This document shows, one piece after another, positions 1 to 64,000 of a stretch of 64,000 nt of DNA (positions are counted from its first letter, which is position 1; every line of letters begins with the position of its first letter). The position numbers were made by a program, and so were the translations under genes. The notes under the pieces are model-generated. The model did not search any database. It was not told the origin of the DNA and saw only the letters and a list, made by a program, of their open reading frames with translations. The stretch is taken from assembly GCF_037482165.1 (NCBI RefSeq), contig NZ_CP148048.1, forward strand, positions 186,001 through 250,000, given 5' to 3'. The DNA comes from Parvimonas micra. GTDB taxonomy: Bacteria > Bacillota > Clostridia > Tissierellales > Peptoniphilaceae.

Positions 1-295
1 CTCAGCTACGCTTCGCTTCGGACGAGATGACATATAAGGAGAAATCTTCATTTAATGGCAAGACGTCAAAAGTAAATAATCTTCAAAAATTCAAAAAGTA
101 TACTAAGTGTTTGAAAAAAATTTATAATTATTAAAAAAATTATATGAAACTAAATATTTCACGTCATAGCAACTTGTAAAGTAATGCCCCCAACATGTCA
201 TCTCGAGCGTAGTCGAGAGATCTCCTAAAGCTCCAATAAAGATTAATATACATTTTTGTATAAATTTTTCTAATTTGCAAGCAAAAAACTATTTG
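1..295. repeat. Non-coding stretch with REP-like inverted repeat
   Basis: No gene is visible here. CGAGATGACAT at 23-33 is the exact reverse complement of ATGTCATCTCG at 195-205, so the interval 23-205 is bounded by an 11-bp inverted repeat. The right arm runs into a hairpin with stem TCTCGA/TCGAGA (201-206 and 213-218) and loop GCGTAG. The left arm is preceded by a GC-rich run (CTACGCTTCGCTTCGG) unlike the surrounding AT-rich DNA. This looks like a REP or MITE-type intergenic repeat, possibly truncated by the window edge. No transposase is seen. Confidence 0.5.
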
Positions 296-320
296 AGAGA
301 GTGAGAAATCACTCTCTTTT
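296..320 (+). terminator. Rho-independent terminator
   Basis: A 9-bp perfect stem AGAGAGTGA/TCACTCTCT with a GAAA loop runs into TTTT. It would end transcription entering from before the window. Confidence 0.6.
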
Positions 321-351
321 AAATTTATATATAGAATAGAATTGTAACAAG

Positions 352-360
352 TGGTATAAT
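352..360 (+). promoter_or_regulatory. Extended -10 promoter for the hydrolase operon
   Basis: TGGTATAAT is a perfect extended -10 (TGN plus TATAAT at 355-360), about 50 bases before the first gene. The -35 region (around TAGAAT, 332-337) is weak, as extended -10 promoters allow. Confidence 0.55.
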
Positions 361-410
361 AGAATTAAATTAAAAAGATTATTGATAATACGGAAATTAA
401 GGAGCAAAAA

Positions 411-1151
411 ATGAATTTTGTTGATATTAATGAGGGTGGCGAAAAGGTAATATTACTTATTCATCCTATGTTATCTTCTGCTGAGGGAATGAAATTTTTA
501 ATTGCTGACAATATATTAGGGGATTATAGATATATAATTCCGGACTTATCAGCACATGGAAAGTCAAGAGAAGTATATAAGTCAGCGGAAATGGAAGCTA
601 ATAAAATAAAGAATTATTTAATTGAAAACGGAATAGATAAGATAAATTTAGCTTTTGGAGCCTCTTTAGGTGGAGTAGTATTGTTAAATTTATTAAATAG
701 CAAGGATATAATTGTAGATAAATGTGTTTTTGAAGGAGCTAGTTTGTGGCAAAAAGCCTATTTTTTAGATTTTCTTTTTAAGAAAATTTTTTTGAGAAAA
801 CATAAGAAAGCTCTTAAAGATAAGAATTTTGCTGTAAAAAAAATGACTACTCTATATGGAGCGGAATTTGGTAAAATAATGGCAGAGTCTTTTATAAGGA
901 TGGATGATGAAAGTATTGTGAATATAATTCACGACTGTTCTTTTGTAAAAATTCCAGATTTATCTAAGGATGAGCAAGAAAAGCTGATTTTTTGTTATGG
1001 TTCTAAAGAGTTTGATTATAAAGAAGCGAAGAAGGTGATACCCAAAAAACTACCTTATGTTAAATTAAAAGTATGGGAAGGTTATGGGCATTGTGATAAA
1101 ATTACAGAAGATAATTTAGAATATTGTAAATTTTTAGAAAGTCAAATATAA
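411..1151 (+). CDS. Alpha/beta hydrolase
   Basis: A 246-residue cytoplasmic protein with an alpha/beta hydrolase fold. The nucleophile elbow GASLGG places the catalytic Ser at residue 85. The early HPM loop (residues 18-20) fits the oxyanion hole, and GYGHCD gives the likely catalytic His227. The acid is probably Asp202 or Glu200. There is no signal peptide. The ATG follows GGAG at a good distance and an extended -10 promoter. It leads a small run of genes for unrelated-looking enzymes (DUF6176-like, methyltransferase, acetyltransferase). The substrate cannot be told from sequence. Confidence 0.8.
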   Translation: MNFVDINEGGEKVILLIHPMLSSAEGMKFLIADNILGDYRYIIPDLSAHGKSREVYKSAEMEANKIKNYLIENGIDKINLAFGASLGGVVLLNLLNSKDIIVDKCVFEGASLWQKAYFLDFLFKKIFLRKHKKALKDKNFAVKKMTTLYGAEFGKIMAESFIRMDDESIVNIIHDCSFVKIPDLSKDEQEKLIFCYGSKEFDYKEAKKVIPKKLPYVKLKVWEGYGHCDKITEDNLEYCKFLESQI

Positions 1152-1179
1152 AAAAAAGTACTATTTTTTGGGGGAAAGT

Positions 1180-1539
1180 ATGAATATAGAATTATCACGA
1201 TTTCGTGTCAGAAAAGGCAAGTCGGAAGTAGTAGATAAGTGGATGAATTTTTTAAATGAAAATATGGAGGAAGTATTACTTACTTTAGACGGAGAGAAAA
1301 TGTATGTCGAAACTATTTTTAGAGAAAAATGTGATGATGAAGAGTATCTTTATTGGTATTCAATTCAGGGAGAAAACGGAATAAGAGTGGAAGAGTCTGA
1401 TTCATGGATAGATAAAAAGCATCTTGAGTATTGGGATGAATGTATAGATAAAAATTACTATGTTGAAATGTCAATGCAAGTTTCTATGATTCCTCATCAT
1501 ATAGCTAATTTGATGATGGATAATTCAATTGTTAGATAA
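1180..1539 (+). CDS. DUF6176-like small protein
   Basis: A protein of 119 residues from the ATG at 1180, which follows a strong GGGGGAAAG ribosome site; the upstream TTG at 1168 lies before that site and is not preferred. The protein is acidic, soluble and rich in Trp and Tyr, with no signal or membrane segment. The opening (MNIELSRFRVRKGKS) and the later WIDKKHLEYWDECID segment resemble the DUF6176 family, small proteins with a predicted ferredoxin-like fold and no known function. It probably shares a transcript with the hydrolase 28 bases upstream. Family assignment is from memory of the pattern. Confidence 0.6.
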   Translation: MNIELSRFRVRKGKSEVVDKWMNFLNENMEEVLLTLDGEKMYVETIFREKCDDEEYLYWYSIQGENGIRVEESDSWIDKKHLEYWDECIDKNYYVEMSMQVSMIPHHIANLMMDNSIVR

Positions 1540-1566
1540 ATAATATAGGAGTTTAAGGAGAAAAAT

Positions 1567-2328
1567 ATGGATAAAAAGGCACTTTTAAATGAATGGTTAC
1601 ATGAGCAGGAAATTGCTCATATTAAGGGCTGGGATTTTTCTCACATTAGAGAAAGATATAGAGAAGAAGATGATCTTCCATGGGATTTTGAGAGTATTAT
1701 AAAGTCTTATTTAAGAGAAAATGATTATTTGTTGGATATGGAAACTGGCGGTGGAGAATTTCTTTTATCTTTTATGATAAATCCCAAACATACCGCAGCA
1801 ATTGAAGGCTATAAGCCAAATATTAAGATATGTGAGGAAAGACTTATTCCTTTGGGAATAGATTTTAAACCAGCCGATGGTGGGGATGAACTTCCTTTTA
1901 AGGATAATTATTTTGATATTATTACCAATAGACATGGTAAATATAATATAGATGAGCTTAAAAGAGTTCTTAAAAGTGGAGGGTTATTTCTTACACAACA
2001 GGTTGGTGCTGAAAATGACAGAGAATTGGTAGAACTTTTAATTGGTAATGTTGATATTCCATTTCCTAAAGCTTATCTGAATATTTCAAAACAAGAATTT
2101 ATAGAAAATGGTTTTGAGATTATTGAAGAAGCAGAAGCTTATAGACCGATAGAGTTTTATGATGTTGGTGCTCTAGTTTGGTTTGCAAGGATTATAGATT
2201 GGGAATTTCCTTATTTTGAAGTCGAGAAGTATAAAGAAAATCTCTTTAAAGCACAGGAAATTCTTGAAAAAGAAGGAGTAATTAGAGGTAGAATTCACAG
2301 ATATTATTTTGTTGCAAGAAAGAAATAG
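1567..2328 (+). CDS. Class I SAM-dependent methyltransferase
   Basis: A 253-residue protein with a Rossmann-type methyltransferase core. Motif I appears as LDMETGGGEFLL (about residues 56-67), followed by a post-I acidic strand around AIEGYKPN. The segment LPFKDNYFDIITNRHG matches the motif typical of the Methyltransf_11 family, and LKRVLKSGGLFLTQQVG matches the region after motif III. The N-terminal 50 residues are a helical cap. The ATG follows AAGGAG. The acceptor substrate is unknown; the co-transcribed neighbours do not identify it. Confidence 0.8.
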   Translation: MDKKALLNEWLHEQEIAHIKGWDFSHIRERYREEDDLPWDFESIIKSYLRENDYLLDMETGGGEFLLSFMINPKHTAAIEGYKPNIKICEERLIPLGIDFKPADGGDELPFKDNYFDIITNRHGKYNIDELKRVLKSGGLFLTQQVGAENDRELVELLIGNVDIPFPKAYLNISKQEFIENGFEIIEEAEAYRPIEFYDVGALVWFARIIDWEFPYFEVEKYKENLFKAQEILEKEGVIRGRIHRYYFVARKK

Positions 2329-2358
2329 TTAAATTACAAGTTTAGGAGGAATAAAAGT

Positions 2359-2796
2359 ATGTTAATTAGACCGATGACTATAGATGATTATGAGGAAGTG
2401 TATTCTCTTTGGATGTCCTGTAAGGGAATGGGATTAAATAATCTTGATGATTCAAAAGAAGGAATAGAAAAGTTTTTGATTCACAATCCTAATACATGTT
2501 TTGTCGCGGAGGAAAATTGTATTGTAGGTGCTATTATGGTTGGAAATGACGGAAGAAGAGGTTATATTTATCATACAGCTGTTAATCCTAAATATCAAAA
2601 TCAAAAAATTGGAACTAAATTATTGAATACAGCTATAAATGAACTTATTAAATTGGGAATTAATAAAGTTGCTCTTGTAGTTTTTGATAAAAATGAAAAG
2701 GGAAATATTTTTTGGGAAAAACAAGGTTTTACTATTAGAGATGATTTAATTTATCGTAATAAATCACTTAAAGATATAACAAGGATTGACACTTAA
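2359..2796 (+). CDS. GNAT family N-acetyltransferase
   Basis: A 145-residue single-domain GNAT acetyltransferase, normal length for the fold. It opens with the typical LIRPMTIDDYEEVYSLW strand-helix, and motif A reads AVNPKYQNQKIGTKLL, whose QKIGTKL loop binds the acetyl-CoA pyrophosphate. Motif B (VALVVFDKNEKGNIFWEKQGF) ends in the common FWEKQGF signature. The start follows AGGAGG. It is the last gene of the first operon; a hairpin follows at 2841. Acceptor unknown; the family includes both small-molecule and protein-N-terminus acetylators. Confidence 0.85.
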   Translation: MLIRPMTIDDYEEVYSLWMSCKGMGLNNLDDSKEGIEKFLIHNPNTCFVAEENCIVGAIMVGNDGRRGYIYHTAVNPKYQNQKIGTKLLNTAINELIKLGINKVALVVFDKNEKGNIFWEKQGFTIRDDLIYRNKSLKDITRIDT

Positions 2797-2840
2797 AATT
2801 ATTATAAAAAATGTGCTTTTAATATTTTGATAATATAATT

Positions 2841-2872
2841 AACTGCAAGTACTTTATAAACTCGCAGTTTTT
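2841..2872 (+). terminator. Probable terminator after the acetyltransferase gene
   Basis: AACTGC (2841-2846) pairs with GCAGTT (2864-2869) and is followed by a short T run. The stem is short, so strength is uncertain. Confidence 0.5.
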
Positions 2873-2908
2873 ATGTGTGAATTTAAGGTTAGTTTTTTGT
2901 TAGAAACC

Positions 2909-2937
2909 TTTACAAAATAGTGCAATTAAGATATAAT
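2909..2937 (+). promoter_or_regulatory. Promoter of gltX
   Basis: TTTACA (2909-2914), 17-base spacer, TATAAT (2932-2937), about 40 bases before the gltX start. Confidence 0.7.
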
Positions 2938-2977
2938 TATTGTAAGTTTATGTTTATTTTTTAGGAGGGAAAAAGGA

Positions 2978-4426
2978 ATGGTTAGATTACGTTTTGCACC
3001 AAGTCCAACAGGATATTTACATATAGGAGGACTTAGGACTGCTTTATATAATTATTTATATGCTAAGCAAAATGGAGGAAAGTTTTTGCTTAGAATTGAA
3101 GATACTGATAGAACTAGATATGTTGAAGGAGCTATCGAAAATTTGATTCATGAACTTAAGTGGGCGGGAGTTGAGGCAGATGAAGGTGTTTGTCTTGATG
3201 AAAATGATAAGATCACAGAAGTTGGTGAATGTGGTCCATATATTCAATCTGAAAGAGTTGAAAAGGGAATTTACAATAAATATGCAGAGGAACTTATTGA
3301 AAAGGGATATGCTTATTATTGTTTCTGTAGTAAGGAAAGACTTGACGATATAAAAAATCAACAAAAGGCTGACGGAAAAATTCCAAGATATGACGGACTT
3401 TGTAGAGGCGTTAGTATCGAAGATGCTAAAAAGAGAATTGCAAATGGCGAAAGTTATGTTATCAGATTAAAATTACCTGAAAATAGAGATATTGTTTTTG
3501 AAGATGTTATTAAAGGCAAAATTACAATAAATACAAATGATATGGACGACCAAGTTTTGATTAAGGCTGACGGTTTTCCAACTTATCATTTTGCAGTAGT
3601 TGTTGATGACCATTTAATGGGAATTACTCATATAGTAAGAGGAGATGAATGGATTTCATCAACTCCTAAACATATTTATCTTTATGAAGCTCTTGGCTTT
3701 GAAAAGCCTACTTTTGTTCATTTACCAACAGTTTTGAATAAGAGCGGAAAGAAATTATCCAAGAGAAATGATGATGCGTCTGTTGAAGATTTTAGATTAA
3801 AAGGATATTTACCAGAAGCACTTATAAATTATCTTGCTCTTGTAGGTTGGAGTCCTGAAAGCAATGAAGAAATTTTATCTTTAGATGAAATGGTTAAACA
3901 ATTCTCTTTCGATAGAGTTTCAAAATCCGGCGGAGTTTTTGATGTAGATAAATTAGATTGGGTTAATGCTCAATACATTAGAAAGATGGAAGTTTCAGAA
4001 CTTGCAAAACTTGTTAAACCTTATTTGGTTGAAGCTGGTTTTATAAAAGAAGATATTTGTGAAAAGAGACTTGAGCTTATCACAAAGACTTTCCAAGAGT
4101 CTATTTCAAGACTTCCTGAAATTGTAGATCAATCAAGATTCTTATTTGAAGAAGTTGAAGTTGAGGCTGATGCTTTAGAAATGAGAAATGTAGAACATAT
4201 AGGAATTTTAAAGGAAAAAATAAAAGAAGAATTATCTCAAATTGACGAAATTGATGAAGAGATTGCTAAGGGCTTTATGAAAAAAGTTCAAAAGGCATCA
4301 GGTTTTAAGGGCAAAGACTTGTATATGCCTGTTAGAGCATTACTTACAGGTCAAGTTCACGGACCTGAACTTTCAAATATTTTAGAAATTTTAGGTAAGG
4401 GAGAAATTTTGAGAAGATTGAAATAG
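2978..4426 (+). CDS. gltX: Glutamate--tRNA ligase
   Basis: A class I aminoacyl-tRNA synthetase of 482 residues, full length for bacterial GluRS. The HIGH motif is in SPTGYLHIGG (HIGG at 15-18), and the KMSKS loop reads KLSKRND near residue 260. A C-x-C pair (Cys115, Cys117) followed by YDGLC resembles the zinc-binding module found in some GluRS enzymes. The C-terminal third is the helical anticodon-binding region. The ATG follows AGGAGG. With gatCAB in the same window, a non-discriminating GluRS that also charges tRNA-Gln is plausible, but sequence reading cannot settle this. The DUF2207 genes follow closely, probably on the same transcript. Confidence 0.97.
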   Translation: MVRLRFAPSPTGYLHIGGLRTALYNYLYAKQNGGKFLLRIEDTDRTRYVEGAIENLIHELKWAGVEADEGVCLDENDKITEVGECGPYIQSERVEKGIYNKYAEELIEKGYAYYCFCSKERLDDIKNQQKADGKIPRYDGLCRGVSIEDAKKRIANGESYVIRLKLPENRDIVFEDVIKGKITINTNDMDDQVLIKADGFPTYHFAVVVDDHLMGITHIVRGDEWISSTPKHIYLYEALGFEKPTFVHLPTVLNKSGKKLSKRNDDASVEDFRLKGYLPEALINYLALVGWSPESNEEILSLDEMVKQFSFDRVSKSGGVFDVDKLDWVNAQYIRKMEVSELAKLVKPYLVEAGFIKEDICEKRLELITKTFQESISRLPEIVDQSRFLFEEVEVEADALEMRNVEHIGILKEKIKEELSQIDEIDEEIAKGFMKKVQKASGFKGKDLYMPVRALLTGQVHGPELSNILEILGKGEILRRLK

Positions 4427-4439
4427 GAGGTTAAGTCTT

Positions 4440-6137
4440 ATGAAAAATCTTAAAAATTTAGTAAAAAAAGTTTTTACATTTTCCATTGTTTTATTAACTT
4501 TGTTTGTAATACCTTTCAATAATTCTTTTGCAGACACTTTTTATAAAAATGAAATTAATGTTAAGATTAATAAAGACGGAAGTGCCGATGTTGAAAGTAT
4601 TATGGATTTTGAACCATCTAAAGGAACTGAATACTATATTCCTATAGAAAATTTAGGAAAAAGTGAAATTTTAAACTATGATGTTTCTGAAATTATAGAA
4701 GGAAAAGAAGTTCCTTATGAAACTTTAAATACTTGGAATGTAAAACAAACTAGAGAACAAAAAGCAAAGAAAGCTGGAGTTGTAAAGACTAAAAATGGCT
4801 ATGAACTCTGCTTTGGATTTGGTGAGTATCAGAGAAAAACTTTTGTTTTAAGATATAGGGTTACAAATTTTGTAAAACTTTTAAAAGACTCTGATATGGT
4901 TTATTGGCAATTTGTCAATAAGGGATTGAGTTCTGCCCCACAAGAAGTGAAAATTACTATTTCTAAAGCTGAAGGTAAATTCGATAATTCAAATTCAAAG
5001 ATTTGGGCTTTTGGAAATAAGGGAAAGATTGAATTTTTAGATGGAAAAATAGTTTTTAATAGTTTAACAGGTCTTTCTAGTTCTAATTATGTAACTATTT
5101 TAACTCAGATTAATAAAGGAGAGTTTACCTCTGGTGAAACTATAAATAAAGATTTTTCATATTATAAAGATTTAGCATTTAAAGGCTCTGATTATACTAA
5201 AAAAGCCGATAAAAAAAGTAGTAATAAGATTTTTTATGTTGCAGGAGGTATAATTGTTGCCATTGTTGTTCTTGTTAAAATATTTGGCAAGAAAAAGAGC
5301 AATGGATATCAAAAAGGAGACTTTAAAGGAGAATATTACAGAGATATTCCTGAAAAAGAATGGTGGAAATTGTCCGATATTTTAGAAGATATAGGTTTCG
5401 ATGGTCAAGAATCGATAATTAGAGCATATTTTCTAAAATGGATACAAGAAAAAATATTAATACCTGTAACTGAAGAAAAGGGACTTATTTTTAAAAAAGA
5501 CACATTGGCTTTGAAAATAAAGAGCGGTTTTAACAATGATTTCGAAGAAAAAGTAGAGAGAAAACTATTTGCTATGTTTGCAGGTGCTGCCGGAGCTGAT
5601 GGAATCTTACAAGAAAATGAGTTTTCTGATTATTTGGAAGATACGGATAATCAAGAAGAATTTGAATCAATAGAAGAAGATTTAGAAGAACTATCCAATG
5701 AATATGCAAGTAAAAATGATCTTTTTGAAAAAAGTAGTAAAGGCAAATATTCTCATACTTATAGTGAAAAAGGTAAAGAATTTACCGCAAAATTAGTAAA
5801 AAATTATAATTATTTGAAAGACTTTTCATTATTGAGTGAGAGAGAAATTTCAGAGATAAAAGTTTGGAAAAACTTGTTAATTTATGCAACGCTTTATGAT
5901 GTTGCAGATGAAGTTGAAAAACAATTAAAGAAATTATCTCCGGAATTTTTGAGAAATATAGATATGGATGTAGAATCATTGCATACGGCAGTTATTTATT
6001 CTAATGCATTCTCTAATGATTTCGTGGATGCTTATTCAAGAAGTGTTGAAGAGGCTTCTGATGGAGGTGGAGGCTTTACAAGCATCGGCGGTGGAGATGA
6101 TTCCTTCGGTGGCGGAGATGGTGGAGGAACTCGTTAA
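4440..6137 (+). CDS. DUF2207 membrane protein, copy 1
   Basis: A 565-residue membrane protein. It has a signal peptide (1-31, ending NSFA), then an extracellular beta-rich DUF2207 domain (about 33-250) with conserved stretches such as GTEYYIPIENLGKSEI, one membrane segment (about 263-284), a cytoplasmic C-terminal domain (about 295-535), and a Gly/Ser-rich tail (GGGGFTSIGGGDD). The tail is typical of DUF2207 proteins. The gene starts 14 bases after gltX behind AGGAGG. It is followed by a close paralogue and lemA; DUF2207 and LemA genes are common neighbours in other genomes. Function is unknown. Confidence 0.88.
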   Translation: MKNLKNLVKKVFTFSIVLLTLFVIPFNNSFADTFYKNEINVKINKDGSADVESIMDFEPSKGTEYYIPIENLGKSEILNYDVSEIIEGKEVPYETLNTWNVKQTREQKAKKAGVVKTKNGYELCFGFGEYQRKTFVLRYRVTNFVKLLKDSDMVYWQFVNKGLSSAPQEVKITISKAEGKFDNSNSKIWAFGNKGKIEFLDGKIVFNSLTGLSSSNYVTILTQINKGEFTSGETINKDFSYYKDLAFKGSDYTKKADKKSSNKIFYVAGGIIVAIVVLVKIFGKKKSNGYQKGDFKGEYYRDIPEKEWWKLSDILEDIGFDGQESIIRAYFLKWIQEKILIPVTEEKGLIFKKDTLALKIKSGFNNDFEEKVERKLFAMFAGAAGADGILQENEFSDYLEDTDNQEEFESIEEDLEELSNEYASKNDLFEKSSKGKYSHTYSEKGKEFTAKLVKNYNYLKDFSLLSEREISEIKVWKNLLIYATLYDVADEVEKQLKKLSPEFLRNIDMDVESLHTAVIYSNAFSNDFVDAYSRSVEEASDGGGGFTSIGGGDDSFGGGDGGGTR

Positions 6138-6187
6138 TAGTATTTAAGACAAAATAGATAATGATTTTAAGGAAATATAGGAGGCTT

Positions 6188-7909
6188 ATGAAAAATTTTA
6201 GAAGTATTATCAGGAGACTTTTTATATTCTCATTTATAATAGTTGGCTTTTTTATAATTTCTTCCAATAATTCTTTCGCAGACACTTTTTATAAGAATGA
6301 AATTAAAGTTAAAATTAATAAAGACGGAAGTGCTGATATTGAAAGTATTATGGATTTTATGCCAACTAAAGGAACGGAATACTATATTCCTATAGAAAAT
6401 TTAGGAAAAAGTGAAATATTAAATTTTACAGTTTCTGAAATTCAAGAAGGAAAAGAAGTTTCTTATGAGAGTTTACAGACTTGGAATGTAAAACAAACAA
6501 GAGAACAAAAGGCAAAAAAGTCTGGAGTTGTAAAAACGACAAAAGGGTATGAGCTTTGTTTTGGTTTTGGAGAATATAAGAGAAAGACTTTTGTATTAAG
6601 ATATAGGGTTACGAATTTTGTAAAACTTTTAACTGACTCGGATATGGTTTTTTGGAAGTTTGTAAATGACGGATTAAGTGCATCACCAAAAGAAGTAAAA
6701 GTTACTATTTCAAAGGCAGAAGGAAAATTTGACAATACTAATGCTAAGATTTGGGCATTTGGTAATAAAGGAAAAATAGAATTTTTAGATGGAAATATAG
6801 TTTTTACTAGTTTATCAGCACTTTCTGGCTCTAATTATGTAACTGTTTTAACACAGTTGAATAAGGGAGAATTTACTTCTGGAGAAGTTATAGATAAAGA
6901 CTTTTCATATTATAAGGATATGGCATTTAAAGGTTCAAGTTATAAGAAAAATACAACTAAAACTACTAAATCATCAAGACTACCTTATAGAGCAATTATT
7001 AGAGGTATAATATTCTCACTTGTAGCTATTTTTGGAGCTACTGCTGCAGCTACATCAAATAAGAAGTTTAAAGGTGGTCATAAAAAGGGAGAATTCAAAG
7101 GAGAATATTACAGAGATATTCCTGAAAAAGAATGGTGGAAATTATCCCATATTTTGAAATGTGCGGGTTTTGATGGTCCAGAGTCAATAATTAGGGCTTA
7201 TTTTCTAAAGTGGATTCAAACTAAACTTTTAACACCTATGACTGAAGAAAAAGGATTTATCTTTAAAAGAGAAATTTTATCTTTGAAAATAAATTCTGAA
7301 TCAAATTACGAATTTGAGACTTCTACAGAGAGAAAATTATTTGATATGGTTAAGGCAGCTGCTAGAGATGATGAAATACTACAGGAAAATGAATTTACTG
7401 CATATTTAAGAAAGACAAAAAATCAAAATGCGTTTAAAGCTATACAAGAAAGTCTGAAACAAGAATCTGTTACTTATGCAACACAAAATGACTTGCTTGT
7501 TAAAAATAGCAGAAATAAATATGTATATACTTATAGTGACAAAGGTAAAGATTTTACTGCTCGTCTAATTAAGTATTATAATTATTTAAAAGATTTCTCA
7601 TTATTAAGTGAAAGAGAAGTTTCTGAAATAAAAGTTTGGAAAGATTTATTGATTTATGCAACTCTTTTTGATGTTGCAGAAGAAGTTGAAAAGCAATTAA
7701 AGAAATTATCTCCAGAATTTTTGGAAAGTTACGATGTTGATGTTTATTCGTTGCATACTGCTATGATTTATTCTCATGTATTTTCTAGTAACTTTTTAGA
7801 CGCTTACTCAAAAAGTGTTCAAAGTTCCTCTGGCGGAGGCGGAGGCTTTTCAAGTATCGGAGGCGGCGGAGGCTCCTTCGGTGGTGGTTCCGGTGGTGGA
7901 ACTAGATAG
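6188..7909 (+). CDS. DUF2207 membrane protein, copy 2
   Basis: A 573-residue paralogue of the preceding gene with the same order: signal peptide ending NSFA, DUF2207 domain, one membrane segment (PYRAIIRGIIFSLVAIFG), cytoplasmic domain and Gly-rich tail. The ATG at 6188 is preferred over 6161 because it follows AGGAGG directly (short 3-base spacing) and aligns with the N terminus of copy 1 (MKNF versus MKNL). The extracellular half is much better conserved between the copies than the region just after the membrane segment. A tandem duplication is the simplest explanation; the two may form a heteromer. Confidence 0.87.
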   Translation: MKNFRSIIRRLFIFSFIIVGFFIISSNNSFADTFYKNEIKVKINKDGSADIESIMDFMPTKGTEYYIPIENLGKSEILNFTVSEIQEGKEVSYESLQTWNVKQTREQKAKKSGVVKTTKGYELCFGFGEYKRKTFVLRYRVTNFVKLLTDSDMVFWKFVNDGLSASPKEVKVTISKAEGKFDNTNAKIWAFGNKGKIEFLDGNIVFTSLSALSGSNYVTVLTQLNKGEFTSGEVIDKDFSYYKDMAFKGSSYKKNTTKTTKSSRLPYRAIIRGIIFSLVAIFGATAAATSNKKFKGGHKKGEFKGEYYRDIPEKEWWKLSHILKCAGFDGPESIIRAYFLKWIQTKLLTPMTEEKGFIFKREILSLKINSESNYEFETSTERKLFDMVKAAARDDEILQENEFTAYLRKTKNQNAFKAIQESLKQESVTYATQNDLLVKNSRNKYVYTYSDKGKDFTARLIKYYNYLKDFSLLSEREVSEIKVWKDLLIYATLFDVAEEVEKQLKKLSPEFLESYDVDVYSLHTAMIYSHVFSSNFLDAYSKSVQSSSGGGGGFSSIGGGGGSFGGGSGGGTR

Positions 7910-7956
7910 TTGGGTATATATTCAATGAAATATATAAATTTAGAAAGGAGAAAAAT

Positions 7957-8505
7957 ATGACTGTTTTATATGTAGTACTTGCAGTAGTAGTCCTACTTGT
8001 ATTGTGGATTATCTCAAGTTATAACAGATTAATAAGACTTAGAGAAATGGTAAAAAATGCTATGGGGCAAATAGCTGCAAATCTTGAATCAAGATGGGAT
8101 GCTTTAAAATCTTTGATTGATGCAACTAAAAAATATTCACAACATGAAGCTGAAACATTGGAAAAAGTTGTTCAAGCAAGAGGAGGATTAAATAGTAACA
8201 GTTCTGTAAAAGATATTGAAGCTGATGATAATATGTTTACTCAAGCTCTATCAAGACTTGCTGTTGTAGTTGAATCATATCCTGAATTAAAAGCTAATAC
8301 AGTGTATTTAAATACTATGGATAAAATTGACTCTTATGAACAAGATGTAAAGAACTCCAGAATGATTTACAATGACACTGTTACTAGATTTAACAGATCA
8401 ATGTTAACTTTCCCAATAGTTTTAGTTTCAAGAATGTTAGGATTCCATGAATATCAATATTTCCAAAATACGGAATCAAAAGCAAACCCACCAAGTTGGG
8501 ATTAG
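7957..8505 (+). CDS. lemA: LemA family protein
   Basis: A 182-residue LemA protein: one N-terminal membrane helix (about 3-20) with almost no outside residues, then a long helical cytoplasmic domain. Family hallmarks are SYNRLIRLREMVKNAMGQI just after the membrane and the alanine-rich helices around LSRLAVVVESYPELKAN. Its C terminus ends in FQNTESKANPPSW, close to the usual LemA ending. The start follows AGGAG. It closes the gltX-DUF2207 operon and is followed by a strong terminator. The role is unknown in bacteria; adjacency suggests it works with the DUF2207 proteins at the membrane. Confidence 0.92.
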   Translation: MTVLYVVLAVVVLLVLWIISSYNRLIRLREMVKNAMGQIAANLESRWDALKSLIDATKKYSQHEAETLEKVVQARGGLNSNSSVKDIEADDNMFTQALSRLAVVVESYPELKANTVYLNTMDKIDSYEQDVKNSRMIYNDTVTRFNRSMLTFPIVLVSRMLGFHEYQYFQNTESKANPPSWD

Positions 8506-8527
8506 TAGGAAAATATTATTATAGTTT

Positions 8528-8553
8528 AAAAAGCACTTGTAAGAGTGCTTTTT
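8528..8553 (+). terminator. Terminator after lemA
   Basis: AAAAGCACT (8529-8537) pairs with AGTGCTTTT (8544-8552); T-rich tail. Confidence 0.85.
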
Positions 8554-8589
8554 AGTTGAGTTTTTATAAAATTTTTTTACAATAAGTAA

Positions 8590-8618
8590 TTGAAAAATTG
8601 ATTATTATGTGATAAAAT
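8590..8618 (+). promoter_or_regulatory. Promoter of DUF1307 lipoprotein 1
   Basis: TTGAAA (8590-8595), 17 bases, TAAAAT (8613-8618) with an upstream TGA (extended -10). The same arrangement precedes the other two paralogues. It overlaps the alternative upstream start at 8609, which rules that start out. Confidence 0.75.
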
Positions 8619-8647
8619 TACTTATATATTTTTTATGGAGGAATATT

Positions 8648-9121
8648 ATGAAAAGATTAAGAAATGTTATGTTATCTTTAGCAATGCTTTTTGTTATAGT
8701 ATTATCAACTGCTTGCTCAAGTAAAGAAACTACTGCTACAAAAACTTTTGTAAAGGAACAAAATGGTGTTAAGGTAACTCTTGTCTATACTTATATTGAA
8801 AAGGACGACAAAGTTGTTAAACAAACAAGTAAAACTGAGGCTCTATTCTCAGCATTTCAAGGCAGAGACATAGAACAATTAAAGAAACAAATACAAGATG
8901 TTTCTGCTAAATATCAAGGGATTAAAGGTTTAAAAGAAACTTTAGATATTCAAGAAGATAAATTTGTTGAAGAAGTTGAAGTAGATTATACAGACTTTGA
9001 TTATGAAAAGGCAAAAGGCCTTCCAGGAATGGTGTTCACTGGAAATCCTAGCACGAATAAAGTTAGCATGGAAAAAAGTGCAGAAATGTTAAAATCACAA
9101 GGATTTGAAGAACAAAAATAA
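8648..9121 (+). CDS. DUF1307 (YehR-like) lipoprotein 1
   Basis: A 157-residue lipoprotein. The ATG at 8648 follows GGAGG and opens a lipoprotein signal with lipobox LSTAC (Cys23). The mature part has a VTLVYTYIEKDDKVVKQT strand pair and an AKYQGIKGLKETLDIQ segment, matching the YehR/DUF1307 family of small surface lipoproteins of unknown function. It is the most divergent of three tandem copies (for example ETTATKTF and a different central helix). It has its own promoter and terminator, so it is expressed alone. Confidence 0.82.
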   Translation: MKRLRNVMLSLAMLFVIVLSTACSSKETTATKTFVKEQNGVKVTLVYTYIEKDDKVVKQTSKTEALFSAFQGRDIEQLKKQIQDVSAKYQGIKGLKETLDIQEDKFVEEVEVDYTDFDYEKAKGLPGMVFTGNPSTNKVSMEKSAEMLKSQGFEEQK

Positions 9122-9136
9122 TATTTGTACGATTTG

Positions 9137-9163
9137 AAAGACGGTATATAATATCGTCTTTTT
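9137..9163 (+). terminator. Terminator after lipoprotein 1
   Basis: AAAGACG (9137-9143) pairs with CGTCTTT (9155-9161), then T residues. Confidence 0.75.
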
Positions 9164-9210
9164 CATTTTAAATTTAGTGATAATATGATTAGTTTAGAAC
9201 TTAAACTAGA

Positions 9211-9239
9211 TTGAAAAAAACTTTTTAATATGTTAAAAT
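9211..9239 (+). promoter_or_regulatory. Promoter of DUF1307 lipoprotein 2
   Basis: TTGAAA (9211-9216), 17-base spacer, TAAAAT (9234-9239), with TG two bases before the -10, as in the sister units. Confidence 0.75.
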
Positions 9240-9270
9240 TAATTATAAAATTTTTACGCGGAGGAAAATT

Positions 9271-9744
9271 ATGAAAAAATTTAGAAAGATACTATTATCA
9301 GTAGCTATGCTTTTAGTTGTAGTTTTAGCAACAGCTTGTTCAGGTAAAGAAGCTAATGCAACTAAAACTTTTGTTTTGGATAAGAATGGCTTAAAAACAA
9401 CTATTACTTATACTTATATAGAAAAAGATGATAGAGTTATTAAGCAAACAACTGTAAATGAAGGTATATATGAACAATTGCCATCTACTAAGACAAAAGA
9501 AGCAGTTCAAAAGGTATTAGATCCAATTGCTGCAAAATACCAAGGAATCCAAGGAATAAAAGAATCAATTGATTATCAAGATGATAAATTTATTGAAAAT
9601 TTGGAAATTGATTATGAAAATATTGACTATGAAAAAGCAAAAACTGTTCTTGGAAGTGGATTTGCAGATCCTTCAAAGACTAAAATTAGCATGAAAAAAA
9701 CTGAAGAAATGCTATTAGGTAAAGGATATAAAGAACAAAAATAG
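9271..9744 (+). CDS. DUF1307 (YehR-like) lipoprotein 2
   Basis: 157 residues, with lipoprotein signal and lipobox LATAC (Cys23). It shares with copy 3 nearly the whole C-terminal half, including KYQGIQGIKESIDYQD and ENLEIDYENIDYEKAK, so these two are the most recent duplicates. The start follows GGAGG. It lies in its own transcription unit. Role unknown; the YehR family is anchored to the outer face of the membrane. Confidence 0.82.
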   Translation: MKKFRKILLSVAMLLVVVLATACSGKEANATKTFVLDKNGLKTTITYTYIEKDDRVIKQTTVNEGIYEQLPSTKTKEAVQKVLDPIAAKYQGIQGIKESIDYQDDKFIENLEIDYENIDYEKAKTVLGSGFADPSKTKISMKKTEEMLLGKGYKEQK

Positions 9745-9762
9745 AAAAATTTTAGAACAAAG

Positions 9763-9790
9763 AGTAGTATAATTGTTATACTACTTTTTT
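9763..9790 (+). terminator. Terminator after lipoprotein 2
   Basis: Perfect 10-bp stem AGTAGTATAA/TTATACTACT with loop TTG and a run of T. Nearly the same stem follows lipoprotein 3. Confidence 0.88.
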
Positions 9791-9882
9791 ATTGCAAAAT
9801 TGTAATATAATTTTAGAATATAATCTTTTACAGTAATTTAGTGGGTTTGTGAAAATTTAGTTTATATTATAGAATTTATATC

Positions 9883-9904
9883 TAATTTACACTAGTGTAA
9901 ATTA
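9883..9904. promoter_or_regulatory. 22-bp perfect palindrome upstream of lipoprotein 3
   Basis: TAATTTACACT at 9883-9893 is followed directly by its reverse complement AGTGTAAATTA. It lies 33 bases before the -35 of the third unit and has no counterpart before the other two. It has the form of a dimeric repressor or activator site; no T run follows, so it is not a terminator. Confidence 0.5.
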
Positions 9905-9936
9905 TGAAAATATACAGTGTTTTATCCTGGGTCTAT

Positions 9937-9965
9937 TTGAAAAAAATATGTGTTTATGATAAAAT
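9937..9965 (+). promoter_or_regulatory. Promoter of DUF1307 lipoprotein 3
   Basis: TTGAAA (9937-9942), 17 bases, TAAAAT (9960-9965) preceded by TGA. Confidence 0.75.
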
Positions 9966-9997
9966 AAACTGAATTATTTTTTATATGGAGGTTAATT

Positions 9998-10471
9998 ATG
10001 AGAAAATTAAAAAATATTCTTTTATCATTATTAATGATATCTGTTGTAGTATTATCTACTGCTTGTTCAAGTAAAGGTAGTAATCCTACAAAAACTTTCG
10101 AATTAGAAAAAGATGGTATGAAAACAACTATTACTTATACTTATATTGAAAGTGAAGACAAGGTTATTAAACAAAATACTGTAGTTGAAGGCGAATATGC
10201 AAAATTAAAGCCAGCTAGAACTAAAGAAGAATTTCAAAAAATAGTTGGACCTATCGCAGAAAAATATCAAGGCATCCAAGGTATAAAAGAATCTATTGAT
10301 TATCAAGATGAAAAGTTTGTAGAAAATATCGAAATAGATTATGAAAATCTTGATTATGAAAAGTCAAAAACTGTTTTAGGAAATAATTTCCAAGACCCAG
10401 CAAAAGTTAAGATTAGTATGAAAAAGACTGAAGAAGGCTTGATTAAACAAGGATATACAGAAAAGAAATAA
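9998..10471 (+). CDS. DUF1307 (YehR-like) lipoprotein 3
   Basis: 157 residues with lipobox LSTAC (Cys23), a close relative of copy 2 over the full mature region. The start follows GGAGG. It differs from its sisters in having a palindromic site in its upstream region, so its control may differ. Function unknown. The region just downstream is non-coding up to the metal transporter operon. Confidence 0.82.
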   Translation: MRKLKNILLSLLMISVVVLSTACSSKGSNPTKTFELEKDGMKTTITYTYIESEDKVIKQNTVVEGEYAKLKPARTKEEFQKIVGPIAEKYQGIQGIKESIDYQDEKFVENIEIDYENLDYEKSKTVLGNNFQDPAKVKISMKKTEEGLIKQGYTEKK

Positions 10472-10486
10472 TAAAATTTTAGAATG

Positions 10487-10517
10487 AAAAGTAGTATAAT
10501 TTTTATACTACTTTTTT
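10487..10517 (+). terminator. Terminator after lipoprotein 3
   Basis: AAAAGTAGTATAA (10487-10499) pairs with TTATACTACTTTT (10503-10515). This 13-bp stem is shared in core sequence with the terminator at 9763. Confidence 0.85.
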
Positions 10518-10625
10518 GTTTTAAAAGAAAATGTATCACTTAAATTATATAGCACATTATTATTGTCATATTAGAAATCCATTTAATTATAGTCAAAAAT
10601 AAAAATAAAAAAATTTTTATGAAAT

Positions 10626-10640
10626 AGATAATCATTATTG
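10626..10640. promoter_or_regulatory. Fur-family-like operator of the metal transporter
   Basis: AGATAATCATTATTG matches the 7-1-7 Fur/PerR/Zur consensus TGATAATNATTATCA at 11 of 14 defined positions, with an unbroken central GATAATCATTAT. It overlaps the -35 hexamer at 10638, so a bound repressor would block the promoter. Which metal sensor binds is not known. Confidence 0.55.
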
Positions 10641-10666
10641 ATATTTTTTAAAAAATGTGGTAATAT
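10638..10666 (+). promoter_or_regulatory. Promoter of the TroA-type transporter operon
   Basis: TTGATA (10638-10643), 17 bases, TAATAT (10661-10666) with TGG just before the -10. Confidence 0.7.
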
Positions 10667-10716
10667 ATATGGGTAAGAGAAATTAAATTCTTTACAGATT
10701 TTTTAGGAGGGAAAAA

Positions 10717-11679
10717 ATGAGAAAAAAAATAATTTTATTACTTGCATTGGTACTTTCTGTGGGAGTTTTAGGAGCTTGTACCAAAAAAGATGATAGTAAA
10801 AATAAAGAAGGAGAAAAGAAAACTGAGCAAAAGACTTCAAAGAAAAAAGTTGTTGCTACAAGTACAATGCTTACAGATTTGGTAAAGCAAATCGGTGGAG
10901 ATAACTTTGAAGTTGAAGGAATGATGAAAGCGGGAGTTGACCCTCATCTATATAAGCCTACAGCAGGCGATGTGGAAAAACTTGAAAAAGCAGATGTTGT
11001 AGTTGTAAACGGATTACATTTGGAAGGACAAATGGGAGAAATTTTACAAGGTTTAGAAAAACAAAATAAGAACGTTGTAACTGCAGCAAAAAATATTCCA
11101 TCAGATAGATTACTTCCTTGGGATGAAGAAGGAGCAGGTCCTAATGATCCACATATTTGGTTTAGTGTTAAGAACTGGAAAATAGCTGCGAAAAATGTAG
11201 CAGAAGGTTTGAAGAAAGCTGATAGTTCAAAAGCTGAAGAAATAGATAAAAATCTTGCTAAATATGAAAAAGAACTTGATGAACTTTCTGATTATATAAA
11301 GAAAAAAGTTTCTGAATTACCTGAAAATCAAAGGGTTTTAGTTACTGCTCATGATGCTTTTAATTATTTTGCAAAGGAATTCGGATTTAAGGTAGAGGCT
11401 ATTCAAGGAATCAGTACAGAATCAGAAGCAAGTGCAGCTGATATAAAGAAACTTTCAGATTTCTTGGTTAAAACAAAAATAAAAGCAGTTTTTGTTGAAT
11501 CTTCAGTTCCTAAGAAAACTATTGAATCTTTAGTTGAATCTTGTAAAGCTAAAGGACATAATGTTAAAATAGGTGGAGAGTTGTATTCTGACTCATTAGG
11601 AGATGATAATACAAAAGAAAATACTTATATCTCAATGTTTAAATATAATATTGATACTATAGTTGATGCTTTAAAATAA
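10717..11679 (+). CDS. troA: TroA-type metal ABC transporter, substrate-binding lipoprotein
   Basis: A 320-residue cluster A-I metal-binding lipoprotein. The signal ends with lipobox LGAC (Cys21), followed by a lysine-rich linker. Likely metal ligands are His77 (DPHLYKP), His146 (DPHIWFS), His212 (TAHDAF) and Asp292 (ELYSDSLGD). This His-His-His-Asp set and the segment IQGISTESEAS match Treponema TroA, which binds Zn and Mn, better than PsaA. The ATPase and two permeases follow. A hairpin terminator separates this gene from the ATPase gene, which would give more binding protein than transporter. Zn, Mn or Fe as the physiological substrate is open. Confidence 0.9.
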   Translation: MRKKIILLLALVLSVGVLGACTKKDDSKNKEGEKKTEQKTSKKKVVATSTMLTDLVKQIGGDNFEVEGMMKAGVDPHLYKPTAGDVEKLEKADVVVVNGLHLEGQMGEILQGLEKQNKNVVTAAKNIPSDRLLPWDEEGAGPNDPHIWFSVKNWKIAAKNVAEGLKKADSSKAEEIDKNLAKYEKELDELSDYIKKKVSELPENQRVLVTAHDAFNYFAKEFGFKVEAIQGISTESEASAADIKKLSDFLVKTKIKAVFVESSVPKKTIESLVESCKAKGHNVKIGGELYSDSLGDDNTKENTYISMFKYNIDTIVDALK

Positions 11680-11686
11680 TACTTGA

Positions 11687-11734
11687 AAAAAATCTCCTAA
11701 ATATATATACTTATATTGTGGAGATTTTTTGTTT
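11687..11734 (+). terminator. Intra-operon terminator or attenuator
   Basis: AAAAAATCTCC (11687-11697) pairs with GGAGATTTTTT (11720-11730). It sits between troA and the ATPase gene, 14 bases before the next start codon, and no promoter fits between; downstream expression must come from read-through. Confidence 0.75.
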
Positions 11735-11747
11735 TTTGGAGGAAAAA

Positions 11748-12458
11748 ATGGACGAAATAGCTGTAAAAGTTGAAGATTTAACTATTGCCTATTATCTTAA
11801 ACCTGTAGTTTGGGATGTAGATTTGGATATTAAAAGAGGTAAACTTACCGCGATTTTGGGACCAAACGGTGCAGGTAAATCGACTTTGTTAAAGGCAATG
11901 TTAAATTTAATCCCCATTTCATCCGGAAAAATTTCATTTTTCGGCAAGCCTTATAAGGAATTTAGAAAAGATATTTCTTATGTGCCACAAAGTGAGTCTG
12001 TCGATTGGGATTTTCCGACAGATGTTTTGGATGTTGTTATGATGGGAACTTATGGGAAGCTCGGTTGGATAAAAAGAGCAGGTAAAAAAGAAAGAGAATT
12101 GTCTTTAGAGGCTTTAAAGAAACTTGGAATGGAAGAGTTTGTCGATAGGCAAATAAGCGATCTTTCCGGCGGCCAACAACAGAGAGTTTTCTTGGCGAGA
12201 GCATTAGTTCAAGATAGTGAAATTTATTTTTTAGATGAACCGCTAAAAGGGGTTGATGCTAAAACGGAAAAAGAAATTATGAAAATTTTGAAAGAACTTA
12301 GAGATAGCGGAAAGACAATCATAGTTGTTCATCATGATTTAAGAACTGTCGAAGAATATTTTGATGAAGTTGTACTTTTAAATAAATTGGTTATCGCTTC
12401 AGGTTCCGTTAAGGATGTTTTTACAGAAGATAATATAAATAAGGCATATAGGGTGTAG
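11748..12458 (+). CDS. troB: Metal ABC transporter, ATP-binding protein
   Basis: An ABC ATPase of 236 residues. Walker A GPNGAGKST is at about 38-46, signature LSGGQQQR starts at Leu139, Walker B EIYFLDEP is near 158-165, and the switch His lies in VVHHD. The ATG at 11748 follows TTGGAGGA; the GTG at 11718 lies inside the terminator stem and is rejected. It energises uptake by the two permeases encoded just downstream and receives metal from the TroA-like lipoprotein. Confidence 0.93.
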   Translation: MDEIAVKVEDLTIAYYLKPVVWDVDLDIKRGKLTAILGPNGAGKSTLLKAMLNLIPISSGKISFFGKPYKEFRKDISYVPQSESVDWDFPTDVLDVVMMGTYGKLGWIKRAGKKERELSLEALKKLGMEEFVDRQISDLSGGQQQRVFLARALVQDSEIYFLDEPLKGVDAKTEKEIMKILKELRDSGKTIIVVHHDLRTVEEYFDEVVLLNKLVIASGSVKDVFTEDNINKAYRV

Positions 12459-12461
12459 ATT

Positions 12462-13346
12462 ATGAACGGAATTTTAGATTTACTTACTGACTATACTTTT
12501 TTGATGATAGCTTTAGGTTCCGGACTTTTGGGACTTTTAAGTGGAATTATGGGAGTATATGTTACAGTGAGAAAACAAGGACTTATCTGTGATGCAATCA
12601 GCCATTCAACTCTTCCCGGTGTTTGTATTGCTTTTATGGTACTTGGAATTAAAAATTTGGAATTTTTACTTCTTGGAGCTTTTATCGCAGGAGTTATAGC
12701 GGCACTTTTTATTTTCGGAATTGATTTAAAATCAAAAGTAAAATTTGACAGTGCATTGGCAATTGTTTTGTCAACATTTTTTGGGCTTGGCGTTGTTTTA
12801 CTTGCACTTATTCAAAGAGAAGCAAATACTAATCAAGCGGGTCTTGATAAATTTATATTTGGACAAGCTGCCGCTTTTTTGAAAAAAGATATATATTTTT
12901 TAATCGGAATAATTATTTTGGTGTTGTTTGTAATTTTACTATTTTGGAAAGAATTAAAACTTTTTTCCTTTGATCCGGAGTTTGCACAAACAAAGGGATT
13001 TTCTATAAATTTAATGACCGGAATATTAATAGTTTTACTTGTAATTTCAATAGTTATGGGAATTCAATCAGTTGGAGTAATTCTTATGAGTACAATGTTA
13101 ATTGCACCACCTGTTGCTGCAAGACAATGGACGGATAAATTCAATGTTATGATGATTTTATCAGGAATTTTTGGAGCTTTCTCAGGAATTACCGGTTCAT
13201 TTATAAGTATGTACTATAAAGGGTTGTCAACAGGACCGGTTATAGCGATAGTTGCAAGTTTAATTGTATTTTTTAGTATATTATTTTCGCCTAAAAAAGG
13301 AATTTTATTCAGTAAAAAGAGAACTATGCAAGGAGGGACTAAATGA
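12462..13346 (+). CDS. troC: Metal ABC transporter, permease 1
   Basis: A 294-residue integral membrane protein of the ABC-3 (ZnuB/TroC) family with about eight or nine hydrophobic helices. Family features are CDAISHSTLPGV in the cytoplasmic loop near residue 45 and SVGVILMSTMLIAPPVAARQW, the conserved segment near the coupling region. It starts three bases after the ATPase stop codon and overlaps the next gene by four bases. It probably pairs with permease 2 as a heterodimer. Confidence 0.92.
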   Translation: MNGILDLLTDYTFLMIALGSGLLGLLSGIMGVYVTVRKQGLICDAISHSTLPGVCIAFMVLGIKNLEFLLLGAFIAGVIAALFIFGIDLKSKVKFDSALAIVLSTFFGLGVVLLALIQREANTNQAGLDKFIFGQAAAFLKKDIYFLIGIIILVLFVILLFWKELKLFSFDPEFAQTKGFSINLMTGILIVLLVISIVMGIQSVGVILMSTMLIAPPVAARQWTDKFNVMMILSGIFGAFSGITGSFISMYYKGLSTGPVIAIVASLIVFFSILFSPKKGILFSKKRTMQGGTK

Positions 13347-14452
13347 GACAATTAGAAATTTTAATAGCTGTAAGTTTAGTTTCAGCTGCTTGTTCACTAT
13401 TGGGACCATTTTTAATTCTTAGAAAAATGTCTATGATGATAGATTCTATAACTCATACAATTTTACTTGGAATCGTAATTGCTTTTTTCATTACAAAAGA
13501 TTTGACAAGTCCTTTGCTGATTGTCGGTGCCGGACTGGTTGGAATACTTACTGTATTTTTGACGGAGCTTATAAATCAAAAGACAACTTTGCATGAAGAT
13601 GCGTCAATAGGGCTTGTATTTCCATTTTTGTTCAGTATTGCTATAATATTGATTTCAAAATTTTTAAGAGGAGTGCATCTCTGTATTGACTCCGTTTTAG
13701 TTGGAGAAGTTGCATTTTCAATAATTCCGAGAATCGAGTTTTTCGGTTATGAAATGTCAAAGGTTATTTTTGTAATGGCAGTAATATTTTTAATTGATTT
13801 GATTTTTATTTGGATGTTTTTTAAAGAATTAAAAATTTCTACATTCGACAAAAATTTAAGTTTGATTTCCGGATTTGCACCGGCTGTTATTTATTACGCT
13901 TTGATGAGTTTAGTTTCTATAACAACTGTAGGAGCATTTAATGCGGTAGGTTCAATACTTGTAATTTCATATATGGTTGTTCCGTCTGCAACGGCATATC
14001 TATTAACACATGATTTGAAGAAAATGATATTTCTAAGTGTTTTCACGGGAGTTTTAAGTAGTGTAATAGGATTTTATATGGCATATATTTATGACCTTTC
14101 TATTGCAGGAACAATAGCCATAGTTAACGGATTGATATTTTTATTAGTATTTATATTTGAACCGAGAAACGGAATTATCAAAAAAATATTAAATGAAAAC
14201 AGAAAAAGAGCTGAATTTGCAGAGGTTACAATGATGCTTCATATAATAAACCACGAAAATACTCAAAGAGCTGATATTGAATGTAATGTTGTAAAAATAA
14301 ATGAGCATCTATGTTATGCAAAGAATAAATTTGAAAGAGTTTTAAAGAATTTATTGAATAAAAAATTTGCATATATAGAAAATGATATTATTAAAGTTAC
14401 TGACATTGGTAGAGAGAAAACTTTGAATAAATTTAATGAGTGGATGAAGTAG
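13343..14452 (+). CDS. troD: Metal ABC transporter permease with C-terminal winged-helix-like tail
   Basis: A 369-residue protein. Residues 1-270 are a second ABC-3 permease (DSITHTILLGIVIAFF and VGSILVISYMVVPSATAYL are family features). Residues about 275-369 are a soluble extension with a pattern of helices (AEFAEVTMMLHIINHENT, FERVLKNLLNKKFAYI) ending in VTDIGREKTLNKFNEWM, which resembles the winged-helix part of DtxR/MntR regulators. Such permease fusions occur in TroD/MntD relatives. The start is coupled to troC by an ATGA overlap. The tail could sense metal or only tune the complex; no DtxR metal ligands are obvious. Confidence 0.85.
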   Translation: MRQLEILIAVSLVSAACSLLGPFLILRKMSMMIDSITHTILLGIVIAFFITKDLTSPLLIVGAGLVGILTVFLTELINQKTTLHEDASIGLVFPFLFSIAIILISKFLRGVHLCIDSVLVGEVAFSIIPRIEFFGYEMSKVIFVMAVIFLIDLIFIWMFFKELKISTFDKNLSLISGFAPAVIYYALMSLVSITTVGAFNAVGSILVISYMVVPSATAYLLTHDLKKMIFLSVFTGVLSSVIGFYMAYIYDLSIAGTIAIVNGLIFLLVFIFEPRNGIIKKILNENRKRAEFAEVTMMLHIINHENTQRADIECNVVKINEHLCYAKNKFERVLKNLLNKKFAYIENDIIKVTDIGREKTLNKFNEWMK

Positions 14453-14536
14453 AATATAGGTAAATTAATTTTTTGATTATTATTTATCTTTATTTAAATT
14501 TGCAAAGTGATTATTTCAAAAATTTAATATTTTTTT

Positions 14537-14573
14537 AAAAGAGAGACAATTTTTCATAAAATATCTCTCTTTT
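14537..14573 (+). terminator. Terminator of the metal transporter operon
   Basis: AAAAGAGAGA (14537-14546) pairs with TCTCTCTTTT (14564-14573), followed by T. Confidence 0.8.
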
Positions 14574-14787
14574 TAGTGTAAATTTACTTTTTGTATAATT
14601 TAGATAAGAACTAATAAATAGGGATAATATTTTTTATAGGGACAAAATAGTCCCTTAATTTTTTTAGAAAAATTTTAAATTATTTAGAAAATCACCAAAA
14701 AAATTGTAGATTTTTTTTAGAATTTTGAATATAATTAGTTCTGGAGTGTGTACTCGAAAAAGATATTATTTCTATTTAGGAGGATTT
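14574..14787. other. Intergenic region before the iron(III)-type transporter
   Basis: No gene. A second hairpin AGGGAC/GTCCCT (14638-14643 and 14650-14655) is followed by TAATTTTTTT and looks like a terminator. A TATAAT lies at 14594-14599 upstream of it and another at 14730-14735, about 55 bases before the transporter start; the latter is the likelier operon promoter although its -35 is poor. Confidence 0.4.
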
Positions 14788-15846
14788 ATGAAAAAGAAAT
14801 TTTTGGCACTTATGTTGTCAGCATTAATGATTGGTGCAACTGCTTGTGGTGGAGGCTCTGATAAGAAAGATGATACAAGTAAAGATATGAAAGCGAATGA
14901 AGAAGTTTCTGGAAAAGTTAGAATTTATACTTCAATGTATGAAGATATAATTGCTAATATGAAACCTGCACTTAAAAAGAAATTTCCTAACTGTGAAATT
15001 GAGTTTTTCCAAGGTGGAACTGGAACTTTACAAACTAAAATTGCTGGGGAAATCGAAGCAGGAAAACTTGCTTGTGATATTATAATGGTTGCAGAACCTT
15101 CCTATGCTTATGAATTAAAAGAAAAAAATGTATTACATAAATTTGATATCGAAAACAAAGATAAATTAGCTTTCGAATATGATAAAGAAGGATATTGGTA
15201 TCCAGTTAGAATTTCTAATATGGTTTTAGCTTATAATCCTGAAAAAACAAAGAAAGAAGATTTAGCTCAAACTTTTAAAGAATTTGCTGAAAAAGAAAGC
15301 CTTACAGGAAAGATTTCAATGTCAGATCCTTTAAAATCAGGTACAGCTCTTGCAGCTATCAGTGGATTAAAAGATAAATATAATGACGAATATTTTGCTA
15401 ATTTAGCTAAGAGAAAAGTTGCTATTGAAGCAGGTAGTGTTGCTTTGACAAAACTTGAAACTGGCGAAATGGATGAACTAATGATTCTTGAAGAATCTGT
15501 TTTAAAGAAAAGACAAGATGATAATTCTTCATTAGAAGTTATATATCCTAAAGATGGAACAATTGTAGTTCCTTCACCAATTATGGTTGTAGATGAAAAA
15601 TTAACAGAAAACAAGAATACAAAAGCTGCAGAAGCAATTTCAAAATGGTTCTTATCAGAAGAAGGTCAAAAATATATAGTTAAGGGCTGGATGCATTCTG
15701 TACTAAAAGATTTCCCTGAAGTTCCTTTTGATGCAATTAAAACTTCTGAAATTACAGCAAATAGTATAAATGTTAAATGGGAACAATTAGTTAAAGATAG
15801 AGATTCTCTAAGAAAGATGTTTACAGATACAATTGGTAAGAAATAA
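14788..15846 (+). CDS. ABC transporter substrate-binding lipoprotein, iron(III)/phosphonate type
   Basis: A 352-residue type II periplasmic-binding-fold lipoprotein. The ATG at 14788 follows AGGAGG and opens a lipoprotein signal with lipobox GATAC. The body resembles FbpA/AfuA proteins: VRIYTSMYEDI strand, GGTGTLQTKIAGEIEAG loop, and AAEAISKWFLSEEGQKYI near the end. The next genes are a double-length permease and an FbpC-like ATPase, the organisation of Fe3+ transporters. Related systems carry 2-aminoethylphosphonate or polyamines, and the two-Tyr iron signature is not clear here, so the substrate is left open. Confidence 0.82.
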   Translation: MKKKFLALMLSALMIGATACGGGSDKKDDTSKDMKANEEVSGKVRIYTSMYEDIIANMKPALKKKFPNCEIEFFQGGTGTLQTKIAGEIEAGKLACDIIMVAEPSYAYELKEKNVLHKFDIENKDKLAFEYDKEGYWYPVRISNMVLAYNPEKTKKEDLAQTFKEFAEKESLTGKISMSDPLKSGTALAAISGLKDKYNDEYFANLAKRKVAIEAGSVALTKLETGEMDELMILEESVLKKRQDDNSSLEVIYPKDGTIVVPSPIMVVDEKLTENKNTKAAEAISKWFLSEEGQKYIVKGWMHSVLKDFPEVPFDAIKTSEITANSINVKWEQLVKDRDSLRKMFTDTIGKK

Positions 15847-15895
15847 ATTCACAGAATAATTTGAAATTATTGTTTCAAAATAAAAAAATATAACG

Positions 15896-15913
15896 GAGGG
15901 AGGAAACTCCCTC
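15896..15913 (+). promoter_or_regulatory. GAAA-loop hairpin between binding protein and permease genes
   Basis: A 7-bp perfect GC-rich stem GAGGGAG/CTCCCTC with a GAAA tetraloop. Only TTGTT follows, so termination would be weak. Position after the binding-protein gene suits an mRNA 3'-stabilising or partial attenuator role. Confidence 0.6.
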
Positions 15914-15934
15914 TTGTTAATGAAAGGTTATTTT

Positions 15935-17620
15935 ATGCAAAAGACAGAAAGAAAATTTAGATTAGATATAAAGTGGATAATAATGCTTTCTATTGTTGCA
16001 CTTTTACTTATTTTTGAAGTTTTTCCACTTTTATATCTCTTTGTTAAATCGGTATTTCCTAATGGAAGTTTTACTTTTGAGGCATTTAAAAGAGTTTATA
16101 GTTATGATGCCAATTTTATAGCTATTAGAAATACTATTGTTACTGCGGTTGCAACAACGTTCTTTGGAATGTTAATCGCTTTTCCACTTGCTTTTTTGGT
16201 TGGAAGAACTAATTTATATGGCAAAAAAATATTTAGAACTATGTTTGTTATTACATATATGGTTCCTCCTTATGTAGGAGCAATGGCTTGGCTTAGACTT
16301 TTAAATCCAAGAGTTGGAACTTTAAATATGTTTCTTCAAAAGATTTTTGGATTAAGTGAACCAATCTTTAATATTTATAGTGTATGGGGAATGATTTGGG
16401 TACTTACTTGTTTTTATTATCCTTATGCTTTTATCACAATTTCTCGTGCAATGGAAAAAATGGATCCTTCTTTAGAAGAAGCTGCTAGAATTTCAGGAGC
16501 AAGTCCTTTAAAGACTTTATTTACTGTTACAATTCCGATGATGACACCAAGTTTAATCGCTGCAGGACTTTTAGTTTTTGTAACAGCCGCTTCTTGTTAT
16601 GGTATTCCGTCAATAATCGGAGCTCCAGGACAAATTCATACAGTTACAACTAGAATAATAGAGTTTGTTCATATAGGAAATGAAGAAGGGATAATTGATG
16701 CTACGACTTTAGCAGTATTTTTGATGATAATTGCAAATTTAGTTTTGTATTTTTCAACATTTGTACTAGGAAAGAAACAATTTATAACTATGAGTGGGAA
16801 ATCAACAAGACCTACAATAGTTGATTTAGGAAAATGGAGATTGCCTCTTACAATATTGGTTTCAATTTTTTCTTTTGTAGTAGTAATAGTTCCATTTATA
16901 ACAGTTGCTCTTACTTCTATAACTATAAATATGGGTAAGCCTTTATCTGCAAGAAATATCTCATTCAGATTTTGGCAACAAATGCTAACAAGAGATAGTA
17001 TATTGAGTTCTACAATAAACAGTTTAATTGCAGCTTGTGCAGCAGCATTTTTAGGAATAATAATCTCTTGTATGATGGCTTATTTGCTTGAAAGAACAAA
17101 AGTAAAGGGAAGAAAAATTCCAGACTTTTTGATAACTGTAGGTTCAGGAACTCCTAGTATTGCAATAGCACTGGCTCTAATAATGACAATGAGTGGAAAA
17201 TTTGGAATAAATATTTATAATACAATTTATATTATGATAATCGCATATATGATTAAGTATATGTTGATGGGAATGAGGACTGTAGTTTCAGGAATGAGTC
17301 AGGTTCATCCTTCTTTAGAAGAGGCATCACAAATTTCAGGAGCAGGTTGGCTTAGGATGATTAAAGATGTTACAGCACCGCTTATAATGCCTTCAATTGT
17401 TGCAGGTATATTCTTAATATTTATGCCTTGTTTCTATGAACTTACTATGAGTACAATTTTGTATTCATCTCATACTAAGACGATTGGTTTTGAACTTTAC
17501 AATTATCAAACATATCATAGTCAACAAATAGCAAGTGTGCTTGCTACTGCAATTTTGATTTTTGTATTGGTAGTTAACTGGATTTTAAATAAACTTACAA
17601 AAGGTAAGTTTTCAATTTAG
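15935..17620 (+). CDS. ABC transporter permease, fused double-domain (FbpB-like)
   Basis: A 561-residue membrane protein with two BPD-type permease halves, about twelve hydrophobic helices in total. Each half carries the EAA loop that contacts the ATPase: LEEAARISGASPLKTLF near residue 190 and LEEASQISGAGWLRMI near 465. The ATG at 15935 is chosen because AAAGG precedes it by seven bases; the ATG at 15920 has no ribosome site. Fused permeases of this size are typical of FbpB/SfuB iron transporters. It starts 88 bases after the binding-protein gene, with a hairpin between. Confidence 0.9.
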   Translation: MQKTERKFRLDIKWIIMLSIVALLLIFEVFPLLYLFVKSVFPNGSFTFEAFKRVYSYDANFIAIRNTIVTAVATTFFGMLIAFPLAFLVGRTNLYGKKIFRTMFVITYMVPPYVGAMAWLRLLNPRVGTLNMFLQKIFGLSEPIFNIYSVWGMIWVLTCFYYPYAFITISRAMEKMDPSLEEAARISGASPLKTLFTVTIPMMTPSLIAAGLLVFVTAASCYGIPSIIGAPGQIHTVTTRIIEFVHIGNEEGIIDATTLAVFLMIIANLVLYFSTFVLGKKQFITMSGKSTRPTIVDLGKWRLPLTILVSIFSFVVVIVPFITVALTSITINMGKPLSARNISFRFWQQMLTRDSILSSTINSLIAACAAAFLGIIISCMMAYLLERTKVKGRKIPDFLITVGSGTPSIAIALALIMTMSGKFGINIYNTIYIMIIAYMIKYMLMGMRTVVSGMSQVHPSLEEASQISGAGWLRMIKDVTAPLIMPSIVAGIFLIFMPCFYELTMSTILYSSHTKTIGFELYNYQTYHSQQIASVLATAILIFVLVVNWILNKLTKGKFSI

Positions 17621-17628
17621 GAGGAAAA

Positions 17629-18699
17629 ATGTCAACAATTACTATAAAAGAATTAAGTAAATCTTTTGGTGATGTAGAAGTTTTAAAACCTTTTACAGAT
17701 ACTTTTAAAGATGGTGAATTTATAACTCTATTAGGACCTTCTGGTTGTGGAAAAACTACAATGTTAAGACTTATAGCTGGATTTGAAAAACCTACAAGTG
17801 GAGAAATTTTAATAGGAGATAAAGTTGTTTCAGGCGGAAAAACATTCCTTCCACCTGAAAAGAGAGGAATTGGAATGGTATTTCAATCATATGCAGTTTG
17901 GCCTCATATGAATGTTTTTGACAATGTTGCCTATCCTTTAAAAATAGCAGGAGTTAAAAAAGAAGAAATTAAAGAGAGAGTTGAAAAAGTTTTGGAAATA
18001 GTTCACTTATCTCAATATAAAGACAGAGCTCCATCAGAACTTTCAGGTGGACAACAACAAAGGGTTGCACTTGGACGTGCTTTGATTGCTAAACCTAAAT
18101 TGCTTTTGCTTGATGAGCCTCTTTCAAACTTGGATGCAAAACTAAGAGAAGAAATGCGTTTTGAAATAAAAGAGATACAAAAAAGACTTGAAATTACAGT
18201 TGTTTATGTAACACATGATCAAATAGAAGCTATGACAATGAGTGATAGAATTATTTTAATTAATAAAGGAGTTGTTCAACAGATAGGAACTCCAGAAGAA
18301 ATTTACAGAAATCCTGTAAATCCTTTTGTTGCAAACTTTGTTGGTCGTGTTAATTTCATCAAGGGAGTTGCAAAAGACGGCTTTGTTGAACTTGCAAATA
18401 CCGGAAAGAAATTACCTTATGACGGAGATAAGACTGGAAATGTTATAGTTGCTATAAGACCGGAAGCTCTTAGAATTGATGAAAGAGATGGAACAATTGA
18501 TGCTAAGCTTGTAAGTCAATTCTATCTTGGAGATGTAAATGACTGTAAAGTAGATTTAGGAAATGACAATGTAGTCAGAGTTATAGACCATGTTGAAACT
18601 TACGGAGTTTATGAAGAAAATGCAAATATCAAATTGAGAATTAAAAATTTTATGGTATTTGATGATGACGGAAAAGATTATACAAAGATAATAACTTAA
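17629..18699 (+). CDS. ABC transporter ATP-binding protein (FbpC/PotA-like)
   Basis: 356 residues. Nucleotide-binding domain with Walker A GPSGCGKTT (about 36-44), Q-loop VFQSYAVWPHM, signature LSGGQQQR, Walker B LLLLDEPLSNLD and switch His in YVTHDQ. The C-terminal 110 residues form a TOBE-type domain (IRPEALRIDERDG). Length and domains fit the importers for Fe3+, polyamines or sugars; context favours the iron(III)/phosphonate group. The start follows GGAGG, eight bases after the permease gene. Confidence 0.93.
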   Translation: MSTITIKELSKSFGDVEVLKPFTDTFKDGEFITLLGPSGCGKTTMLRLIAGFEKPTSGEILIGDKVVSGGKTFLPPEKRGIGMVFQSYAVWPHMNVFDNVAYPLKIAGVKKEEIKERVEKVLEIVHLSQYKDRAPSELSGGQQQRVALGRALIAKPKLLLLDEPLSNLDAKLREEMRFEIKEIQKRLEITVVYVTHDQIEAMTMSDRIILINKGVVQQIGTPEEIYRNPVNPFVANFVGRVNFIKGVAKDGFVELANTGKKLPYDGDKTGNVIVAIRPEALRIDERDGTIDAKLVSQFYLGDVNDCKVDLGNDNVVRVIDHVETYGVYEENANIKLRIKNFMVFDDDGKDYTKIIT

Positions 18700-18705
18700 G
18701 AACAG

Positions 18706-18736
18706 AAGCTATTGAATTTTTTCAATAGCTTTTTTG
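18706..18736 (+). terminator. Terminator of the iron(III)-type operon
   Basis: AAGCTATTGAA/TTCAATAGCTT stem (18706-18716, 18721-18731) with TTTT loop and T tail. Confidence 0.9.
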
Positions 18737-18751
18737 TGTATTATTTTCAAT

Positions 18752-18780
18752 TTGATTTTTGCGGTTTAATGTAATATAAT
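18752..18780 (+). promoter_or_regulatory. Promoter of the DUF3841 gene
   Basis: TTGATT (18752-18757), 17 bases, TATAAT (18775-18780), 31 bases before the start codon. Confidence 0.65.
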
Positions 18781-18811
18781 AAATTATAGAGATAAGAAGG
18801 GATGTGAATAT

Positions 18812-19396
18812 ATGGAAACTGTAAGATTATATACTAGACAAGATATTAGATCTTTAAAAGAAATTGAAGAGAAAGGTTACTTTACGAATAAAATTTCTTA
18901 TGTTAAAGAAAATTTTGGAGTGATTTCTGACTATATTTTAAATTGTTATAATTATTTTGTAAAAGAGGCAAGTAAAAGAGTTCCAAAACCAGAAGAAGTT
19001 GAAATGCCGGTTTGGTGTGGAGTAAGTAATAAAAATTGTATGCCTCCAATTGAAAATTCAGTTCTATATGTTTTGGATGTTCCTAAAGAAGAAGTAATCT
19101 ACTTTGATGGAGTTAAATGGGATTATGTACTTAATCATCATTATATTCCATTAGATGAAGAAGATGATAAAAAGTATAAAAAAAGATTAAAAGATAAAGG
19201 TATAGATAATGGTTTTGAGTTTTTTGAAGGAAAGTACAAGAATTTTTATCCCGAAGAAAGACAAATAGTTATAGACAGTTGGACTAGAATATTCGATATT
19301 GATGAATGGGATATTTACAGAGTTCAAGCAAATATTTGGAAAATAAAAAAAGAATGGATTTTTGCTATGGTAAAAAAAGGAGATATTATTCCTTAA
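18812..19396 (+). CDS. DUF3841-like protein
   Basis: A 194-residue soluble protein without signal or membrane segments. It opens with VRLYTRQDIRSLKEIEEKG and has the pattern PVWCGVSNK followed by VLYVLDVPKEEVIYFDGVKWDYVLN (split by short stretches), which I recognise as DUF3841. The domain has no established function; related proteins are often near toxin or phage genes but nothing of that kind is seen here. The ATG has a weak ribosome site (AAGGG at about 11 bases). A lipoprotein gene follows 27 bases later. Confidence 0.65.
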   Translation: METVRLYTRQDIRSLKEIEEKGYFTNKISYVKENFGVISDYILNCYNYFVKEASKRVPKPEEVEMPVWCGVSNKNCMPPIENSVLYVLDVPKEEVIYFDGVKWDYVLNHHYIPLDEEDDKKYKKRLKDKGIDNGFEFFEGKYKNFYPEERQIVIDSWTRIFDIDEWDIYRVQANIWKIKKEWIFAMVKKGDIIP

Positions 19397-19423
19397 ATTT
19401 AAAAGAATTTCAAGGAGTATGTT

Positions 19424-20023
19424 ATGAATAATAAATTTAAAATTTTAGTTCTATCTTTCATTTTGCTGACTTCTTGTAGTAAAGAAAAGAATAAATCAAC
19501 TGAGAATAATATTAGAAAAAATCAATATGGAAATCATATTATTGTAGAAGCTAAGATTGATTCTTATAGAAATTTGAATGATGTTGAAAAGGAATCGGAA
19601 ATAATTGTTTTAGGTAAAAAAGTAAAGCAAAATCCTTCAATAATACAAAAAGATAAGGGAAATGTTAATGGTTTTTACACAATCTCAAAATTTAAAATTA
19701 AAGAGGTCATAAAGGGAGATTTTAAAGCAGGAGATATTATAGATATTTTCGAAAGTGCTGGAATAGATGAAGAAACTGGAAAGATATACCATATCCTAAA
19801 TTATGAATTAATGGAGACGAATACAGAATATTTGTTATTTTTAAGACGTTCGGAAACTGATTCATGGTATATGATATCAGGATTAAAATATGGAAAAATT
19901 TCGCTTTCAGAGAAAAAGGGAGAGTTGAGATTAGAACTAGAAAAAGCAAATGAGTATTTAGAAGAATTTGAAACTGAAGATAGGATAAGGAATGAGGCAA
20001 TAAAAAAATATATAAAAAAATAG
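19424..20023 (+). CDS. Hypothetical lipoprotein
   Basis: A 199-residue protein with a lipoprotein signal (lipobox LLTSC, Cys18) and a lysine-rich linker. The mature domain contains EKESEIIVLGKKVKQNP, a YTISKFKIKEVIKGDFKAGD strand pair and TEYLLFLRRSET, a pattern common in small Firmicute lipoproteins of unknown role. It is probably surface-exposed. The start follows AAGGAG. It likely shares a transcript with the DUF3841 gene. I do not recognise a named family. Confidence 0.7.
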   Translation: MNNKFKILVLSFILLTSCSKEKNKSTENNIRKNQYGNHIIVEAKIDSYRNLNDVEKESEIIVLGKKVKQNPSIIQKDKGNVNGFYTISKFKIKEVIKGDFKAGDIIDIFESAGIDEETGKIYHILNYELMETNTEYLLFLRRSETDSWYMISGLKYGKISLSEKKGELRLELEKANEYLEEFETEDRIRNEAIKKYIKK

Positions 20024-20050
20024 TGATTTTATAAGTATAAGCATTAATTC

Positions 20051-20096
20051 AAAGGTAGTTTGTCAAGAAAATTGGTTAACTACCTTTTGTTTTTTA
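20051..20096 (+). terminator. Terminator after the lipoprotein gene
   Basis: AAAGGTAGTT (20051-20060) pairs with AACTACCTTT (20078-20087), then TTGTTTTTT. Confidence 0.85.
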
Positions 20097-20118
20097 GAAT
20101 TAAATATAAATTATAATC

Positions 20119-20147
20119 TTGACAAAAATATTTTTTTATGGTCTAAT
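20119..20147 (+). promoter_or_regulatory. Promoter of bioY
   Basis: TTGACA (20119-20124), 17 bases, TCTAAT (20142-20147) with TGG before it. Confidence 0.65.
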
Positions 20148-20180
20148 TCTTATGTAAAAATTATAATGAAAGGAGATAAA

Positions 20181-20699
20181 ATGAAAATAAGTACAAAAGA
20201 GCTTAATTTAGTAGCCTTGTTCAGTGCATTAATTGCAGTTGGAGCATTTATAAAAATTCCATTTTTGCTTGTTCCAATTACATTACAAACTCTATTTGTT
20301 GTTTTATCAGCATTAGTACTAGAACGAAGATTGGCTGTTTTAAGTGTAATTGTATATATAATGATTGGACTCGTAGGATTTCCTATATTTGCGAATGGTG
20401 GTGGAATAAATTATATTTTTAGTCCAACTTTTGGATATTTGTTAGCATTTATATTTGCAACTTATTTTATTTCTAGCTTTAAGGAAAAAAATATTTATAT
20501 AAGTACTGCAATTGGAATGTTAATCATTTATTTTTTGGGAATGATTTACTTTATATTTATACAATATATTCTTAATGGAAAAGTATATTTATTTAGTTAT
20601 TTATTTTATAATTTATTTTTAGTTTTTTTACCGGGAGATATACTTTCTTGTGTGGTTGCAATCATTGGATATAGAAAAATACTTAGATTAAAGAAATAG
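20181..20699 (+). CDS. bioY: Biotin ECF transporter S component
   Basis: A 172-residue membrane protein with about six helices, normal for BioY. Family features are the N-terminal LVALFSALIAVGAFIKIP, the segment PITLQTLFVVLSALVLE and the GLVGFPIFANGGG loop with FSPTFGYLLAF that forms the biotin pocket. The ATG at 20181 follows AAAGGAG; the ATG at 20166 lies before that site. BioY binds biotin and works with shared ECF energising proteins (not in this window). Its place next to the biotin-dependent acc/fab operon and birA fits biotin supply for AccB. It has its own promoter and terminator. Confidence 0.93.
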   Translation: MKISTKELNLVALFSALIAVGAFIKIPFLLVPITLQTLFVVLSALVLERRLAVLSVIVYIMIGLVGFPIFANGGGINYIFSPTFGYLLAFIFATYFISSFKEKNIYISTAIGMLIIYFLGMIYFIFIQYILNGKVYLFSYLFYNLFLVFLPGDILSCVVAIIGYRKILRLKK

Positions 20700-20718
20700 A
20701 ACTTTTTAACGATTTTTA

Positions 20719-20769
20719 AAAACAATACTCTTAGTGATTTTTTATCATATTTTAAGGGTGTTGTTTTTT
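20719..20769 (+). terminator. Terminator after bioY
   Basis: AAAACAATACTCTTA (20719-20733) pairs with TAAGGGTGTTGTTTT (20753-20767) with two G-U pairs; T tail. Confidence 0.8.
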
Positions 20770-20831
20770 ATTGCTCAATTATGTGTTTTTATAAATTATT
20801 TTTCATAAAAATTTATTTTTTATAAAAATAC

Positions 20832-20860
20832 TTGACATTATAAAACAAATAATATATAAT
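20832..20860 (+). promoter_or_regulatory. Consensus promoter of the fatty acid operon
   Basis: Perfect TTGACA (20832-20837), 17-base spacer, perfect TATAAT (20855-20860). The transcription start would fall inside the first FabT-like operator. Confidence 0.88.
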
Positions 20861-20902
20861 TTGACTGTCAAAACTTTGACTGTCAAATATTTGATAATCA
20901 AA
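20860..20902. promoter_or_regulatory. Triple FabT-like operator
   Basis: Three 13-bp inverted repeats follow the -10: TTTGACTGTCAAA at 20860-20872, the same sequence at 20875-20887, and TTTGATAATCAAA at 20890-20902. They start exactly 15 bp apart. The third matches the streptococcal FabT box core (TTTGATTATCAAA) at all but one position. The MarR-family protein encoded at 31939 is the likely binder. Confidence 0.82.
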
Positions 20903-20922
20903 ATAAAAAAGGAGATAAAATT

Positions 20923-21150
20923 ATGTTAGAAAAAGTTAGAGAAATTTTAGTAGAATCATTAAATATCGAAGGAAGTGAGGTAGTTCCCACTGCAAGATTA
21001 AATGAAGATTTAGGAATTGATTCTTTATCATCTATTGAACTTGCGTTGGAAATAGAATCAGAATTCGATATAAAAATTGAAGATGAAGAATTAATGAAAT
21101 TACAAACTGTACAAGATGTAATAGACATTATTAACTCAAAGACGAAGTAG
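20923..21150 (+). CDS. acpP: Acyl carrier protein
   Basis: A 75-residue acidic helical protein, standard ACP length. The phosphopantetheine attachment motif is GIDSLSSIEL with Ser34; the usual DSL is intact. It carries growing acyl chains for the Fab enzymes encoded downstream. The ATG follows AAAGGAG, 20 bases after the third operator. It is the first gene of the twelve-gene acp-acc-fab operon, so its expression would be directly under the triple operator. Confidence 0.96.
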   Translation: MLEKVREILVESLNIEGSEVVPTARLNEDLGIDSLSSIELALEIESEFDIKIEDEELMKLQTVQDVIDIINSKTK

Positions 21151-21192
21151 TAAGCTATCAAAATTAGCTTACTAAATTTTTAGGAGAAATTT

Positions 21193-21630
21193 ATGGATAT
21201 TGACAAGATAAATAGTATTATTGAATTGTTTAAAAATTCAGGTTTAGATGAAATGACTTTAGAACTTAAAGATTTTAAAATCAATTTGAAAAATAATAAA
21301 GTTGAATATGTTACTAAAGAGGTAGTAAATGTTGTAGAGAAAAGTAATTCTGTAAAACCTGTAAAAGAAGAGAAACAAGTTGATGATACTAACGGTGAAT
21401 GGATTAAAGCTCCTTTTGTTGGAACTTTTTATGTTGCACCAAGTGCTAATGAAGCACCTTATGTAAAAGTTGGTCAAAAGATAAAAGAAGGTGATATTAT
21501 TTGTATTTTGGAAGCTATGAAAGTTATGAATGAAATAAAGTCCAATAAGAGTGGAACTGTACTTGAAATTAAAGCACAAAATGGAAATATGGTTGAATTT
21601 AATGAGGAGCTTATCTTGATAGGAGATTAA
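21193..21630 (+). CDS. accB: Acetyl-CoA carboxylase biotin carboxyl carrier protein
   Basis: A 145-residue BCCP. The C-terminal biotinyl domain carries LEAMKVMNEI with the biotinylated Lys110 and the expected preceding APFVGTFYVAPS strand. The N-terminal 30 residues form the AccC-binding helix, linked by a charged, low-complexity stretch. Biotin is attached by BirA, encoded at the far end of this cluster. The start follows AGGAG; the accC start lies two bases after the stop. Confidence 0.96.
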   Translation: MDIDKINSIIELFKNSGLDEMTLELKDFKINLKNNKVEYVTKEVVNVVEKSNSVKPVKEEKQVDDTNGEWIKAPFVGTFYVAPSANEAPYVKVGQKIKEGDIICILEAMKVMNEIKSNKSGTVLEIKAQNGNMVEFNEELILIGD

Positions 21631-21631
21631 G

Positions 21632-22999
21632 ATGATTAGAAAGTTACTAGTTGCTAATCGTGGTGAGATAGCAGTAAGAATAATAAGAACTTGCAAAGAA
21701 ATGGGCATAACATCTGTTGCAGTTTATTCAGTTGGAGATAAGGACGCACTACATGTTAATTTGGCAGATGAAGCAATATGTATAGGTCCTGATAATCCTT
21801 TACAATCATATCTTAATATGAATAATATTATTCAAGCTGCTTGTAGTAGCGGATGTGATGCAATTCATCCTGGATTTGGATTTTTAAGTGAGAACCCTAA
21901 ATTTGCAAAATTAGTTGAAGAATGTGGTTTAATTTTTGTAGGGCCTAATCATGAATTGATAAGTATGTTAGGGGATAAAAATGAAGCCAGATTACAAATG
22001 GAAAATATTGGAGTTCCAGTTATTCCTGGAACTAAAAATGTCATTGAAAATGTTGACGAAGGACTTTTAGAAGCAGAAAAAATTGGCTATCCAGTTATCA
22101 TCAAAGCCTCTAGTGGTGGTGGAGGTAAAGGAATGAGAATAGTTTGGGATAGTTCAGATTTTACTGAAAATTTTAATACCGCAAAATCTGAGGCAAAAAT
22201 TAGTTTTAATGATGATAGAGTTTATATTGAAAAATATATTGAATTACCAAAACATATTGAAGTACAAATTTTAGGGGATATGTTTGGAAATATAATTCAT
22301 CTATATGAACGTGATTGTTCAATGCAAAGGAAAAATCAAAAAATTTTGGAAGAGGCGCCTTGTCATGTTCTTGATAAAAAAATTCGAGAAAAGTTGATTA
22401 CAGACGCTGTTAAAATTTGTAAGCATTTAAAATATTATTCAGCTGGAACTATTGAGTTTTTAGTTGATAAGTCAGGCAATTATTATTTTATGGAAATGAA
22501 CACCAGAATTCAAGTAGAACATCCTATTACAGAGATGATTACGGGAGTTGATATAGTAAGGCAACAAATACGTGTTGCATCAGGATTAAAGCTAAATATC
22601 AAGCAAAAGGATATAAAAATCAAAGGATATTCTATTGAATGTAGGATAACTGCTGAAGATACTAAGAATAATTTTGCACCTTCTCCAGGTAAGATTGAAT
22701 TTTTGAATTTACCTTGTGGGAATGGAGTTCGTATTGAAACTGCAGTTTATAATGGTTATACAATTCCACCTTTTTATGATTCTATGATTATGAAGGTGAT
22801 AGCTTATGCTCCTACAAGATTAGCTTGCATTAAGAAGATGAGAGTTGCTCTTGAGGAATTATTTGTTGATGGAATAAGTACAAATATAGAGTTTCAATAT
22901 TTGTTATTACACAGTCCAAATTTTATTAATGGGAGATATGATACTGGATATGTTGCAAAATATATAAAGGAGTTAAGTGAAAATGCAGAATATATTTAA
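21632..22999 (+). CDS. accC: Acetyl-CoA carboxylase biotin carboxylase subunit
   Basis: 455 residues, full length for AccC. It opens with [20 protein letters not shown]. The ATP-grasp domain has the glycine-rich [14 protein letters not shown] loop, [12 protein letters not shown], and [17 protein letters not shown] with catalytic residues in place. It carboxylates biotin on AccB using ATP and bicarbonate. Translation is probably coupled to accB. The 3' end overlaps the accD start region by 17 bases. Confidence 0.97.
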
Positions 23000-23849
23000 T
23001 ACTAGAAAAAATAAAATAAGTAAACTTAAAATTTATAGAAAAAATAATACTACATTTTTACCAAAGGAAATTCCTGATGATCTTTTCAAAGCTTGTCCAA
23101 ATTGTAATGAGAATATCACTAATGAAGAGTGGGAGTCCAATTTATATGTTTGTAGTAAATGTGGACATCATTTGAGAATAGGTGCACCAGAGAGAATTAG
23201 AGAGCTTTGTGATATTAACTCCTTTGATGAATTTGATGCTGAAATTACTACCTTTAATGAAGAAAATTTTTATCAATATGATGAAAAGCTTGAAAAAGCT
23301 AAAGCAAATAGCGGAATAAATGAGGCTGTGGTTTGTGGAATTGGAGAAATTTCAGGAAAAAAAGTCGTTATTTGTGCTATGGATAGTAATTTTATGATGG
23401 GAAGCATGGGAAAAGTTGTAGGAGAAAAGATTACACGTTCAATTGAATATGCGACATTAAAAAAATTACCTTTAATCATAGCAACTGCAAGTGGTGGTGC
23501 CAGAATGCAAGAGGGAATTATTTCTTTAATGCAAATGGCAAAGACGAGTTCGGCTTTGAAAAAACATAATGATAAAGGCTTATTATATATAACTATTTTA
23601 ACAGATCCAACTACAGGAGGAGTGAGTGCCAGTTTTGCAATGCTAGGAGATATAATTATTGCGGAACCCAATGCTCTTATCGGATTTGCAGGAAAGAGAG
23701 TTATTGAAAAAACTATAAATGAAAGTTTGCCTGAAGAGTTTCAAAGAAGTGAATTTTTATTAAAAAAAGGCTTTGTAGATTTTATAGTAAGTAGAAATAA
23801 ATTAAAAGATACAATACATAAACTTTTAATTTTACATGGAGTAAAGTAA
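22983..23849 (+). CDS. accD: Acetyl-CoA carboxylase carboxyltransferase subunit beta
   Basis: 288 residues from the ATG at 22983, nine bases after AAGGAG; the in-frame GTG at 22977 is only three bases from it. The N-terminal zinc ribbon has Cys38, Cys41, Cys57 and Cys60 (CPNC then CSKC). The crotonase-fold domain carries [11 protein letters not shown] and [16 protein letters not shown]. It pairs with AccA to move the carboxyl group to acetyl-CoA, giving malonyl-CoA. The stop codon shares a base with the accA start. Confidence 0.96.
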
Positions 23850-24766
23850 TGGAATATAAAGATTATGAACTATTAATAAGGGATCTTATAGATAAAAAGA
23901 ATAATGCAATAGATGAAAAAGAAAAAGAAATTATAAGAAATAAAATAAGAAAAATCTGTTATGAAGCAAATCAAAATTTAACTTCATGGGATAGAGTTTG
24001 TATTGCAAGAAATAAATCACATCCTAAAGCAGAAGATTATATAAAAAGATTATTTTCAAATTTCATTGAATTGCATGGAGATCGCTATTATGGAGATGAT
24101 AAGGCTATAATATCAGGAATCGGAATATTTCATGACATTCCAGTTACTATAATAGCACAAGCAAAGGGAAAGACTACAGAAGAAAATATTGAAAGAAACT
24201 TTGGAATGAGTAATCCAGAAGGATATCGCAAAGCGATTAGACTTGCAAAACAGGCTGAAAAATTTAACAGACCAATAATAACTTTTGTTGATACTGCCGG
24301 AGCTTATCCCGGAAAAGACGCCGAAGAAAGAGGGCAAGCAGAGGCAATTGCTAAATGTCTATATGAATTTTCAACAATTGAAACACCTATAATCTGTGTT
24401 GTAATTGGAGAAGGTGGAAGTGGTGGAGCTCTTGCTTTAAGTATTGGAGATAGCATTATAATGCTTGAAAATTCAATTTATTCGATTTTATCACCTGAAG
24501 GCTTTTCATCAATTTTATGGAAAGATGAAACGAAATGCAAAGAAGCTAGTGAAATGATGAAACTTACAGCTTCAGACCTTAAAGATAAAAATATAGTTGA
24601 TGAAATAATAAGAGAACCTTTTGGTGGAGCACAAAATAATTTTTCCGAAGTGATAAAACTTTTAGATGAATGTATCTATAAAAAAATCAAAGAATTGAGA
24701 AAAGTTAGTAAAAGTAGTTTACTTTCTAATAGATATAAAAAATATAGGAATATTGGAGTTTATTAA
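23849..24766 (+). CDS. accA: Acetyl-CoA carboxylase carboxyltransferase subunit alpha
   Basis: 305 residues, typical for AccA. An N-terminal helical part (with SWDRVCIARNKSHPKAEDYI) precedes a crotonase-fold domain with FVDTAGAYPGKDAEERGQAEAI (read in two parts) and GEGGSGGALALSIGD, the conserved glycine-rich motif that shapes the biotin site. TAATG overlap with accD and again with fabH indicates coupled translation, fitting the fixed stoichiometry of the carboxyltransferase. Confidence 0.96.
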   Translation: MEYKDYELLIRDLIDKKNNAIDEKEKEIIRNKIRKICYEANQNLTSWDRVCIARNKSHPKAEDYIKRLFSNFIELHGDRYYGDDKAIISGIGIFHDIPVTIIAQAKGKTTEENIERNFGMSNPEGYRKAIRLAKQAEKFNRPIITFVDTAGAYPGKDAEERGQAEAIAKCLYEFSTIETPIICVVIGEGGSGGALALSIGDSIIMLENSIYSILSPEGFSSILWKDETKCKEASEMMKLTASDLKDKNIVDEIIREPFGGAQNNFSEVIKLLDECIYKKIKELRKVSKSSLLSNRYKKYRNIGVY

Positions 24767-25713
24767 TGAAAATTTTAGGTTTTGGGAAAGCTGTTCCTAG
24801 AAAAATTGTTACAAATGATGATCTTTCAAAATTTGTAGAAACAAGTGATGAGTGGATTTTTCAGAGAACAGGAATAAGAGAACGTAGAATTTCTGATGAA
24901 AACACAAGTGAATTGGCATATAGATCAGCTGTTGATGCGATAAAAAATTCAAATATTGATAAAAATGAAATCGACCTAATTGTTTGCGCAACAATGACTC
25001 CTGATAATTTTACTCCATCAGTAGCATGTATGGTACAAGAAAAGTTAGGACTTGGGGATAATGTTACTGCATTTGATGTAAATGCTGCATGTACAGGTTT
25101 TGTATATGCCTTAAAAATTGTAGCTTCTATGCTTAATACATATCATAAAAAAGCATTAATAATAGGCTGTGAAACACTTAGTAAAATAATAAATTTTGAA
25201 GATAGAAATACATGTGTTTTGTTTGGAGATGGAGCCGGAGCAATTGTTGTAGAAAAAGACGAGAAAAATGAGGAATTTTACACTTGTAGTTTAGGAAATG
25301 ACAAAGATCTCATTGCTGAAAATGTAGAAATGAATTTTGAAATGAAAAACAAAGTTCTTAAATCTGGCTTTTTAAAGATGGATGGTAAAGAAGTATTTAA
25401 ATTTGCTATAAATGTTGTAGAAAAATCTATAAATAAAATTTTAGATATGAATAATTTAAGAATTGAAGATATTAATTTGATTATTCCACATCAAGCAAAT
25501 CAGAGAATAATAAATAATGTTGCTAAAAAATTTAATATAAGTAATGATAAGTTTTTTGTTAATTTAGAAAAATACGGCAATACAAGTGCTGCAAGTATCC
25601 CAATGGCTCTTTGTGAAGCCTTTGAATCAAAAAAAATTACAAAAGGAGATAAAGTAATTTTAGTTGGCTTTGGTGGAGGATTGACTTGGGGTTCTACAAT
25701 TATTGAAATATAG
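24766..25713 (+). CDS. fabH: 3-oxoacyl-ACP synthase III
   Basis: A 315-residue KAS III. The Cys-His-Asn triad is complete: Cys109 in AACTGF, His242 in IPHQAN, and Asn272 in YGNTSAAS. The N terminus holds the common FVETSDEWIFQRTGIRERR stretch. It condenses an acyl-CoA primer with malonyl-ACP to start chain synthesis. It shares a base with the accA stop codon, so translation is coupled. Primer preference (straight or branched) is not readable here. Confidence 0.96.
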   Translation: MKILGFGKAVPRKIVTNDDLSKFVETSDEWIFQRTGIRERRISDENTSELAYRSAVDAIKNSNIDKNEIDLIVCATMTPDNFTPSVACMVQEKLGLGDNVTAFDVNAACTGFVYALKIVASMLNTYHKKALIIGCETLSKIINFEDRNTCVLFGDGAGAIVVEKDEKNEEFYTCSLGNDKDLIAENVEMNFEMKNKVLKSGFLKMDGKEVFKFAINVVEKSINKILDMNNLRIEDINLIIPHQANQRIINNVAKKFNISNDKFFVNLEKYGNTSAASIPMALCEAFESKKITKGDKVILVGFGGGLTWGSTIIEI

Positions 25714-25722
25714 GAGAATATA

Positions 25723-26667
25723 ATGATAAATGAAATATTAGGAATAAAATATCCGATTTTTCAAGGTGCGATGGCAAATATTTCAACTGCAGAGTTTGCA
25801 GCAGATGTTAGTAATTCAGGTGCTCTTGGGATTATCGGAACGGGTGCAATGGATGCCAAAATGGTAAGGGAATCTATAAAAAAATGTAAAGAACTTACGG
25901 TCAAACCTTTTGGGGTTAATGTAATGCTTATGAATCCTTATTGTGATGAAATAATTGAGGTTATTTTAGAAGAAAAAGTTGCAGTTGTTACAACAGGAGC
26001 TGGGAATCCTGGTGTTTATGTTGAAAAATTAAAAGCACAAGGAATAAAAGTTATTCCAGTTGTCCCAAGTGTTGCTCTTGCAAGGAGAATGGAAAGTGTC
26101 GGTGTTGATGCAGTTATAGTAGAGGGAACTGAATCTGGAGGGCATGTTGGAGAACTTTCAACTATGGCTCTTGTTCCACAGGTAGTAGATGCGATAAATA
26201 TTCCAGTAATTGCCGCAGGAGGAATTGCAGATGGTAGAGGTTTTAATGCTGCTATAAGTTTGGGAGCGATTGGTGTTCAAGTTGGAACTTGCTTATTAGT
26301 TGCTAAAGAATGTCCAATACATCAAAATTACAAAAATGCTGTAATTAAAGCAAAAGATATAGACACAGTTGTTACTGGTCGTACTATAAATACACCGGTT
26401 AGAATTTTAAAAAATGATATGAGTAGAAAATTTTTACAATTAGAAAAAGAAATTTCATCAAGGGAAGAATTAGAAAAACTGACTTTAGGTTCTTTAAAAA
26501 GAGCCGTGGTTGAAGGCGATGTTAAAAATGGTTCAGTTATGCTTGGTCAAATTTCAGGTATGATAAAAGAAGAAAAAACATTGAAAGAAATTTTTGAAAA
26601 TATTATGCAAGAAAGTAAAGTAGAATTTGAAAGATTAAAAAATTTAATAGGGGGAGATAATGCTTAA
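25723..26667 (+). CDS. fabK: FMN-dependent enoyl-ACP reductase II
   Basis: A 314-residue TIM-barrel flavoprotein. It opens with LGIKYPIFQGAMANISTAE and has the catalytic-region ESGGHVGE with His141, then VIAAGGIADGRG and GVQVGTCLL, the FMN phosphate site. It reduces trans-2-enoyl-ACP using NAD(P)H, the last step of each elongation round. No FabI or FabL is seen in this operon, so this is probably the main enoyl reductase. FabK enzymes are resistant to triclosan-type FabI inhibitors. The next gene, overlapping by eight bases, is a diverged relative. Confidence 0.93.
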   Translation: MINEILGIKYPIFQGAMANISTAEFAADVSNSGALGIIGTGAMDAKMVRESIKKCKELTVKPFGVNVMLMNPYCDEIIEVILEEKVAVVTTGAGNPGVYVEKLKAQGIKVIPVVPSVALARRMESVGVDAVIVEGTESGGHVGELSTMALVPQVVDAINIPVIAAGGIADGRGFNAAISLGAIGVQVGTCLLVAKECPIHQNYKNAVIKAKDIDTVVTGRTINTPVRILKNDMSRKFLQLEKEISSREELEKLTLGSLKRAVVEGDVKNGSVMLGQISGMIKEEKTLKEIFENIMQESKVEFERLKNLIGGDNA

Positions 26668-27739
26668 TTCTATTAAATTAAAAGATAAAATTTTAGAAGT
26701 ACCGATTATTCAAGGAGGTATGGGAGTTGGAATTTCCTTATCAAATTTAGTTGGTAATGTTATGAAAGAAAATTGTATGGGAGTTTTAAGTTTTGCCCAT
26801 CCAGGCTATAATCGTAGTACTTTTATAACAAAAACTTCTGAAGATAATTTTATTGCAATGAAAGAAGAGGTTGATAAGGCTAGAAAGATTTCTGAAGGAA
26901 AAGGACTACTTGGAGTTAATATAATGGTTGCTACTTCTCAATATGCACTTTATGTTAAAGAAGCCGTAAGACTCGGAGTTGACGCTATAATTTCAGGGGC
27001 AGGTCTTCCTCTTAATTTGCCTGAATTGACTAAAGGAAGTGATGTTCTTATTGCGCCTATAGTTTCAAGTGCAAAGGCTTTAAATCTTATCATTAGAAGA
27101 TGGGATCAACATCATAATAAAATTCCTGATTTTGTTGTTATTGAGGGAAGTGAAGCCGGAGGACATCTCGGATTTAAAAAAGATGATGTTTTAAATGATA
27201 GTTGTGAGAGCATAGATGAAATTTTGGAACAATGTTTGAAATTAGTTGTTGATTATGAAGAAAAATATAGTCAAAAAATTCCTATTTTTGTAGCTGGTGG
27301 AATTTTTACAGGAAAAGATATAGCAAAATATGTTAAACAAGGGGCAAGTGGAGTTCAAATCGGAACTAGATTTATTGCAACAGAAGAATGCGATGCTAAC
27401 GAAAAATACAAAGAGATGTTTGTAAAAGCTAAAAGAGAAGATATCATTATAGTTAAAAGTCCAGCAGGGTTTCCCGGAAGAGCTATAAGAAATAAATTTA
27501 CAGAAAGATTGGATAAAGAGGGAAGAATTCCAGTAAGATACTGTGTTGATTGTATTTTACCATGTAATCCTAAAAATACAGTTTATTGTATAACAGATGC
27601 TCTAATTAGAGCGGTCAAAGGTGATGTGGAAAACGGATTAATATTTTCAGGAACTAATGCTTATAGAATAGATAAGATAACAACTGTTAAAGAATTAATT
27701 TCGGAATTGGTTTCTGAAGCGAATAATGAATTGAGGTGA
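26660..27739 (+). CDS. FabK/nitronate monooxygenase-like flavoprotein
   Basis: A 359-residue protein of the 2-nitropropane dioxygenase-like TIM-barrel family. It shares with FabK the N-terminal PIIQGGMGVGIS, the SEAGGHLG segment (His169) and GVQIGTRFI at the FMN site, but it is longer. It carries a C-terminal cysteine cluster (RYCVDCILPCNPKNTVYC) absent from FabK, followed by DALIRAVKGDVENGLIFSG. It overlaps fabK and lies five bases before fabD, so it is firmly part of the operon. It could be a second enoyl reductase, an oxidase or isomerase acting on acyl-ACP, or a true nitronate monooxygenase; the context favours a lipid role. Confidence 0.8.
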   Translation: MLNSIKLKDKILEVPIIQGGMGVGISLSNLVGNVMKENCMGVLSFAHPGYNRSTFITKTSEDNFIAMKEEVDKARKISEGKGLLGVNIMVATSQYALYVKEAVRLGVDAIISGAGLPLNLPELTKGSDVLIAPIVSSAKALNLIIRRWDQHHNKIPDFVVIEGSEAGGHLGFKKDDVLNDSCESIDEILEQCLKLVVDYEEKYSQKIPIFVAGGIFTGKDIAKYVKQGASGVQIGTRFIATEECDANEKYKEMFVKAKREDIIIVKSPAGFPGRAIRNKFTERLDKEGRIPVRYCVDCILPCNPKNTVYCITDALIRAVKGDVENGLIFSGTNAYRIDKITTVKELISELVSEANNELR

Positions 27740-27743
27740 TTAT

Positions 27744-28640
27744 ATGAAGATAGCATTTTTATTTGCTGGTCAAGGGGCTCAATATGTAGGAATGGGACAA
27801 GAATTGTCAAATAGTTCGGCATTTAAAGGAGTATTTGAATATCTACCTTCAAATCTACAAAAGATTTGTTTTGAAGGTCCTGCAGAAGACTTAAATAATA
27901 CTTTAAATGCCCAACCTTGTATAGTAGCAGTTTCTTTAGGAATAGCAAAAGTTTTAAAAAGTAAAGGTGTTGACTGTGAATATGCAGCGGGCTTAAGTTT
28001 AGGAGAATATACAGCTTTAGCCTATAGTGAAGCAATTTCCGTTAAAGATGTTTTAGAGCTTGTAAAGAAACGTAGTGAGATTATGTCTAATGCTGTGCCT
28101 AAAAATACAGGAATGGCTGCAATATTTAATTGTGAGGCAGAAATAATTGAAAATGTAATAAAAGATATAGAAAATTTAGAAATTGCAAATTACAATAGTC
28201 CTAAACAAATAGTAATTACTGGCAGTATGAATAGTATTGACGAAGCCATTTTGAAATTAAAGGATTTGGGATATAAGTCAAAAAAATTAAATGTAAGTGG
28301 TGCTTTTCATTCAAGTTATCTAAAAAATGCAAGTGAAGAATTATTTTCCATATTAAAAGATGTTGAATTTAAAGAACCTAATAAAAAAATAGTTTTTAAT
28401 ACAGTTGGAAAGATAAGCGATGAGGATGTTAAAATCCTTTTGAAAAATCAAATAAAATCTAGTGTAAAATTCATGCAAAGCATTGAATTTATGATTGAAA
28501 ATGGAGTAGATACTTTTATTGAAATAGGCCCTGGAAAAGTTTTAAGCGGATTGGTAAAACAAATTAATTCAGAAGTAAATATTTATCCAGTAGAAAGTCT
28601 TGAATCCATTGGAAAGGTGGTTGATTTATTAAATGAATAA
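27744..28640 (+). CDS. fabD: Malonyl-CoA:ACP transacylase
   Basis: A 298-residue acyltransferase. It starts with the family motif FLFAGQGAQYVGMGQ and has the nucleophile elbow GLSLGEY with Ser85; a His follows in SGAFHSSYL, completing the dyad. IEIGPGKVLSGL near the end is also typical. It moves malonyl from CoA to ACP. The start follows GAGGTGA. The stop overlaps the fabG start by eight bases. Confidence 0.96.
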   Translation: MKIAFLFAGQGAQYVGMGQELSNSSAFKGVFEYLPSNLQKICFEGPAEDLNNTLNAQPCIVAVSLGIAKVLKSKGVDCEYAAGLSLGEYTALAYSEAISVKDVLELVKKRSEIMSNAVPKNTGMAAIFNCEAEIIENVIKDIENLEIANYNSPKQIVITGSMNSIDEAILKLKDLGYKSKKLNVSGAFHSSYLKNASEELFSILKDVEFKEPNKKIVFNTVGKISDEDVKILLKNQIKSSVKFMQSIEFMIENGVDTFIEIGPGKVLSGLVKQINSEVNIYPVESLESIGKVVDLLNE

Positions 28641-29367
28641 AGTTGCATTGATTACAGGGGGAAGTGGAGGAATAGGCAGAGCTATTTCAATTAAACTTGC
28701 CCAAGAGGGATATGATGTAGTTATAAACTACAATTCCGACTATGAAAAAGCAGTAGAAGTAAAAAAGATTTGTGAAGAATATAATGTTAAAGTTATGTTA
28801 TATAAATGTAATATTTCAAAATTTGAAGAAGTTGAAATTATGTTTAAAGAAGTTGTAAAAGAAATGGGAAGAGTTGATGTTTTAGTCAATAATTCAGGAA
28901 TTACAAGAGATACATTGATTTTAAGAATGAGTGAAGAAGATTTTGACAAAGTAATAGATGTAAATTTAAAGGGCTGTTTTAATTGTATAAAAAATGTTTC
29001 AAGAATTATGATGAAACAAAAATCTGGTGTTATTGTAAATATTTCAAGTGTAGTTGGACTTTCCGGAAATATCGGACAGGTTAATTATGCTGCAAGTAAA
29101 GCAGGAATTTTAGGAATTACAAAATCTGTTGCAAGAGAATTGGTTTCTTTAAATGTAAGATGTAATGCAATAGCTCCAGGTTTTATAGAAACAGAAATGA
29201 CAGATAAACTTTCCGAAAATGTAAAAGAAGGAATATTAAAATCAATTCCTATGAATAAGATGGGAAGCCCTGATGACGTTGCAAATTTAGTTAAATTTTT
29301 AGTTAGTGATGAATCAAAATATATAACTGGTCAAGTAATCAATGTTGACGGTGGAATGATAATGTAG
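28633..29367 (+). CDS. fabG: 3-oxoacyl-ACP reductase
   Basis: A 244-residue short-chain dehydrogenase. The NADPH-binding GGSGGIGRAI loop is at about 9-18. NNSG precedes the active-site Ser in NISSVVG, and YAASKAG supplies Tyr and Lys. The C terminus YITGQVINVDGGM is typical for FabG. It reduces 3-oxoacyl-ACP to the 3-hydroxy form. It sits between fabD and fabF with an overlap upstream and seven bases downstream. Confidence 0.96.
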   Translation: MNKVALITGGSGGIGRAISIKLAQEGYDVVINYNSDYEKAVEVKKICEEYNVKVMLYKCNISKFEEVEIMFKEVVKEMGRVDVLVNNSGITRDTLILRMSEEDFDKVIDVNLKGCFNCIKNVSRIMMKQKSGVIVNISSVVGLSGNIGQVNYAASKAGILGITKSVARELVSLNVRCNAIAPGFIETEMTDKLSENVKEGILKSIPMNKMGSPDDVANLVKFLVSDESKYITGQVINVDGGMIM

Positions 29368-29374
29368 GTGTGAT

Positions 29375-30607
29375 ATGAAAAGAAGAGTTGTTATAAGTGG
29401 ATTGGGAGTTGTTTCTCCAATTGGAAATGATAAGGAAGAACTTTGGAATTCCATAGAAAATGGAAAGTGTGGAATTGATGAGATTACTTTTTTTGATACG
29501 AGCGAACACAAGGTAAAACTTGCAGCAGAAGTTAAAGATTTAGATTTTGAAAAGTATTATAATAAACGTGATTTAAAATTTAATGATCGTTTTGTAAAAT
29601 TTGCAAGAATTGCTACTAAACAGGCTTATGAAGATTCAAATCTTCAAGATTTTGATAGAGACAGAATGGGAGTAATTTTAGCAAGTGGAATAGGTGGAAT
29701 AGAAACTATTTCAAATTGTGAAAATGTATTGAAAGAAAAAGGGCCAAGTAGAGTATCACCATATTTTATTCCTATGGCGTTGATTAATATTGCAGCAGGA
29801 ACAGTTGCGATAGATTTAGATGCGAGAGGATATTGTAGTAGTGTTGTTACGGCTTGTGCAGCTGCTACAAATGCAATAGGTGAGGGATTTTTGAAAATTA
29901 GAGATGGATATTTAGATATTGTTGTCGCCGGAGGAAGTGAAGCTTCAATTACTCCGCTTGCTGTAGCTGGATTTGCCAGTATGAGAGCTTTAAGTGAAAG
30001 TACAGATAAAAATAGAGCGAGTATTCCTTTTGATAAAGAAAGAAATGGGTTTGTAATGGGAGAAGGAAGTGCGGTATTAATTCTTGAAGAATTGGAACAT
30101 GCCTTAAAACGTAATGCAAAAATTTATGCTGAAGTTGTGGGATATGGAAATTCTTGTGATGCTAATCATATTACAGCCCCCTTAAGTGATGGTAGTGGAG
30201 CGGGAAAAGCGATGCTAAATGCGATTAATGATGCAGGGTTAGAGCCAAAAGATATTGAATATATCAATGCTCATGGAACGAGTACTCCTCTAAATGATAA
30301 GTCAGAAACTTTAGCAATAAAATACGCTTTTGGAGAAAAATATAAAGATGTGCTTGTTAGTTCGACAAAATCTGCAACAGGACATTTGCTTGGCGCAAGT
30401 GGAGCCGTTGAAGCATTAATTACAACTTTAGCATTAAAAAATTCTTACATTCCAGCAACATTGAATACAAATGAAATTGATGAAGAATGTGATTTGAATA
30501 TCGTAAAAAATAAAGGATTAGAAAAAAATATAAAATATGCAATGAGTAACTCTTTAGGTTTTGGTGGGCATAATGCCAGTTTAATCTTGAAAAAATGGGA
30601 GGACTAG
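29375..30607 (+). CDS. fabF: 3-oxoacyl-ACP synthase II
   Basis: A 410-residue condensing enzyme with the Cys-His-His triad: Cys161 in TACAAATNAIG, a His in NAHGTSTPLND and a His in SATGHLLGASG. It opens with KRRVVISGLGVVSPIGND. It elongates acyl-ACP with malonyl-ACP. No FabB-like second synthase is in the operon. The start follows a weak AGGTGTG site seven bases after fabG. Confidence 0.96.
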   Translation: MKRRVVISGLGVVSPIGNDKEELWNSIENGKCGIDEITFFDTSEHKVKLAAEVKDLDFEKYYNKRDLKFNDRFVKFARIATKQAYEDSNLQDFDRDRMGVILASGIGGIETISNCENVLKEKGPSRVSPYFIPMALINIAAGTVAIDLDARGYCSSVVTACAAATNAIGEGFLKIRDGYLDIVVAGGSEASITPLAVAGFASMRALSESTDKNRASIPFDKERNGFVMGEGSAVLILEELEHALKRNAKIYAEVVGYGNSCDANHITAPLSDGSGAGKAMLNAINDAGLEPKDIEYINAHGTSTPLNDKSETLAIKYAFGEKYKDVLVSSTKSATGHLLGASGAVEALITTLALKNSYIPATLNTNEIDEECDLNIVKNKGLEKNIKYAMSNSLGFGGHNASLILKKWED

Positions 30608-30608
30608 T

Positions 30609-31040
30609 ATGGTTTATAATTCAAATGAAATTCAAGAAATAATACCACATAGATATCCATTTTTGTTAGTTGATAGAATTGATTATATAAGTGAAGATAA
30701 AACTGAAATAATTGGGACAAAATGTGTAAGTGCAAATGAAATGCAATTTATGGGACATTTCCCGAATAAACATGTTATGCCGGGTGTTTTAATTGTCGAA
30801 GCTTTGGCTCAAACGGGCTGTGTTCTATTACTTAGCAAAGAAGAAAATAAAAATAAAATTGGATATTTTGCAGGAATTAATAAAATGAGATTTAAACAAA
30901 TGGTTCTACCGGGAGATGTACTGACTTTAAAGGTAAAACTTATGAATAATAAAGCGAATATTTATATTGCAGAAGTTTGTGCAACAGTTGAAAACAAGAT
31001 TGTTTGTAGTGGAGAAATAATCTGTTCGGTTGGAAATTAA
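30609..31040 (+). CDS. fabZ: 3-hydroxyacyl-ACP dehydratase
   Basis: A 143-residue hot-dog-fold enzyme. Active-site His50 lies in MGHFPNKHVMPGV and Glu64 in VEALAQTG, as in FabZ. The opening EIIPHRYPFLLVDRI pattern is the family N terminus. It dehydrates 3-hydroxyacyl-ACP. It starts one base after fabF and is the last gene of the operon. No FabA, FabM or FabN isomerase gene lies next to it, so the source of unsaturated chains is not visible in this window. Confidence 0.96.
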   Translation: MVYNSNEIQEIIPHRYPFLLVDRIDYISEDKTEIIGTKCVSANEMQFMGHFPNKHVMPGVLIVEALAQTGCVLLLSKEENKNKIGYFAGINKMRFKQMVLPGDVLTLKVKLMNNKANIYIAEVCATVENKIVCSGEIICSVGN

Positions 31041-31080
31041 AAAACTGATATAAGTATAAGTTATCTTATACTTATATCAG
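31040..31080 (-). terminator. Terminator between convergent fabZ and birA
   Basis: A perfect 16-bp stem CTGATATAAGTATAAG (31045-31060) with its complement at 31065-31080 and a 4-base loop. The T run lies on the minus-strand side, so it mainly ends birA transcripts; the last birA codons form half of the stem. On the + strand no T run follows, though the hairpin may still protect the fab mRNA end. Confidence 0.82.
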
Positions 31081-31831
31081 AACTGATTAATTTGATGATT
31101 TTTTCTTGTTCTTGGACAATTAGAGAGCCACTATCGTCAATATCTATTGCCTTTGCATAGAATTGTTTATCATTTTGAATTACTTTAATATCTTTTCCAA
31201 GAACATAGGAATTTTCTTTATAAAGGTCTATATAATTTGCTTTTTCTATAAAATATAAATCAAAAAAGTTTATTATTTCTGAAATTAAAGCATTTCTTGA
31301 AATTTTAAAATTTATATTATTTTCAATAGATGTTGCGATATTTTTTAAACTTGGAGGAAATTCAAATTCTTTTACATTTATTCCTATTCCAACAATCATA
31401 TTATCAATTATGTTGGTACTTAGGTTTATTTGACTTTCACAAAGAATTCCTCCAACTTTTAAATCATTTAAAATTATATCATTGACCCATTTTAGTTTTA
31501 CATCTAAATTGCAGATAGACTTTATTGCAGATAGAATGGCAACACTCGTTAAAATTGTGATTTTTAAAGATTCTTCGATTAAACAATTTGGATTAATTAA
31601 AATGGACATATATATTCCTACATCTTTATTTGACATAAATTGTCTATTATTTTTTCCATAACCATTAGTTTGTTCATTACTTATTACAATAGTACCATAG
31701 TTTTTTTCATTTATCTTTGATTTTAAATATTTGTTAGTTGAATCGATACTATCGAAAATTTCAATATTATGTTTATGCTTTAGATTGTTTTGAATTTCTT
31801 GTATATTTAAGTTATTTTTTAAAGTTTTCAT
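31061..31831 (-). CDS. birA: Biotin--[acetyl-CoA carboxylase] ligase, without DNA-binding domain
   Basis: A 256-residue class I-type biotin protein ligase. It has the substrate entry FDSIDSTNKYLKSK, the biotin-binding loop as GYGKNNRQF (usual GRGRxGR), LKWVNDIILND with the catalytic-site Lys, and GGILCES. The N-terminal winged helix of bifunctional BirA is missing; only about 20 residues precede the catalytic core, so it should not repress bioY itself. It biotinylates AccB. It is the only minus-strand gene in the window. A good promoter ends seven bases before the ATG, and no ribosome site is present, which suggests a leaderless message. Confidence 0.92.
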   Translation of the reverse strand: MKTLKNNLNIQEIQNNLKHKHNIEIFDSIDSTNKYLKSKINEKNYGTIVISNEQTNGYGKNNRQFMSNKDVGIYMSILINPNCLIEESLKITILTSVAILSAIKSICNLDVKLKWVNDIILNDLKVGGILCESQINLSTNIIDNMIVGIGINVKEFEFPPSLKNIATSIENNINFKISRNALISEIINFFDLYFIEKANYIDLYKENSYVLGKDIKVIQNDKQFYAKAIDIDDSGSLIVQEQEKIIKLISSDISIR

Positions 31832-31837
31832 ATGCTA

Positions 31838-31866
31838 ATTATATATAAATTTTATTAAAAATACAA
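31838..31866 (-). promoter_or_regulatory. Promoter of birA, giving a leaderless transcript
   Basis: On the minus strand: TTGTAT (31866-31861), 17 bases, TATAAT (31843-31838). The A of the birA ATG (31831) is the seventh base after the -10, where transcription normally begins. Confidence 0.6.
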
Positions 31867-31884
31867 CTATATTGATTTTCTATA

Positions 31885-31913
31885 TTGACTAAAGTAAAAT
31901 ACTATTATATACT
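31885..31913 (+). promoter_or_regulatory. Promoter of the MarR/FabT-like gene
   Basis: TTGACT (31885-31890), 17 bases, TATACT (31908-31913). The -35 lies in TTGACTAAAGTAAA, an imperfect inverted repeat that could serve autoregulation. Confidence 0.6.
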
Positions 31914-31938
31914 TTTAATATAAATTGGGAGGTTAAGA

Positions 31939-32484
31939 ATGGCTGAATGTAAAACTAGACAGACATTAAATGAATTATTGGTTGATTTATTTAATTTTAT
32001 ACTGTATATACAAGAAAAATATATGAAAGAAAAAGGTGTGCCTTTGACAATGTATGAAGTTCATTTACTTGAAAATGTTTCAAAAATTGAAAATAATACA
32101 ATAGGTAATATTGCTGATGCTATGTTAGTTACAAAGGGAACTCTTTCAGTTAATGCTAGTAGACTTATAAAAAAGGGATATCTAACAAAATATGTAGATA
32201 AGGATGATAGAAGAGTTGTTAGAGTTGAAATAACTGATAAGGCTAGAGATATTTTAAAAATTCATGATGAATTCCACGAAAATTTAATAGATAGAGCATT
32301 AGAGGACTTAAATTTATCAGATAATGAAGTTTTAAATAAAAGTTTTGAATCTATTTTGAATTATTTTAAAACGGAATATAAAAAAATGACTCAAAAAACT
32401 GATGAATCTAAAGTTAATAAACAAAAATTTAAAAAGATTAAGAAAATAAATATGACTAAAAAGAAGTTAAAATATTCTGATTAG
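31939..32484 (+). CDS. MarR-family regulator, probable FabT-type fatty acid repressor
   Basis: A 181-residue winged-helix protein. Residues 1-145 are a MarR domain: helix-turn-helix around NTIGNIADAMLVTKGTLSVN, then the wing KYVDKDDRRVVRVEIT, followed by the dimerising C-terminal helices. The last 35 residues are a lysine-rich tail (KKIKKINMTKKKLKYSD) not typical of FabT. The start follows GGAGG. It lies beside the fab cluster, and FabT-like boxes precede acpP. FabT in streptococci represses fab genes with acyl-ACP as co-repressor; that role here is inferred. Confidence 0.85.
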   Translation: MAECKTRQTLNELLVDLFNFILYIQEKYMKEKGVPLTMYEVHLLENVSKIENNTIGNIADAMLVTKGTLSVNASRLIKKGYLTKYVDKDDRRVVRVEITDKARDILKIHDEFHENLIDRALEDLNLSDNEVLNKSFESILNYFKTEYKKMTQKTDESKVNKQKFKKIKKINMTKKKLKYSD

Positions 32485-32528
32485 GCTGTGAATATAGGGC
32501 TGATTTAAAGCGGCCTTTTTTTGTTTTT
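32483..32528 (+). terminator. Terminator after the MarR gene
   Basis: AGGCTG (32483-32488) can pair with CGGCCT (32511-32516, one G-U), followed by a T-rich run. Confidence 0.6.
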
Positions 32529-32549
32529 TTAATTAAAATATGTTAAAAT
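32521..32549 (+). promoter_or_regulatory. Promoter of gatCAB
   Basis: TTGTTT (32521-32526), 17 bases, TAAAAT (32544-32549) with TG two bases before it. The -35 lies in the T tail of the preceding terminator. Confidence 0.55.
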
Positions 32550-32586
32550 TATACTTGATAATTAATATTTTAGATAGGAGATTTTT

Positions 32587-32871
32587 ATGGTTAGTAAGGA
32601 AGAAGTAAAGAAAATTTATTATCTTGCAAACTTGAATGTAAAAGAAGAAGAACTCGATTCCATTGCTAAAAAGTTTGACGATGTTCTTGTTTTTGCCAAT
32701 GAAATTATGGAACTTGATACTTCAGATTGTGAAGCACTAGAAATTGTTGTTGAACATAACAGTCCTTTGAGAGAAGATGTTGTTGAAGAAAGTATTTCAA
32801 GGGAAGATGCACTTTTGAATGCAAGTGATAAAGAGTATGGATATTTTAGATTACAAAGGGTTGTGAAATAA
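32587..32871 (+). CDS. gatC: Asp/Glu-tRNA amidotransferase subunit C
   Basis: 94 residues, standard GatC length. The N terminus VSKEEVKKIYYLANLNVKEE and the C-terminal REDVVEESISREDALLNAS match the family, which wraps around GatA and stabilises the GatAB pair. Its stop codon shares a base with the gatA start. First gene of a run gatC-gatA-gatB-rdgB-yfcE with overlaps throughout. Confidence 0.94.
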   Translation: MVSKEEVKKIYYLANLNVKEEELDSIAKKFDDVLVFANEIMELDTSDCEALEIVVEHNSPLREDVVEESISREDALLNASDKEYGYFRLQRVVK

Positions 32872-34277
32872 TGGATATTTTAAGTATAAGAGAAGATTTT
32901 ATCAGTGGTAAGGTGGATTTGATTTCATTTTATACTGATGTTATAAAGAGAATTGAAGATAAAAAAGAGTTGAATATTTTTCTTGATTTTTCTAAAGAAA
33001 AAATTATGGAAAGAGTTGAATTTTTAAATAATAAATTAAAAAATAAAGAAAAATTGGGCTCTCTTTTTGGAGTTTCAGTTTCCGTTAAAGATAATATTTT
33101 AGTTAAAGGATATAAAAATACTTGCGGTTCAAAAATTTTGGAAAATTATTATCCGATTTTTAATGCTACAATTATTGATAGACTTTTGGAAGAAGACGCT
33201 GTTATTCTAGGAAAAGTTAATATGGATGAATTTGCAATGGGTGGTTCAGGTGAGACTTCTTATTTTGGAGCAACAAAAAATCCTCTTGACGAAAGTTTAA
33301 TTCCTGGCGGTTCATCTTCAGGTTCTGCAAGTAGTGTAAGTGCAGATTTAGCTATGATTAGTTTAGGATCAGATACAGGTGGTTCTGTTAGAAATCCTGC
33401 ATCTTTTTGTGCTTGTGTAGGATATAAACCTACTTATGGGATGATTTCAAGATATGGAGTTGTTTCTATGGCAAGTAGTTTAGATCAAGTAGGAATTTTA
33501 TCAACTGACGTTAAATCAATTCTGCCTGTTTTAAATACAATTGGCGGGTTGGATAAAATGGATGCAGTTACAATGAGAGATGCTTTAGATATTAAGGAAG
33601 ATAAAGATTTTTCTTTAAAGGATATTAAAATTGCAATAGTTTCTAATATCGAAAGCTATGAAATTGATGAAATTATTTTAAAAGATTATAAAAAGGCGAT
33701 TGAAAATTTAAAAAATCAAGGAGTTATAATTGAAGAAGTAGATTTTAAATATATTAAACATTCTACAAATGTGTATAATGTTGTTATGAGTTCTGAAGTT
33801 TCAAGTAATATGTCAAGATTTGACGGTATCAGATATGGATATAGAACTGAAAATTATGACTCAACAAGAGAACTTTTTACAAATACTAGAAGTGAGGGTT
33901 TTGGAGAAGAAGTTCAAAGAAGAATTGCAATGGGAACTTTCTATCTTGCAAGCTCAAATAATCAAATTCTTTATAAAAAAGGCTTGGAAGTTAGAGATTT
34001 GATAAGTAAAGAGGTAAATAAAGTTCTTTCAAAATATGATTTTATTTTAACTCCTACAACAACTTGTCTGCCAAGCAAGATTGGAGCTGAAAAGGATAAT
34101 GCTTTAAAATCTTATGCTGGTGATACTTTTAATGTACCTGTGAATTTTGCAGGGCTTCCAGCTATTTCAATTCCTTTAAATCTTAAAAAAATTGGTGGAA
34201 GTGTTCAATTTATAGGTAAGAGATTTGATGATGAAAGACTATTAAATCTTGCAATGAATTTTGAAAGGGGGCTTTAA
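32871..34277 (+). CDS. gatA: Asp/Glu-tRNA amidotransferase subunit A
   Basis: A 468-residue amidase-signature protein. The Ser-cisSer-Lys triad is visible as Lys73 in SVSVKDNILVKG and the serines of PGGSSSGSASSV with SDTGGSVRNPASF. It hydrolyses Gln to give ammonia for GatB. Length is normal. Overlapped start with gatC, and gatB follows after one base. Confidence 0.96.
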   Translation: MDILSIREDFISGKVDLISFYTDVIKRIEDKKELNIFLDFSKEKIMERVEFLNNKLKNKEKLGSLFGVSVSVKDNILVKGYKNTCGSKILENYYPIFNATIIDRLLEEDAVILGKVNMDEFAMGGSGETSYFGATKNPLDESLIPGGSSSGSASSVSADLAMISLGSDTGGSVRNPASFCACVGYKPTYGMISRYGVVSMASSLDQVGILSTDVKSILPVLNTIGGLDKMDAVTMRDALDIKEDKDFSLKDIKIAIVSNIESYEIDEIILKDYKKAIENLKNQGVIIEEVDFKYIKHSTNVYNVVMSSEVSSNMSRFDGIRYGYRTENYDSTRELFTNTRSEGFGEEVQRRIAMGTFYLASSNNQILYKKGLEVRDLISKEVNKVLSKYDFILTPTTTCLPSKIGAEKDNALKSYAGDTFNVPVNFAGLPAISIPLNLKKIGGSVQFIGKRFDDERLLNLAMNFERGL

Positions 34278-34278
34278 T

Positions 34279-35706
34279 ATGAGTTTAAAAACAATAATAG
34301 GACTTGAAATTCACGTTGAGTTACAAACTGATACAAAAATGTTCTGTGGTTGTAAAAATGAATATGGTTGTCCTCCAAATACTAATGTTTGTCCTATTTG
34401 TTTAGGTCATCCGGGAACTCTTCCAAGAATAAATAAAAGAGCGATTGAATATGCAATAATGGCAGGGAATGCTTTTAATTGTGAAATTTCTATGGATATG
34501 AAAATGGATAGAAAAAAATATTTTTATCCAGATTTAGTTAAGGGATATCAAATAACTCAAGAGAGAACTCCTATCTGTAAAAATGGATATATAGAAATTG
34601 ATACTGAAAATGGAGTGAAGAAACTTAGACTACAAAGAATTCATATTGAAGAAGATACAGGAAAGTCAATTCATAATGAAAACGGACATACTCTAATGGA
34701 CTACAATAGAGCTGGAGTTCCACTAATTGAAATTGTATCTGAGCCTGACATGAACAGTCCTGAAGAGGCTATTGCCTTTTTGACAAATTTAAAAGAAACT
34801 ATAAAATATCTTGGAATTTCAGATGTTAAAATGGAAGAAGGCTCACTTCGTTGTGATGTAAACTTAAATGTTGTTGATGAAGAAAGTGGATTTAAGACAA
34901 AAATTACTGAAATTAAAAATCTAAATTCATTTAAGGCTGCACTTCGTGCTATGGAATATGAACAAAAAAGACATATAGAAAATGTTAAAAATAATATTGT
35001 CGGAGAAAAAGAGACAAGACGTTGGGATGAATCAAAACTTGAAACTATAATTATGCGTCATAAAGAAGAGGGAAATGATTATAGATTTAGTGTTGAGCCT
35101 GATATTCCTTATATCAAGCTTGAAAAAGACTTTGTTGAAGCTATCAAGGAAAAAATGCCAGAGCTTCCAAAGAATAAGAAAAATAGATTTTTAAATGAAT
35201 ACAAACTTTCAGAATATGATGCAAATGTATTAACTCAAAATAAATATTTATCTGAATATTTTGAAAGAGTAGTTAAAAAAGTTGATGATGCAACTCTTGT
35301 TTCAAACTGGTTGCTTTCTGATGTTTTAAGAAGAGTTAAAGATTTAGAAATTGAATTTGAAGAAATTCCTCTAAATATTGAATCTTTTGCAAGTCTTTTA
35401 AAATTGGTTAAAGAAAATAAGATAAATGCAAATGTCGGAAAAAAGCTTCTTAGAGAATTATTTGAAGAAGGAGATTTTGATCCGCTAAAAGTTGTTGAAG
35501 AAAGAGGATTAATTCAAATTTCAGATGACAGCGCATTGATTGAAATAGTTGAAGAAGTTCTTAAGAATAATCCATCTTCAATTGAAGACTATAAAAATGG
35601 AAAAGACAGAGCATTAGGATTTTTGATGGGACAATGTATGAAGGCTTCAAAAGGTAAAGGAAATCCACAAAAATTCAATGAATTGATTTTAGAAAGGTTA
35701 GTTTAA
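34279..35706 (+). CDS. gatB: Asp/Glu-tRNA amidotransferase subunit B
   Basis: 475 residues from the ATG at 34279, which follows AAAGGGGG; the TTG at 34261 lies before that site. Family features are IIGLEIHVELQT, a zinc-binding Cys set (CGC, CPPN, CPICLGHPGTLP), YFYPDLVKGYQITQ, and the C-terminal YqeY-like tail. It activates Glu-tRNA(Gln) or Asp-tRNA(Asn) with ATP and transfers ammonia from GatA. Together with gltX it suggests the indirect Gln-tRNA route. Confidence 0.96.
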   Translation: MSLKTIIGLEIHVELQTDTKMFCGCKNEYGCPPNTNVCPICLGHPGTLPRINKRAIEYAIMAGNAFNCEISMDMKMDRKKYFYPDLVKGYQITQERTPICKNGYIEIDTENGVKKLRLQRIHIEEDTGKSIHNENGHTLMDYNRAGVPLIEIVSEPDMNSPEEAIAFLTNLKETIKYLGISDVKMEEGSLRCDVNLNVVDEESGFKTKITEIKNLNSFKAALRAMEYEQKRHIENVKNNIVGEKETRRWDESKLETIIMRHKEEGNDYRFSVEPDIPYIKLEKDFVEAIKEKMPELPKNKKNRFLNEYKLSEYDANVLTQNKYLSEYFERVVKKVDDATLVSNWLLSDVLRRVKDLEIEFEEIPLNIESFASLLKLVKENKINANVGKKLLRELFEEGDFDPLKVVEERGLIQISDDSALIEIVEEVLKNNPSSIEDYKNGKDRALGFLMGQCMKASKGKGNPQKFNELILERLV

Positions 35707-36308
35707 TGAAAAAGGTAGCACTATCTACGGATAACAAGAATAAAGTCAAGGAAATGCTTGCGATTTTAAGTAAATATAATTTTGAAATAGTAACTAAAAG
35801 CGAATTGGGTGTAAATGAAGAATTTGAAGAAATTTATGATACACTTGAAGAGAATTCAAAACTAAAAGCTGAAAAACTAAGAGAATATTGTTCCTTTGCC
35901 GTTTTAGCAGACGATACAGGACTTTTTGTAAATGCTTTAAATGGAGAACCTGGAGTGCTATCTGCAAGATATGCAGGAGAACATGGAAATAGCGAAGCAA
36001 ATAGAGAGAAGCTTTTAAGAAATCTTGAAGGAAAATTCGATAGAAGCGCATATTTTAAAACAGTAATTGTCTTTGTTGATGAAAACGGAAAAGAATTTAT
36101 AGCAAAGGGAATTTTAAAAGGAACTATTTCAGAAGTTGAAAGAGGAGAAAATGGCTTTGGGTATGACAAGATTTTTATTCCTGAAAATATGGAAAAGACT
36201 TTGGCTGAAATCAGTGCGGAAGAAAAAAATAAATTTAGTCATAGAAAAAGAGCATTAGAAGATTTAAAAAATATTTTAGGTGATAGATATGATAGTAGCA
36301 GTTGTTAG
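35706..36308 (+). CDS. rdgB: Non-canonical purine NTP pyrophosphatase (XTP/dITP diphosphatase)
   Basis: A 200-residue HAM1/RdgB protein. The opening VALSTDNKNKVKEM is the nucleotide-binding start, with ADDTGLFVNALNGEPGVLSA as the metal/active-site stretch and GFGYDKIF, then SHRKRAL, as further family motifs. It removes ITP, dITP and XTP from the pool. It shares a base with the gatB stop codon, and its 3' end overlaps yfcE, the common rdgB-yfcE pairing. Confidence 0.95.
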   Translation: MKKVALSTDNKNKVKEMLAILSKYNFEIVTKSELGVNEEFEEIYDTLEENSKLKAEKLREYCSFAVLADDTGLFVNALNGEPGVLSARYAGEHGNSEANREKLLRNLEGKFDRSAYFKTVIVFVDENGKEFIAKGILKGTISEVERGENGFGYDKIFIPENMEKTLAEISAEEKNKFSHRKRALEDLKNILGDRYDSSSC

Positions 36309-36759
36309 TGATACTCATGGAATTGTACTTCCTGTTGCATACAGTTTACAAAGAAATAAGGTTGATATAGTTCTTCATCTTGGAGATGATGCAGAAGATG
36401 CAAGAAAAATAGAACAGATAACTGGAATGGAGATTTATGCAGTTTCAGGAAATTGTGATAAAAATTCAAAAGATATTCCGGAAGAATTAGTTTTAGAAAT
36501 TAGAAGAAAAAAATTCTTTTTAACTCATGGGCATAAATATAATGTTAACAATGGAATTGATAAAATAGTTGAAAAAGCAAAAGAAGTTGGGGCGGATTAT
36601 GCTCTTTTCGGACATACTCATGTTCATTTAAGAGAAAGAGTTGATGGAATAACAGTTTTAAATCCTGGTAGTACGACAATGCCAAGACAAGGAGACACAA
36701 AGGGATATTATATCGTAAACTTGATTGAAAAAAGTGTAAATAGAATAAATTTAAAATAA
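36289..36759 (+). CDS. YfcE/MJ0936-type metallophosphoesterase
   Basis: 156 residues from the ATG at 36289 (ribosome site AGGTGAT); the GTG at 36280 is nearer the site and less likely. All calcineurin-like motifs are present: SDTHG (Asp8, His10), LGDDAED, SGNCD, LTHGH and FGHTH, giving the two-metal site. It is a cytoplasmic phosphodiesterase of unknown natural substrate, usually encoded beside rdgB. It overlaps rdgB by 20 bases. Its stop codon lies in the first stem of the nested hairpin that follows. Confidence 0.92.
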   Translation: MIVAVVSDTHGIVLPVAYSLQRNKVDIVLHLGDDAEDARKIEQITGMEIYAVSGNCDKNSKDIPEELVLEIRRKKFFLTHGHKYNVNNGIDKIVEKAKEVGADYALFGHTHVHLRERVDGITVLNPGSTTMPRQGDTKGYYIVNLIEKSVNRINLK

Positions 36760-36805
36760 TCGGCTTTATAACCGACCATTTGGTCGGTTCTTTAGCTGAT
36801 TTTTT
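36758..36805 (+). terminator. Nested two-stem hairpin with TetR-like palindrome
   Basis: Outer stem AATCGGCT (36758-36765) with AGCTGATT (36794-36801, one G-U); 4-base internal loops on each side; inner perfect stem AACCGACC (36770-36777) with GGTCGGTT (36782-36789) and loop ATTT. A T run follows. It fits a strong terminator. The inner 20 bp also look like a TetR-family operator. Only 18 bases separate the outer stem from the next start codon. Confidence 0.75.
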
Positions 36806-36819
36806 CTATGGAGGAATAT

Positions 36820-37851
36820 ATGAAAGTAAGAAAAATAGGAATTGTAAGTTTATCCAGCGGAGTATTGGGAGAAGATTTTGTTGCTCATGAAATTAAAATT
36901 GGAATTGAAAGGCTAAAAGAATATGGAATTGAAGTTGAATTTTTACCTAATTCAAAAAAGGGTATTGAATTTATAAAAAATAACCCAGAAGCAAGGGCGA
37001 AAGATTTAATAAAAGCTTTTAAAGATGATTCAATAGATATGATATTATGTGCGATAGGTGGAGATGATACTTATAGATTATTGCCTTATTTGTTTGAAAA
37101 TAACGAATTAGAAAAAGTAGCAAAACAAAAGATATTTTTAGGCTTTTCAGATACTACAATTAATCATTTAATGCTCAATAAAGTAGGAATAAAAACATTT
37201 TATGGACAGGCATTTTTACCCGATGTTTGTGAATTGTCAAATGAAATGCTGCAATATTCAAAGCATTTTTTTGAAGAATTGATTAATAACGGGAAAATTA
37301 AAGAAATATATCCTAGTGATGTTTGGTACAATGAGAGGGAAGACTTTAGTGAAAAGTCTATTGGAATTTCAATGGAAGCACATCCAAATAAAGGTTTTGA
37401 ACTATTAAGAGGAAAAGCAAAATTTAAAGGTCAAATATTGGGAGGATGTATAAATACTATATTTGATATTTTTGATAACACAAGACATGAAGATTCGGTA
37501 TATCTATGTAAAAAACATGAATTATTTCCAAGTTTAGACGAGTGGGAAAATAAAATATTGCTTCTTGAAACTAGCGAAGAAAGGCCTAAACCTGAGCTAT
37601 TTAGAAAGATGGTTCTTAAACTTCAAGAATATGGAATATTTGATGTTATTTCAGGTTTAATTATAGGAAAACCACAAAACGAAGAATATTATGAAGAGTA
37701 TAAACAAATTCTTCTTGATGAAATAAAAAATCAAGATATGTCAATTGTATATAATATAAATATTGGACATAGTACTCCAAGATGTATTATTCCTTTTGGA
37801 GTAAATGCAAAAGTTGATGTCGAAAGGCAAATTATAGAATTTGAAGAATAA
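36820..37851 (+). CDS. S66 family peptidase (LD-carboxypeptidase/MccF-like)
   Basis: 343 residues from the ATG at 36820, which follows GGAGG; the ATG at 36808 precedes that site. S66 features are the nucleophile Ser110 in LGFSDTTINHL, the Glu-containing LLLETSEERPKPE, and the catalytic His in NIGHSTPRCIIPFGV. GGDDTYRLLPY is also typical. Its length and motifs are closer to the MccF/self-immunity type than to cell-wall LdcA. It could trim peptidoglycan peptides or detoxify peptide-nucleotide antibiotics. No promoter fits between it and the hairpin upstream, so read-through is likely. Confidence 0.88.
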   Translation: MKVRKIGIVSLSSGVLGEDFVAHEIKIGIERLKEYGIEVEFLPNSKKGIEFIKNNPEARAKDLIKAFKDDSIDMILCAIGGDDTYRLLPYLFENNELEKVAKQKIFLGFSDTTINHLMLNKVGIKTFYGQAFLPDVCELSNEMLQYSKHFFEELINNGKIKEIYPSDVWYNEREDFSEKSIGISMEAHPNKGFELLRGKAKFKGQILGGCINTIFDIFDNTRHEDSVYLCKKHELFPSLDEWENKILLLETSEERPKPELFRKMVLKLQEYGIFDVISGLIIGKPQNEEYYEEYKQILLDEIKNQDMSIVYNINIGHSTPRCIIPFGVNAKVDVERQIIEFEE

Positions 37852-37855
37852 AGAT

Positions 37856-38173
37856 ATGGAAAAAAGTATTGAAAAGAAAAGAGATAGAGAGAAAAAAGTA
37901 ATAACTGAAATGGTGAAATTGTATTGTAAAAAGAATCATAAAAATCAAGAACTTTGTGATGAATGTAGGGAGATTTTAGATTATTCTTTAAAAAGAATTG
38001 ATAATTGTAAATATATGGAGACAAAAACTTTTTGTTCAAATTGTAAAAATCCATGTTATAGTCCAAAAATGAAAGAAAAAATAAAACAAATTATGAAATT
38101 TTCAGGACCTAGAATTTTATTTCATCATCCATTATTAGTTATTTCTCATATGTTAAGTAGATCAAAAAAATAG
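37856..38173 (+). CDS. YgbA-like nitrous oxide-stimulated promoter family protein
   Basis: 105 residues from the ATG at 37856. It is basic and Cys-rich (CDEC, then FCSNCKNPCYSP with further single Cys). The pattern of YCKKNHKNQELCDEC early and MKEKIKQIMKFSGPRILF later matches the YgbA_NO family, whose E. coli member is induced by nitrosative stress. The cysteines suggest metal or iron-sulfur binding, not proven. The ribosome site is weak. It lies four bases after the S66 peptidase gene. Confidence 0.85.
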   Translation: MEKSIEKKRDREKKVITEMVKLYCKKNHKNQELCDECREILDYSLKRIDNCKYMETKTFCSNCKNPCYSPKMKEKIKQIMKFSGPRILFHHPLLVISHMLSRSKK

Positions 38174-38591
38174 AGATTTTATATCGTAATATATAAAAAA
38201 TTTTTATGCTGAAAAAGAAAATGAAATTCTGTCGTAAAACTTATCGTTTTTCTTGAAATTTGAGCATTTATTTAACATATTTCTTTTATAATTATCATTG
38301 ACTTTAATTGATTTTTATAATATATTTAATCTAGTAAATTAAAGCGAAGTTTTTTATAAATTAGGAAAATTTTTTATAAAAAAAGTGCTTGAAAAAATGA
38401 AAAAAAAAGTTTATAATAATCTTACGATTAAAATGGGGGAGATTTTTTTTGTTTTTGAAAATGTCGTTACTTTATTTTAACGTAATAGAAAACTTAGTGT
38501 TTTAAATTACATAAATTTTATACATTTATTATGAAAATGTTATTTTGTAAATTTTAATTTAAAATTCTATTTAAAATTAGGAGGTGATGAA
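38174..38591. other. Intergenic region with V-ATPase promoter and long leader
   Basis: No gene of convincing length. A weak hairpin (TCGTAA/TTATCG with a bulge, then TTTTT, about 38232-38251) may end ygbA transcription. The promoter at 38389-38417 leaves a leader of about 165 bases before the first V-ATPase gene. A 15-codon ATG frame at 38433 lacks a ribosome site. No known riboswitch is recognised. Confidence 0.4.
38389..38417 (+). promoter_or_regulatory. Promoter of the V-ATPase operon
   Basis: TTGAAA (38389-38394), 17 bases, perfect TATAAT (38412-38417). Confidence 0.75.
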
Positions 38592-38918
38592 ATGACTACT
38601 GATGCTATAAACAGAGTTAAAGAGGCAGAACTGGAAGCAAAATCTTTAGTTGATGCAGCTAAACTTGAAGCTACGAATCTGAAAAAAACTTCAGGAAAAG
38701 AATGTACTGAGATTTCTGATAAAGTTATAAGTGAAGCGAATAAAAAAGCTGATGAAATCAAATTCGGATTAATCAATGAAGGTGAAATGTTGGCAAAACC
38801 TGTTATTGAAAAAGCTAAAAGAGAAGTTGAGCATATTAAATCTGTTGACGATAAAAAGTTAGAATCTGTGGTTAATTCAATAGTAGAGAGGATTGTGAGT
38901 GTAAATGGCAATAGTTAA
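38592..38918 (+). CDS. V-type ATPase peripheral stalk subunit (G/H type)
   Basis: A 108-residue, almost wholly helical charged protein with regular Ala/Glu/Lys heptads, as in the NtpF/AhaH stalk subunit that pairs with subunit E in a coiled coil. It follows a nearly perfect ribosome site AGGAGGTGAT and leads the operon, the place of ntpF in Enterococcus hirae. It overlaps the subunit I gene by 14 bases. Assigned by position, size and composition more than by sequence motifs. Confidence 0.82.
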   Translation: MTTDAINRVKEAELEAKSLVDAAKLEATNLKKTSGKECTEISDKVISEANKKADEIKFGLINEGEMLAKPVIEKAKREVEHIKSVDDKKLESVVNSIVERIVSVNGNS

Positions 38919-40848
38919 GATGAAGAAATTCACTTTATTTGCTTTTGAAGCCGAAAGAAAGCGATTGTTAGAAGAACTTCAAAGATTTGGTTATGTAAAC
39001 TTTTCAAAATCTGACTCTATTGAACAATTTGATTATCTTAAAGATGTGGAAGTATCTACTATAGATAATAATTATATTGAAGAATCCACAAGAATTAAAT
39101 GGATGATTGATTATGTAGGGAGATTTGTCGAAAAGGAAAAAGGTTTATCCGCTTTGAAAAAAGGTCCCGTTGTTTATACATTTAGTGAACTTGAAAAAGA
39201 AGCTAGTTCTTATGATTACATTCCAGATTTTAATATTTTGAGTGAAATAAGTAAAAAGGTAGATTCAAATAATCAAAGATTAACAGCTATAGATAATACA
39301 ATCAAAGAATTATCACCATGGAAATCTATTAAAGAACCTATTGACGACTTAAATTCATTTAAAAAATCAAAATTCATTATGGGATATTTACCGACTAAGA
39401 ATCTTGAAAAATTTAAGACATCTACTGTAGATTTGAAATTTACTTATTTTGAAGAAGTAGATATAGTAGGAAAAAATTCATATTGTATTATCTTCACTAA
39501 TGAGTTAGAAAAAGAAATGGCTCTTGAAAACTTAAGATTAAATGGTTTTTCTGAGGTTAATCTTGATTTTAAAGGCGTTGTTTCTGAAGAGATTGAAAAG
39601 TTGGAAGCTGAGAAGAAAGTATTAGAAGATGATAATTCTAAGTTGACTGAGGAAATTAAAAAATTTACTGTTAATATTCAAAAGATGCAAAGTGTTTATG
39701 AGTATTATCAAAATTTAGCCCTTAGGAATACAGTTGTTTCTAATTTTAAAGCTACGGATAAGCTAGACATTATTCAAGGCTATATACCTGCAGATAAAGA
39801 AGCAAATTTTAAAGCTTTACTTGAAAAAGTTTCTGCATCAAAGATATATTTGGAAATTGAAGATGCAAAAAAGGATGATCCTAATGTTCCTATTATCCTA
39901 AAGAATAATAAGATAGCATCGCTTTTTGAATCAGTTACAAATATGTATGCTCTTCCAAAGTATGATGAAGTAGATCCAACATTTATATTATCAATATTTT
40001 ATTGGATTTTCTTCGGAATGATGGTTGCAGACTTTGCTTATGGATTAATTTTATGTATAGGCTCAGGAATAGCTTTAAAAGTATTCAAATTTAAAGATTC
40101 AACAAAAAAATTCTTAAAATTCTTCTTTGCACTTAGTTTTTCAACTATGATATGGGGATTGATTTACGGATCAGCTTTCGGAGATTTGATAACTTTACCA
40201 ACTCAAATACTGGACTCATCAAAAGATTTTATGAAAGTTTTGATGTTGTCTTTAGCATTTGGTGGAGTACATTTAGCTTTTGGCTTAGGAATGAAAGCTT
40301 ATGTTTTAATAAAGAACGGAAAGCCTATGGATGCATTCTACGATGTATTCCTTTGGTACTTAACTTTAACAACTGTTATTTTAGTTATTGTTGGTAAGGT
40401 AGTAACTTTGCCAAGTATTGTAAATACAATAGCATTTTATGGAATGATAGTTGGTATGTTAGGAATCATAGCTTTTGGAGCTAGAGATTCAAAAAGTATC
40501 GCTGGAAGAATTGCTGGTGGATTGTATTCACTTTATGGAATAACATCTTATATAGGAGATTTTGTTTCATACCTTAGACTTATGGCTCTTGGACTTGCAG
40601 GTGGGTTTATTGCAGTAGCAATCAATATAATTGTAAAAATGCTTGTAAGTGGAGGAATTGTAGGAATAATTTTCGGAGTAATAATTTTTATATTTGCTCA
40701 AATGTTTAATATATTCTTAAGTTTCTTATCAGCTTATGTTCATACTTCAAGACTTATGTATGTAGAATTCTTTAGTAAATTCTATGAAGGTGGCGGAAAA
40801 GCATTTAAGAAATTTAGAAGTGATAACAAATATATAGAAGTAAAATAA
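38905..40848 (+). CDS. ntpI: V-type ATPase subunit I (a subunit)
   Basis: 647 residues, full length. The N-terminal half is a cytoplasmic alpha/beta and coiled-coil arm; the C-terminal half (from about 350) has seven or eight membrane helices with the conserved MMVADFAYGLILCIGSG and YLRLMALGLAGGFIAVAIN, where the Arg of SYLRLMALG is the essential half-channel Arg. The end (FLSAYVHTSRLMYVEFFSKFYEGGG, in parts) is a family hallmark. It forms the ion path at the rotor edge. Confidence 0.95.
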   Translation: MAIVKMKKFTLFAFEAERKRLLEELQRFGYVNFSKSDSIEQFDYLKDVEVSTIDNNYIEESTRIKWMIDYVGRFVEKEKGLSALKKGPVVYTFSELEKEASSYDYIPDFNILSEISKKVDSNNQRLTAIDNTIKELSPWKSIKEPIDDLNSFKKSKFIMGYLPTKNLEKFKTSTVDLKFTYFEEVDIVGKNSYCIIFTNELEKEMALENLRLNGFSEVNLDFKGVVSEEIEKLEAEKKVLEDDNSKLTEEIKKFTVNIQKMQSVYEYYQNLALRNTVVSNFKATDKLDIIQGYIPADKEANFKALLEKVSASKIYLEIEDAKKDDPNVPIILKNNKIASLFESVTNMYALPKYDEVDPTFILSIFYWIFFGMMVADFAYGLILCIGSGIALKVFKFKDSTKKFLKFFFALSFSTMIWGLIYGSAFGDLITLPTQILDSSKDFMKVLMLSLAFGGVHLAFGLGMKAYVLIKNGKPMDAFYDVFLWYLTLTTVILVIVGKVVTLPSIVNTIAFYGMIVGMLGIIAFGARDSKSIAGRIAGGLYSLYGITSYIGDFVSYLRLMALGLAGGFIAVAINIIVKMLVSGGIVGIIFGVIIFIFAQMFNIFLSFLSAYVHTSRLMYVEFFSKFYEGGGKAFKKFRSDNKYIEVK

Positions 40849-40866
40849 TTCTAAAATAAAAAATAA

Positions 40867-41379
<513 letters not shown>

Positions 41380-41413
41380 TAAGCATTAAATAATTTAAAA
41401 AGGATGTGATTGA

Positions 41414-41965
41414 ATGTCTAATTTGGACAATATTATAGATGAAATCCTTCAAGATGCTAAAAATGAATCTAAAAAAATAGTAGAAAATGCTAAAAGTGAA
41501 GTTGCGGATCTTGTTGGAAAAACAGAAAGTGAAGCTCAAAAAGATGCTGATAAGATCATTGAAAAAGCAAAAGTAGAGGGCGCACAATCAAAAGATAGAA
41601 TAATTTCAAACTCAAGTTTAACAGCAAGAGATATGATTTTAGTTGCAAAACAAGAAATGATAAATAAAGTTTTTGAACTAACTAAAGAAAAATTAAAAAC
41701 ATTAAATCATGAAGATTATTTAAAATTTGTTGAAAATTCACTAAAGACTTTAGATGTTAAAGAAGATAGTGAAATTATTCTTACTGAAAGTGAAAAGAAA
41801 CTTGCAGGAGAAAAACTATTTGGAATTAAAGTAGCAGATGAAACTGTTGAAAGTGGATTTTCATTAAAGAATGGAAAAATAATATTAAATAATGAATTTT
41901 CAAGTCTAATAGATTTACAAAAGGAAGACTTAGAGAAAGAAGTAGCAATTAGATTATTTAGTTAA
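41414..41965 (+). CDS. ntpE: V-type ATPase subunit E
   Basis: A 183-residue stalk subunit. The first 100 residues form one long charged helix (DEILQDAKNESKKIVENAKS and so on) that pairs with the G/H-type subunit; the C-terminal 80 residues are a small alpha/beta domain ending FSSLIDLQKEDLEKEVAIRLF, typical for NtpE/AtpE. The start follows AAAGGATGTGA. It lies 34 bases after ntpK and 13 before ntpC. Confidence 0.9.
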   Translation: MSNLDNIIDEILQDAKNESKKIVENAKSEVADLVGKTESEAQKDADKIIEKAKVEGAQSKDRIISNSSLTARDMILVAKQEMINKVFELTKEKLKTLNHEDYLKFVENSLKTLDVKEDSEIILTESEKKLAGEKLFGIKVADETVESGFSLKNGKIILNNEFSSLIDLQKEDLEKEVAIRLFS

Positions 41966-41978
41966 TAGGAGGTGTATT

Positions 41979-42965
41979 ATGGATAGAGAAGATTTTATCC
42001 AATCAAGTGTTAGAATTCGTTATGCTGAGAAAAAACTCCTTACTAAACAACAACTTCAAAGGCTGGCGGATGCAAAAAGTCTTGAAGATGCTATTAAGCT
42101 ACTTAATGAAACTTCTTATTCAAGCGAAATTTCTAAGTTGGATAGACCTGAAAATTATGAAGAAGTTTTATCCGATGTTTTAAACAAAACATACAGAGAT
42201 GTTATGGAAATTTCTTCTGATAAGTCTTTGGTTGAGATACTTTCTTGCAAATATAATTATCATAATCTAAAAGTTTTGGTAAAAGAACATATTTTAAAAG
42301 AAAAGTTTGACTCAATGTATTGTATGTTAGATGAAAGTGGTATTGAAACATTCAGAGAATTAGCCTTAAAAAATGATGAGGGATTGTCAAAAGATTTTAA
42401 GGAATGTTTAGAATTTTATGATAAAACAAAAGACCCTCAAGATATTGACATTTTTATAGATAAAAAGTACTTTGAAAAAGTTTTGAGCTTAGCTGAAGAA
42501 TTTAAACTTGATATGATTTCTGAATATTTTAGAGCAATGATTGATTTTATTAATCTGAGAACTTTTATAAGATGTAGAAAACAAAATCAAGTAAAAGAAA
42601 CTTTGGAAAAAGTTTTAATAAAAGGTGGAGATATCGAAACTGAAAGGATTTTAGATATGTTCTACGATGATATAGAAGTTTTACCAATTAAGCTTAAGTC
42701 ATATAAGATTGGTAGAGTTCTAGCAAAAATAGTAGATGAATATAGAAATACTAGTTCTCTTAATAGTTTTGAAAAAAATATGGATGATTATTTAATTGAA
42801 ATAGTAAGAAAAACTAAATCAATCCACTATGGAGCTGAAGTTATTTTTAGTTTTCTTTTTGCTAAAGAATTGGAAATTAAAAATTTAAGACTTATTTTAG
42901 TAGGAAAAGTCAATGGTTTATCTCCTGAATTTATAAAGGAAAGGTTGCGTGAAGTTTATGTATAA
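41979..42965 (+). CDS. ntpC: V-type ATPase subunit C (d subunit)
   Basis: A 328-residue, mostly helical soluble protein of the AC39/NtpC family, which seats the central stalk on the rotor ring. The internal three-fold helix repeats and segments such as [15 protein letters not shown] and [20 protein letters not shown] are typical. Full length. The start follows AGGAGGTG. The stop overlaps the next start by eight bases. Confidence 0.93.
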
Positions 42966-43266
42966 AATAGCTGTAATTGGCGATAAGGATTCTGTTCTTG
43001 CCTTTAGAGCTCTTGGAGTTCATGTTTTTACTGCAATCGAAGGCAATGATGCCAGAAGAATTATTGACAAACTAGCAAAAGAAGGATATGGGATTATTTA
43101 TATTACTGAGCAATTGGCAAAAGATATTCCCGAAACTATTCAAAGATATAACAATGAAGTTATTCCAGCAGTAATTTTAATACCTAGCAACAGGGGTAGT
43201 TTGAATATAGGCTTAGAAAATATCAACAAGAATGTTGAAAAAGCTGTTGGATCAAATATATTATAG
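42958..43266 (+). CDS. ntpG: V-type ATPase subunit F (NtpG type)
   Basis: 102 residues from the ATG at 42958, chosen because the family begins close to [12 protein letters not shown]; the upstream GTG at 42949 would add three residues. It has a flavodoxin-like fold with [19 protein letters not shown] and [17 protein letters not shown], then a C-terminal helix (KAVGSNIL). It binds the central stalk subunit D. Nested between ntpC and ntpA. Confidence 0.92.
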
Positions 43267-43282
43267 AAAGCGAGGGCTTATA

Positions 43283-45052
43283 TTGAAAGTCGGTAAAGTT
43301 ATTAAAGTCTCTGGACCTCTTGTAGTAGCAGAAGGAATGGAAGACGCGAACGTATATGATGTTGTTGAAGTTTCTGATAATAAGCTCATTGGAGAAATTA
43401 TAGAAATGAGAGGTGATAGAGCCTCAATTCAAGTTTATGAAGAAACTACAGGTATTGGACCTGGAGATGATGTTTATTCAACAGGTAGTCCACTTTCTAT
43501 TGAACTTGGACCTGGAATGTTAGAACAAATGTTTGACGGTATACAAAGACCTCTTGAAGCTTTACAAGCGAAAGCAGGAGATTTCCTTTTAAGAGGAGTA
43601 AGTGTATCACCTTTAGATAGAGAAAAAAGATGGGATTTCGTTCCAACAGTAAATGTTGGTGATGAAGTTTCAGAAGGAAATATAATCGGAACAGTTCAAG
43701 AAACAACAGTTGTTTCACATAAGATTATGGTTCCTCCAGCTGTAAGTGGTAAAATTGTCGAAATTTTACCTGGTTATCATACAGTTGATGAAATAATTTG
43801 TAAAATAGAAACTGATGATGGAATTAAAGAATTAAATATGATTCAAAAATGGCCAGTACGTCGTGGCCGTCCATATTCAAGAAAATTGGATCCAATTAGA
43901 CCACTTGTAACAGGTCAAAGAATCATTGATACATTTTTTCCAGTTGCAAAAGGGGGAGCTGCAGCAATTCCAGGACCTTTTGGTTCAGGAAAAACAGTAG
44001 TTCAACACCAACTTGCTAAATGGGCAGATGCAGAAATTGTAGTTTATGTAGGTTGTGGAGAACGTGGAAACGAAATGACAGACGTTCTTATGGAATTCCC
44101 TGAAATTTTAGACCCTAAGACTGGTCAATCACTTATGAAAAGAACAGTTCTTATAGCTAATACTTCAAATATGCCTGTTGCTGCTCGTGAAGCTTCAATC
44201 TATACAGGTATTACTATTGGGGAATACTTTAGAGACATGGGATATTCAGTTGCACTTATGGCTGACTCAACTTCTCGTTGGGCAGAAGCACTTCGTGAAA
44301 TGTCTGGTCGTCTTGAAGAAATGCCTGGTGATGAAGGATATCCAGCATATCTTGCATCCAGAGTTGCAGACTTCTATGAAAGAGCTGGTTATGTAAAATG
44401 TCTAGGTGAAGATAGAGAAGGTGCTTTAACAGTAATTGGTGCAGTTTCTCCTCCGGGTGGAGATATTTCTGAACCAGTTTCACAAGCTACTCTTAGAATT
44501 GTAAAAGTATTCTGGGGACTTGACTATGCATTATCTTATAGAAGACATTTTCCTGCTATTAACTGGTTGAATTCTTATTCATTATATCAAGATAAGATGG
44601 ATAAGTTTATGGATGAAAGTATTGATAGAAAATTCTCTGCACATAGAATACAATCAATGGCACTTTTACAAGAAGAATCAAATTTGCAAGAAGTTGTTCG
44701 TCTTGTAGGTAGAGATTCACTTTCAGAAACGGATCAATTAAAGCTAGAAGTTGCTAAGTCTTTAAGAGAAGACTTCTTACAACAAAATGCTTTCCACGAA
44801 GTTGATACTTATTGTTCTCTTCCAAAACAATTCAAAATGTTAAATCTTATTTTAGGTTTCTATGATGAAGCAAAAAAAGCTTTAGATGCAGGAGTATATC
44901 TTGATGAAATTTTGAAGATTGAATCTCGTGAAGGAATAACAAGAAGTAAAAATATTTCTGAAAATGAATTGGAAAAGTTTGATGAATTATTCGAAACAGT
45001 TAAAGCTGATATAGAAAAATTAATAAGCGAAGGAGGTAACTCTAATGCTTAA
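43283..45052 (+). CDS. ntpA: V-type ATPase catalytic subunit A (TTG start)
   Basis: 589 residues from a TTG start at 43283, six bases after GAGGG; this gives the family N terminus [17 protein letters not shown]. An ATG-less upstream frame from 43232 lies inside ntpG and lacks a ribosome site. Catalytic P-loop GPFGSGKTV is at about 231-239, with the non-homologous bulge region before it and [14 protein letters not shown] and [16 protein letters not shown] later. It hydrolyses or makes ATP together with subunit B. The stop overlaps ntpB by eight bases. Confidence 0.96.
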
Positions 45053-46421
45053 AGAGTATAAGACAGTAAAAGAAGTAGTAGGACCTTTGATGGTTGTTGA
45101 AGGTGTTGAAGGTGTTAAATACGAAGAATTAGTTGAAGTTAGAGTTCAAAACGGAGAAAAGAGAAGAGGGAAAGTTCTTGAAATTGATGGCGATAAGGCA
45201 ATGGTTCAATTGTTTGAAGGTTCAGCAGGAATTAACTTAAGAGATACATCTTGTAGATTTTTAGGTCATCCTCTTGAACTTGGAGTTTCTGAAGATATGA
45301 TAGGAAGAATTTTCGACGGCCTTGGTAATCCTATTGATAAGGGACCAAAGATTATTCCTGAAATGAAGATTGATATTAACGGATCTCCAATCAATCCTGT
45401 ATCAAGAGATTATCCTTCAGAATTTATTCAAACAGGTATTTCTACAATAGATGGACTTAATACATTAGTTAGAGGACAAAAATTACCTATATTCTCAGGT
45501 TCAGGGCTTCCACATAACAATGTAGCTGCACAAATTGCCAGACAAGCAAAAGTACTTGGTAGTGGAGAAAAATTTGCCGTAGTATTTGGAGCAATGGGAA
45601 TTACTTTTGAAGAAGCTCAATTCTTTATTGATGACTTTACAAAAACTGGTGCGATAGATAGAGCAGTATTATTTATGAATTTAGCAAATGACCCTGCAAT
45701 CGAAAGAATTGCAACACCTCGTATGGCTCTTACTTGTGCTGAATATTTAGCATTTGAAAAGGGAATGCATGTTTTGGTAATCTTAACTGACCTTACAAAT
45801 TATGCGGAAGCACTTCGTGAAGTATCTGCAGCCAGAAAAGAAGTTCCGGGACGTCGTGGCTATCCGGGATATCTATATACTGACCTTTCAACAATTTATG
45901 AAAGAGCAGGAAGACTTAAAGGTAGACCTGGTTCAATTACACAAATTCCTATTTTAACAATGCCGGAAGATGACATCACCCATCCAATACCTGACCTTAC
46001 AGGATATATAACAGAAGGACAAATTATTCTTTCAAGGGAATTATATAAACAAGGTATTCAACCTCCAATTTTTGTAATTCCTTCATTATCAAGACTTAAG
46101 GATAAAGGTATCGGTAAAGGAAAGACAAGAGAAGATCATGCAGATACAATGAACCAAATCTATGCTGGTTATGCATCAGGTAGAGAGGCTCGTGAATTGG
46201 CAGTAATCTTGGGTGAATCAGCATTGTCAGAAGCAGATAAAGCTTTTGCAAAATTCGCAGACGCTTTTGATAAGAAATATGTTGACCAAGGATATGATAC
46301 TAACAGAACGATAGAAGAAACTTTAAACTTAGGTTGGGAATTATTAAGTATAGTTCCAAGAACAGAACTTAAGAGAATTAGAGAGGAATATATTGATAAA
46401 TATTTAGGAAAGACAGAATAA
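45045..46421 (+). CDS. ntpB: V-type ATPase subunit B (non-catalytic)
   Basis: 458 residues, full length. It lacks a P-loop, having [17 protein letters not shown] in its place, as expected for the regulatory B subunit. RVLE-type sequences of F-type beta are absent, while [21 protein letters not shown] and [20 protein letters not shown] are B-subunit hallmarks. The start follows GGAGGTAA in the end of ntpA. Confidence 0.96.
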
Positions 46422-46434
46422 AGGGGAGATATAG

Positions 46435-47070
46435 ATGGCAAAGCTAAATGTAAATCCTACACGTATGGCTCTTTCTAATCTCAAAGGAAGACTTGTAACT
46501 GCTAAAAGAGGTCATAAACTTCTTAAAGATAAACAAGATGAACTTATGAGAAGATTTATTGAAATGATTAGAAAAAACAAAAAACTTCGTCTTGAAGTTG
46601 AAGAAGAACTCTCAAACTCATTTAAATCTTTTCTTTTAGCGAGTGCTGTTATGAGTCCTGAATTTTTGGAACAAGCTGTGGCGTTTCCAAAAGAACAGGT
46701 ATCCGTTGCCATTGAAACAAAAAATGTAATGAGTGTAAATATTCCTAAAATGAAATTTGACAGAACAGAATCAAGTGGAGCAATATTCCCTTATGGTTAT
46801 GCTCAAACTTCTTCTGAACTTGACGATGCGATTTTAGAATTACATTCAGTAATGGATAAGCTATTAGAACTTGCAGAAGTTGAAAAAGCTTGTCAATTAA
46901 TGGCAGATGAAATTGAAAAGACTCGTAGAAGGGTAAATGCTCTTGAGTATAGAACAATTCCTGATTTGGAAGAAACAATTAAATTCATTAGAATGAAATT
47001 AGATGAAAATGAAAGGGCTACTATTACAAGACTTATGAAAGTTAAGGATATAATAGCTAAACAAGTATAA
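46435..47070 (+). CDS. ntpD: V-type ATPase subunit D (central stalk)
   Basis: A 211-residue protein with long N- and C-terminal helices forming the central coiled-coil shaft. It opens with [16 protein letters not shown] and closes with [18 protein letters not shown], both family signatures. The start follows GGGGAG. It is the last gene of the operon, whose order (G/H, I, K, E, C, F, A, B, D) matches the E. hirae ntp operon. Confidence 0.95.
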
Positions 47071-47102
47071 AAAAGGCTGTTGCAAATTGCAACAGCTTTT
47101 TT
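47071..47102 (+). terminator. Terminator of the V-ATPase operon
   Basis: GCTGTTGCAA (47076-47085) pairs with TTGCAACAGC (47087-47096), flanked by A and T runs. Confidence 0.9.
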
Positions 47103-47124
47103 AGTATCCATTTTATACAATTAC

Positions 47125-47153
47125 TTGCAAAAGTTTTTATATAATAGTATAAT
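47125..47153 (+). promoter_or_regulatory. Promoter of the 47205 membrane protein gene
   Basis: TTGCAA (47125-47130), 17 bases, TATAAT (47148-47153). Confidence 0.7.
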
Positions 47154-47204
47154 AAAATAGTATAATGAATGCAATTATATAATTTATTTTTTAGGAGGAA
47201 TATT

Positions 47205-47945
47205 ATGGATGATTTAAAAAATGATGATTTTGAAACTAAGGAAAACTTAGAAGAAAAACATGAAGAAAATCCAGTTGAAGAAATTAAAGAACAAGAAACT
47301 ATTAAAGAATCTGTTGAAGTAAATGATGCTGAAGAAAAAGTTGTTGAAGAAAAAATAGAAGAAGAAAAGATTGTTGAAGAAAAAACTGTTGAAAGTAATG
47401 CTAATTCTAATGAAGGTGAAGAATCTCAAGTTGATGTGAAAGAAAGCTTTGACAAGTTTATTTCTAAAAAGAATTTGTTAGAATATATAATGTGTGGTAT
47501 TTCAGTAGTTTTTGTACTTGATTTACTTTATATGGTTATAAAACTTATAAGTGTAGGTAGTCTTGGTAGAGGAGGAAGCAGTACAGAAAATTATTTATCT
47601 GGAATAACAAAAGCTGCTTCTAAGTATTCAAGTTTAAGAACAGTTGCTAATCTTAGAGATTTTTCTCACTTCTTAGTTTTCTTATCAATTGTATTAATTC
47701 TTGTTATGATTTATAAAAGTATTGTTCTTGATAAGAAGAATGACTTCTTTAAACTTACTAAGAATTTATACTTTATAGGTGCAAATGTTGTTGTTGTAGT
47801 AGCTGGATTGCTTTTAAAGTCAGCCTTAAGACATTTATCAACAGTAATGCTATATATATCTATTCTTGTTTATTTAGCAGCAATTGCAGGATTTGGATAT
47901 ATAGTTTATATTCTTTATCTAAGAATGTTTAAAAGTAAAAAATAA
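47205..47945 (+). CDS. Membrane protein with acidic N-terminal region
   Basis: 246 residues from the ATG at 47205 (ribosome site AGGAGG). Residues 1-85 are low-complexity and strongly acidic with repeated VEEK/EEKI units; residues about 95-246 hold four hydrophobic helices with short loops (for example ISVVFVLDLLYMVIKLISV and VVVVAGLLLKSAL). The ending is basic (YLRMFKSKK), placing the C terminus inside. I do not recognise a family. The gene has its own promoter and terminator. The codon repeat GAAGAAAAA is the cause of the low complexity and could vary in number between strains. Confidence 0.75.
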   Translation: MDDLKNDDFETKENLEEKHEENPVEEIKEQETIKESVEVNDAEEKVVEEKIEEEKIVEEKTVESNANSNEGEESQVDVKESFDKFISKKNLLEYIMCGISVVFVLDLLYMVIKLISVGSLGRGGSSTENYLSGITKAASKYSSLRTVANLRDFSHFLVFLSIVLILVMIYKSIVLDKKNDFFKLTKNLYFIGANVVVVVAGLLLKSALRHLSTVMLYISILVYLAAIAGFGYIVYILYLRMFKSKK

Positions 47946-47996
47946 TTAATTAAAAAAAATATTTTGTTTTTAGTTTATAATTCTATTATTTAAAAG

Positions 47997-48030
47997 AGTT
48001 TATCAGATTTATATTTGATAAACTTTTTTA
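47997..48030 (+). terminator. Terminator after the 47205 gene
   Basis: AGTTTATCA (47997-48005) pairs with TGATAAACT (48016-48024), then a T run. Confidence 0.85.
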
Positions 48031-48537
48031 TTGCATAGCATCGTGGTGGGGTTCTTATTACAAAAAATAGAATTCTAAAATATCAATTTTATTACAATTG
48101 TAGTGGAAAGATATTTTTGAATAATATTTTTTGTATTCTTTTATAACTGGAAGATTTATTACTGAAAAATGTTATTATGAGACATCAAATGATAATCAAA
48201 AAAGTAAAGAGTTTTTTATAAAATTGTGGATAAGTTGAATAACTTGTGGATAAGTGGATATTTTGACCTTTATTTTGTGGATAACTTTTATAAAAATGTG
48301 GGATAACTTTTAAATTTTTATAGGAAACCGGGAAAAAATTGTCTATTTTAACATTATCAATAAAAAATGACGATAAAATAATAAAAAAATATTATTTAAA
48401 AAATACTATAAAAAGCTATGCTTTTTATTAAAAATGTGGTATCATTATTGTAGATATATATTTCATAATTTTGTGAGAAATATATTTTATCAATTTAAAA
48501 TTTAAGATTTTAAAAAATTTTAAGGAGGACATACAAA
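48031..48537. other. Long non-coding region before the DUF1292 gene
   Basis: No gene is visible in this stretch of about 500 bases. It holds a DnaA-box cluster (48225-48306), then a very AT-rich tract, a small hairpin AAAAAGC/GCTTTTT (48410-48426), and an extended -10 element TGGTATCAT (TATCAT at 48440-48445) that probably drives the DUF1292 gene with a leader of about 85 bases. Confidence 0.5.
48225..48306 (-). promoter_or_regulatory. DnaA-box cluster
   Basis: Three perfect boxes TGTGGATAA (complement of TTATCCACA) lie at 48225-48233, 48245-48253 and 48276-48284, all in the same orientation, the first two exactly 20 bp apart. A near match TGTGGGATAA is at 48297-48306 and AGTGGATAT at 48253-48261. 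No dnaA, dnaN or rpmH is near. Confidence 0.75.
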
Positions 48538-48834
48538 ATGGAAGAAAACAAAGGCTGTGGATGTGGCTGCGGTTGCGAAGAAGAAATGGAAGCTGAGTTA
48601 TTAGTTTTTGAAAATGAAGATGGAAAAGAAGAAACTTTTGAAGTTATAGGAGTTTTTGAAGTTGAAGAAAAAGAATATATGGCTCTTCAAAGTCAAGAAG
48701 ACGGAAGTATATTACTTTGCAAATATATAGAAAAAGAAGACGGAGAATATGAAGTTGAAGAAATCGAAGATGATGAAGAATTCAATAAGGTTTCTGATGC
48801 ATTTGACGCTTTAGTTGAAGAAGACGACGAATAG
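48538..48834 (+). CDS. DUF1292 family protein
   Basis: A 98-residue very acidic small protein. The N terminus has alternating Cys-Gly (GCGCGCGCE), which could bind metal, followed by a DUF1292 domain (LLVFENEDGKEETFEVIGVF and EYMALQSQEDGSILLCKY). DUF1292 proteins are widespread in Firmicutes, often near genes for RNA metabolism, with no known role. The start follows AGGAGG. Single-gene transcript, closed by a strong terminator. Confidence 0.88.
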   Translation: MEENKGCGCGCGCEEEMEAELLVFENEDGKEETFEVIGVFEVEEKEYMALQSQEDGSILLCKYIEKEDGEYEVEEIEDDEEFNKVSDAFDALVEEDDE

Positions 48835-48847
48835 GATTAAAGTCTAT

Positions 48848-48877
48848 AAGGTGCCGTTATCGGCACTTTATTTTTTT
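48848..48877 (+). terminator. Terminator after the DUF1292 gene
   Basis: GGTGCCG (48850-48856) pairs with CGGCACT (48861-48867, one G-U), loop TTAT, T run. Confidence 0.88.
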
Positions 48878-48890
48878 GAAAGAGGTGTTT

Positions 48891-49751
48891 ATGTTAAAAG
48901 CAGTTTGTTTAGATTTAGATGGGACTTTGTTAGATGATGACAAAAAAATATCTCCTCGTAGTTTTACTTTATTGGACAATTTAATAGGAAATGGTATTGA
49001 GGTTGTGATTGCTACAGGTAGACATTTTTATATGGCATCAGGCTTTTTACAACCTTTAAAAAGAGATATAATGGTCTGTGCAAATAATGGAGCAATGAGT
49101 AGATTTAAGGAATCCAGTAAATTAGTTAATGTTGAATATGTAAATAATTCTAAGTTTTTAGAAGTTTATAATAAGGCTCTAGATTGTGGAATGAATCCTT
49201 ATGTTTATGTAGATTCTTTTGTCGATGGTTATCATCTTGCGATTAAAGATGGGCAACCTAAGAAAAGTCATTTTGAAGAAAATATTGTAGATAAAAAGAT
49301 TGCCACAGATAGTATTAGGTATTTCAGCCAAGTTGATATGAAATCTTTAGAAACTGTTTTATGTATAGCTTTCTTGGATCAAAAAGAAAAGATTGATGAA
49401 TTTTATGGATTATTTAAAGATGAAAATAGTTTGGTTAAAAATAGGTATATGATTCCAAATGGAAAAAAAGTTTTGGAATTTCAATCTGAAAAAGCTGATA
49501 AATGGGTTGCTATAACTAATTATCTTAAGAGTAAGAATATTGAACTTTCAGATGTAGTATCTTTCGGCGATGAATTTAATGATAAATCAATGATTAAAAA
49601 TTCAGGAATTGGTTTTGCAATGAAAAATGGAATTGATGAACTAAAATCTTTGACAAATAATGTTACTGAATTTACAAACAACGAGGATGGGGTATATTTC
49701 GAGTTGAAGAAATTATTTAAGGATGTTATAGGAGAAAAAAATGGCTTGTAA
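48891..49751 (+). CDS. Cof-type HAD-IIB hydrolase
   Basis: 286 residues from the ATG at 48891 (ribosome site AGAGGTG). HAD motif I is CLDLDGTLLDDD (Asp8, Asp10), motif II is VIATGRH, the IIB cap lies between, and motif IV reads SFGDEFNDKSM. A cytoplasmic phosphatase acting probably on sugar phosphates or flavin-type phosphates; substrate unknown. It overlaps the peroxiredoxin gene by 11 bases. Confidence 0.92.
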   Translation: MLKAVCLDLDGTLLDDDKKISPRSFTLLDNLIGNGIEVVIATGRHFYMASGFLQPLKRDIMVCANNGAMSRFKESSKLVNVEYVNNSKFLEVYNKALDCGMNPYVYVDSFVDGYHLAIKDGQPKKSHFEENIVDKKIATDSIRYFSQVDMKSLETVLCIAFLDQKEKIDEFYGLFKDENSLVKNRYMIPNGKKVLEFQSEKADKWVAITNYLKSKNIELSDVVSFGDEFNDKSMIKNSGIGFAMKNGIDELKSLTNNVTEFTNNEDGVYFELKKLFKDVIGEKNGL

Positions 49752-50181
49752 TTTAAAGTTTAATGGAATAAATGGTGAATTTTCTTTAGATAAGTTTAAA
49801 GGAAATAAGATAGTATTGTATTTTTATCCAAAGGATAATACTTCAGGTTGTACTTTGGAAGCTATTCAATTTAGCGAACTTAAAGATGAATTTGAAAAGT
49901 TAAATGCAGTTGTTATTGGAGTTAGTAAAGATTCTCTTGCTAGCCACAAGAAATTTATTGAAAAACATAATTTAACTGTTGAATTGGTTTCTGATGAAGA
50001 TATTTCTATTCAAGAGTATTTTGATGTTTGGAAACTAAAGAAAATGTGTGGTAAGGAGTATATGGGAACTGTTAGATCTACATTTATTCTGGATGACAAG
50101 GGAAATATTTTAAAAGAATTTAGAAATGTAAAAGCTAAAGACCATGCAATAAAAGTTTTAGAAGCATTGAAGGAATTATAA
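49741..50181 (+). CDS. Peroxiredoxin, PrxQ/Bcp type
   Basis: A 146-residue thioredoxin-fold peroxidase. The peroxidatic Cys37 lies in KDNTSGCTLEA. The usual resolving Cys five residues on is Ile42 here; instead Cys103 occurs in KKMCGKEYMGTVRSTF, the helix-3 position used by a second PrxQ subgroup. It reduces hydroperoxides using thioredoxin, useful to an anaerobe meeting oxygen. The start follows AGGAG within the HAD gene. The stop shares a base with the next start. Confidence 0.92.
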   Translation: MACNLKFNGINGEFSLDKFKGNKIVLYFYPKDNTSGCTLEAIQFSELKDEFEKLNAVVIGVSKDSLASHKKFIEKHNLTVELVSDEDISIQEYFDVWKLKKMCGKEYMGTVRSTFILDDKGNILKEFRNVKAKDHAIKVLEALKEL

Positions 50182-51131
50182 TGTTAGAGGAAGATTTTTA
50201 CAGAACCTATTCAAAATATCTTAAAGATATTTATGGAGAAAAAGTTTATAAACTACCTGTTAAATTGAATTTGAGCTGTCCAAATAGAGATGGTAACATT
50301 GCAACAGGTGGTTGTATTTTTTGTGGAGAAGAAGGCGGTTCTTTTGAAAATTGTAATATTTCTATGTCTGTAAGAGATCAAGTTTTGAGAAATAAGGCTT
50401 ATATTTCAAAAAAGTATAATGCAAAAAAATTCATAGTCTATTTTCAAAATTTTACAAATACATATCTTGGAATGGAAGATTTTAAGAAGATGATTGAAGA
50501 TAGTGTTGTTGATGAGGACATAATTGGGATTTCTCTGTCAACAAGACCGGACTGTATTTTAGAAGAGCAATTGTTATTTTTAAAGAATTTTCAAAAGAAC
50601 AGAAATTTAGAGATAGACTTTGAATTGGGATTACAGACTGTAAATTATAGAACTTTGATAAAACTCAACAGAGGTCATACTTTGGCTGAATTTATAAATG
50701 CTGTTAATTTAATTCATAAATTTGGATTTAGGGTTTGTACACATATCATCGTTGGACTTCCTTGGGATGATGAGTTAGATATGATAGAATCTGCAAAGAT
50801 TTTATCTGCTCTAAAAGTTGAAGAGGTAAAATTACATTCACTCTATATTGTAAAAAATACAGTTTTAGGCGAAATGTATTCAAAAGGTGAAATAGAATTA
50901 ATAAGTAAGGAAAAATTTATTGACTTAGTTATTTCTTTTTTAAGAAATTTAGATAAAAAAATAGTTTTACAAAGACTGCTTGGTCGTGTTCCTGAAGAAA
51001 ACAGTTTATTTTGTAATTGGAATACGAGTTGGTGGAAAATTAGAGATGAAATTTTAGAAAAAATGGAGAAAAATAATTTTAGACAAGGAGACTTGTTTAA
51101 TAATTTTGAAGGAGTTGTGAAAAAACAATGA
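50181..51131 (+). CDS. Radical SAM protein, YtqA/YhcC (TIGR01212) type
   Basis: A 316-residue radical SAM enzyme. The [4Fe-4S] cysteines are Cys33, Cys45 and Cys48 (LSCPNRDG then GGCIFCGEEGG), the wider-than-usual spacing of the TIGR01212 family. Other family stretches are FQNFTNTYLG, GISLSTRPDC and ELGLQTVNYRTL with GHTLAEF. Reaction unknown; relatives are linked to tRNA modification, which is not shown here. It overlaps sdaAB by four bases. Confidence 0.9.
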   Translation: MLEEDFYRTYSKYLKDIYGEKVYKLPVKLNLSCPNRDGNIATGGCIFCGEEGGSFENCNISMSVRDQVLRNKAYISKKYNAKKFIVYFQNFTNTYLGMEDFKKMIEDSVVDEDIIGISLSTRPDCILEEQLLFLKNFQKNRNLEIDFELGLQTVNYRTLIKLNRGHTLAEFINAVNLIHKFGFRVCTHIIVGLPWDDELDMIESAKILSALKVEEVKLHSLYIVKNTVLGEMYSKGEIELISKEKFIDLVISFLRNLDKKIVLQRLLGRVPEENSLFCNWNTSWWKIRDEILEKMEKNNFRQGDLFNNFEGVVKKQ

Positions 51132-51790
51132 AAAACTATGGACTTTTTGACGTTATTGGTCCTATAATGATTGGGCCTTCAAGTTCTCATACTGCTGGAG
51201 CTTGTAGGCTTGGACGAATTTCGAAAATTATTTATGCAAGAGATATAAAGAAAGTAATTTTTCATTTACATGGTAGTTTTAAAAATACATATCAAGGTCA
51301 TGGAACTGATAAGGCTTTAGTTGGTGGGATATTAGGATATGACACTGATGATGAAAGAATTAGAGATGCTTTAAATATCGCAAAAAGTAGAGGAATAGAT
51401 GTTTCATTTGTTCCTATGGACTTATTATTTGCACATCCAAATACTGTTAAAACTGAATTTATTGATCCTAATGGAGAGAGCTTTTATGTAATAGGTTCTT
51501 CAATTGGTGGTGGAGCCATTGAAATCACCAATATTAATGGAGTTGATGTTAAGTTTGGAGGAGTTTATAACACAATAATTCTTAAATATAATGATAGATA
51601 TGGAATGATTGCACAAGTAAGTACAATTTTAGCGGAAAACAAGATAAACATAGGTAGTTTAGTTATGAATAGAGAAGAGGGAGTTGCATCAGCAATTATG
51701 GAAATTGACGGTGGAATTGATGAAATGGCTATTTATAGAATAAGTAAACTACCAGATATGTTGGAATGTATGATTTTAAAACCATTATAG
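51128..51790 (+). CDS. sdaAB: L-serine dehydratase, beta subunit
   Basis: A 220-residue beta subunit of the two-subunit iron-sulfur serine dehydratase. GPIMIGPSSSHTAGACRLG is the family signature. The C-terminal 75 residues form an ACT domain (LKYNDRYGMIAQVSTILAEN) which may bind serine. It works with SdaAA, encoded next, to turn L-serine into pyruvate and ammonia. The start is coupled to the radical SAM gene (ATGA overlap). Confidence 0.95.
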   Translation: MKNYGLFDVIGPIMIGPSSSHTAGACRLGRISKIIYARDIKKVIFHLHGSFKNTYQGHGTDKALVGGILGYDTDDERIRDALNIAKSRGIDVSFVPMDLLFAHPNTVKTEFIDPNGESFYVIGSSIGGGAIEITNINGVDVKFGGVYNTIILKYNDRYGMIAQVSTILAENKINIGSLVMNREEGVASAIMEIDGGIDEMAIYRISKLPDMLECMILKPL

Positions 51791-51798
51791 GAGGTTAT

Positions 51799-52680
51799 AT
51801 GATTTCTTCAGGAGCACAATTATTACGATTATGTAAAGAAAAAAACAAAAAAATAAGTGAAATTGCATTAGAACATCAACTAGAAGAAATGGGTATAACA
51901 GAAGAAGAACTTTTAGAGATGCTTAGAGAAACTTATGAAGTAATGAAAGCTTCAGCATCTGATGTTATAACGAATGATAAAATCAATCCATTCAAAATAA
52001 CTGGTGGAAATGCAAAGAAAATTTTAAGATATGCACAAAGTGGAAAAAGTATTTTAGGAGAGTCTATGGTTACAGCAATTGCTAGAGGTTTTTCAACTTC
52101 AGAAGTAAATGCAGGAATGGGAAAAATTGTAGCTGCACCAACTGCTGGTGGTGCAGGAATTTTACCGGGAAGTCTTTCTTGGATTCAAGACAAATACAAT
52201 TTTACAGATGATGAAATGTTAATGGCGCTTTTGGTTTCCGGAACAATTGGGAGAATTATTGCAACAAATGCAACAATCTCTGGAGCTGAAGGTGGGTGTC
52301 AAGCTGAATGTGGTGCTGCAGCAGCAATGAGTGCAGCTGCAATAGTTGAATTGCATGGTGGAACACCTGAACAATCTTTGACAGCATCATCATTTGCAAT
52401 GCTTTCTGTATTGGGATTGGTTTGTGATCCAGTGGCAGGACTTGTAGAATTTCCTTGTGCACTTAGAAATGGAACAGGAACTATTAATGCTCTTGTTGCA
52501 AGTGATATTGCACTTGCAGGGGTTGAATGTATAGTGCCTTTTGATGAGGTAGTCCAAGCAATGTATGAAGTTGGGAATGCCTTACCTGAAACATTGAGAG
52601 AAACTGCTTTAGGTGGATGTGCAGCTTGCCCATCTGCAAAAAAAATGGAATGTAAAGTATTTCCGAATAGATTAAGTTAG
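51799..52680 (+). CDS. sdaAA: L-serine dehydratase, alpha subunit
   Basis: 293 residues from the ATG at 51799 (ribosome site AGGAGGT). Cysteines for the oxygen-labile [4Fe-4S] cluster are seen in CQAECGAAAAMSAAA, LVCDPVAGLVEFPC and GGCAACPSAKKMECK. KIVAAPTAGGAGILPG is a conserved glycine-rich stretch. The enzyme suits an amino-acid-fermenting anaerobe. A hairpin (52684-52700) without a T run follows, so the transcript may run on into the tRNA gene. Confidence 0.95.
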   Translation: MISSGAQLLRLCKEKNKKISEIALEHQLEEMGITEEELLEMLRETYEVMKASASDVITNDKINPFKITGGNAKKILRYAQSGKSILGESMVTAIARGFSTSEVNAGMGKIVAAPTAGGAGILPGSLSWIQDKYNFTDDEMLMALLVSGTIGRIIATNATISGAEGGCQAECGAAAAMSAAAIVELHGGTPEQSLTASSFAMLSVLGLVCDPVAGLVEFPCALRNGTGTINALVASDIALAGVECIVPFDEVVQAMYEVGNALPETLRETALGGCAACPSAKKMECKVFPNRLS

Positions 52681-52683
52681 TAA

Positions 52684-52700
52684 CGGGCTTTTTAAGTCCG
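52684..52700 (+). other. Hairpin between sdaAA and tRNA-Leu
   Basis: CGGGCTT/AAGTCCG stem (one G-U) with loop TTT. No U run follows, so this is more likely a processing or stability element than a full terminator. Confidence 0.45.
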
Positions 52701-52706
52701 AATTAT

Positions 52707-52792
52707 GCAGAAATGGTGGAACTGGTAGACACGCTATCTTGAGGGGGTAGTGAGCAAAGCTTGTGAGGGTTCGAATCCCTTTTTCTGCACCA
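52707..52792 (+). tRNA. tRNA-Leu(GAG)
   Basis: An 86-nt tRNA with encoded CCA. Acceptor stem GCAGAAA (52707-52713) pairs with TTTCTGC (52782-52788). Anticodon stem CTATC/GGTAG (52734-52738, 52746-52750) encloses loop TTGAGGG with anticodon GAG at 52741-52743. A long variable arm (typical of Leu, Ser, Tyr) precedes the T arm GAGGG-TTCGAAT-CCCTT. Confidence 0.96.
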
Positions 52793-52824
52793 ACTCCGTT
52801 ATTTTTACTAGCGGAGTTTTTTTA
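52792..52824 (+). terminator. Terminator after tRNA-Leu
   Basis: AACTCCG (52792-52798) pairs with CGGAGTT (52812-52818), then T run. Confidence 0.85.
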
Positions 52825-53046
52825 TTATGAAACAACAAGATTTCTCGGAACCATCTCGATGTGAATCATCGTATAAGGGTACAGTTCTTATGTAAATAAA
52901 AAAACATATTCTAAAGTATACATATTTAGTTGTATGTTTTAAAAAGTCAAACAATATTGACATAAAAAATATATTTGATACAATATACTTATAGATAAAA
53001 GCATTACATTTTAAATATAATAAAAAGGTTTTCTTATAATGCTAGA
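52825..53046. other. Intergenic region before the M50-type gene
   Basis: No convincing gene. The part 52830-52885 is less AT-rich and contains TTTCTCGG...CTCGATGTGA, which weakly recalls the REP-like repeat at the window start, and a 22-codon ATG frame (52828-52896) with unusual codons. The remainder holds the promoter at 52957-52984. Confidence 0.35.
52957..52984 (+). promoter_or_regulatory. Promoter of the M50-type protease gene
   Basis: Perfect TTGACA (52957-52962), 16 bases, TACAAT (52979-52984) with TGA before it. Confidence 0.7.
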
Positions 53047-53070
53047 CACAATAATATTTATATTATTGTG
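53047..53070 (+). promoter_or_regulatory. 24-bp inverted repeat in the leader of the M50-type gene
   Basis: CACAATAATA and its complement TATTATTGTG enclose TTTA. No T run follows, so it is not a terminator; it may be an operator or a 5' mRNA hairpin. A TATAAT lies just upstream at 53035-53040. Confidence 0.5.
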
Positions 53071-53097
53071 ATGCTTATTTTATATAAGGAGAATATC

Positions 53098-53583
53098 ATG
53101 GATTTACTAATGTTTATATTCAAATGGATATTAATGATTCCAGTTATGTGGGGGTTATTATTTATATCCATATTTTTTCATGAGATGGGTCATTTGATAA
53201 TGTATCTTATATTTTATCGTGAAAATAATTGGAGAATTGAGATTGGATCAAAAGGGAAAAAATTACTTGAAATTGGAAGATTTACAATTTATCCAAAAAT
53301 GCTAACTGGTCATATTTATTACAATTTTAAAAAATATAATAAACTTAATTCAATTATGGTTAGTGCTGGAGGACCTTTGGTAAATTTACTTTTAATAATA
53401 TTTATACTGGGATATATGTTTAACGCTAATCCTGATAAAAATGGCTTATTGTATTGGAATTTGTGCTTTATGTTTTATCATAATCTATCTTTATTTATAA
53501 CTGCAATAATTCCTATAAATACTAAGAATTATAAAAGTGATGGATGGAGAATTCTAGATGATTTAAGAGGAGATTATGAATAA
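53098..53583 (+). CDS. Small M50-type membrane metalloprotease
   Basis: 161 residues from the ATG at 53098 (ribosome site AAGGAGA). About four membrane helices. The zinc motif HEMGH is at about residues 30-34 inside the first helical hairpin (FISIFFHEMGHLIMYL). SAGGPLVNLLLI resembles the conserved glycine-proline loop of site-2 proteases, and SDGWRILDDL resembles the LDG motif that supplies the third zinc ligand. It is at the small end for the family and lacks PDZ or CBS domains. It may cut a membrane-bound regulator. No substrate candidate lies beside it. Confidence 0.75.
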   Translation: MDLLMFIFKWILMIPVMWGLLFISIFFHEMGHLIMYLIFYRENNWRIEIGSKGKKLLEIGRFTIYPKMLTGHIYYNFKKYNKLNSIMVSAGGPLVNLLLIIFILGYMFNANPDKNGLLYWNLCFMFYHNLSLFITAIIPINTKNYKSDGWRILDDLRGDYE

Positions 53584-53751
53584 TATTAAAATATATAATT
53601 GGAATAATCTTAAGTGAAAAAGAGTTACATTGAATTAAATGAATTTTAATTTTTAGCGCAAAATACAGTAATTAAAATATAATATATTCAAATTCTGATG
53701 TGAAATTAATTGCATTATGACAAAAAAATTAAACTTTTGTTAAAGAAATTA

Positions 53752-53780
53752 TGGACTTAAATTAAAAAATATGATAAAAT
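53752..53780 (+). promoter_or_regulatory. Promoter of the adhesin gene
   Basis: TGGACT (53752-53757), 17 bases, TAAAAT (53775-53780) with TGA before it (extended -10). Gives a leader of about 140 bases. Confidence 0.55.
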
Positions 53781-53834
53781 ATAGTGAAAAGATTTCTTTA
53801 AAAATATGATTTTTAAAAATATTAGAAAAATAGG

Positions 53835-53901
53835 AATATTAATTTTTTGGGGGACTTTTGTTTTATAATATTAAATTTTTTTGATGTAAAAAATTAATAT
53901 T
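53835..53901 (+). repeat. 14-bp inverted repeat in the adhesin leader
   Basis: AATATTAATTTTTT (53835-53848) and its exact complement AAAAAATTAATATT (53888-53901) are 39 bases apart. G-C and G-U pairs extend the stem by two. In RNA this would be a long stem ending nine bases before the ribosome site (53910-53916). Confidence 0.6.
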
Positions 53902-53925
53902 TCTTATTGAAAGGAGAAATGGATA

Positions 53926-56900
53926 GTGAAGAAAAGGGAAATCATTAACAAATTGGTATCTATGCTTACTATATTCGCATTGCTTATGCCAATTGCATCT
54001 CAAGTTCATGCAGCTGATTCAGCTAAGGGTTTAGAAATTAATGCTGATCATACTGAATTGGATAAAGCTGTAAAAGAACTTAAGGATTTGGGAGTGAATC
54101 CTACACAGACTCCTACTGAAGAAAAAGGAACTGTGAAGACAAAAGCAGATGTAGATGCTAAAGTGGCTGAAGTTAAGGCTGATTATGCTCAACAAATACA
54201 ACAGCTAAAAAAAGCTAAAGAAGCAATCGAAAAATGCAACAAAGATACTCAAGCTTATGAAGCAGAAAAGAAGAAATATGACGAAGCCTTAGAAAGATAT
54301 AACAAAGCGAAGGAACAATATGATAAGGATTTAGAGGCTTATAACAAGTCAATGGAAGAGTTGAAAAAGCATAATAAGGAAGAAGGTTATTTATCTCAAC
54401 CAGTATCTCAAAACTTAAAGTTTTCTTCTGAGCCTCAAGCTAAGATGAGTATTTCAGGAGCAAAGGTATATTCACAAAATGAATTTGATTCTACTGTTAA
54501 ATCTTGGGGATATAAATCTGGATGGGGATATGCATATTTTGATGCATTAAATAAAGGACTTAAAGGTACTTCAACTCCTTTAGTTGCTGGTGATTCTAGA
54601 GTGATTTTAGAAAAGGGAAAACCTGTAACAGTAACTTATACTAATCTTCAAAAATCTTATATGAATGGTGTAAAAATTACAAAGGCTGTATTTACTTATA
54701 CTTTAAAATCAACATCACCATTACCAAATAAAGTTCCTGTTATTATCAAACAAGATCCTACTGCAACAATTTGGTACACAGACTTTTTTGGGAATACTAC
54801 TATTGGGGTTAATTTTCAACTATTTGATGAAAATGATAAACCTGTAGATTTAACAGGTGGATTATTGAGTTTTGCATCTCTTAATAAGGGACATACTCCA
54901 AAAGTGTTACCAAATTATAAAAATGCTATTGAAAAAGTTGGAAATTTCAATGGGGAATTACTAGAAATAAATGGTTCTAGTATTAAAAATCATAGTGGTT
55001 CTGCTTATGCCAATACTAGTAATGCAAATATAGAAGATGGCTCTAAGTATACAACTGGTCAATGGGATACTGAAACTTCTAAACTTAGTTGGTATGGAGC
55101 AATTGTTGGAAGGGCAAAAGGTAAGACAGTTAATTATGAAATGTCATCTAATTACTGTGGTAATATTTGGTTTGCACTTAACTCAAAAATAAAAGCTAAA
55201 GGTATTCCAATAAAACCAATGGAACCAACAAAACCAACACCTCCAACTGAACCAAAATGTCCAAAGGTAGAAGCTAAATACCATTATGATGTATTTTTCT
55301 ATCAACCACCGGTTGAAAAGAAAGTTCTTAATCAAAGTGATGCTGATATAAATAATAAAACTGTTGCTACAAATTCTGTTGTTAAATTTGTATTAAATGT
55401 TGTAAATTTACCGGCTGGACATGAAAAGCTGGAATCACTTTCATTTAAGGATAAGCTTCCATCAGGATATGAAGTTGATTTAGATGGTACAAAACAAGCA
55501 AGTTCTAATTATGATGTAAATTATGATAAGGACACTAATGAAATTACATTTACTGCAAAAGCAGAATATTTAAATACAATTAATGCTGATTTAAATAAAG
55601 AAATAAAAATATCTGCTCCTATTATTACTGGTAAAGTAACAAAAGAAGGAACAAAATATGATAATGATTTTGATTTGACTATAAATAATGACTATACTGT
55701 TAAATCTAAACCAGTTACTGTTTATACTCCAACTGAACCTAAAAAAGATGTTTTTAAAGGTAGTGATACTACTAGTATTGACGGTAAGATTGTAGAAGCA
55801 GGAGATGAATTGCGTTATGATATTACTTATAAGAATACTACAGGAACAAAACAAACTGTAACAATAACTGATAAAATTCCGCAATATACTAAATTTGTTT
55901 CTGCAGATAATGATGGTGTAGAAAATGGTGGAGTAATAACATGGGTTAAGGAAGTTGAAAATGGAGCTTCTCTAACAGTTAGTTTTAAAGTAAAAGTTAA
56001 TGATGATGTTAATGGTAATCCAATAGACAACATATCTCATGTTAAAGATGGATTTAATGAAACTGATACAAATAAGACTCATAATCCAACATCAACAAAA
56101 CCAGTAAAAGACGTTTTTGATAGCAAAGACGATAAGACAAGTATCGATGGTAATGAAGTAAAAACAGGCCAAGAACTACTTTATAAGGTTACTTACAAAA
56201 ATACTACAGGAACAAAACAAACTGTAACTATTACTGATAAGATTCCAGAACATACAACATTTGTTTCTGCAGATAACGATGGTGTAGAAAATAGTGGAAC
56301 TATTAAGTGGGTTAAAGATGTTGAAAATGGTGATTCTTTAACAGTTACATTCAAGGTAAAAGTTGATGAAAATGTAAATGGCGAAAAAATTCTAAATAAG
56401 GCTAAAGTGGTTGATGGACATAACGATTATGATACAAATGAAACAACAAATCCAACACCTACAAAGCCAGTAAAAAATGTTTTTGATAGTAAAGACGATA
56501 AGACAAGTATAGATGGTAATGAAGTAAAAGCAGGCCAAGAACTACTTTACAAGGTTACTTACAAGAATACTACTGGAAAAGAACAAACAGTAACAATAAC
56601 TGATAAGATTCCAGAACATACAACTTATGTAGAAAACTCAGCTGATAATAACGGAGTTTTCAAGGATGGAAAAATTACTTGGACTAAAGAAAAAGTAGCC
56701 AATGGAGATATATTCGAAGTTACATTTAGGGTAAAAGTTGCTGAAAACGTAAATGGTGAAAAAATTCTTAATAAAGCAAATGTAGTTGAAGGAAAGAATA
56801 GTTACGATACGAACGAAACAACAAACCCAACACCTACAAAGCCGGTAAAAGATGTTTTTGATAGTAAAGACGATAAAGCGAGTATCGATGGTAAAGAAGT

Positions 56901-59565
56901 AAAAGCGGGACAAGAACTACTTTACAAGGTTACTTATACAAATACAACTGGAAAAGAACAAGACGTAACAATAACTGATAAGATTCCAGAACATACAACT
57001 TATGTTAAAGACTCTGCAGATAATAATGGTGTTTACAAAGACAGAGAAATTACTTGGACTAAAGAAAAAGTAGCTAATGGCGAAAAATTTGAAGTTACAT
57101 TTAAAGTAAAAGTTGATGACAATGTAAGCGGAGAAAAGATTTTAAATAAGGCAAATGTTCTTGAAGGAAAAAATAGTTACGATACAAACGAAACAACAAA
57201 CCCAACATCAACAAAACCAGTAAAAGATGTATTTGAACCACAAAACGATCGTATTAGTATTGATGGACAGGTTGTAAAAGGTGACCAAGAATTACTTTAC
57301 AAAGTTACTTATACAAATACTACAGGTAAGGAACAAGACGTAACAATAACTGATAAGATTCCAGAACATACAACTTATGTAGAAAATTCTGCAGATAATA
57401 ACGGAGTTTTTAAAGACGGAAAAATTACTTGGACTAAAGAAAAAGTAGCTAATGGCGAAACATTTGTAGTTACATTTAAAGTAAAAGTTGATAATAATGT
57501 AAATGGTGAAACAATCAAAAACAAAGCAAATGTAGTTGATGGAAATAATAGTTATGATACAAACGAAACAACTAATCCAACATCAACAAAACCAGTAAAA
57601 GATGTATTTGCTCCTAGCGATAACAAAACTAGTATCGATGGTAATGAAGTAAAAGCAGGTCAAGAACTACTTTACAAAATTACTTATAAAAATACTACTG
57701 GTAATGAACAAAAGGTTGTAATTAAGGATAAAATCCCAGAACATACAACATTTGTTTCTGCAGATAATGATGGTGTATATAAAGACGGAACAATCACTTG
57801 GACTAAGGAAAAAGTAGCTAATGGCGAAACATTCGAAGTTACTTTCAAAGTTAAAGTAAATGACAATGTAAATGGAGAAAAGATTTTAAATAAGGCAAAT
57901 GTAGTTGATGGAAATAATAGTTATGATACAAATGAAACAACAAATCCAACACCTACAAAGCCAGTAAAAGATGTAGTTAGCCCTAGTGACAACAAAACTA
58001 GTATAGATGGTAATGAAGTAAAAGCAGGCCAAGAACTACTTTATAAAATTACTTATACAAATACTACTGGAAAGAAACAAACAGTAACAATAACTGATAA
58101 GATTCCAGAACATACAACATTCGTTTCTGCAGATAATGACGGAAAAGAAAATGCTGGAACTGTTAAGTGGGTTAAAGATGTTGAAAATGGAGATTCTCTA
58201 ACAGTTACATTTAAAGTAAAAGTAAATGATAATGTAAATGGTGAAAAGATTCTTAACAAAGCAAATGTAGTTGATGGAAATAATAGTTATGATACAAATG
58301 AAACAACAAATCCAACACCTACAAAGCCAGTAAAAGATGTTTTTGCTCCTAGCGATAACAAAACAAGTATCGATGGTAATGAAGTAAAAGCAGGCCAAGA
58401 ATTACTTTACAAAATCACTTACAAGAATACTACTGGAAAAGAACAAACAGTAACAATAACTGATAAGGTTCCAGAACATACAACATTCGTTTCTGCAGAT
58501 AATGATGGTGTATATAAAGATGGAACAATTACTTGGACTAAGGAAAAAGTAGCTGATAGAGAAGTATTCGAAGTTACTTTCAAAGTTAAAGTAAATGATA
58601 ATGTAAATGGAGAAAAGATTCTTAACAAAGCAAATGTAGTTGATGGAAGTAACAACTTTGATACAAATGAAACAACAAATCCAACACCTACAAAGCCAGT
58701 AAAAGATGTTTTTGCTCCTAGCGATAACAAAACAAGTATCGATGGTAATGAAGTAAAAGCAGGCCAAGAATTACTTTACAAGATTACTTACAAGAATACT
58801 ACTGGAAAAGAACAAACAGTAACAATAACTGATAAGATTCCAGAACATACAACATTTGTTTCTGCAGATAATGATGGTGTATATAAAGACGGAACAATTA
58901 CTTGGACTAAGGAAAATGTAGCGGATGGAGAAACATTTGAAGTTATATTCAAAGTAAAAGTAAATGATGATGTAAATGGCGAAAAGATTCTTAATAAGGC
59001 AAATGTAGTTGATGGAAATAACAATTTTGATACAAACGAAACAACAAACCCAACACCTACAAAGCCAGTAAAGGATGTATTTGAACCACAAAATGATCGT
59101 GTAAGTATTGATGGACAAGTAGTTAAGGCAGGACAAGAATTACTTTATAAAGTTACTTATACAAATACTACAGGAAAAGACCAAAAAGTTGTAATAAAGG
59201 ATAGAATTCCAGAACATACAACTTATGTAGAAAATTCAGCAGATAATAACGGAATTTACAAAGATGGAGAAATCACTTGGACAAAAGAAAAAGTAGCTAA
59301 TGGAGAAACATTCGAAGTTACTTTCAAAGTAAAAGTAGATGAAAATGTAAATGGCGAAAAGATTCTTAACAAGGCAAATGTATTAGATGGAAGTAATAAC
59401 TTTGATACAAACGAAACAACAAATCCAACACCATTAAGACCAAGACCACAAGTACCAAAGACAGGATATGGAGTAAATACAGGATTATATACAGTATTAC
59501 TAGGATTATCAGCTGGGGCACTTGGAGGAATGAAGATCAGATATAGAAGAAAGAGAAAGAAATAG
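53926..59565 (+). CDS. Antigen I/II-like cell-wall adhesin with ten C-terminal repeats
   Basis: 1879 residues from a GTG start nine bases after AAAGGAG; the ATG at 53919 is out of frame. Order: signal peptide (1-29, SQVHA); charged helical region (about 72-152) with tyrosine-spaced repeats such as YEAEKKKYDEALERYNKAKE, like the alanine-rich stalk of streptococcal antigen I/II; GbpC/V-type lectin-like domain (about 153-425); short proline-rich segment (about 427-450); an antigen I/II C1-like domain (about 453-605, with SVVKFVLNVVNLPAGHEKLE and KDKLPSGYEVD); ten DUF11-like repeats (611-1836); then anchor VPKTG (1843-1847), membrane helix and basic tail. Sortase-anchored surface protein, probably for binding host or other bacteria. 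Single-gene unit. Confidence 0.88.
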   Translation: MKKREIINKLVSMLTIFALLMPIASQVHAADSAKGLEINADHTELDKAVKELKDLGVNPTQTPTEEKGTVKTKADVDAKVAEVKADYAQQIQQLKKAKEAIEKCNKDTQAYEAEKKKYDEALERYNKAKEQYDKDLEAYNKSMEELKKHNKEEGYLSQPVSQNLKFSSEPQAKMSISGAKVYSQNEFDSTVKSWGYKSGWGYAYFDALNKGLKGTSTPLVAGDSRVILEKGKPVTVTYTNLQKSYMNGVKITKAVFTYTLKSTSPLPNKVPVIIKQDPTATIWYTDFFGNTTIGVNFQLFDENDKPVDLTGGLLSFASLNKGHTPKVLPNYKNAIEKVGNFNGELLEINGSSIKNHSGSAYANTSNANIEDGSKYTTGQWDTETSKLSWYGAIVGRAKGKTVNYEMSSNYCGNIWFALNSKIKAKGIPIKPMEPTKPTPPTEPKCPKVEAKYHYDVFFYQPPVEKKVLNQSDADINNKTVATNSVVKFVLNVVNLPAGHEKLESLSFKDKLPSGYEVDLDGTKQASSNYDVNYDKDTNEITFTAKAEYLNTINADLNKEIKISAPIITGKVTKEGTKYDNDFDLTINNDYTVKSKPVTVYTPTEPKKDVFKGSDTTSIDGKIVEAGDELRYDITYKNTTGTKQTVTITDKIPQYTKFVSADNDGVENGGVITWVKEVENGASLTVSFKVKVNDDVNGNPIDNISHVKDGFNETDTNKTHNPTSTKPVKDVFDSKDDKTSIDGNEVKTGQELLYKVTYKNTTGTKQTVTITDKIPEHTTFVSADNDGVENSGTIKWVKDVENGDSLTVTFKVKVDENVNGEKILNKAKVVDGHNDYDTNETTNPTPTKPVKNVFDSKDDKTSIDGNEVKAGQELLYKVTYKNTTGKEQTVTITDKIPEHTTYVENSADNNGVFKDGKITWTKEKVANGDIFEVTFRVKVAENVNGEKILNKANVVEGKNSYDTNETTNPTPTKPVKDVFDSKDDKASIDGKEVKAGQELLYKVTYTNTTGKEQDVTITDKIPEHTTYVKDSADNNGVYKDREITWTKEKVANGEKFEVTFKVKVDDNVSGEKILNKANVLEGKNSYDTNETTNPTSTKPVKDVFEPQNDRISIDGQVVKGDQELLYKVTYTNTTGKEQDVTITDKIPEHTTYVENSADNNGVFKDGKITWTKEKVANGETFVVTFKVKVDNNVNGETIKNKANVVDGNNSYDTNETTNPTSTKPVKDVFAPSDNKTSIDGNEVKAGQELLYKITYKNTTGNEQKVVIKDKIPEHTTFVSADNDGVYKDGTITWTKEKVANGETFEVTFKVKVNDNVNGEKILNKANVVDGNNSYDTNETTNPTPTKPVKDVVSPSDNKTSIDGNEVKAGQELLYKITYTNTTGKKQTVTITDKIPEHTTFVSADNDGKENAGTVKWVKDVENGDSLTVTFKVKVNDNVNGEKILNKANVVDGNNSYDTNETTNPTPTKPVKDVFAPSDNKTSIDGNEVKAGQELLYKITYKNTTGKEQTVTITDKVPEHTTFVSADNDGVYKDGTITWTKEKVADREVFEVTFKVKVNDNVNGEKILNKANVVDGSNNFDTNETTNPTPTKPVKDVFAPSDNKTSIDGNEVKAGQELLYKITYKNTTGKEQTVTITDKIPEHTTFVSADNDGVYKDGTITWTKENVADGETFEVIFKVKVNDDVNGEKILNKANVVDGNNNFDTNETTNPTPTKPVKDVFEPQNDRVSIDGQVVKAGQELLYKVTYTNTTGKDQKVVIKDRIPEHTTYVENSADNNGIYKDGEITWTKEKVANGETFEVTFKVKVDENVNGEKILNKANVLDGSNNFDTNETTNPTPLRPRPQVPKTGYGVNTGLYTVLLGLSAGALGGMKIRYRRKRKK
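55756..59433 (+). repeat. Ten tandem repeats of about 366-375 bp within the adhesin gene
   Basis: Units begin at 55756, 56119, 56485, 56860, 57235, 57610, 57979, 58345, 58714 and 59083. Each codes for about 121-125 residues with SIDG near the start, TVTITDKIPEHT in the middle and ETTNPTPTKPVKDVF at the end. The first unit is the most diverged. Units 6-9 are nearly identical over long stretches. Unit openings fall in types: DSKDD (2-4), EPQND (5, 10), APSDN/SPSDN (6-9). Confidence 0.93.
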
Positions 59566-59600
59566 TTTCTTAAAAGTTAATATTTGATAAAAAGAAAGAA

Positions 59601-59635
59601 AAGATTGGGAAGCATAATGATCCCAATCTTTTTTT
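59601..59635 (+). terminator. Terminator of the adhesin gene
   Basis: AAGATTGGGA/TCCCAATCTT (59601-59610, 59621-59630) with a run of seven T. Confidence 0.93.
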
Positions 59636-59724
59636 GTATAATAATCAATAAAATTTTTTTATTTAAAAAAGAATAATTTGTGGAAGTTTTAAGGTTATTA
59701 ATCGATTTGCTGTCTAAATTTAAA

Positions 59725-59753
59725 TTGACATTGAAGTAAAAATGATGTAAAAT
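59725..59753 (+). promoter_or_regulatory. Promoter of the rnf operon
   Basis: Perfect TTGACA (59725-59730), 17 bases, TAAAAT (59748-59753). The leader to rnfC is about 110 bases and shows no recognised RNA element. Confidence 0.75.
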
Positions 59754-59869
59754 AATTATGAATACAAGTTTTTAAAATTTTGTTCTTCTGTACTAGCAAT
59801 TTTTTTATTATTAATTTTGTTTATACAGAGAGTTTTAAAAATTGTGATATGAAAAAAGAGGTGAATAAA

Positions 59870-61195
59870 GTGAGTGTGAACACTTTTAAAGGTGGAAAGC
59901 ATATCCACGACTTTAAAGAGTTGACTAATTCGAAGCCAATAAATTTTGGTTTTGTACCTAAGATAGTAACCATACCTCTATCACAACACTCAGGTGCACC
60001 CGCTACTTGTTTGGTTAGTAAGAATGATTTAGTAAAAGTTGGACAAAAAATTGGTGAAGCTTCAGCTTTTATTTCTGCAAATGTTCATTCAAGTGTTAGT
60101 GGAAAAGTTAAATCTATTGATGAGATTATGACTGCAACAGGTGTTATGTGTCAAGGAGTAACTATCGAAAATGATGGTTTAGACGAATTGGGATATGAAG
60201 AAAAGAATTTAACAATTGATGAAGTAAGCGCGACAGACATAATAGACGCCATAAAAGAAGCCGGAATTGTCGGACTTGGAGGTGCAGGATTTCCTACTCA
60301 TATTAAGTTAACTGCTAGAGAAGGACAAGTTACAGACTACATAATAATAAACTGCGCTGAATGTGAGCCATATTTAACAAGTGATCAACTTATGATGGAA
60401 TTATATCCTGAAAAAGTTGTTATGGGACTTTTATTAGCAATGAAAGCAATGGGGGCCAAAAAAGGTATATTAGGTATTGAGGATAATAAGCCACTTGCTA
60501 TTGATAAGTTAAAAGAAGCATCAAAATCTTATCCTGAGGTAACAGTAAGTGTTGTAAAGACTAAATATCCTCAAGGTGATCAAAAAAGGCTTATCCAAGC
60601 TACAACCGGAATAGTTGTACCTTCAGGAGCTTCTACTTCTGCGGTTGGAATAAGAGTAATAAATGCCAATACTGCGATTGCTATTAATGATGCTGTTTTA
60701 CATGGGAAACCTCTATATGAAAAGTTGGTTACTATGACAGGACATGCACTAAAAGATCCACAAAACGTTATGGTTAGAGTAGGATCAAAAGTTTCTGATA
60801 TTGTAGAATTTATTGGAGGATATGAAAGTGAACCTGGAAAAATTATTTCAGGTGGACCAATGATGGGTGAAACTCAATATACTCCTAATGTAACTACAGG
60901 TAAACCTATGGGTGGACTACTTTTTATGACTCAGGAAGAAAGCGCTCCTAAAGCTGTAAGTCCTTGCATAAGATGTGGTAGATGTGTTGATATTTGCCCT
61001 GTATACTTACAGCCTTTGTATTTACAGCTATATACTTTGAAGCATAGAGTTGAAGAAGCTGAAAAATTACATTTAATGGATTGTATTGAATGTGGATCCT
61101 GTTCATATATTTGTCCGTCAAATAGACCTTTAGTTGAAACTATTAGACTTGGAAAAGCTGAAGTTAGAAAACAAGGTAAAGGAAAGAGAGAATAA
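59870..61195 (+). CDS. rnfC: Rnf complex subunit C (RnfC)
   Basis: 441 residues from a GTG at 59870, chosen because AGAGGTGA precedes it by five bases and it gives the family N terminus VNTFKGGKHIHDFKELT. It holds the NADH/FMN-binding fold (GLGGAGFPTHIKL, INCAECEPYLTSD) and a C-terminal pair of [4Fe-4S] motifs: CIRCGRCVDICP and CIECGSCSYICP. It takes or gives electrons to NAD at the cytoplasmic side of the ion-pumping ferredoxin:NAD oxidoreductase. Order rnfC-D-G-E-A is that of clostridia. Confidence 0.96.
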   Translation: MSVNTFKGGKHIHDFKELTNSKPINFGFVPKIVTIPLSQHSGAPATCLVSKNDLVKVGQKIGEASAFISANVHSSVSGKVKSIDEIMTATGVMCQGVTIENDGLDELGYEEKNLTIDEVSATDIIDAIKEAGIVGLGGAGFPTHIKLTAREGQVTDYIIINCAECEPYLTSDQLMMELYPEKVVMGLLLAMKAMGAKKGILGIEDNKPLAIDKLKEASKSYPEVTVSVVKTKYPQGDQKRLIQATTGIVVPSGASTSAVGIRVINANTAIAINDAVLHGKPLYEKLVTMTGHALKDPQNVMVRVGSKVSDIVEFIGGYESEPGKIISGGPMMGETQYTPNVTTGKPMGGLLFMTQEESAPKAVSPCIRCGRCVDICPVYLQPLYLQLYTLKHRVEEAEKLHLMDCIECGSCSYICPSNRPLVETIRLGKAEVRKQGKGKRE

Positions 61196-61205
61196 GGAGG
61201 GTACT

Positions 61206-62663
61206 ATGGACGAAAAAGATTTAAAAGTTGAAGTCCCTTCTGAATTGGAAAAGGGAACAGATATAGATACAAAAGAAACTGAAGTCATAACTGAAAATGT
61301 TGAAGAAGTAAAAGAAGTTGAAGGTGAAAATATTGAAACAGCTTCAACTACTGAAGAAACAAAATCAGAAAGACCTGTAAGAGAAAGAAGAGAAAGAACT
61401 CCAAGAGAACCTAGAGAGAGGACAGAACGTCCTGCAAGGGAAAGAAGATCAAGAGTTGCATCTGATGATGTATCAACAAGTTCTGAAACTGTAGAAAATT
61501 CAGAATCAGGTAAAGAAGCGAAGGCAGAAAGACCCGCAAGAGAAAGACGTGAAAGAACTCCAAGAGAACCTAGAGAGAGGGCAGAACGTCCTGCAAGAGA
61601 AAGAAGAGAGAGATCTGCTGAAGCTGGAGATTCTTCAGAAGAAAGACCTACAAGGGAAAGAAGAGAAAGACCCGCAAGAGGAGGACGTAACGAAGAACCA
61701 CAAATGAGATTATTTGTTGGATCATCTCCTCATTTAAGAAGTGAAGCAACAGTAAGTACTGTTATGAGAGATGTTGTTATAGCTTTGATACCAACATTAC
61801 TTGCTGGAATTTATTTCTTTGGGTTAAGAGCATTATTAGTTACATTAGTATCTGTAGTTTTTGCTGTAGGTTCTGAATATGTTTATGAAAAATTAACACA
61901 TAGACCAATTACTATAAAAGATTATTCTGCTGTAATTACTGGTATGCTATTAGCTTTCAATGTGCCATCTACTATTCCTTATTGGATGGTTGCACTTGGA
62001 AGTATGTTCGCTATTATAATCGTTAAACAATTATACGGTGGACTTGGAATGAACTTTATGAACCCTGCACTTGCTGCAAGAGCTGCATTAATGGCATCAT
62101 TCCCAACAGCAATGGCAAATTATGCTGCACCTAATACAACAATTTCAAATTTAATAAATTCATCAACTTACTCTTCACTAGATGCTACAACTTTTGCAAC
62201 ACCTTTATCAAAGGGAACTCAAGTTAATTTTCTTGAAGCATTTATTGGTGTTAGAGGTGGTTGTATCGGTGAAGTTTCAACTATATGCTTATTGATTGGA
62301 GCTGGATATTTATTATACAGAGGAGTTATTCAACTTAGAATTCCACTAGTATTTATATCTACAACAGCAGTTGTTTTAGCTCTTACAGGAACAGCTATAG
62401 CTGATTTGCCAGTTCAACTTTTAATGGGTGGACTTATATTAGGGGCATTCTTTATGGCTACTGATTATGTATCAGCTCCCGTTAATAGAAAAGCTCAAAT
62501 ATTTTTCGCTATGGGTTGTGGTATAATTACCGCACTTATAAGAAACTTTGGTAATTTACCTGAAGGTGTAAGTTATTCTATTCTATTTATGAATATCTTA
62601 ACACCACTTTTAGAAAAATATTGTGTCCCTAAAGTTTTTGGAGAAGGGAGAGTTAAAAAGTAA
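61206..62663 (+). CDS. rnfD: Rnf complex subunit D with arginine-rich N-terminal extension
   Basis: 485 residues from the ATG at 61206, which follows AAGGAGGG. The RnfD core starts near Met167 (MRLFVGSSPHLRSE) and has about nine or ten membrane helices; FMN is probably linked to Thr in the DATTFATPL segment (family motif SGAT). The first 166 residues are an unusual, disordered-looking extension: acidic for about 50 residues, then blocks of ERPARERRERTPREPRER type. A 56-bp DNA repeat (61392-61447 and 61551-61606, two mismatches) underlies it. The extension is not part of the known RnfD fold and lies on the N-terminal, probably cytoplasmic, side. Confidence 0.93.
   Translation: MDEKDLKVEVPSELEKGTDIDTKETEVITENVEEVKEVEGENIETASTTEETKSERPVRERRERTPREPRERTERPARERRSRVASDDVSTSSETVENSESGKEAKAERPARERRERTPREPRERAERPARERRERSAEAGDSSEERPTRERRERPARGGRNEEPQMRLFVGSSPHLRSEATVSTVMRDVVIALIPTLLAGIYFFGLRALLVTLVSVVFAVGSEYVYEKLTHRPITIKDYSAVITGMLLAFNVPSTIPYWMVALGSMFAIIIVKQLYGGLGMNFMNPALAARAALMASFPTAMANYAAPNTTISNLINSSTYSSLDATTFATPLSKGTQVNFLEAFIGVRGGCIGEVSTICLLIGAGYLLYRGVIQLRIPLVFISTTAVVLALTGTAIADLPVQLLMGGLILGAFFMATDYVSAPVNRKAQIFFAMGCGIITALIRNFGNLPEGVSYSILFMNILTPLLEKYCVPKVFGEGRVKK
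61392..61606 (+). repeat. 56-bp direct repeat in the rnfD 5' part
   Basis: Two copies, 61392-61447 and 61551-61606, differ at two positions and are 159 bp apart (in frame). They encode ERTPREPRER-type arginine-rich peptide; a partial third block follows to about 61683. Confidence 0.85.
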
Positions 62664-63241
62664 TGAAAGAAACTATTAAATTGACAGTCAGATTGTTTAT
62701 AATTACTGCAATTGCAGGTTTCGTCCTTGCATTTGCAAATAGTTTTACTTCTCCGGTTATTAAAGCAAGAGAAAAGGCTCAATATGAGGCAGCTTTGAAG
62801 GAAGTTTTTTCTGATGCAGATAAGTTTGAAACTTTAGAAGAAGAAAAACTTAATACAATAAAAACAAAGATAAAAAATATAGAAAAAATAGAAGTTGCGA
62901 AGAAGTCAGATAAAACTGTGGGATATGTTTTTAAAACATTAGGAAAAAATGGTTATGGTGGAGATATTTCAATGCTTATGGCTGTAAATACCGAAAGTCA
63001 AACTATAGTTGGGTTTAAAGTTTTAAAACATAGTGAAACACCTGGACTTGGAAGTAGAGTAACGACTGATGAATATGCAAAAAGTGTTGTCGGAAACAAA
63101 GTTACTGAACATCTAGTAAAAAATTTACATCCAGATGCAGATAATGATATTCAAGCAATAACAGGAACAACAATAAGTGTTAATGCAGTTTTAAATGGAT
63201 TAAATGCCGCAATAGATGCATTACAAGAACTTGCAAAGTAG
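62663..63241 (+). CDS. rnfG: Rnf complex subunit G (RnfG)
   Basis: 192 residues. One N-terminal membrane helix (about 7-26), then an extracytoplasmic FMN domain. Covalent FMN attachment is probably at the final Thr of ITGTTISVNAV (family S/T-G-A-T). Segments VGYVFKTLGKNGYGGDISM and SETPGLGSRV are typical. TAATG overlap with rnfD gives coupled translation. Confidence 0.94.
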   Translation: MKETIKLTVRLFIITAIAGFVLAFANSFTSPVIKAREKAQYEAALKEVFSDADKFETLEEEKLNTIKTKIKNIEKIEVAKKSDKTVGYVFKTLGKNGYGGDISMLMAVNTESQTIVGFKVLKHSETPGLGSRVTTDEYAKSVVGNKVTEHLVKNLHPDADNDIQAITGTTISVNAVLNGLNAAIDALQELAK

Positions 63242-63251
63242 GAGGGACAAT

Positions 63252-63866
63252 ATGAAATTAAAAAAGATTTTCTTTGATGGTATATTTTCAAACAACCCTG
63301 TACTTGTTCAACTTGTTGGTATGTGTTCTGTTTTAGCCGTAACAACAAGTGTTGTAAATGCGATAGGTATGGGTTCATCAGTAATATTTGTAGTAACTTG
63401 TTCAAATATTGTAATTTCGAGCCTTAGAAAATTTATTCCAGATAAAGTTAGAATACCTGCTTATGTAGTAATTATTGCTACATTCGTAACATTAGTACAA
63501 ATGTTCTTATCAGCTTACATACCTGCACTTTATGATAGTTTGGGACTTTTTATACCACTTATAGTAGTAAACTGTTTAATCTTAGCAAGAGCAGAATCCT
63601 TTGCATCAAAGAATTCAGTTTTTTCATCAATGATAGACGGAGTAGGACAAGGAATTGGATTTACTTGTGCATTGATTGTACTAGCAAGTGTTCGTGAAGT
63701 TTTGGGTAATGGAACTTGGTTAGGATTTCCAATTCTTGGAAAAAATTATGTAAGTATTGGTGTTATCACACAGGCTCCAGGAGCTTTCATTATTCTTGGA
63801 CTTTTGGTAGCAGGATTCAATATGTTAAGTAAAAAAGTTAATGCTAAAAAAGAAGGAGGTAACTAA
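63252..63866 (+). CDS. rnfE: Rnf complex subunit E (RnfE)
   Basis: 204 residues from the ATG at 63252 (ribosome site AGGAGGG). Six membrane helices. [18 protein letters not shown] is the family opening, and [19 protein letters not shown] carries the conserved Cys of the membrane-embedded iron-sulfur site shared with RnfA. The stop overlaps the rnfA start by one base. Confidence 0.95.
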
Positions 63867-64000
63867 TGGCTACAATATTAAAAATTTTAGTTGCATCAAT
63901 TTTAGTAAATAACTATGTTTTAGGACAATTCTTGGGAATTTGTCCGTTGATTGGTGTATCAAATAAAGTTGAAACTGCATTTGGTATGGGGATGGCAGTT
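63866..64000 (+). CDS. rnfA: Rnf complex subunit A (RnfA), cut by the window end
   Basis: The first 45 codons of a membrane protein. The ATG follows [29 protein letters not shown] is the RnfA N terminus, read here in one hydrophobic helix with the conserved Cys of GICP, which together with the RnfE Cys holds a [2Fe-2S] site in the membrane. The frame is open to the end of the window; rnfB is expected to follow. Confidence 0.93.

Follow-up and report, generated by a model that had tools for sequence, protein, structure and literature searches.

A repetitive, arginine-rich N-terminal extension on RnfD in the genus Parvimonas and its possible role as a charged tether

RnfD of Parvimonas carries at its N-terminus a 166-residue, arginine-rich extension that is predicted to be disordered. 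Comparison of sequences clearly indicates that this extension exists and is read from the ATG at 61206, that it occurs throughout the genus, that its repeats turn over in copy number and that purifying selection acts on its charge. It is best read as a genus-specific variant of the accessory charged tails already known on Rnf complexes, the novelty lying in the subunit that carries it; the role of tether discussed below is itself speculative. Rnf serves many anaerobes as a primary respiratory pump, and the way in which ferredoxin reaches it is not settled; a selected charge pattern beside the RnfC/RnfB entry point bears on the question of whether charged tails supply the complex with electron carriers or keep them there. 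If true, the proposal would also place a bacterial Arg-rich mixed-charge domain outside RNA biology.

Anatomy of the extended RnfD and its operon

The gene lies in an rnfCDGEAB operon at the right end of the window (the whole 64,000-nucleotide stretch of DNA analysed here), in a Parvimonas genome of 1.55 Mb (Table 1). The extended RnfD occupies its expected place in the order rnfC-D-G-E-A-B, where rnfC, rnfG and rnfE were assigned by Pfam, rnfB by its match to 7zc6_B, and rnfA, a membrane ORF between rnfE and rnfB, by position. A single RnfD copy was found in this genome as well as in each Parvimonas species examined. Directly upstream of the operon, positions 53926-59565 encode a surface protein of 1879 aa, in which antigen I/II-type domains precede about ten DUF11 repeats and which finishes in a PKTG sequence resembling LPxTG.

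Table 1. Features of the rnf locus (window coordinates unless stated otherwise)
Feature	Coordinates	Strand	Basis or remark
rnfC	59870..61195	+	Pfam; ordinary length and ordinary C-terminus, 25 aa past last Fe-S motif
rnfD Shine-Dalgarno AAGGAGGG	61194..61201	+	overlaps rnfC stop codon (61193-61195); kept in five Parvimonas genomes and KA00581
Acidic segment, residues 1-53, conserved start MDEKDLKVEVPSE	61206..61364	+	6 positive, 19 negative residues
Arg/Glu/Pro mixed-charge block (R/E block), residues 54-166	61365..61703	+	33 Arg in 113 aa; charges evenly mixed; pLDDT <50
159-bp-spaced module, first copy (106 nt reported)	61354..61459	+	repeat comparison
159-bp-spaced module, second copy	61513..61618	+	86% identical to first
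19-aa unit 1 ERPVRERRERTPREPRERT	61368..61424	+	sequence and repeat analysis
19-aa unit 2, degenerate ERPARERRSRVASDDVSTS	61425..61481	+	sequence and repeat analysis
19-aa unit 3 ERPARERRERTPREPRERA	61527..61583	+	sequence and repeat analysis
19-aa unit 4 ERPARERRERSAEAGDSSE	61584..61640	+	sequence and repeat analysis
19-aa unit 5 ERPTRERRERPARGGRNEE, junction to core	61641..61697	+	junction RNEEPQ(M/I)KL kept in most species
Canonical RnfD N-terminal arm, residues 167-187	61704..61766	+	alignment to 7zc6_D; equivalent arm buried in RnfC in C. tetanomorphum (PMC9588780)
RnfD core, NQR2_RnfD_RnfE family	61704..62663	+	Pfam E 5e-109
rnfG, FMN-binding domain	62663..63241	+	Pfam
rnfE, Rnf-Nqr membrane protein	63252..63866	+	Pfam
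rnfB	L113:4953-5786 = G000:C1:250452-251285		about 0.5 kb past window end

The rnfD ORF (61206-62663) runs free of stops from MDEKDLKV across the junction, where RNEEPQ is followed by MRLFVG. A full-length match to PF03116 (NQR2_RnfD_RnfE; 364.7 bits against a cut-off of 27.7) at residues 171-479 places the protein in this family, and the core aligns over its whole length with RnfD of C. tetanomorphum (7zc6, E 1.8e-91) and of A. woodii (9eri, E 6.9e-85). Since the Pfam core starts at residue 171 and the two solved chains at the equivalent of residues ~163-165, the first 166 residues (61206-61703) represent an addition to an ordinary RnfD. An earlier note on this DNA, made from the letters alone, had described a disordered Arg-rich extension of this length read from 61206, with the RnfD fold beginning near residue 167; the ORF, the Pfam boundary, AlphaFold and conservation within the genus agree with that description, and charge counts bear out the acidic stretch that it placed ahead of the Arg-rich blocks.

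The R/E block contains 35 positive residues (33 Arg and 2 Lys) and 29 negative ones, so that 57% of it is charged and arginine accounts for 33 of the 35 bases; prolines recur regularly and aromatic residues are missing. The net charge is +6 for this block and -7 for the whole tail. No other stretch of an ORF in the window exceeds 10 arginines in 113 residues (mean 3.3), and the charges of the R/E block are more evenly mixed than those of 98.65% of shuffled sequences. An AlphaFold model built with 15 aligned sequences has pLDDT <50 and no structure for residues 1-177, the membrane core being mostly confident, and thus predicts the extension to be disordered. A single alpha-helix (SAH, E/R/K-rich) domain is excluded because of the prolines (12 in 166 residues), and the R/E block has no helix in the AlphaFold model. 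At E 10, no Pfam domain was found in the extension, and matches to the pattern RERRER in other genera were no commoner than in a reversed control.

The array is built on a unit with the consensus ERPxRERRER(T)PREPRER (also written ERPxRERRERTPREPRERx), 19 residues or 57 bp long, the longest copy extending over 57 nt with two mismatches. A larger module of 159 bp is present in two copies, 86% identical over 106 nt. The duplication reported in the earlier note is therefore real, but its unit, given there as 56 bp, is better described as one of 57 bp (19 aa) nested inside the duplicated 159-bp module.

Distribution, repeat turnover and selection

All six Parvimonas species examined possess the extension, which is 165-219 aa long in the five complete copies. 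The search of 114 non-Parvimonas genomes of the family retrieved nothing similar, although it also missed the diverged array of KA00581 (see below), so that a strongly diverged array elsewhere could escape it too. Elsewhere in the order, RnfD frames are at most 363 aa long among the matches listed. Apparent extensions in Flavonifractor, Pseudoflavonifractor, Eubacterium and Bacteroidales were rejected, being upstream matches that lie past in-frame stops, over rnfC or in non-coding frames. The survey of related RnfD proteins that had been proposed earlier thus finds the extension in all close relatives, that is, across the genus, and not in the other genera sampled; judging from these sequences, its restriction to Parvimonas among the sampled genomes appears real.

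Tail length differs between species because of recent module duplication: in one genome (G004), a 100-nt stretch recurs unchanged (100/100) at a spacing of 159 nt, and P. parva shows 98/100 identical nucleotides at a spacing of 147 nt. KA00581, the most diverged species, has a different repeat unit, PRERTEREPRERT, in an array interrupted by an assembly gap, and keeps the overall layout, from the MDEKDLKV start through the acidic part and the R/E/P array to the junction. The gap is a run of 100 N within rnfD (L035, L007), where the assembly breaks inside the R/E array; draft assemblies of other genomes may therefore have collapsed such arrays or dropped them.

Among the gap-free columns of five species, 47 of the 59 R/E columns are invariant versus 6 of the 39 others (Fisher p 3.5e-10, an indicative value, since columns are taken to be independent and common descent is not accounted for). 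Nineteen of these 47 invariant columns vary only at synonymous sites, and pN/pS, when pooled, comes to 0.41 for either part of the extension versus 0.11 for the core. From the mostly invariant R/E columns, the synonymous-only changes and the pN/pS value, purifying selection is seen to maintain the charge and proline pattern more than the exact sequence, at least as far as sequence comparison reveals it.

The array turns over fast, and the strongest rival to a functional tail is accordingly that it is a mostly neutral passenger, grown by slippage and dangling in the cytoplasm, of which only gross solubility and non-toxicity are selected. Shifts in copy number through the near-identical duplications in G004 and P. 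parva, the sequence turnover in KA00581, the absence of the extension from all other genera sampled and a 3.6-fold higher pN/pS than in the core all speak for it. We nevertheless regard it as rather unlikely: conservation is far stronger at charged residues and prolines than at Ala, Thr, Val and Ser, the tail has been retained in 6/6 Parvimonas species, and the acidic part, the MDEKDLKV start and the junction have been kept despite turnover of the array between them.

Placement and candidate roles of the tail

In C. tetanomorphum, the N-terminal arm of RnfD is buried within RnfC and lies in part at the interface with RnfB (PMC9588780), while in A. woodii unstructured terminal loops of RnfD bind cavities of RnfC (PMC11889175). 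RnfD proteins of these two species (7zc6 and 9eri) share with that of Parvimonas the same core and the same arm sequence (SSPH.R), but begin a few residues before the arm and possess no extension. Because the arm is intact in Parvimonas and threads into RnfC beside RnfB in the homologues, the tail should, by analogy, emerge from RnfC on the cytoplasmic ferredoxin/NADH side.

We propose that the sole Parvimonas RnfD gained a disordered Arg/Glu/Pro tail at its N-terminus, and that the array in this tail would grow and shrink through duplication of the 159-bp module under selection that keeps the pattern of charges and prolines. As the arm is threaded into RnfC alongside RnfB, the tail would exit on the ferredoxin/NADH side, where it would keep mobile RnfB domains, RnfC or ferredoxin near the complex. 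That a disordered, near-neutral tail at the RnfB-RnfC face serves as such a flexible electrostatic tether or brush is the reading that we favour, tentatively, because near-balanced charged tails recur at this face on different subunits; it may well be correct, although we would not yet call it probable. At the RnfB/RnfC face, the tail could plausibly capture ferredoxin or another partner. Counting against a tether, the RnfB and RnfC tails of relatives are rich in Lys, Glu and Ala and possibly helical, unlike the Arg/Glu/Pro tail.

A more elaborate version, which we consider doubtful, is that Parvimonas has relocated a charged capture arm to the N-terminus of RnfD, so that a respiratory pump of a bacterium would carry a selected Arg/Glu mixed-charge domain that recruits ferredoxin or links adjacent Rnf complexes, and that RnfB was redesigned in parallel, with the loss of one Fe-S cluster. 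In RnfB of every Parvimonas species examined, one [4Fe-4S] cluster of the last ferredoxin domain has lost its four cysteines; this domain reads CARVYP...NYKHGLDEDL...KCP instead of C..NCP...KC..C..C and retains ligands for only one cluster. A strict link between this loss and the RnfD extension is not supported, as another genus of the family (G021, L129) displays the loss without the extension.

The earlier note had also raised recruitment of RNA or ribosomes, or condensate formation. Such a region would place Rnf or its mRNA, in the manner of the basic tails of Oxa1/YidC or the Arg-rich domains of nuclear speckles. Tails of the Oxa1/YidC type carry a strong net positive charge, and the Parvimonas tail, at -7 overall and +6 in the R/E block, does not belong to this type. 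Arg-rich repeats with predicted disorder do favour an RNA or condensate role, as does the accumulation of eukaryotic Arg-rich mixed-charge domains in condensates (PMC9324279), and a nucleolar protein was the only match when the PDB was searched with the extension (E 0.27, not significant). In composition and disorder, the R/E block indeed qualifies as an Arg-enriched mixed-charge domain of the nuclear-speckle type. Its patterning, however, argues against the condensation and RNA localisation typical of that class: among R-rich mixed-charge peptides, blocky ones phase separate and bind RNA as well as acidic partners, whereas alternating ones do not phase separate (PMC9324279). The near-zero net charge, the missing aromatics and the even mixing of charges all weaken the proposal, and neither a protein search nor the RERRER pattern revealed a similar region elsewhere in this genome; we consider it improbable.

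Slightly more improbable still is a role in the membrane or in assembly, in which the tail would bind anionic lipid head groups or fix the topology or copy number of RnfD at insertion. Arginine favours anionic lipids, and the Arg-rich segment directly precedes the first helices. Yet glutamate balances arginine almost one to one, RnfD in every other genus sampled works without the tail, and the conserved RnfD arm sits in RnfC, away from lipid (PMC9588780).

Finally, it is very improbable that the tail is untranslated, with a true start near Met167, or cleaved off: an AGGAGG does lie ~18 nt upstream of Met167, but in this genome only, the near-Shine-Dalgarno sequence being unconserved, and Met167 itself, the residue on which the earlier note would have had its reading fall, is replaced by Ile in P. 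parva and KA00581, which rejects it as an internal start, while selection acts at the amino-acid level in the extension. The ATG at 61206, by comparison, sits a few bases 3' of the strong Shine-Dalgarno sequence AAGGAGGG, both are conserved at the same place across Parvimonas species, and the protein start M(D/E)EKDLKV is common to 6/6 of them. No published proteomics of Parvimonas Rnf was found in the open-access literature.

Comparison with known charged tails and extensions

Returning to the tether that we favour, charged tails of other Rnf subunits offer the closest comparison. RnfB bears a C-terminal tail of 32-65 aa in 7/10 Peptoniphilaceae genomes sampled outside Parvimonas, and those tails (at L130, L131, L132, L133, L136, L137 and L138) are Lys/Glu/Ala-rich with nearly balanced charge. 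A proposal for A. woodii casts the positively charged C-terminus of RnfB as a 'fishing hook' that would catch ferredoxin (PMC11889175). Like these RnfB tails, the Parvimonas extension is charged, flexible and would be located at the ferredoxin-side module; the tails of the relatives differ in being shorter, on RnfB and of another composition. In Parvimonas, the RnfB tail is only 21 aa long and that of RnfC is short too. In G023, the relative closest in RnfD identity, both the RnfD extension and a long RnfB tail are missing; a charged tail is thus not essential for Rnf.

The C-terminal tail of E. coli RsxC (314 aa, +63/-47) likewise consists of long low-complexity repeats with near-balanced charge, on an Rnf subunit that adjoins RnfD, but it is found at the C-terminus of the RnfC subunit, is rich in Ala, Lys, Gln and Glu, is likely helical and shares no sequence with the Parvimonas tail. 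In a rumen Eubacterium MAG (L039), RnfC ends in an 87-residue KAEAEKAKAEAEAAK repeat tail, encoded immediately upstream of position 5889, which resembles that of E. coli RsxC in kind. By its predicted position, the Parvimonas tail would fit a working group, rather than an established family, of long balanced-charge tails on cytoplasmic ends of Rnf subunits.

Beyond Rnf, the Arg-enriched mixed-charge domains of nuclear speckles similarly combine high arginine content with acidic residues and disorder, but theirs is an R/D type in eukaryotic nuclear proteins, whereas the Parvimonas tail pairs arginine with glutamate, has prolines at regular intervals and belongs to a membrane protein of a bacterium. 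In Na+-NQR, the N-terminus of NqrB is intertwined with NqrA (PMC9325719), and in V. cholerae this homologous subunit likewise has an N-terminal extension, partly disordered until an inhibitor binds; that stretch differs, however, in being ~54 residues long and amphipathic, in forming the quinone/inhibitor site and in being neither repetitive nor Arg-rich (PMC9325719).
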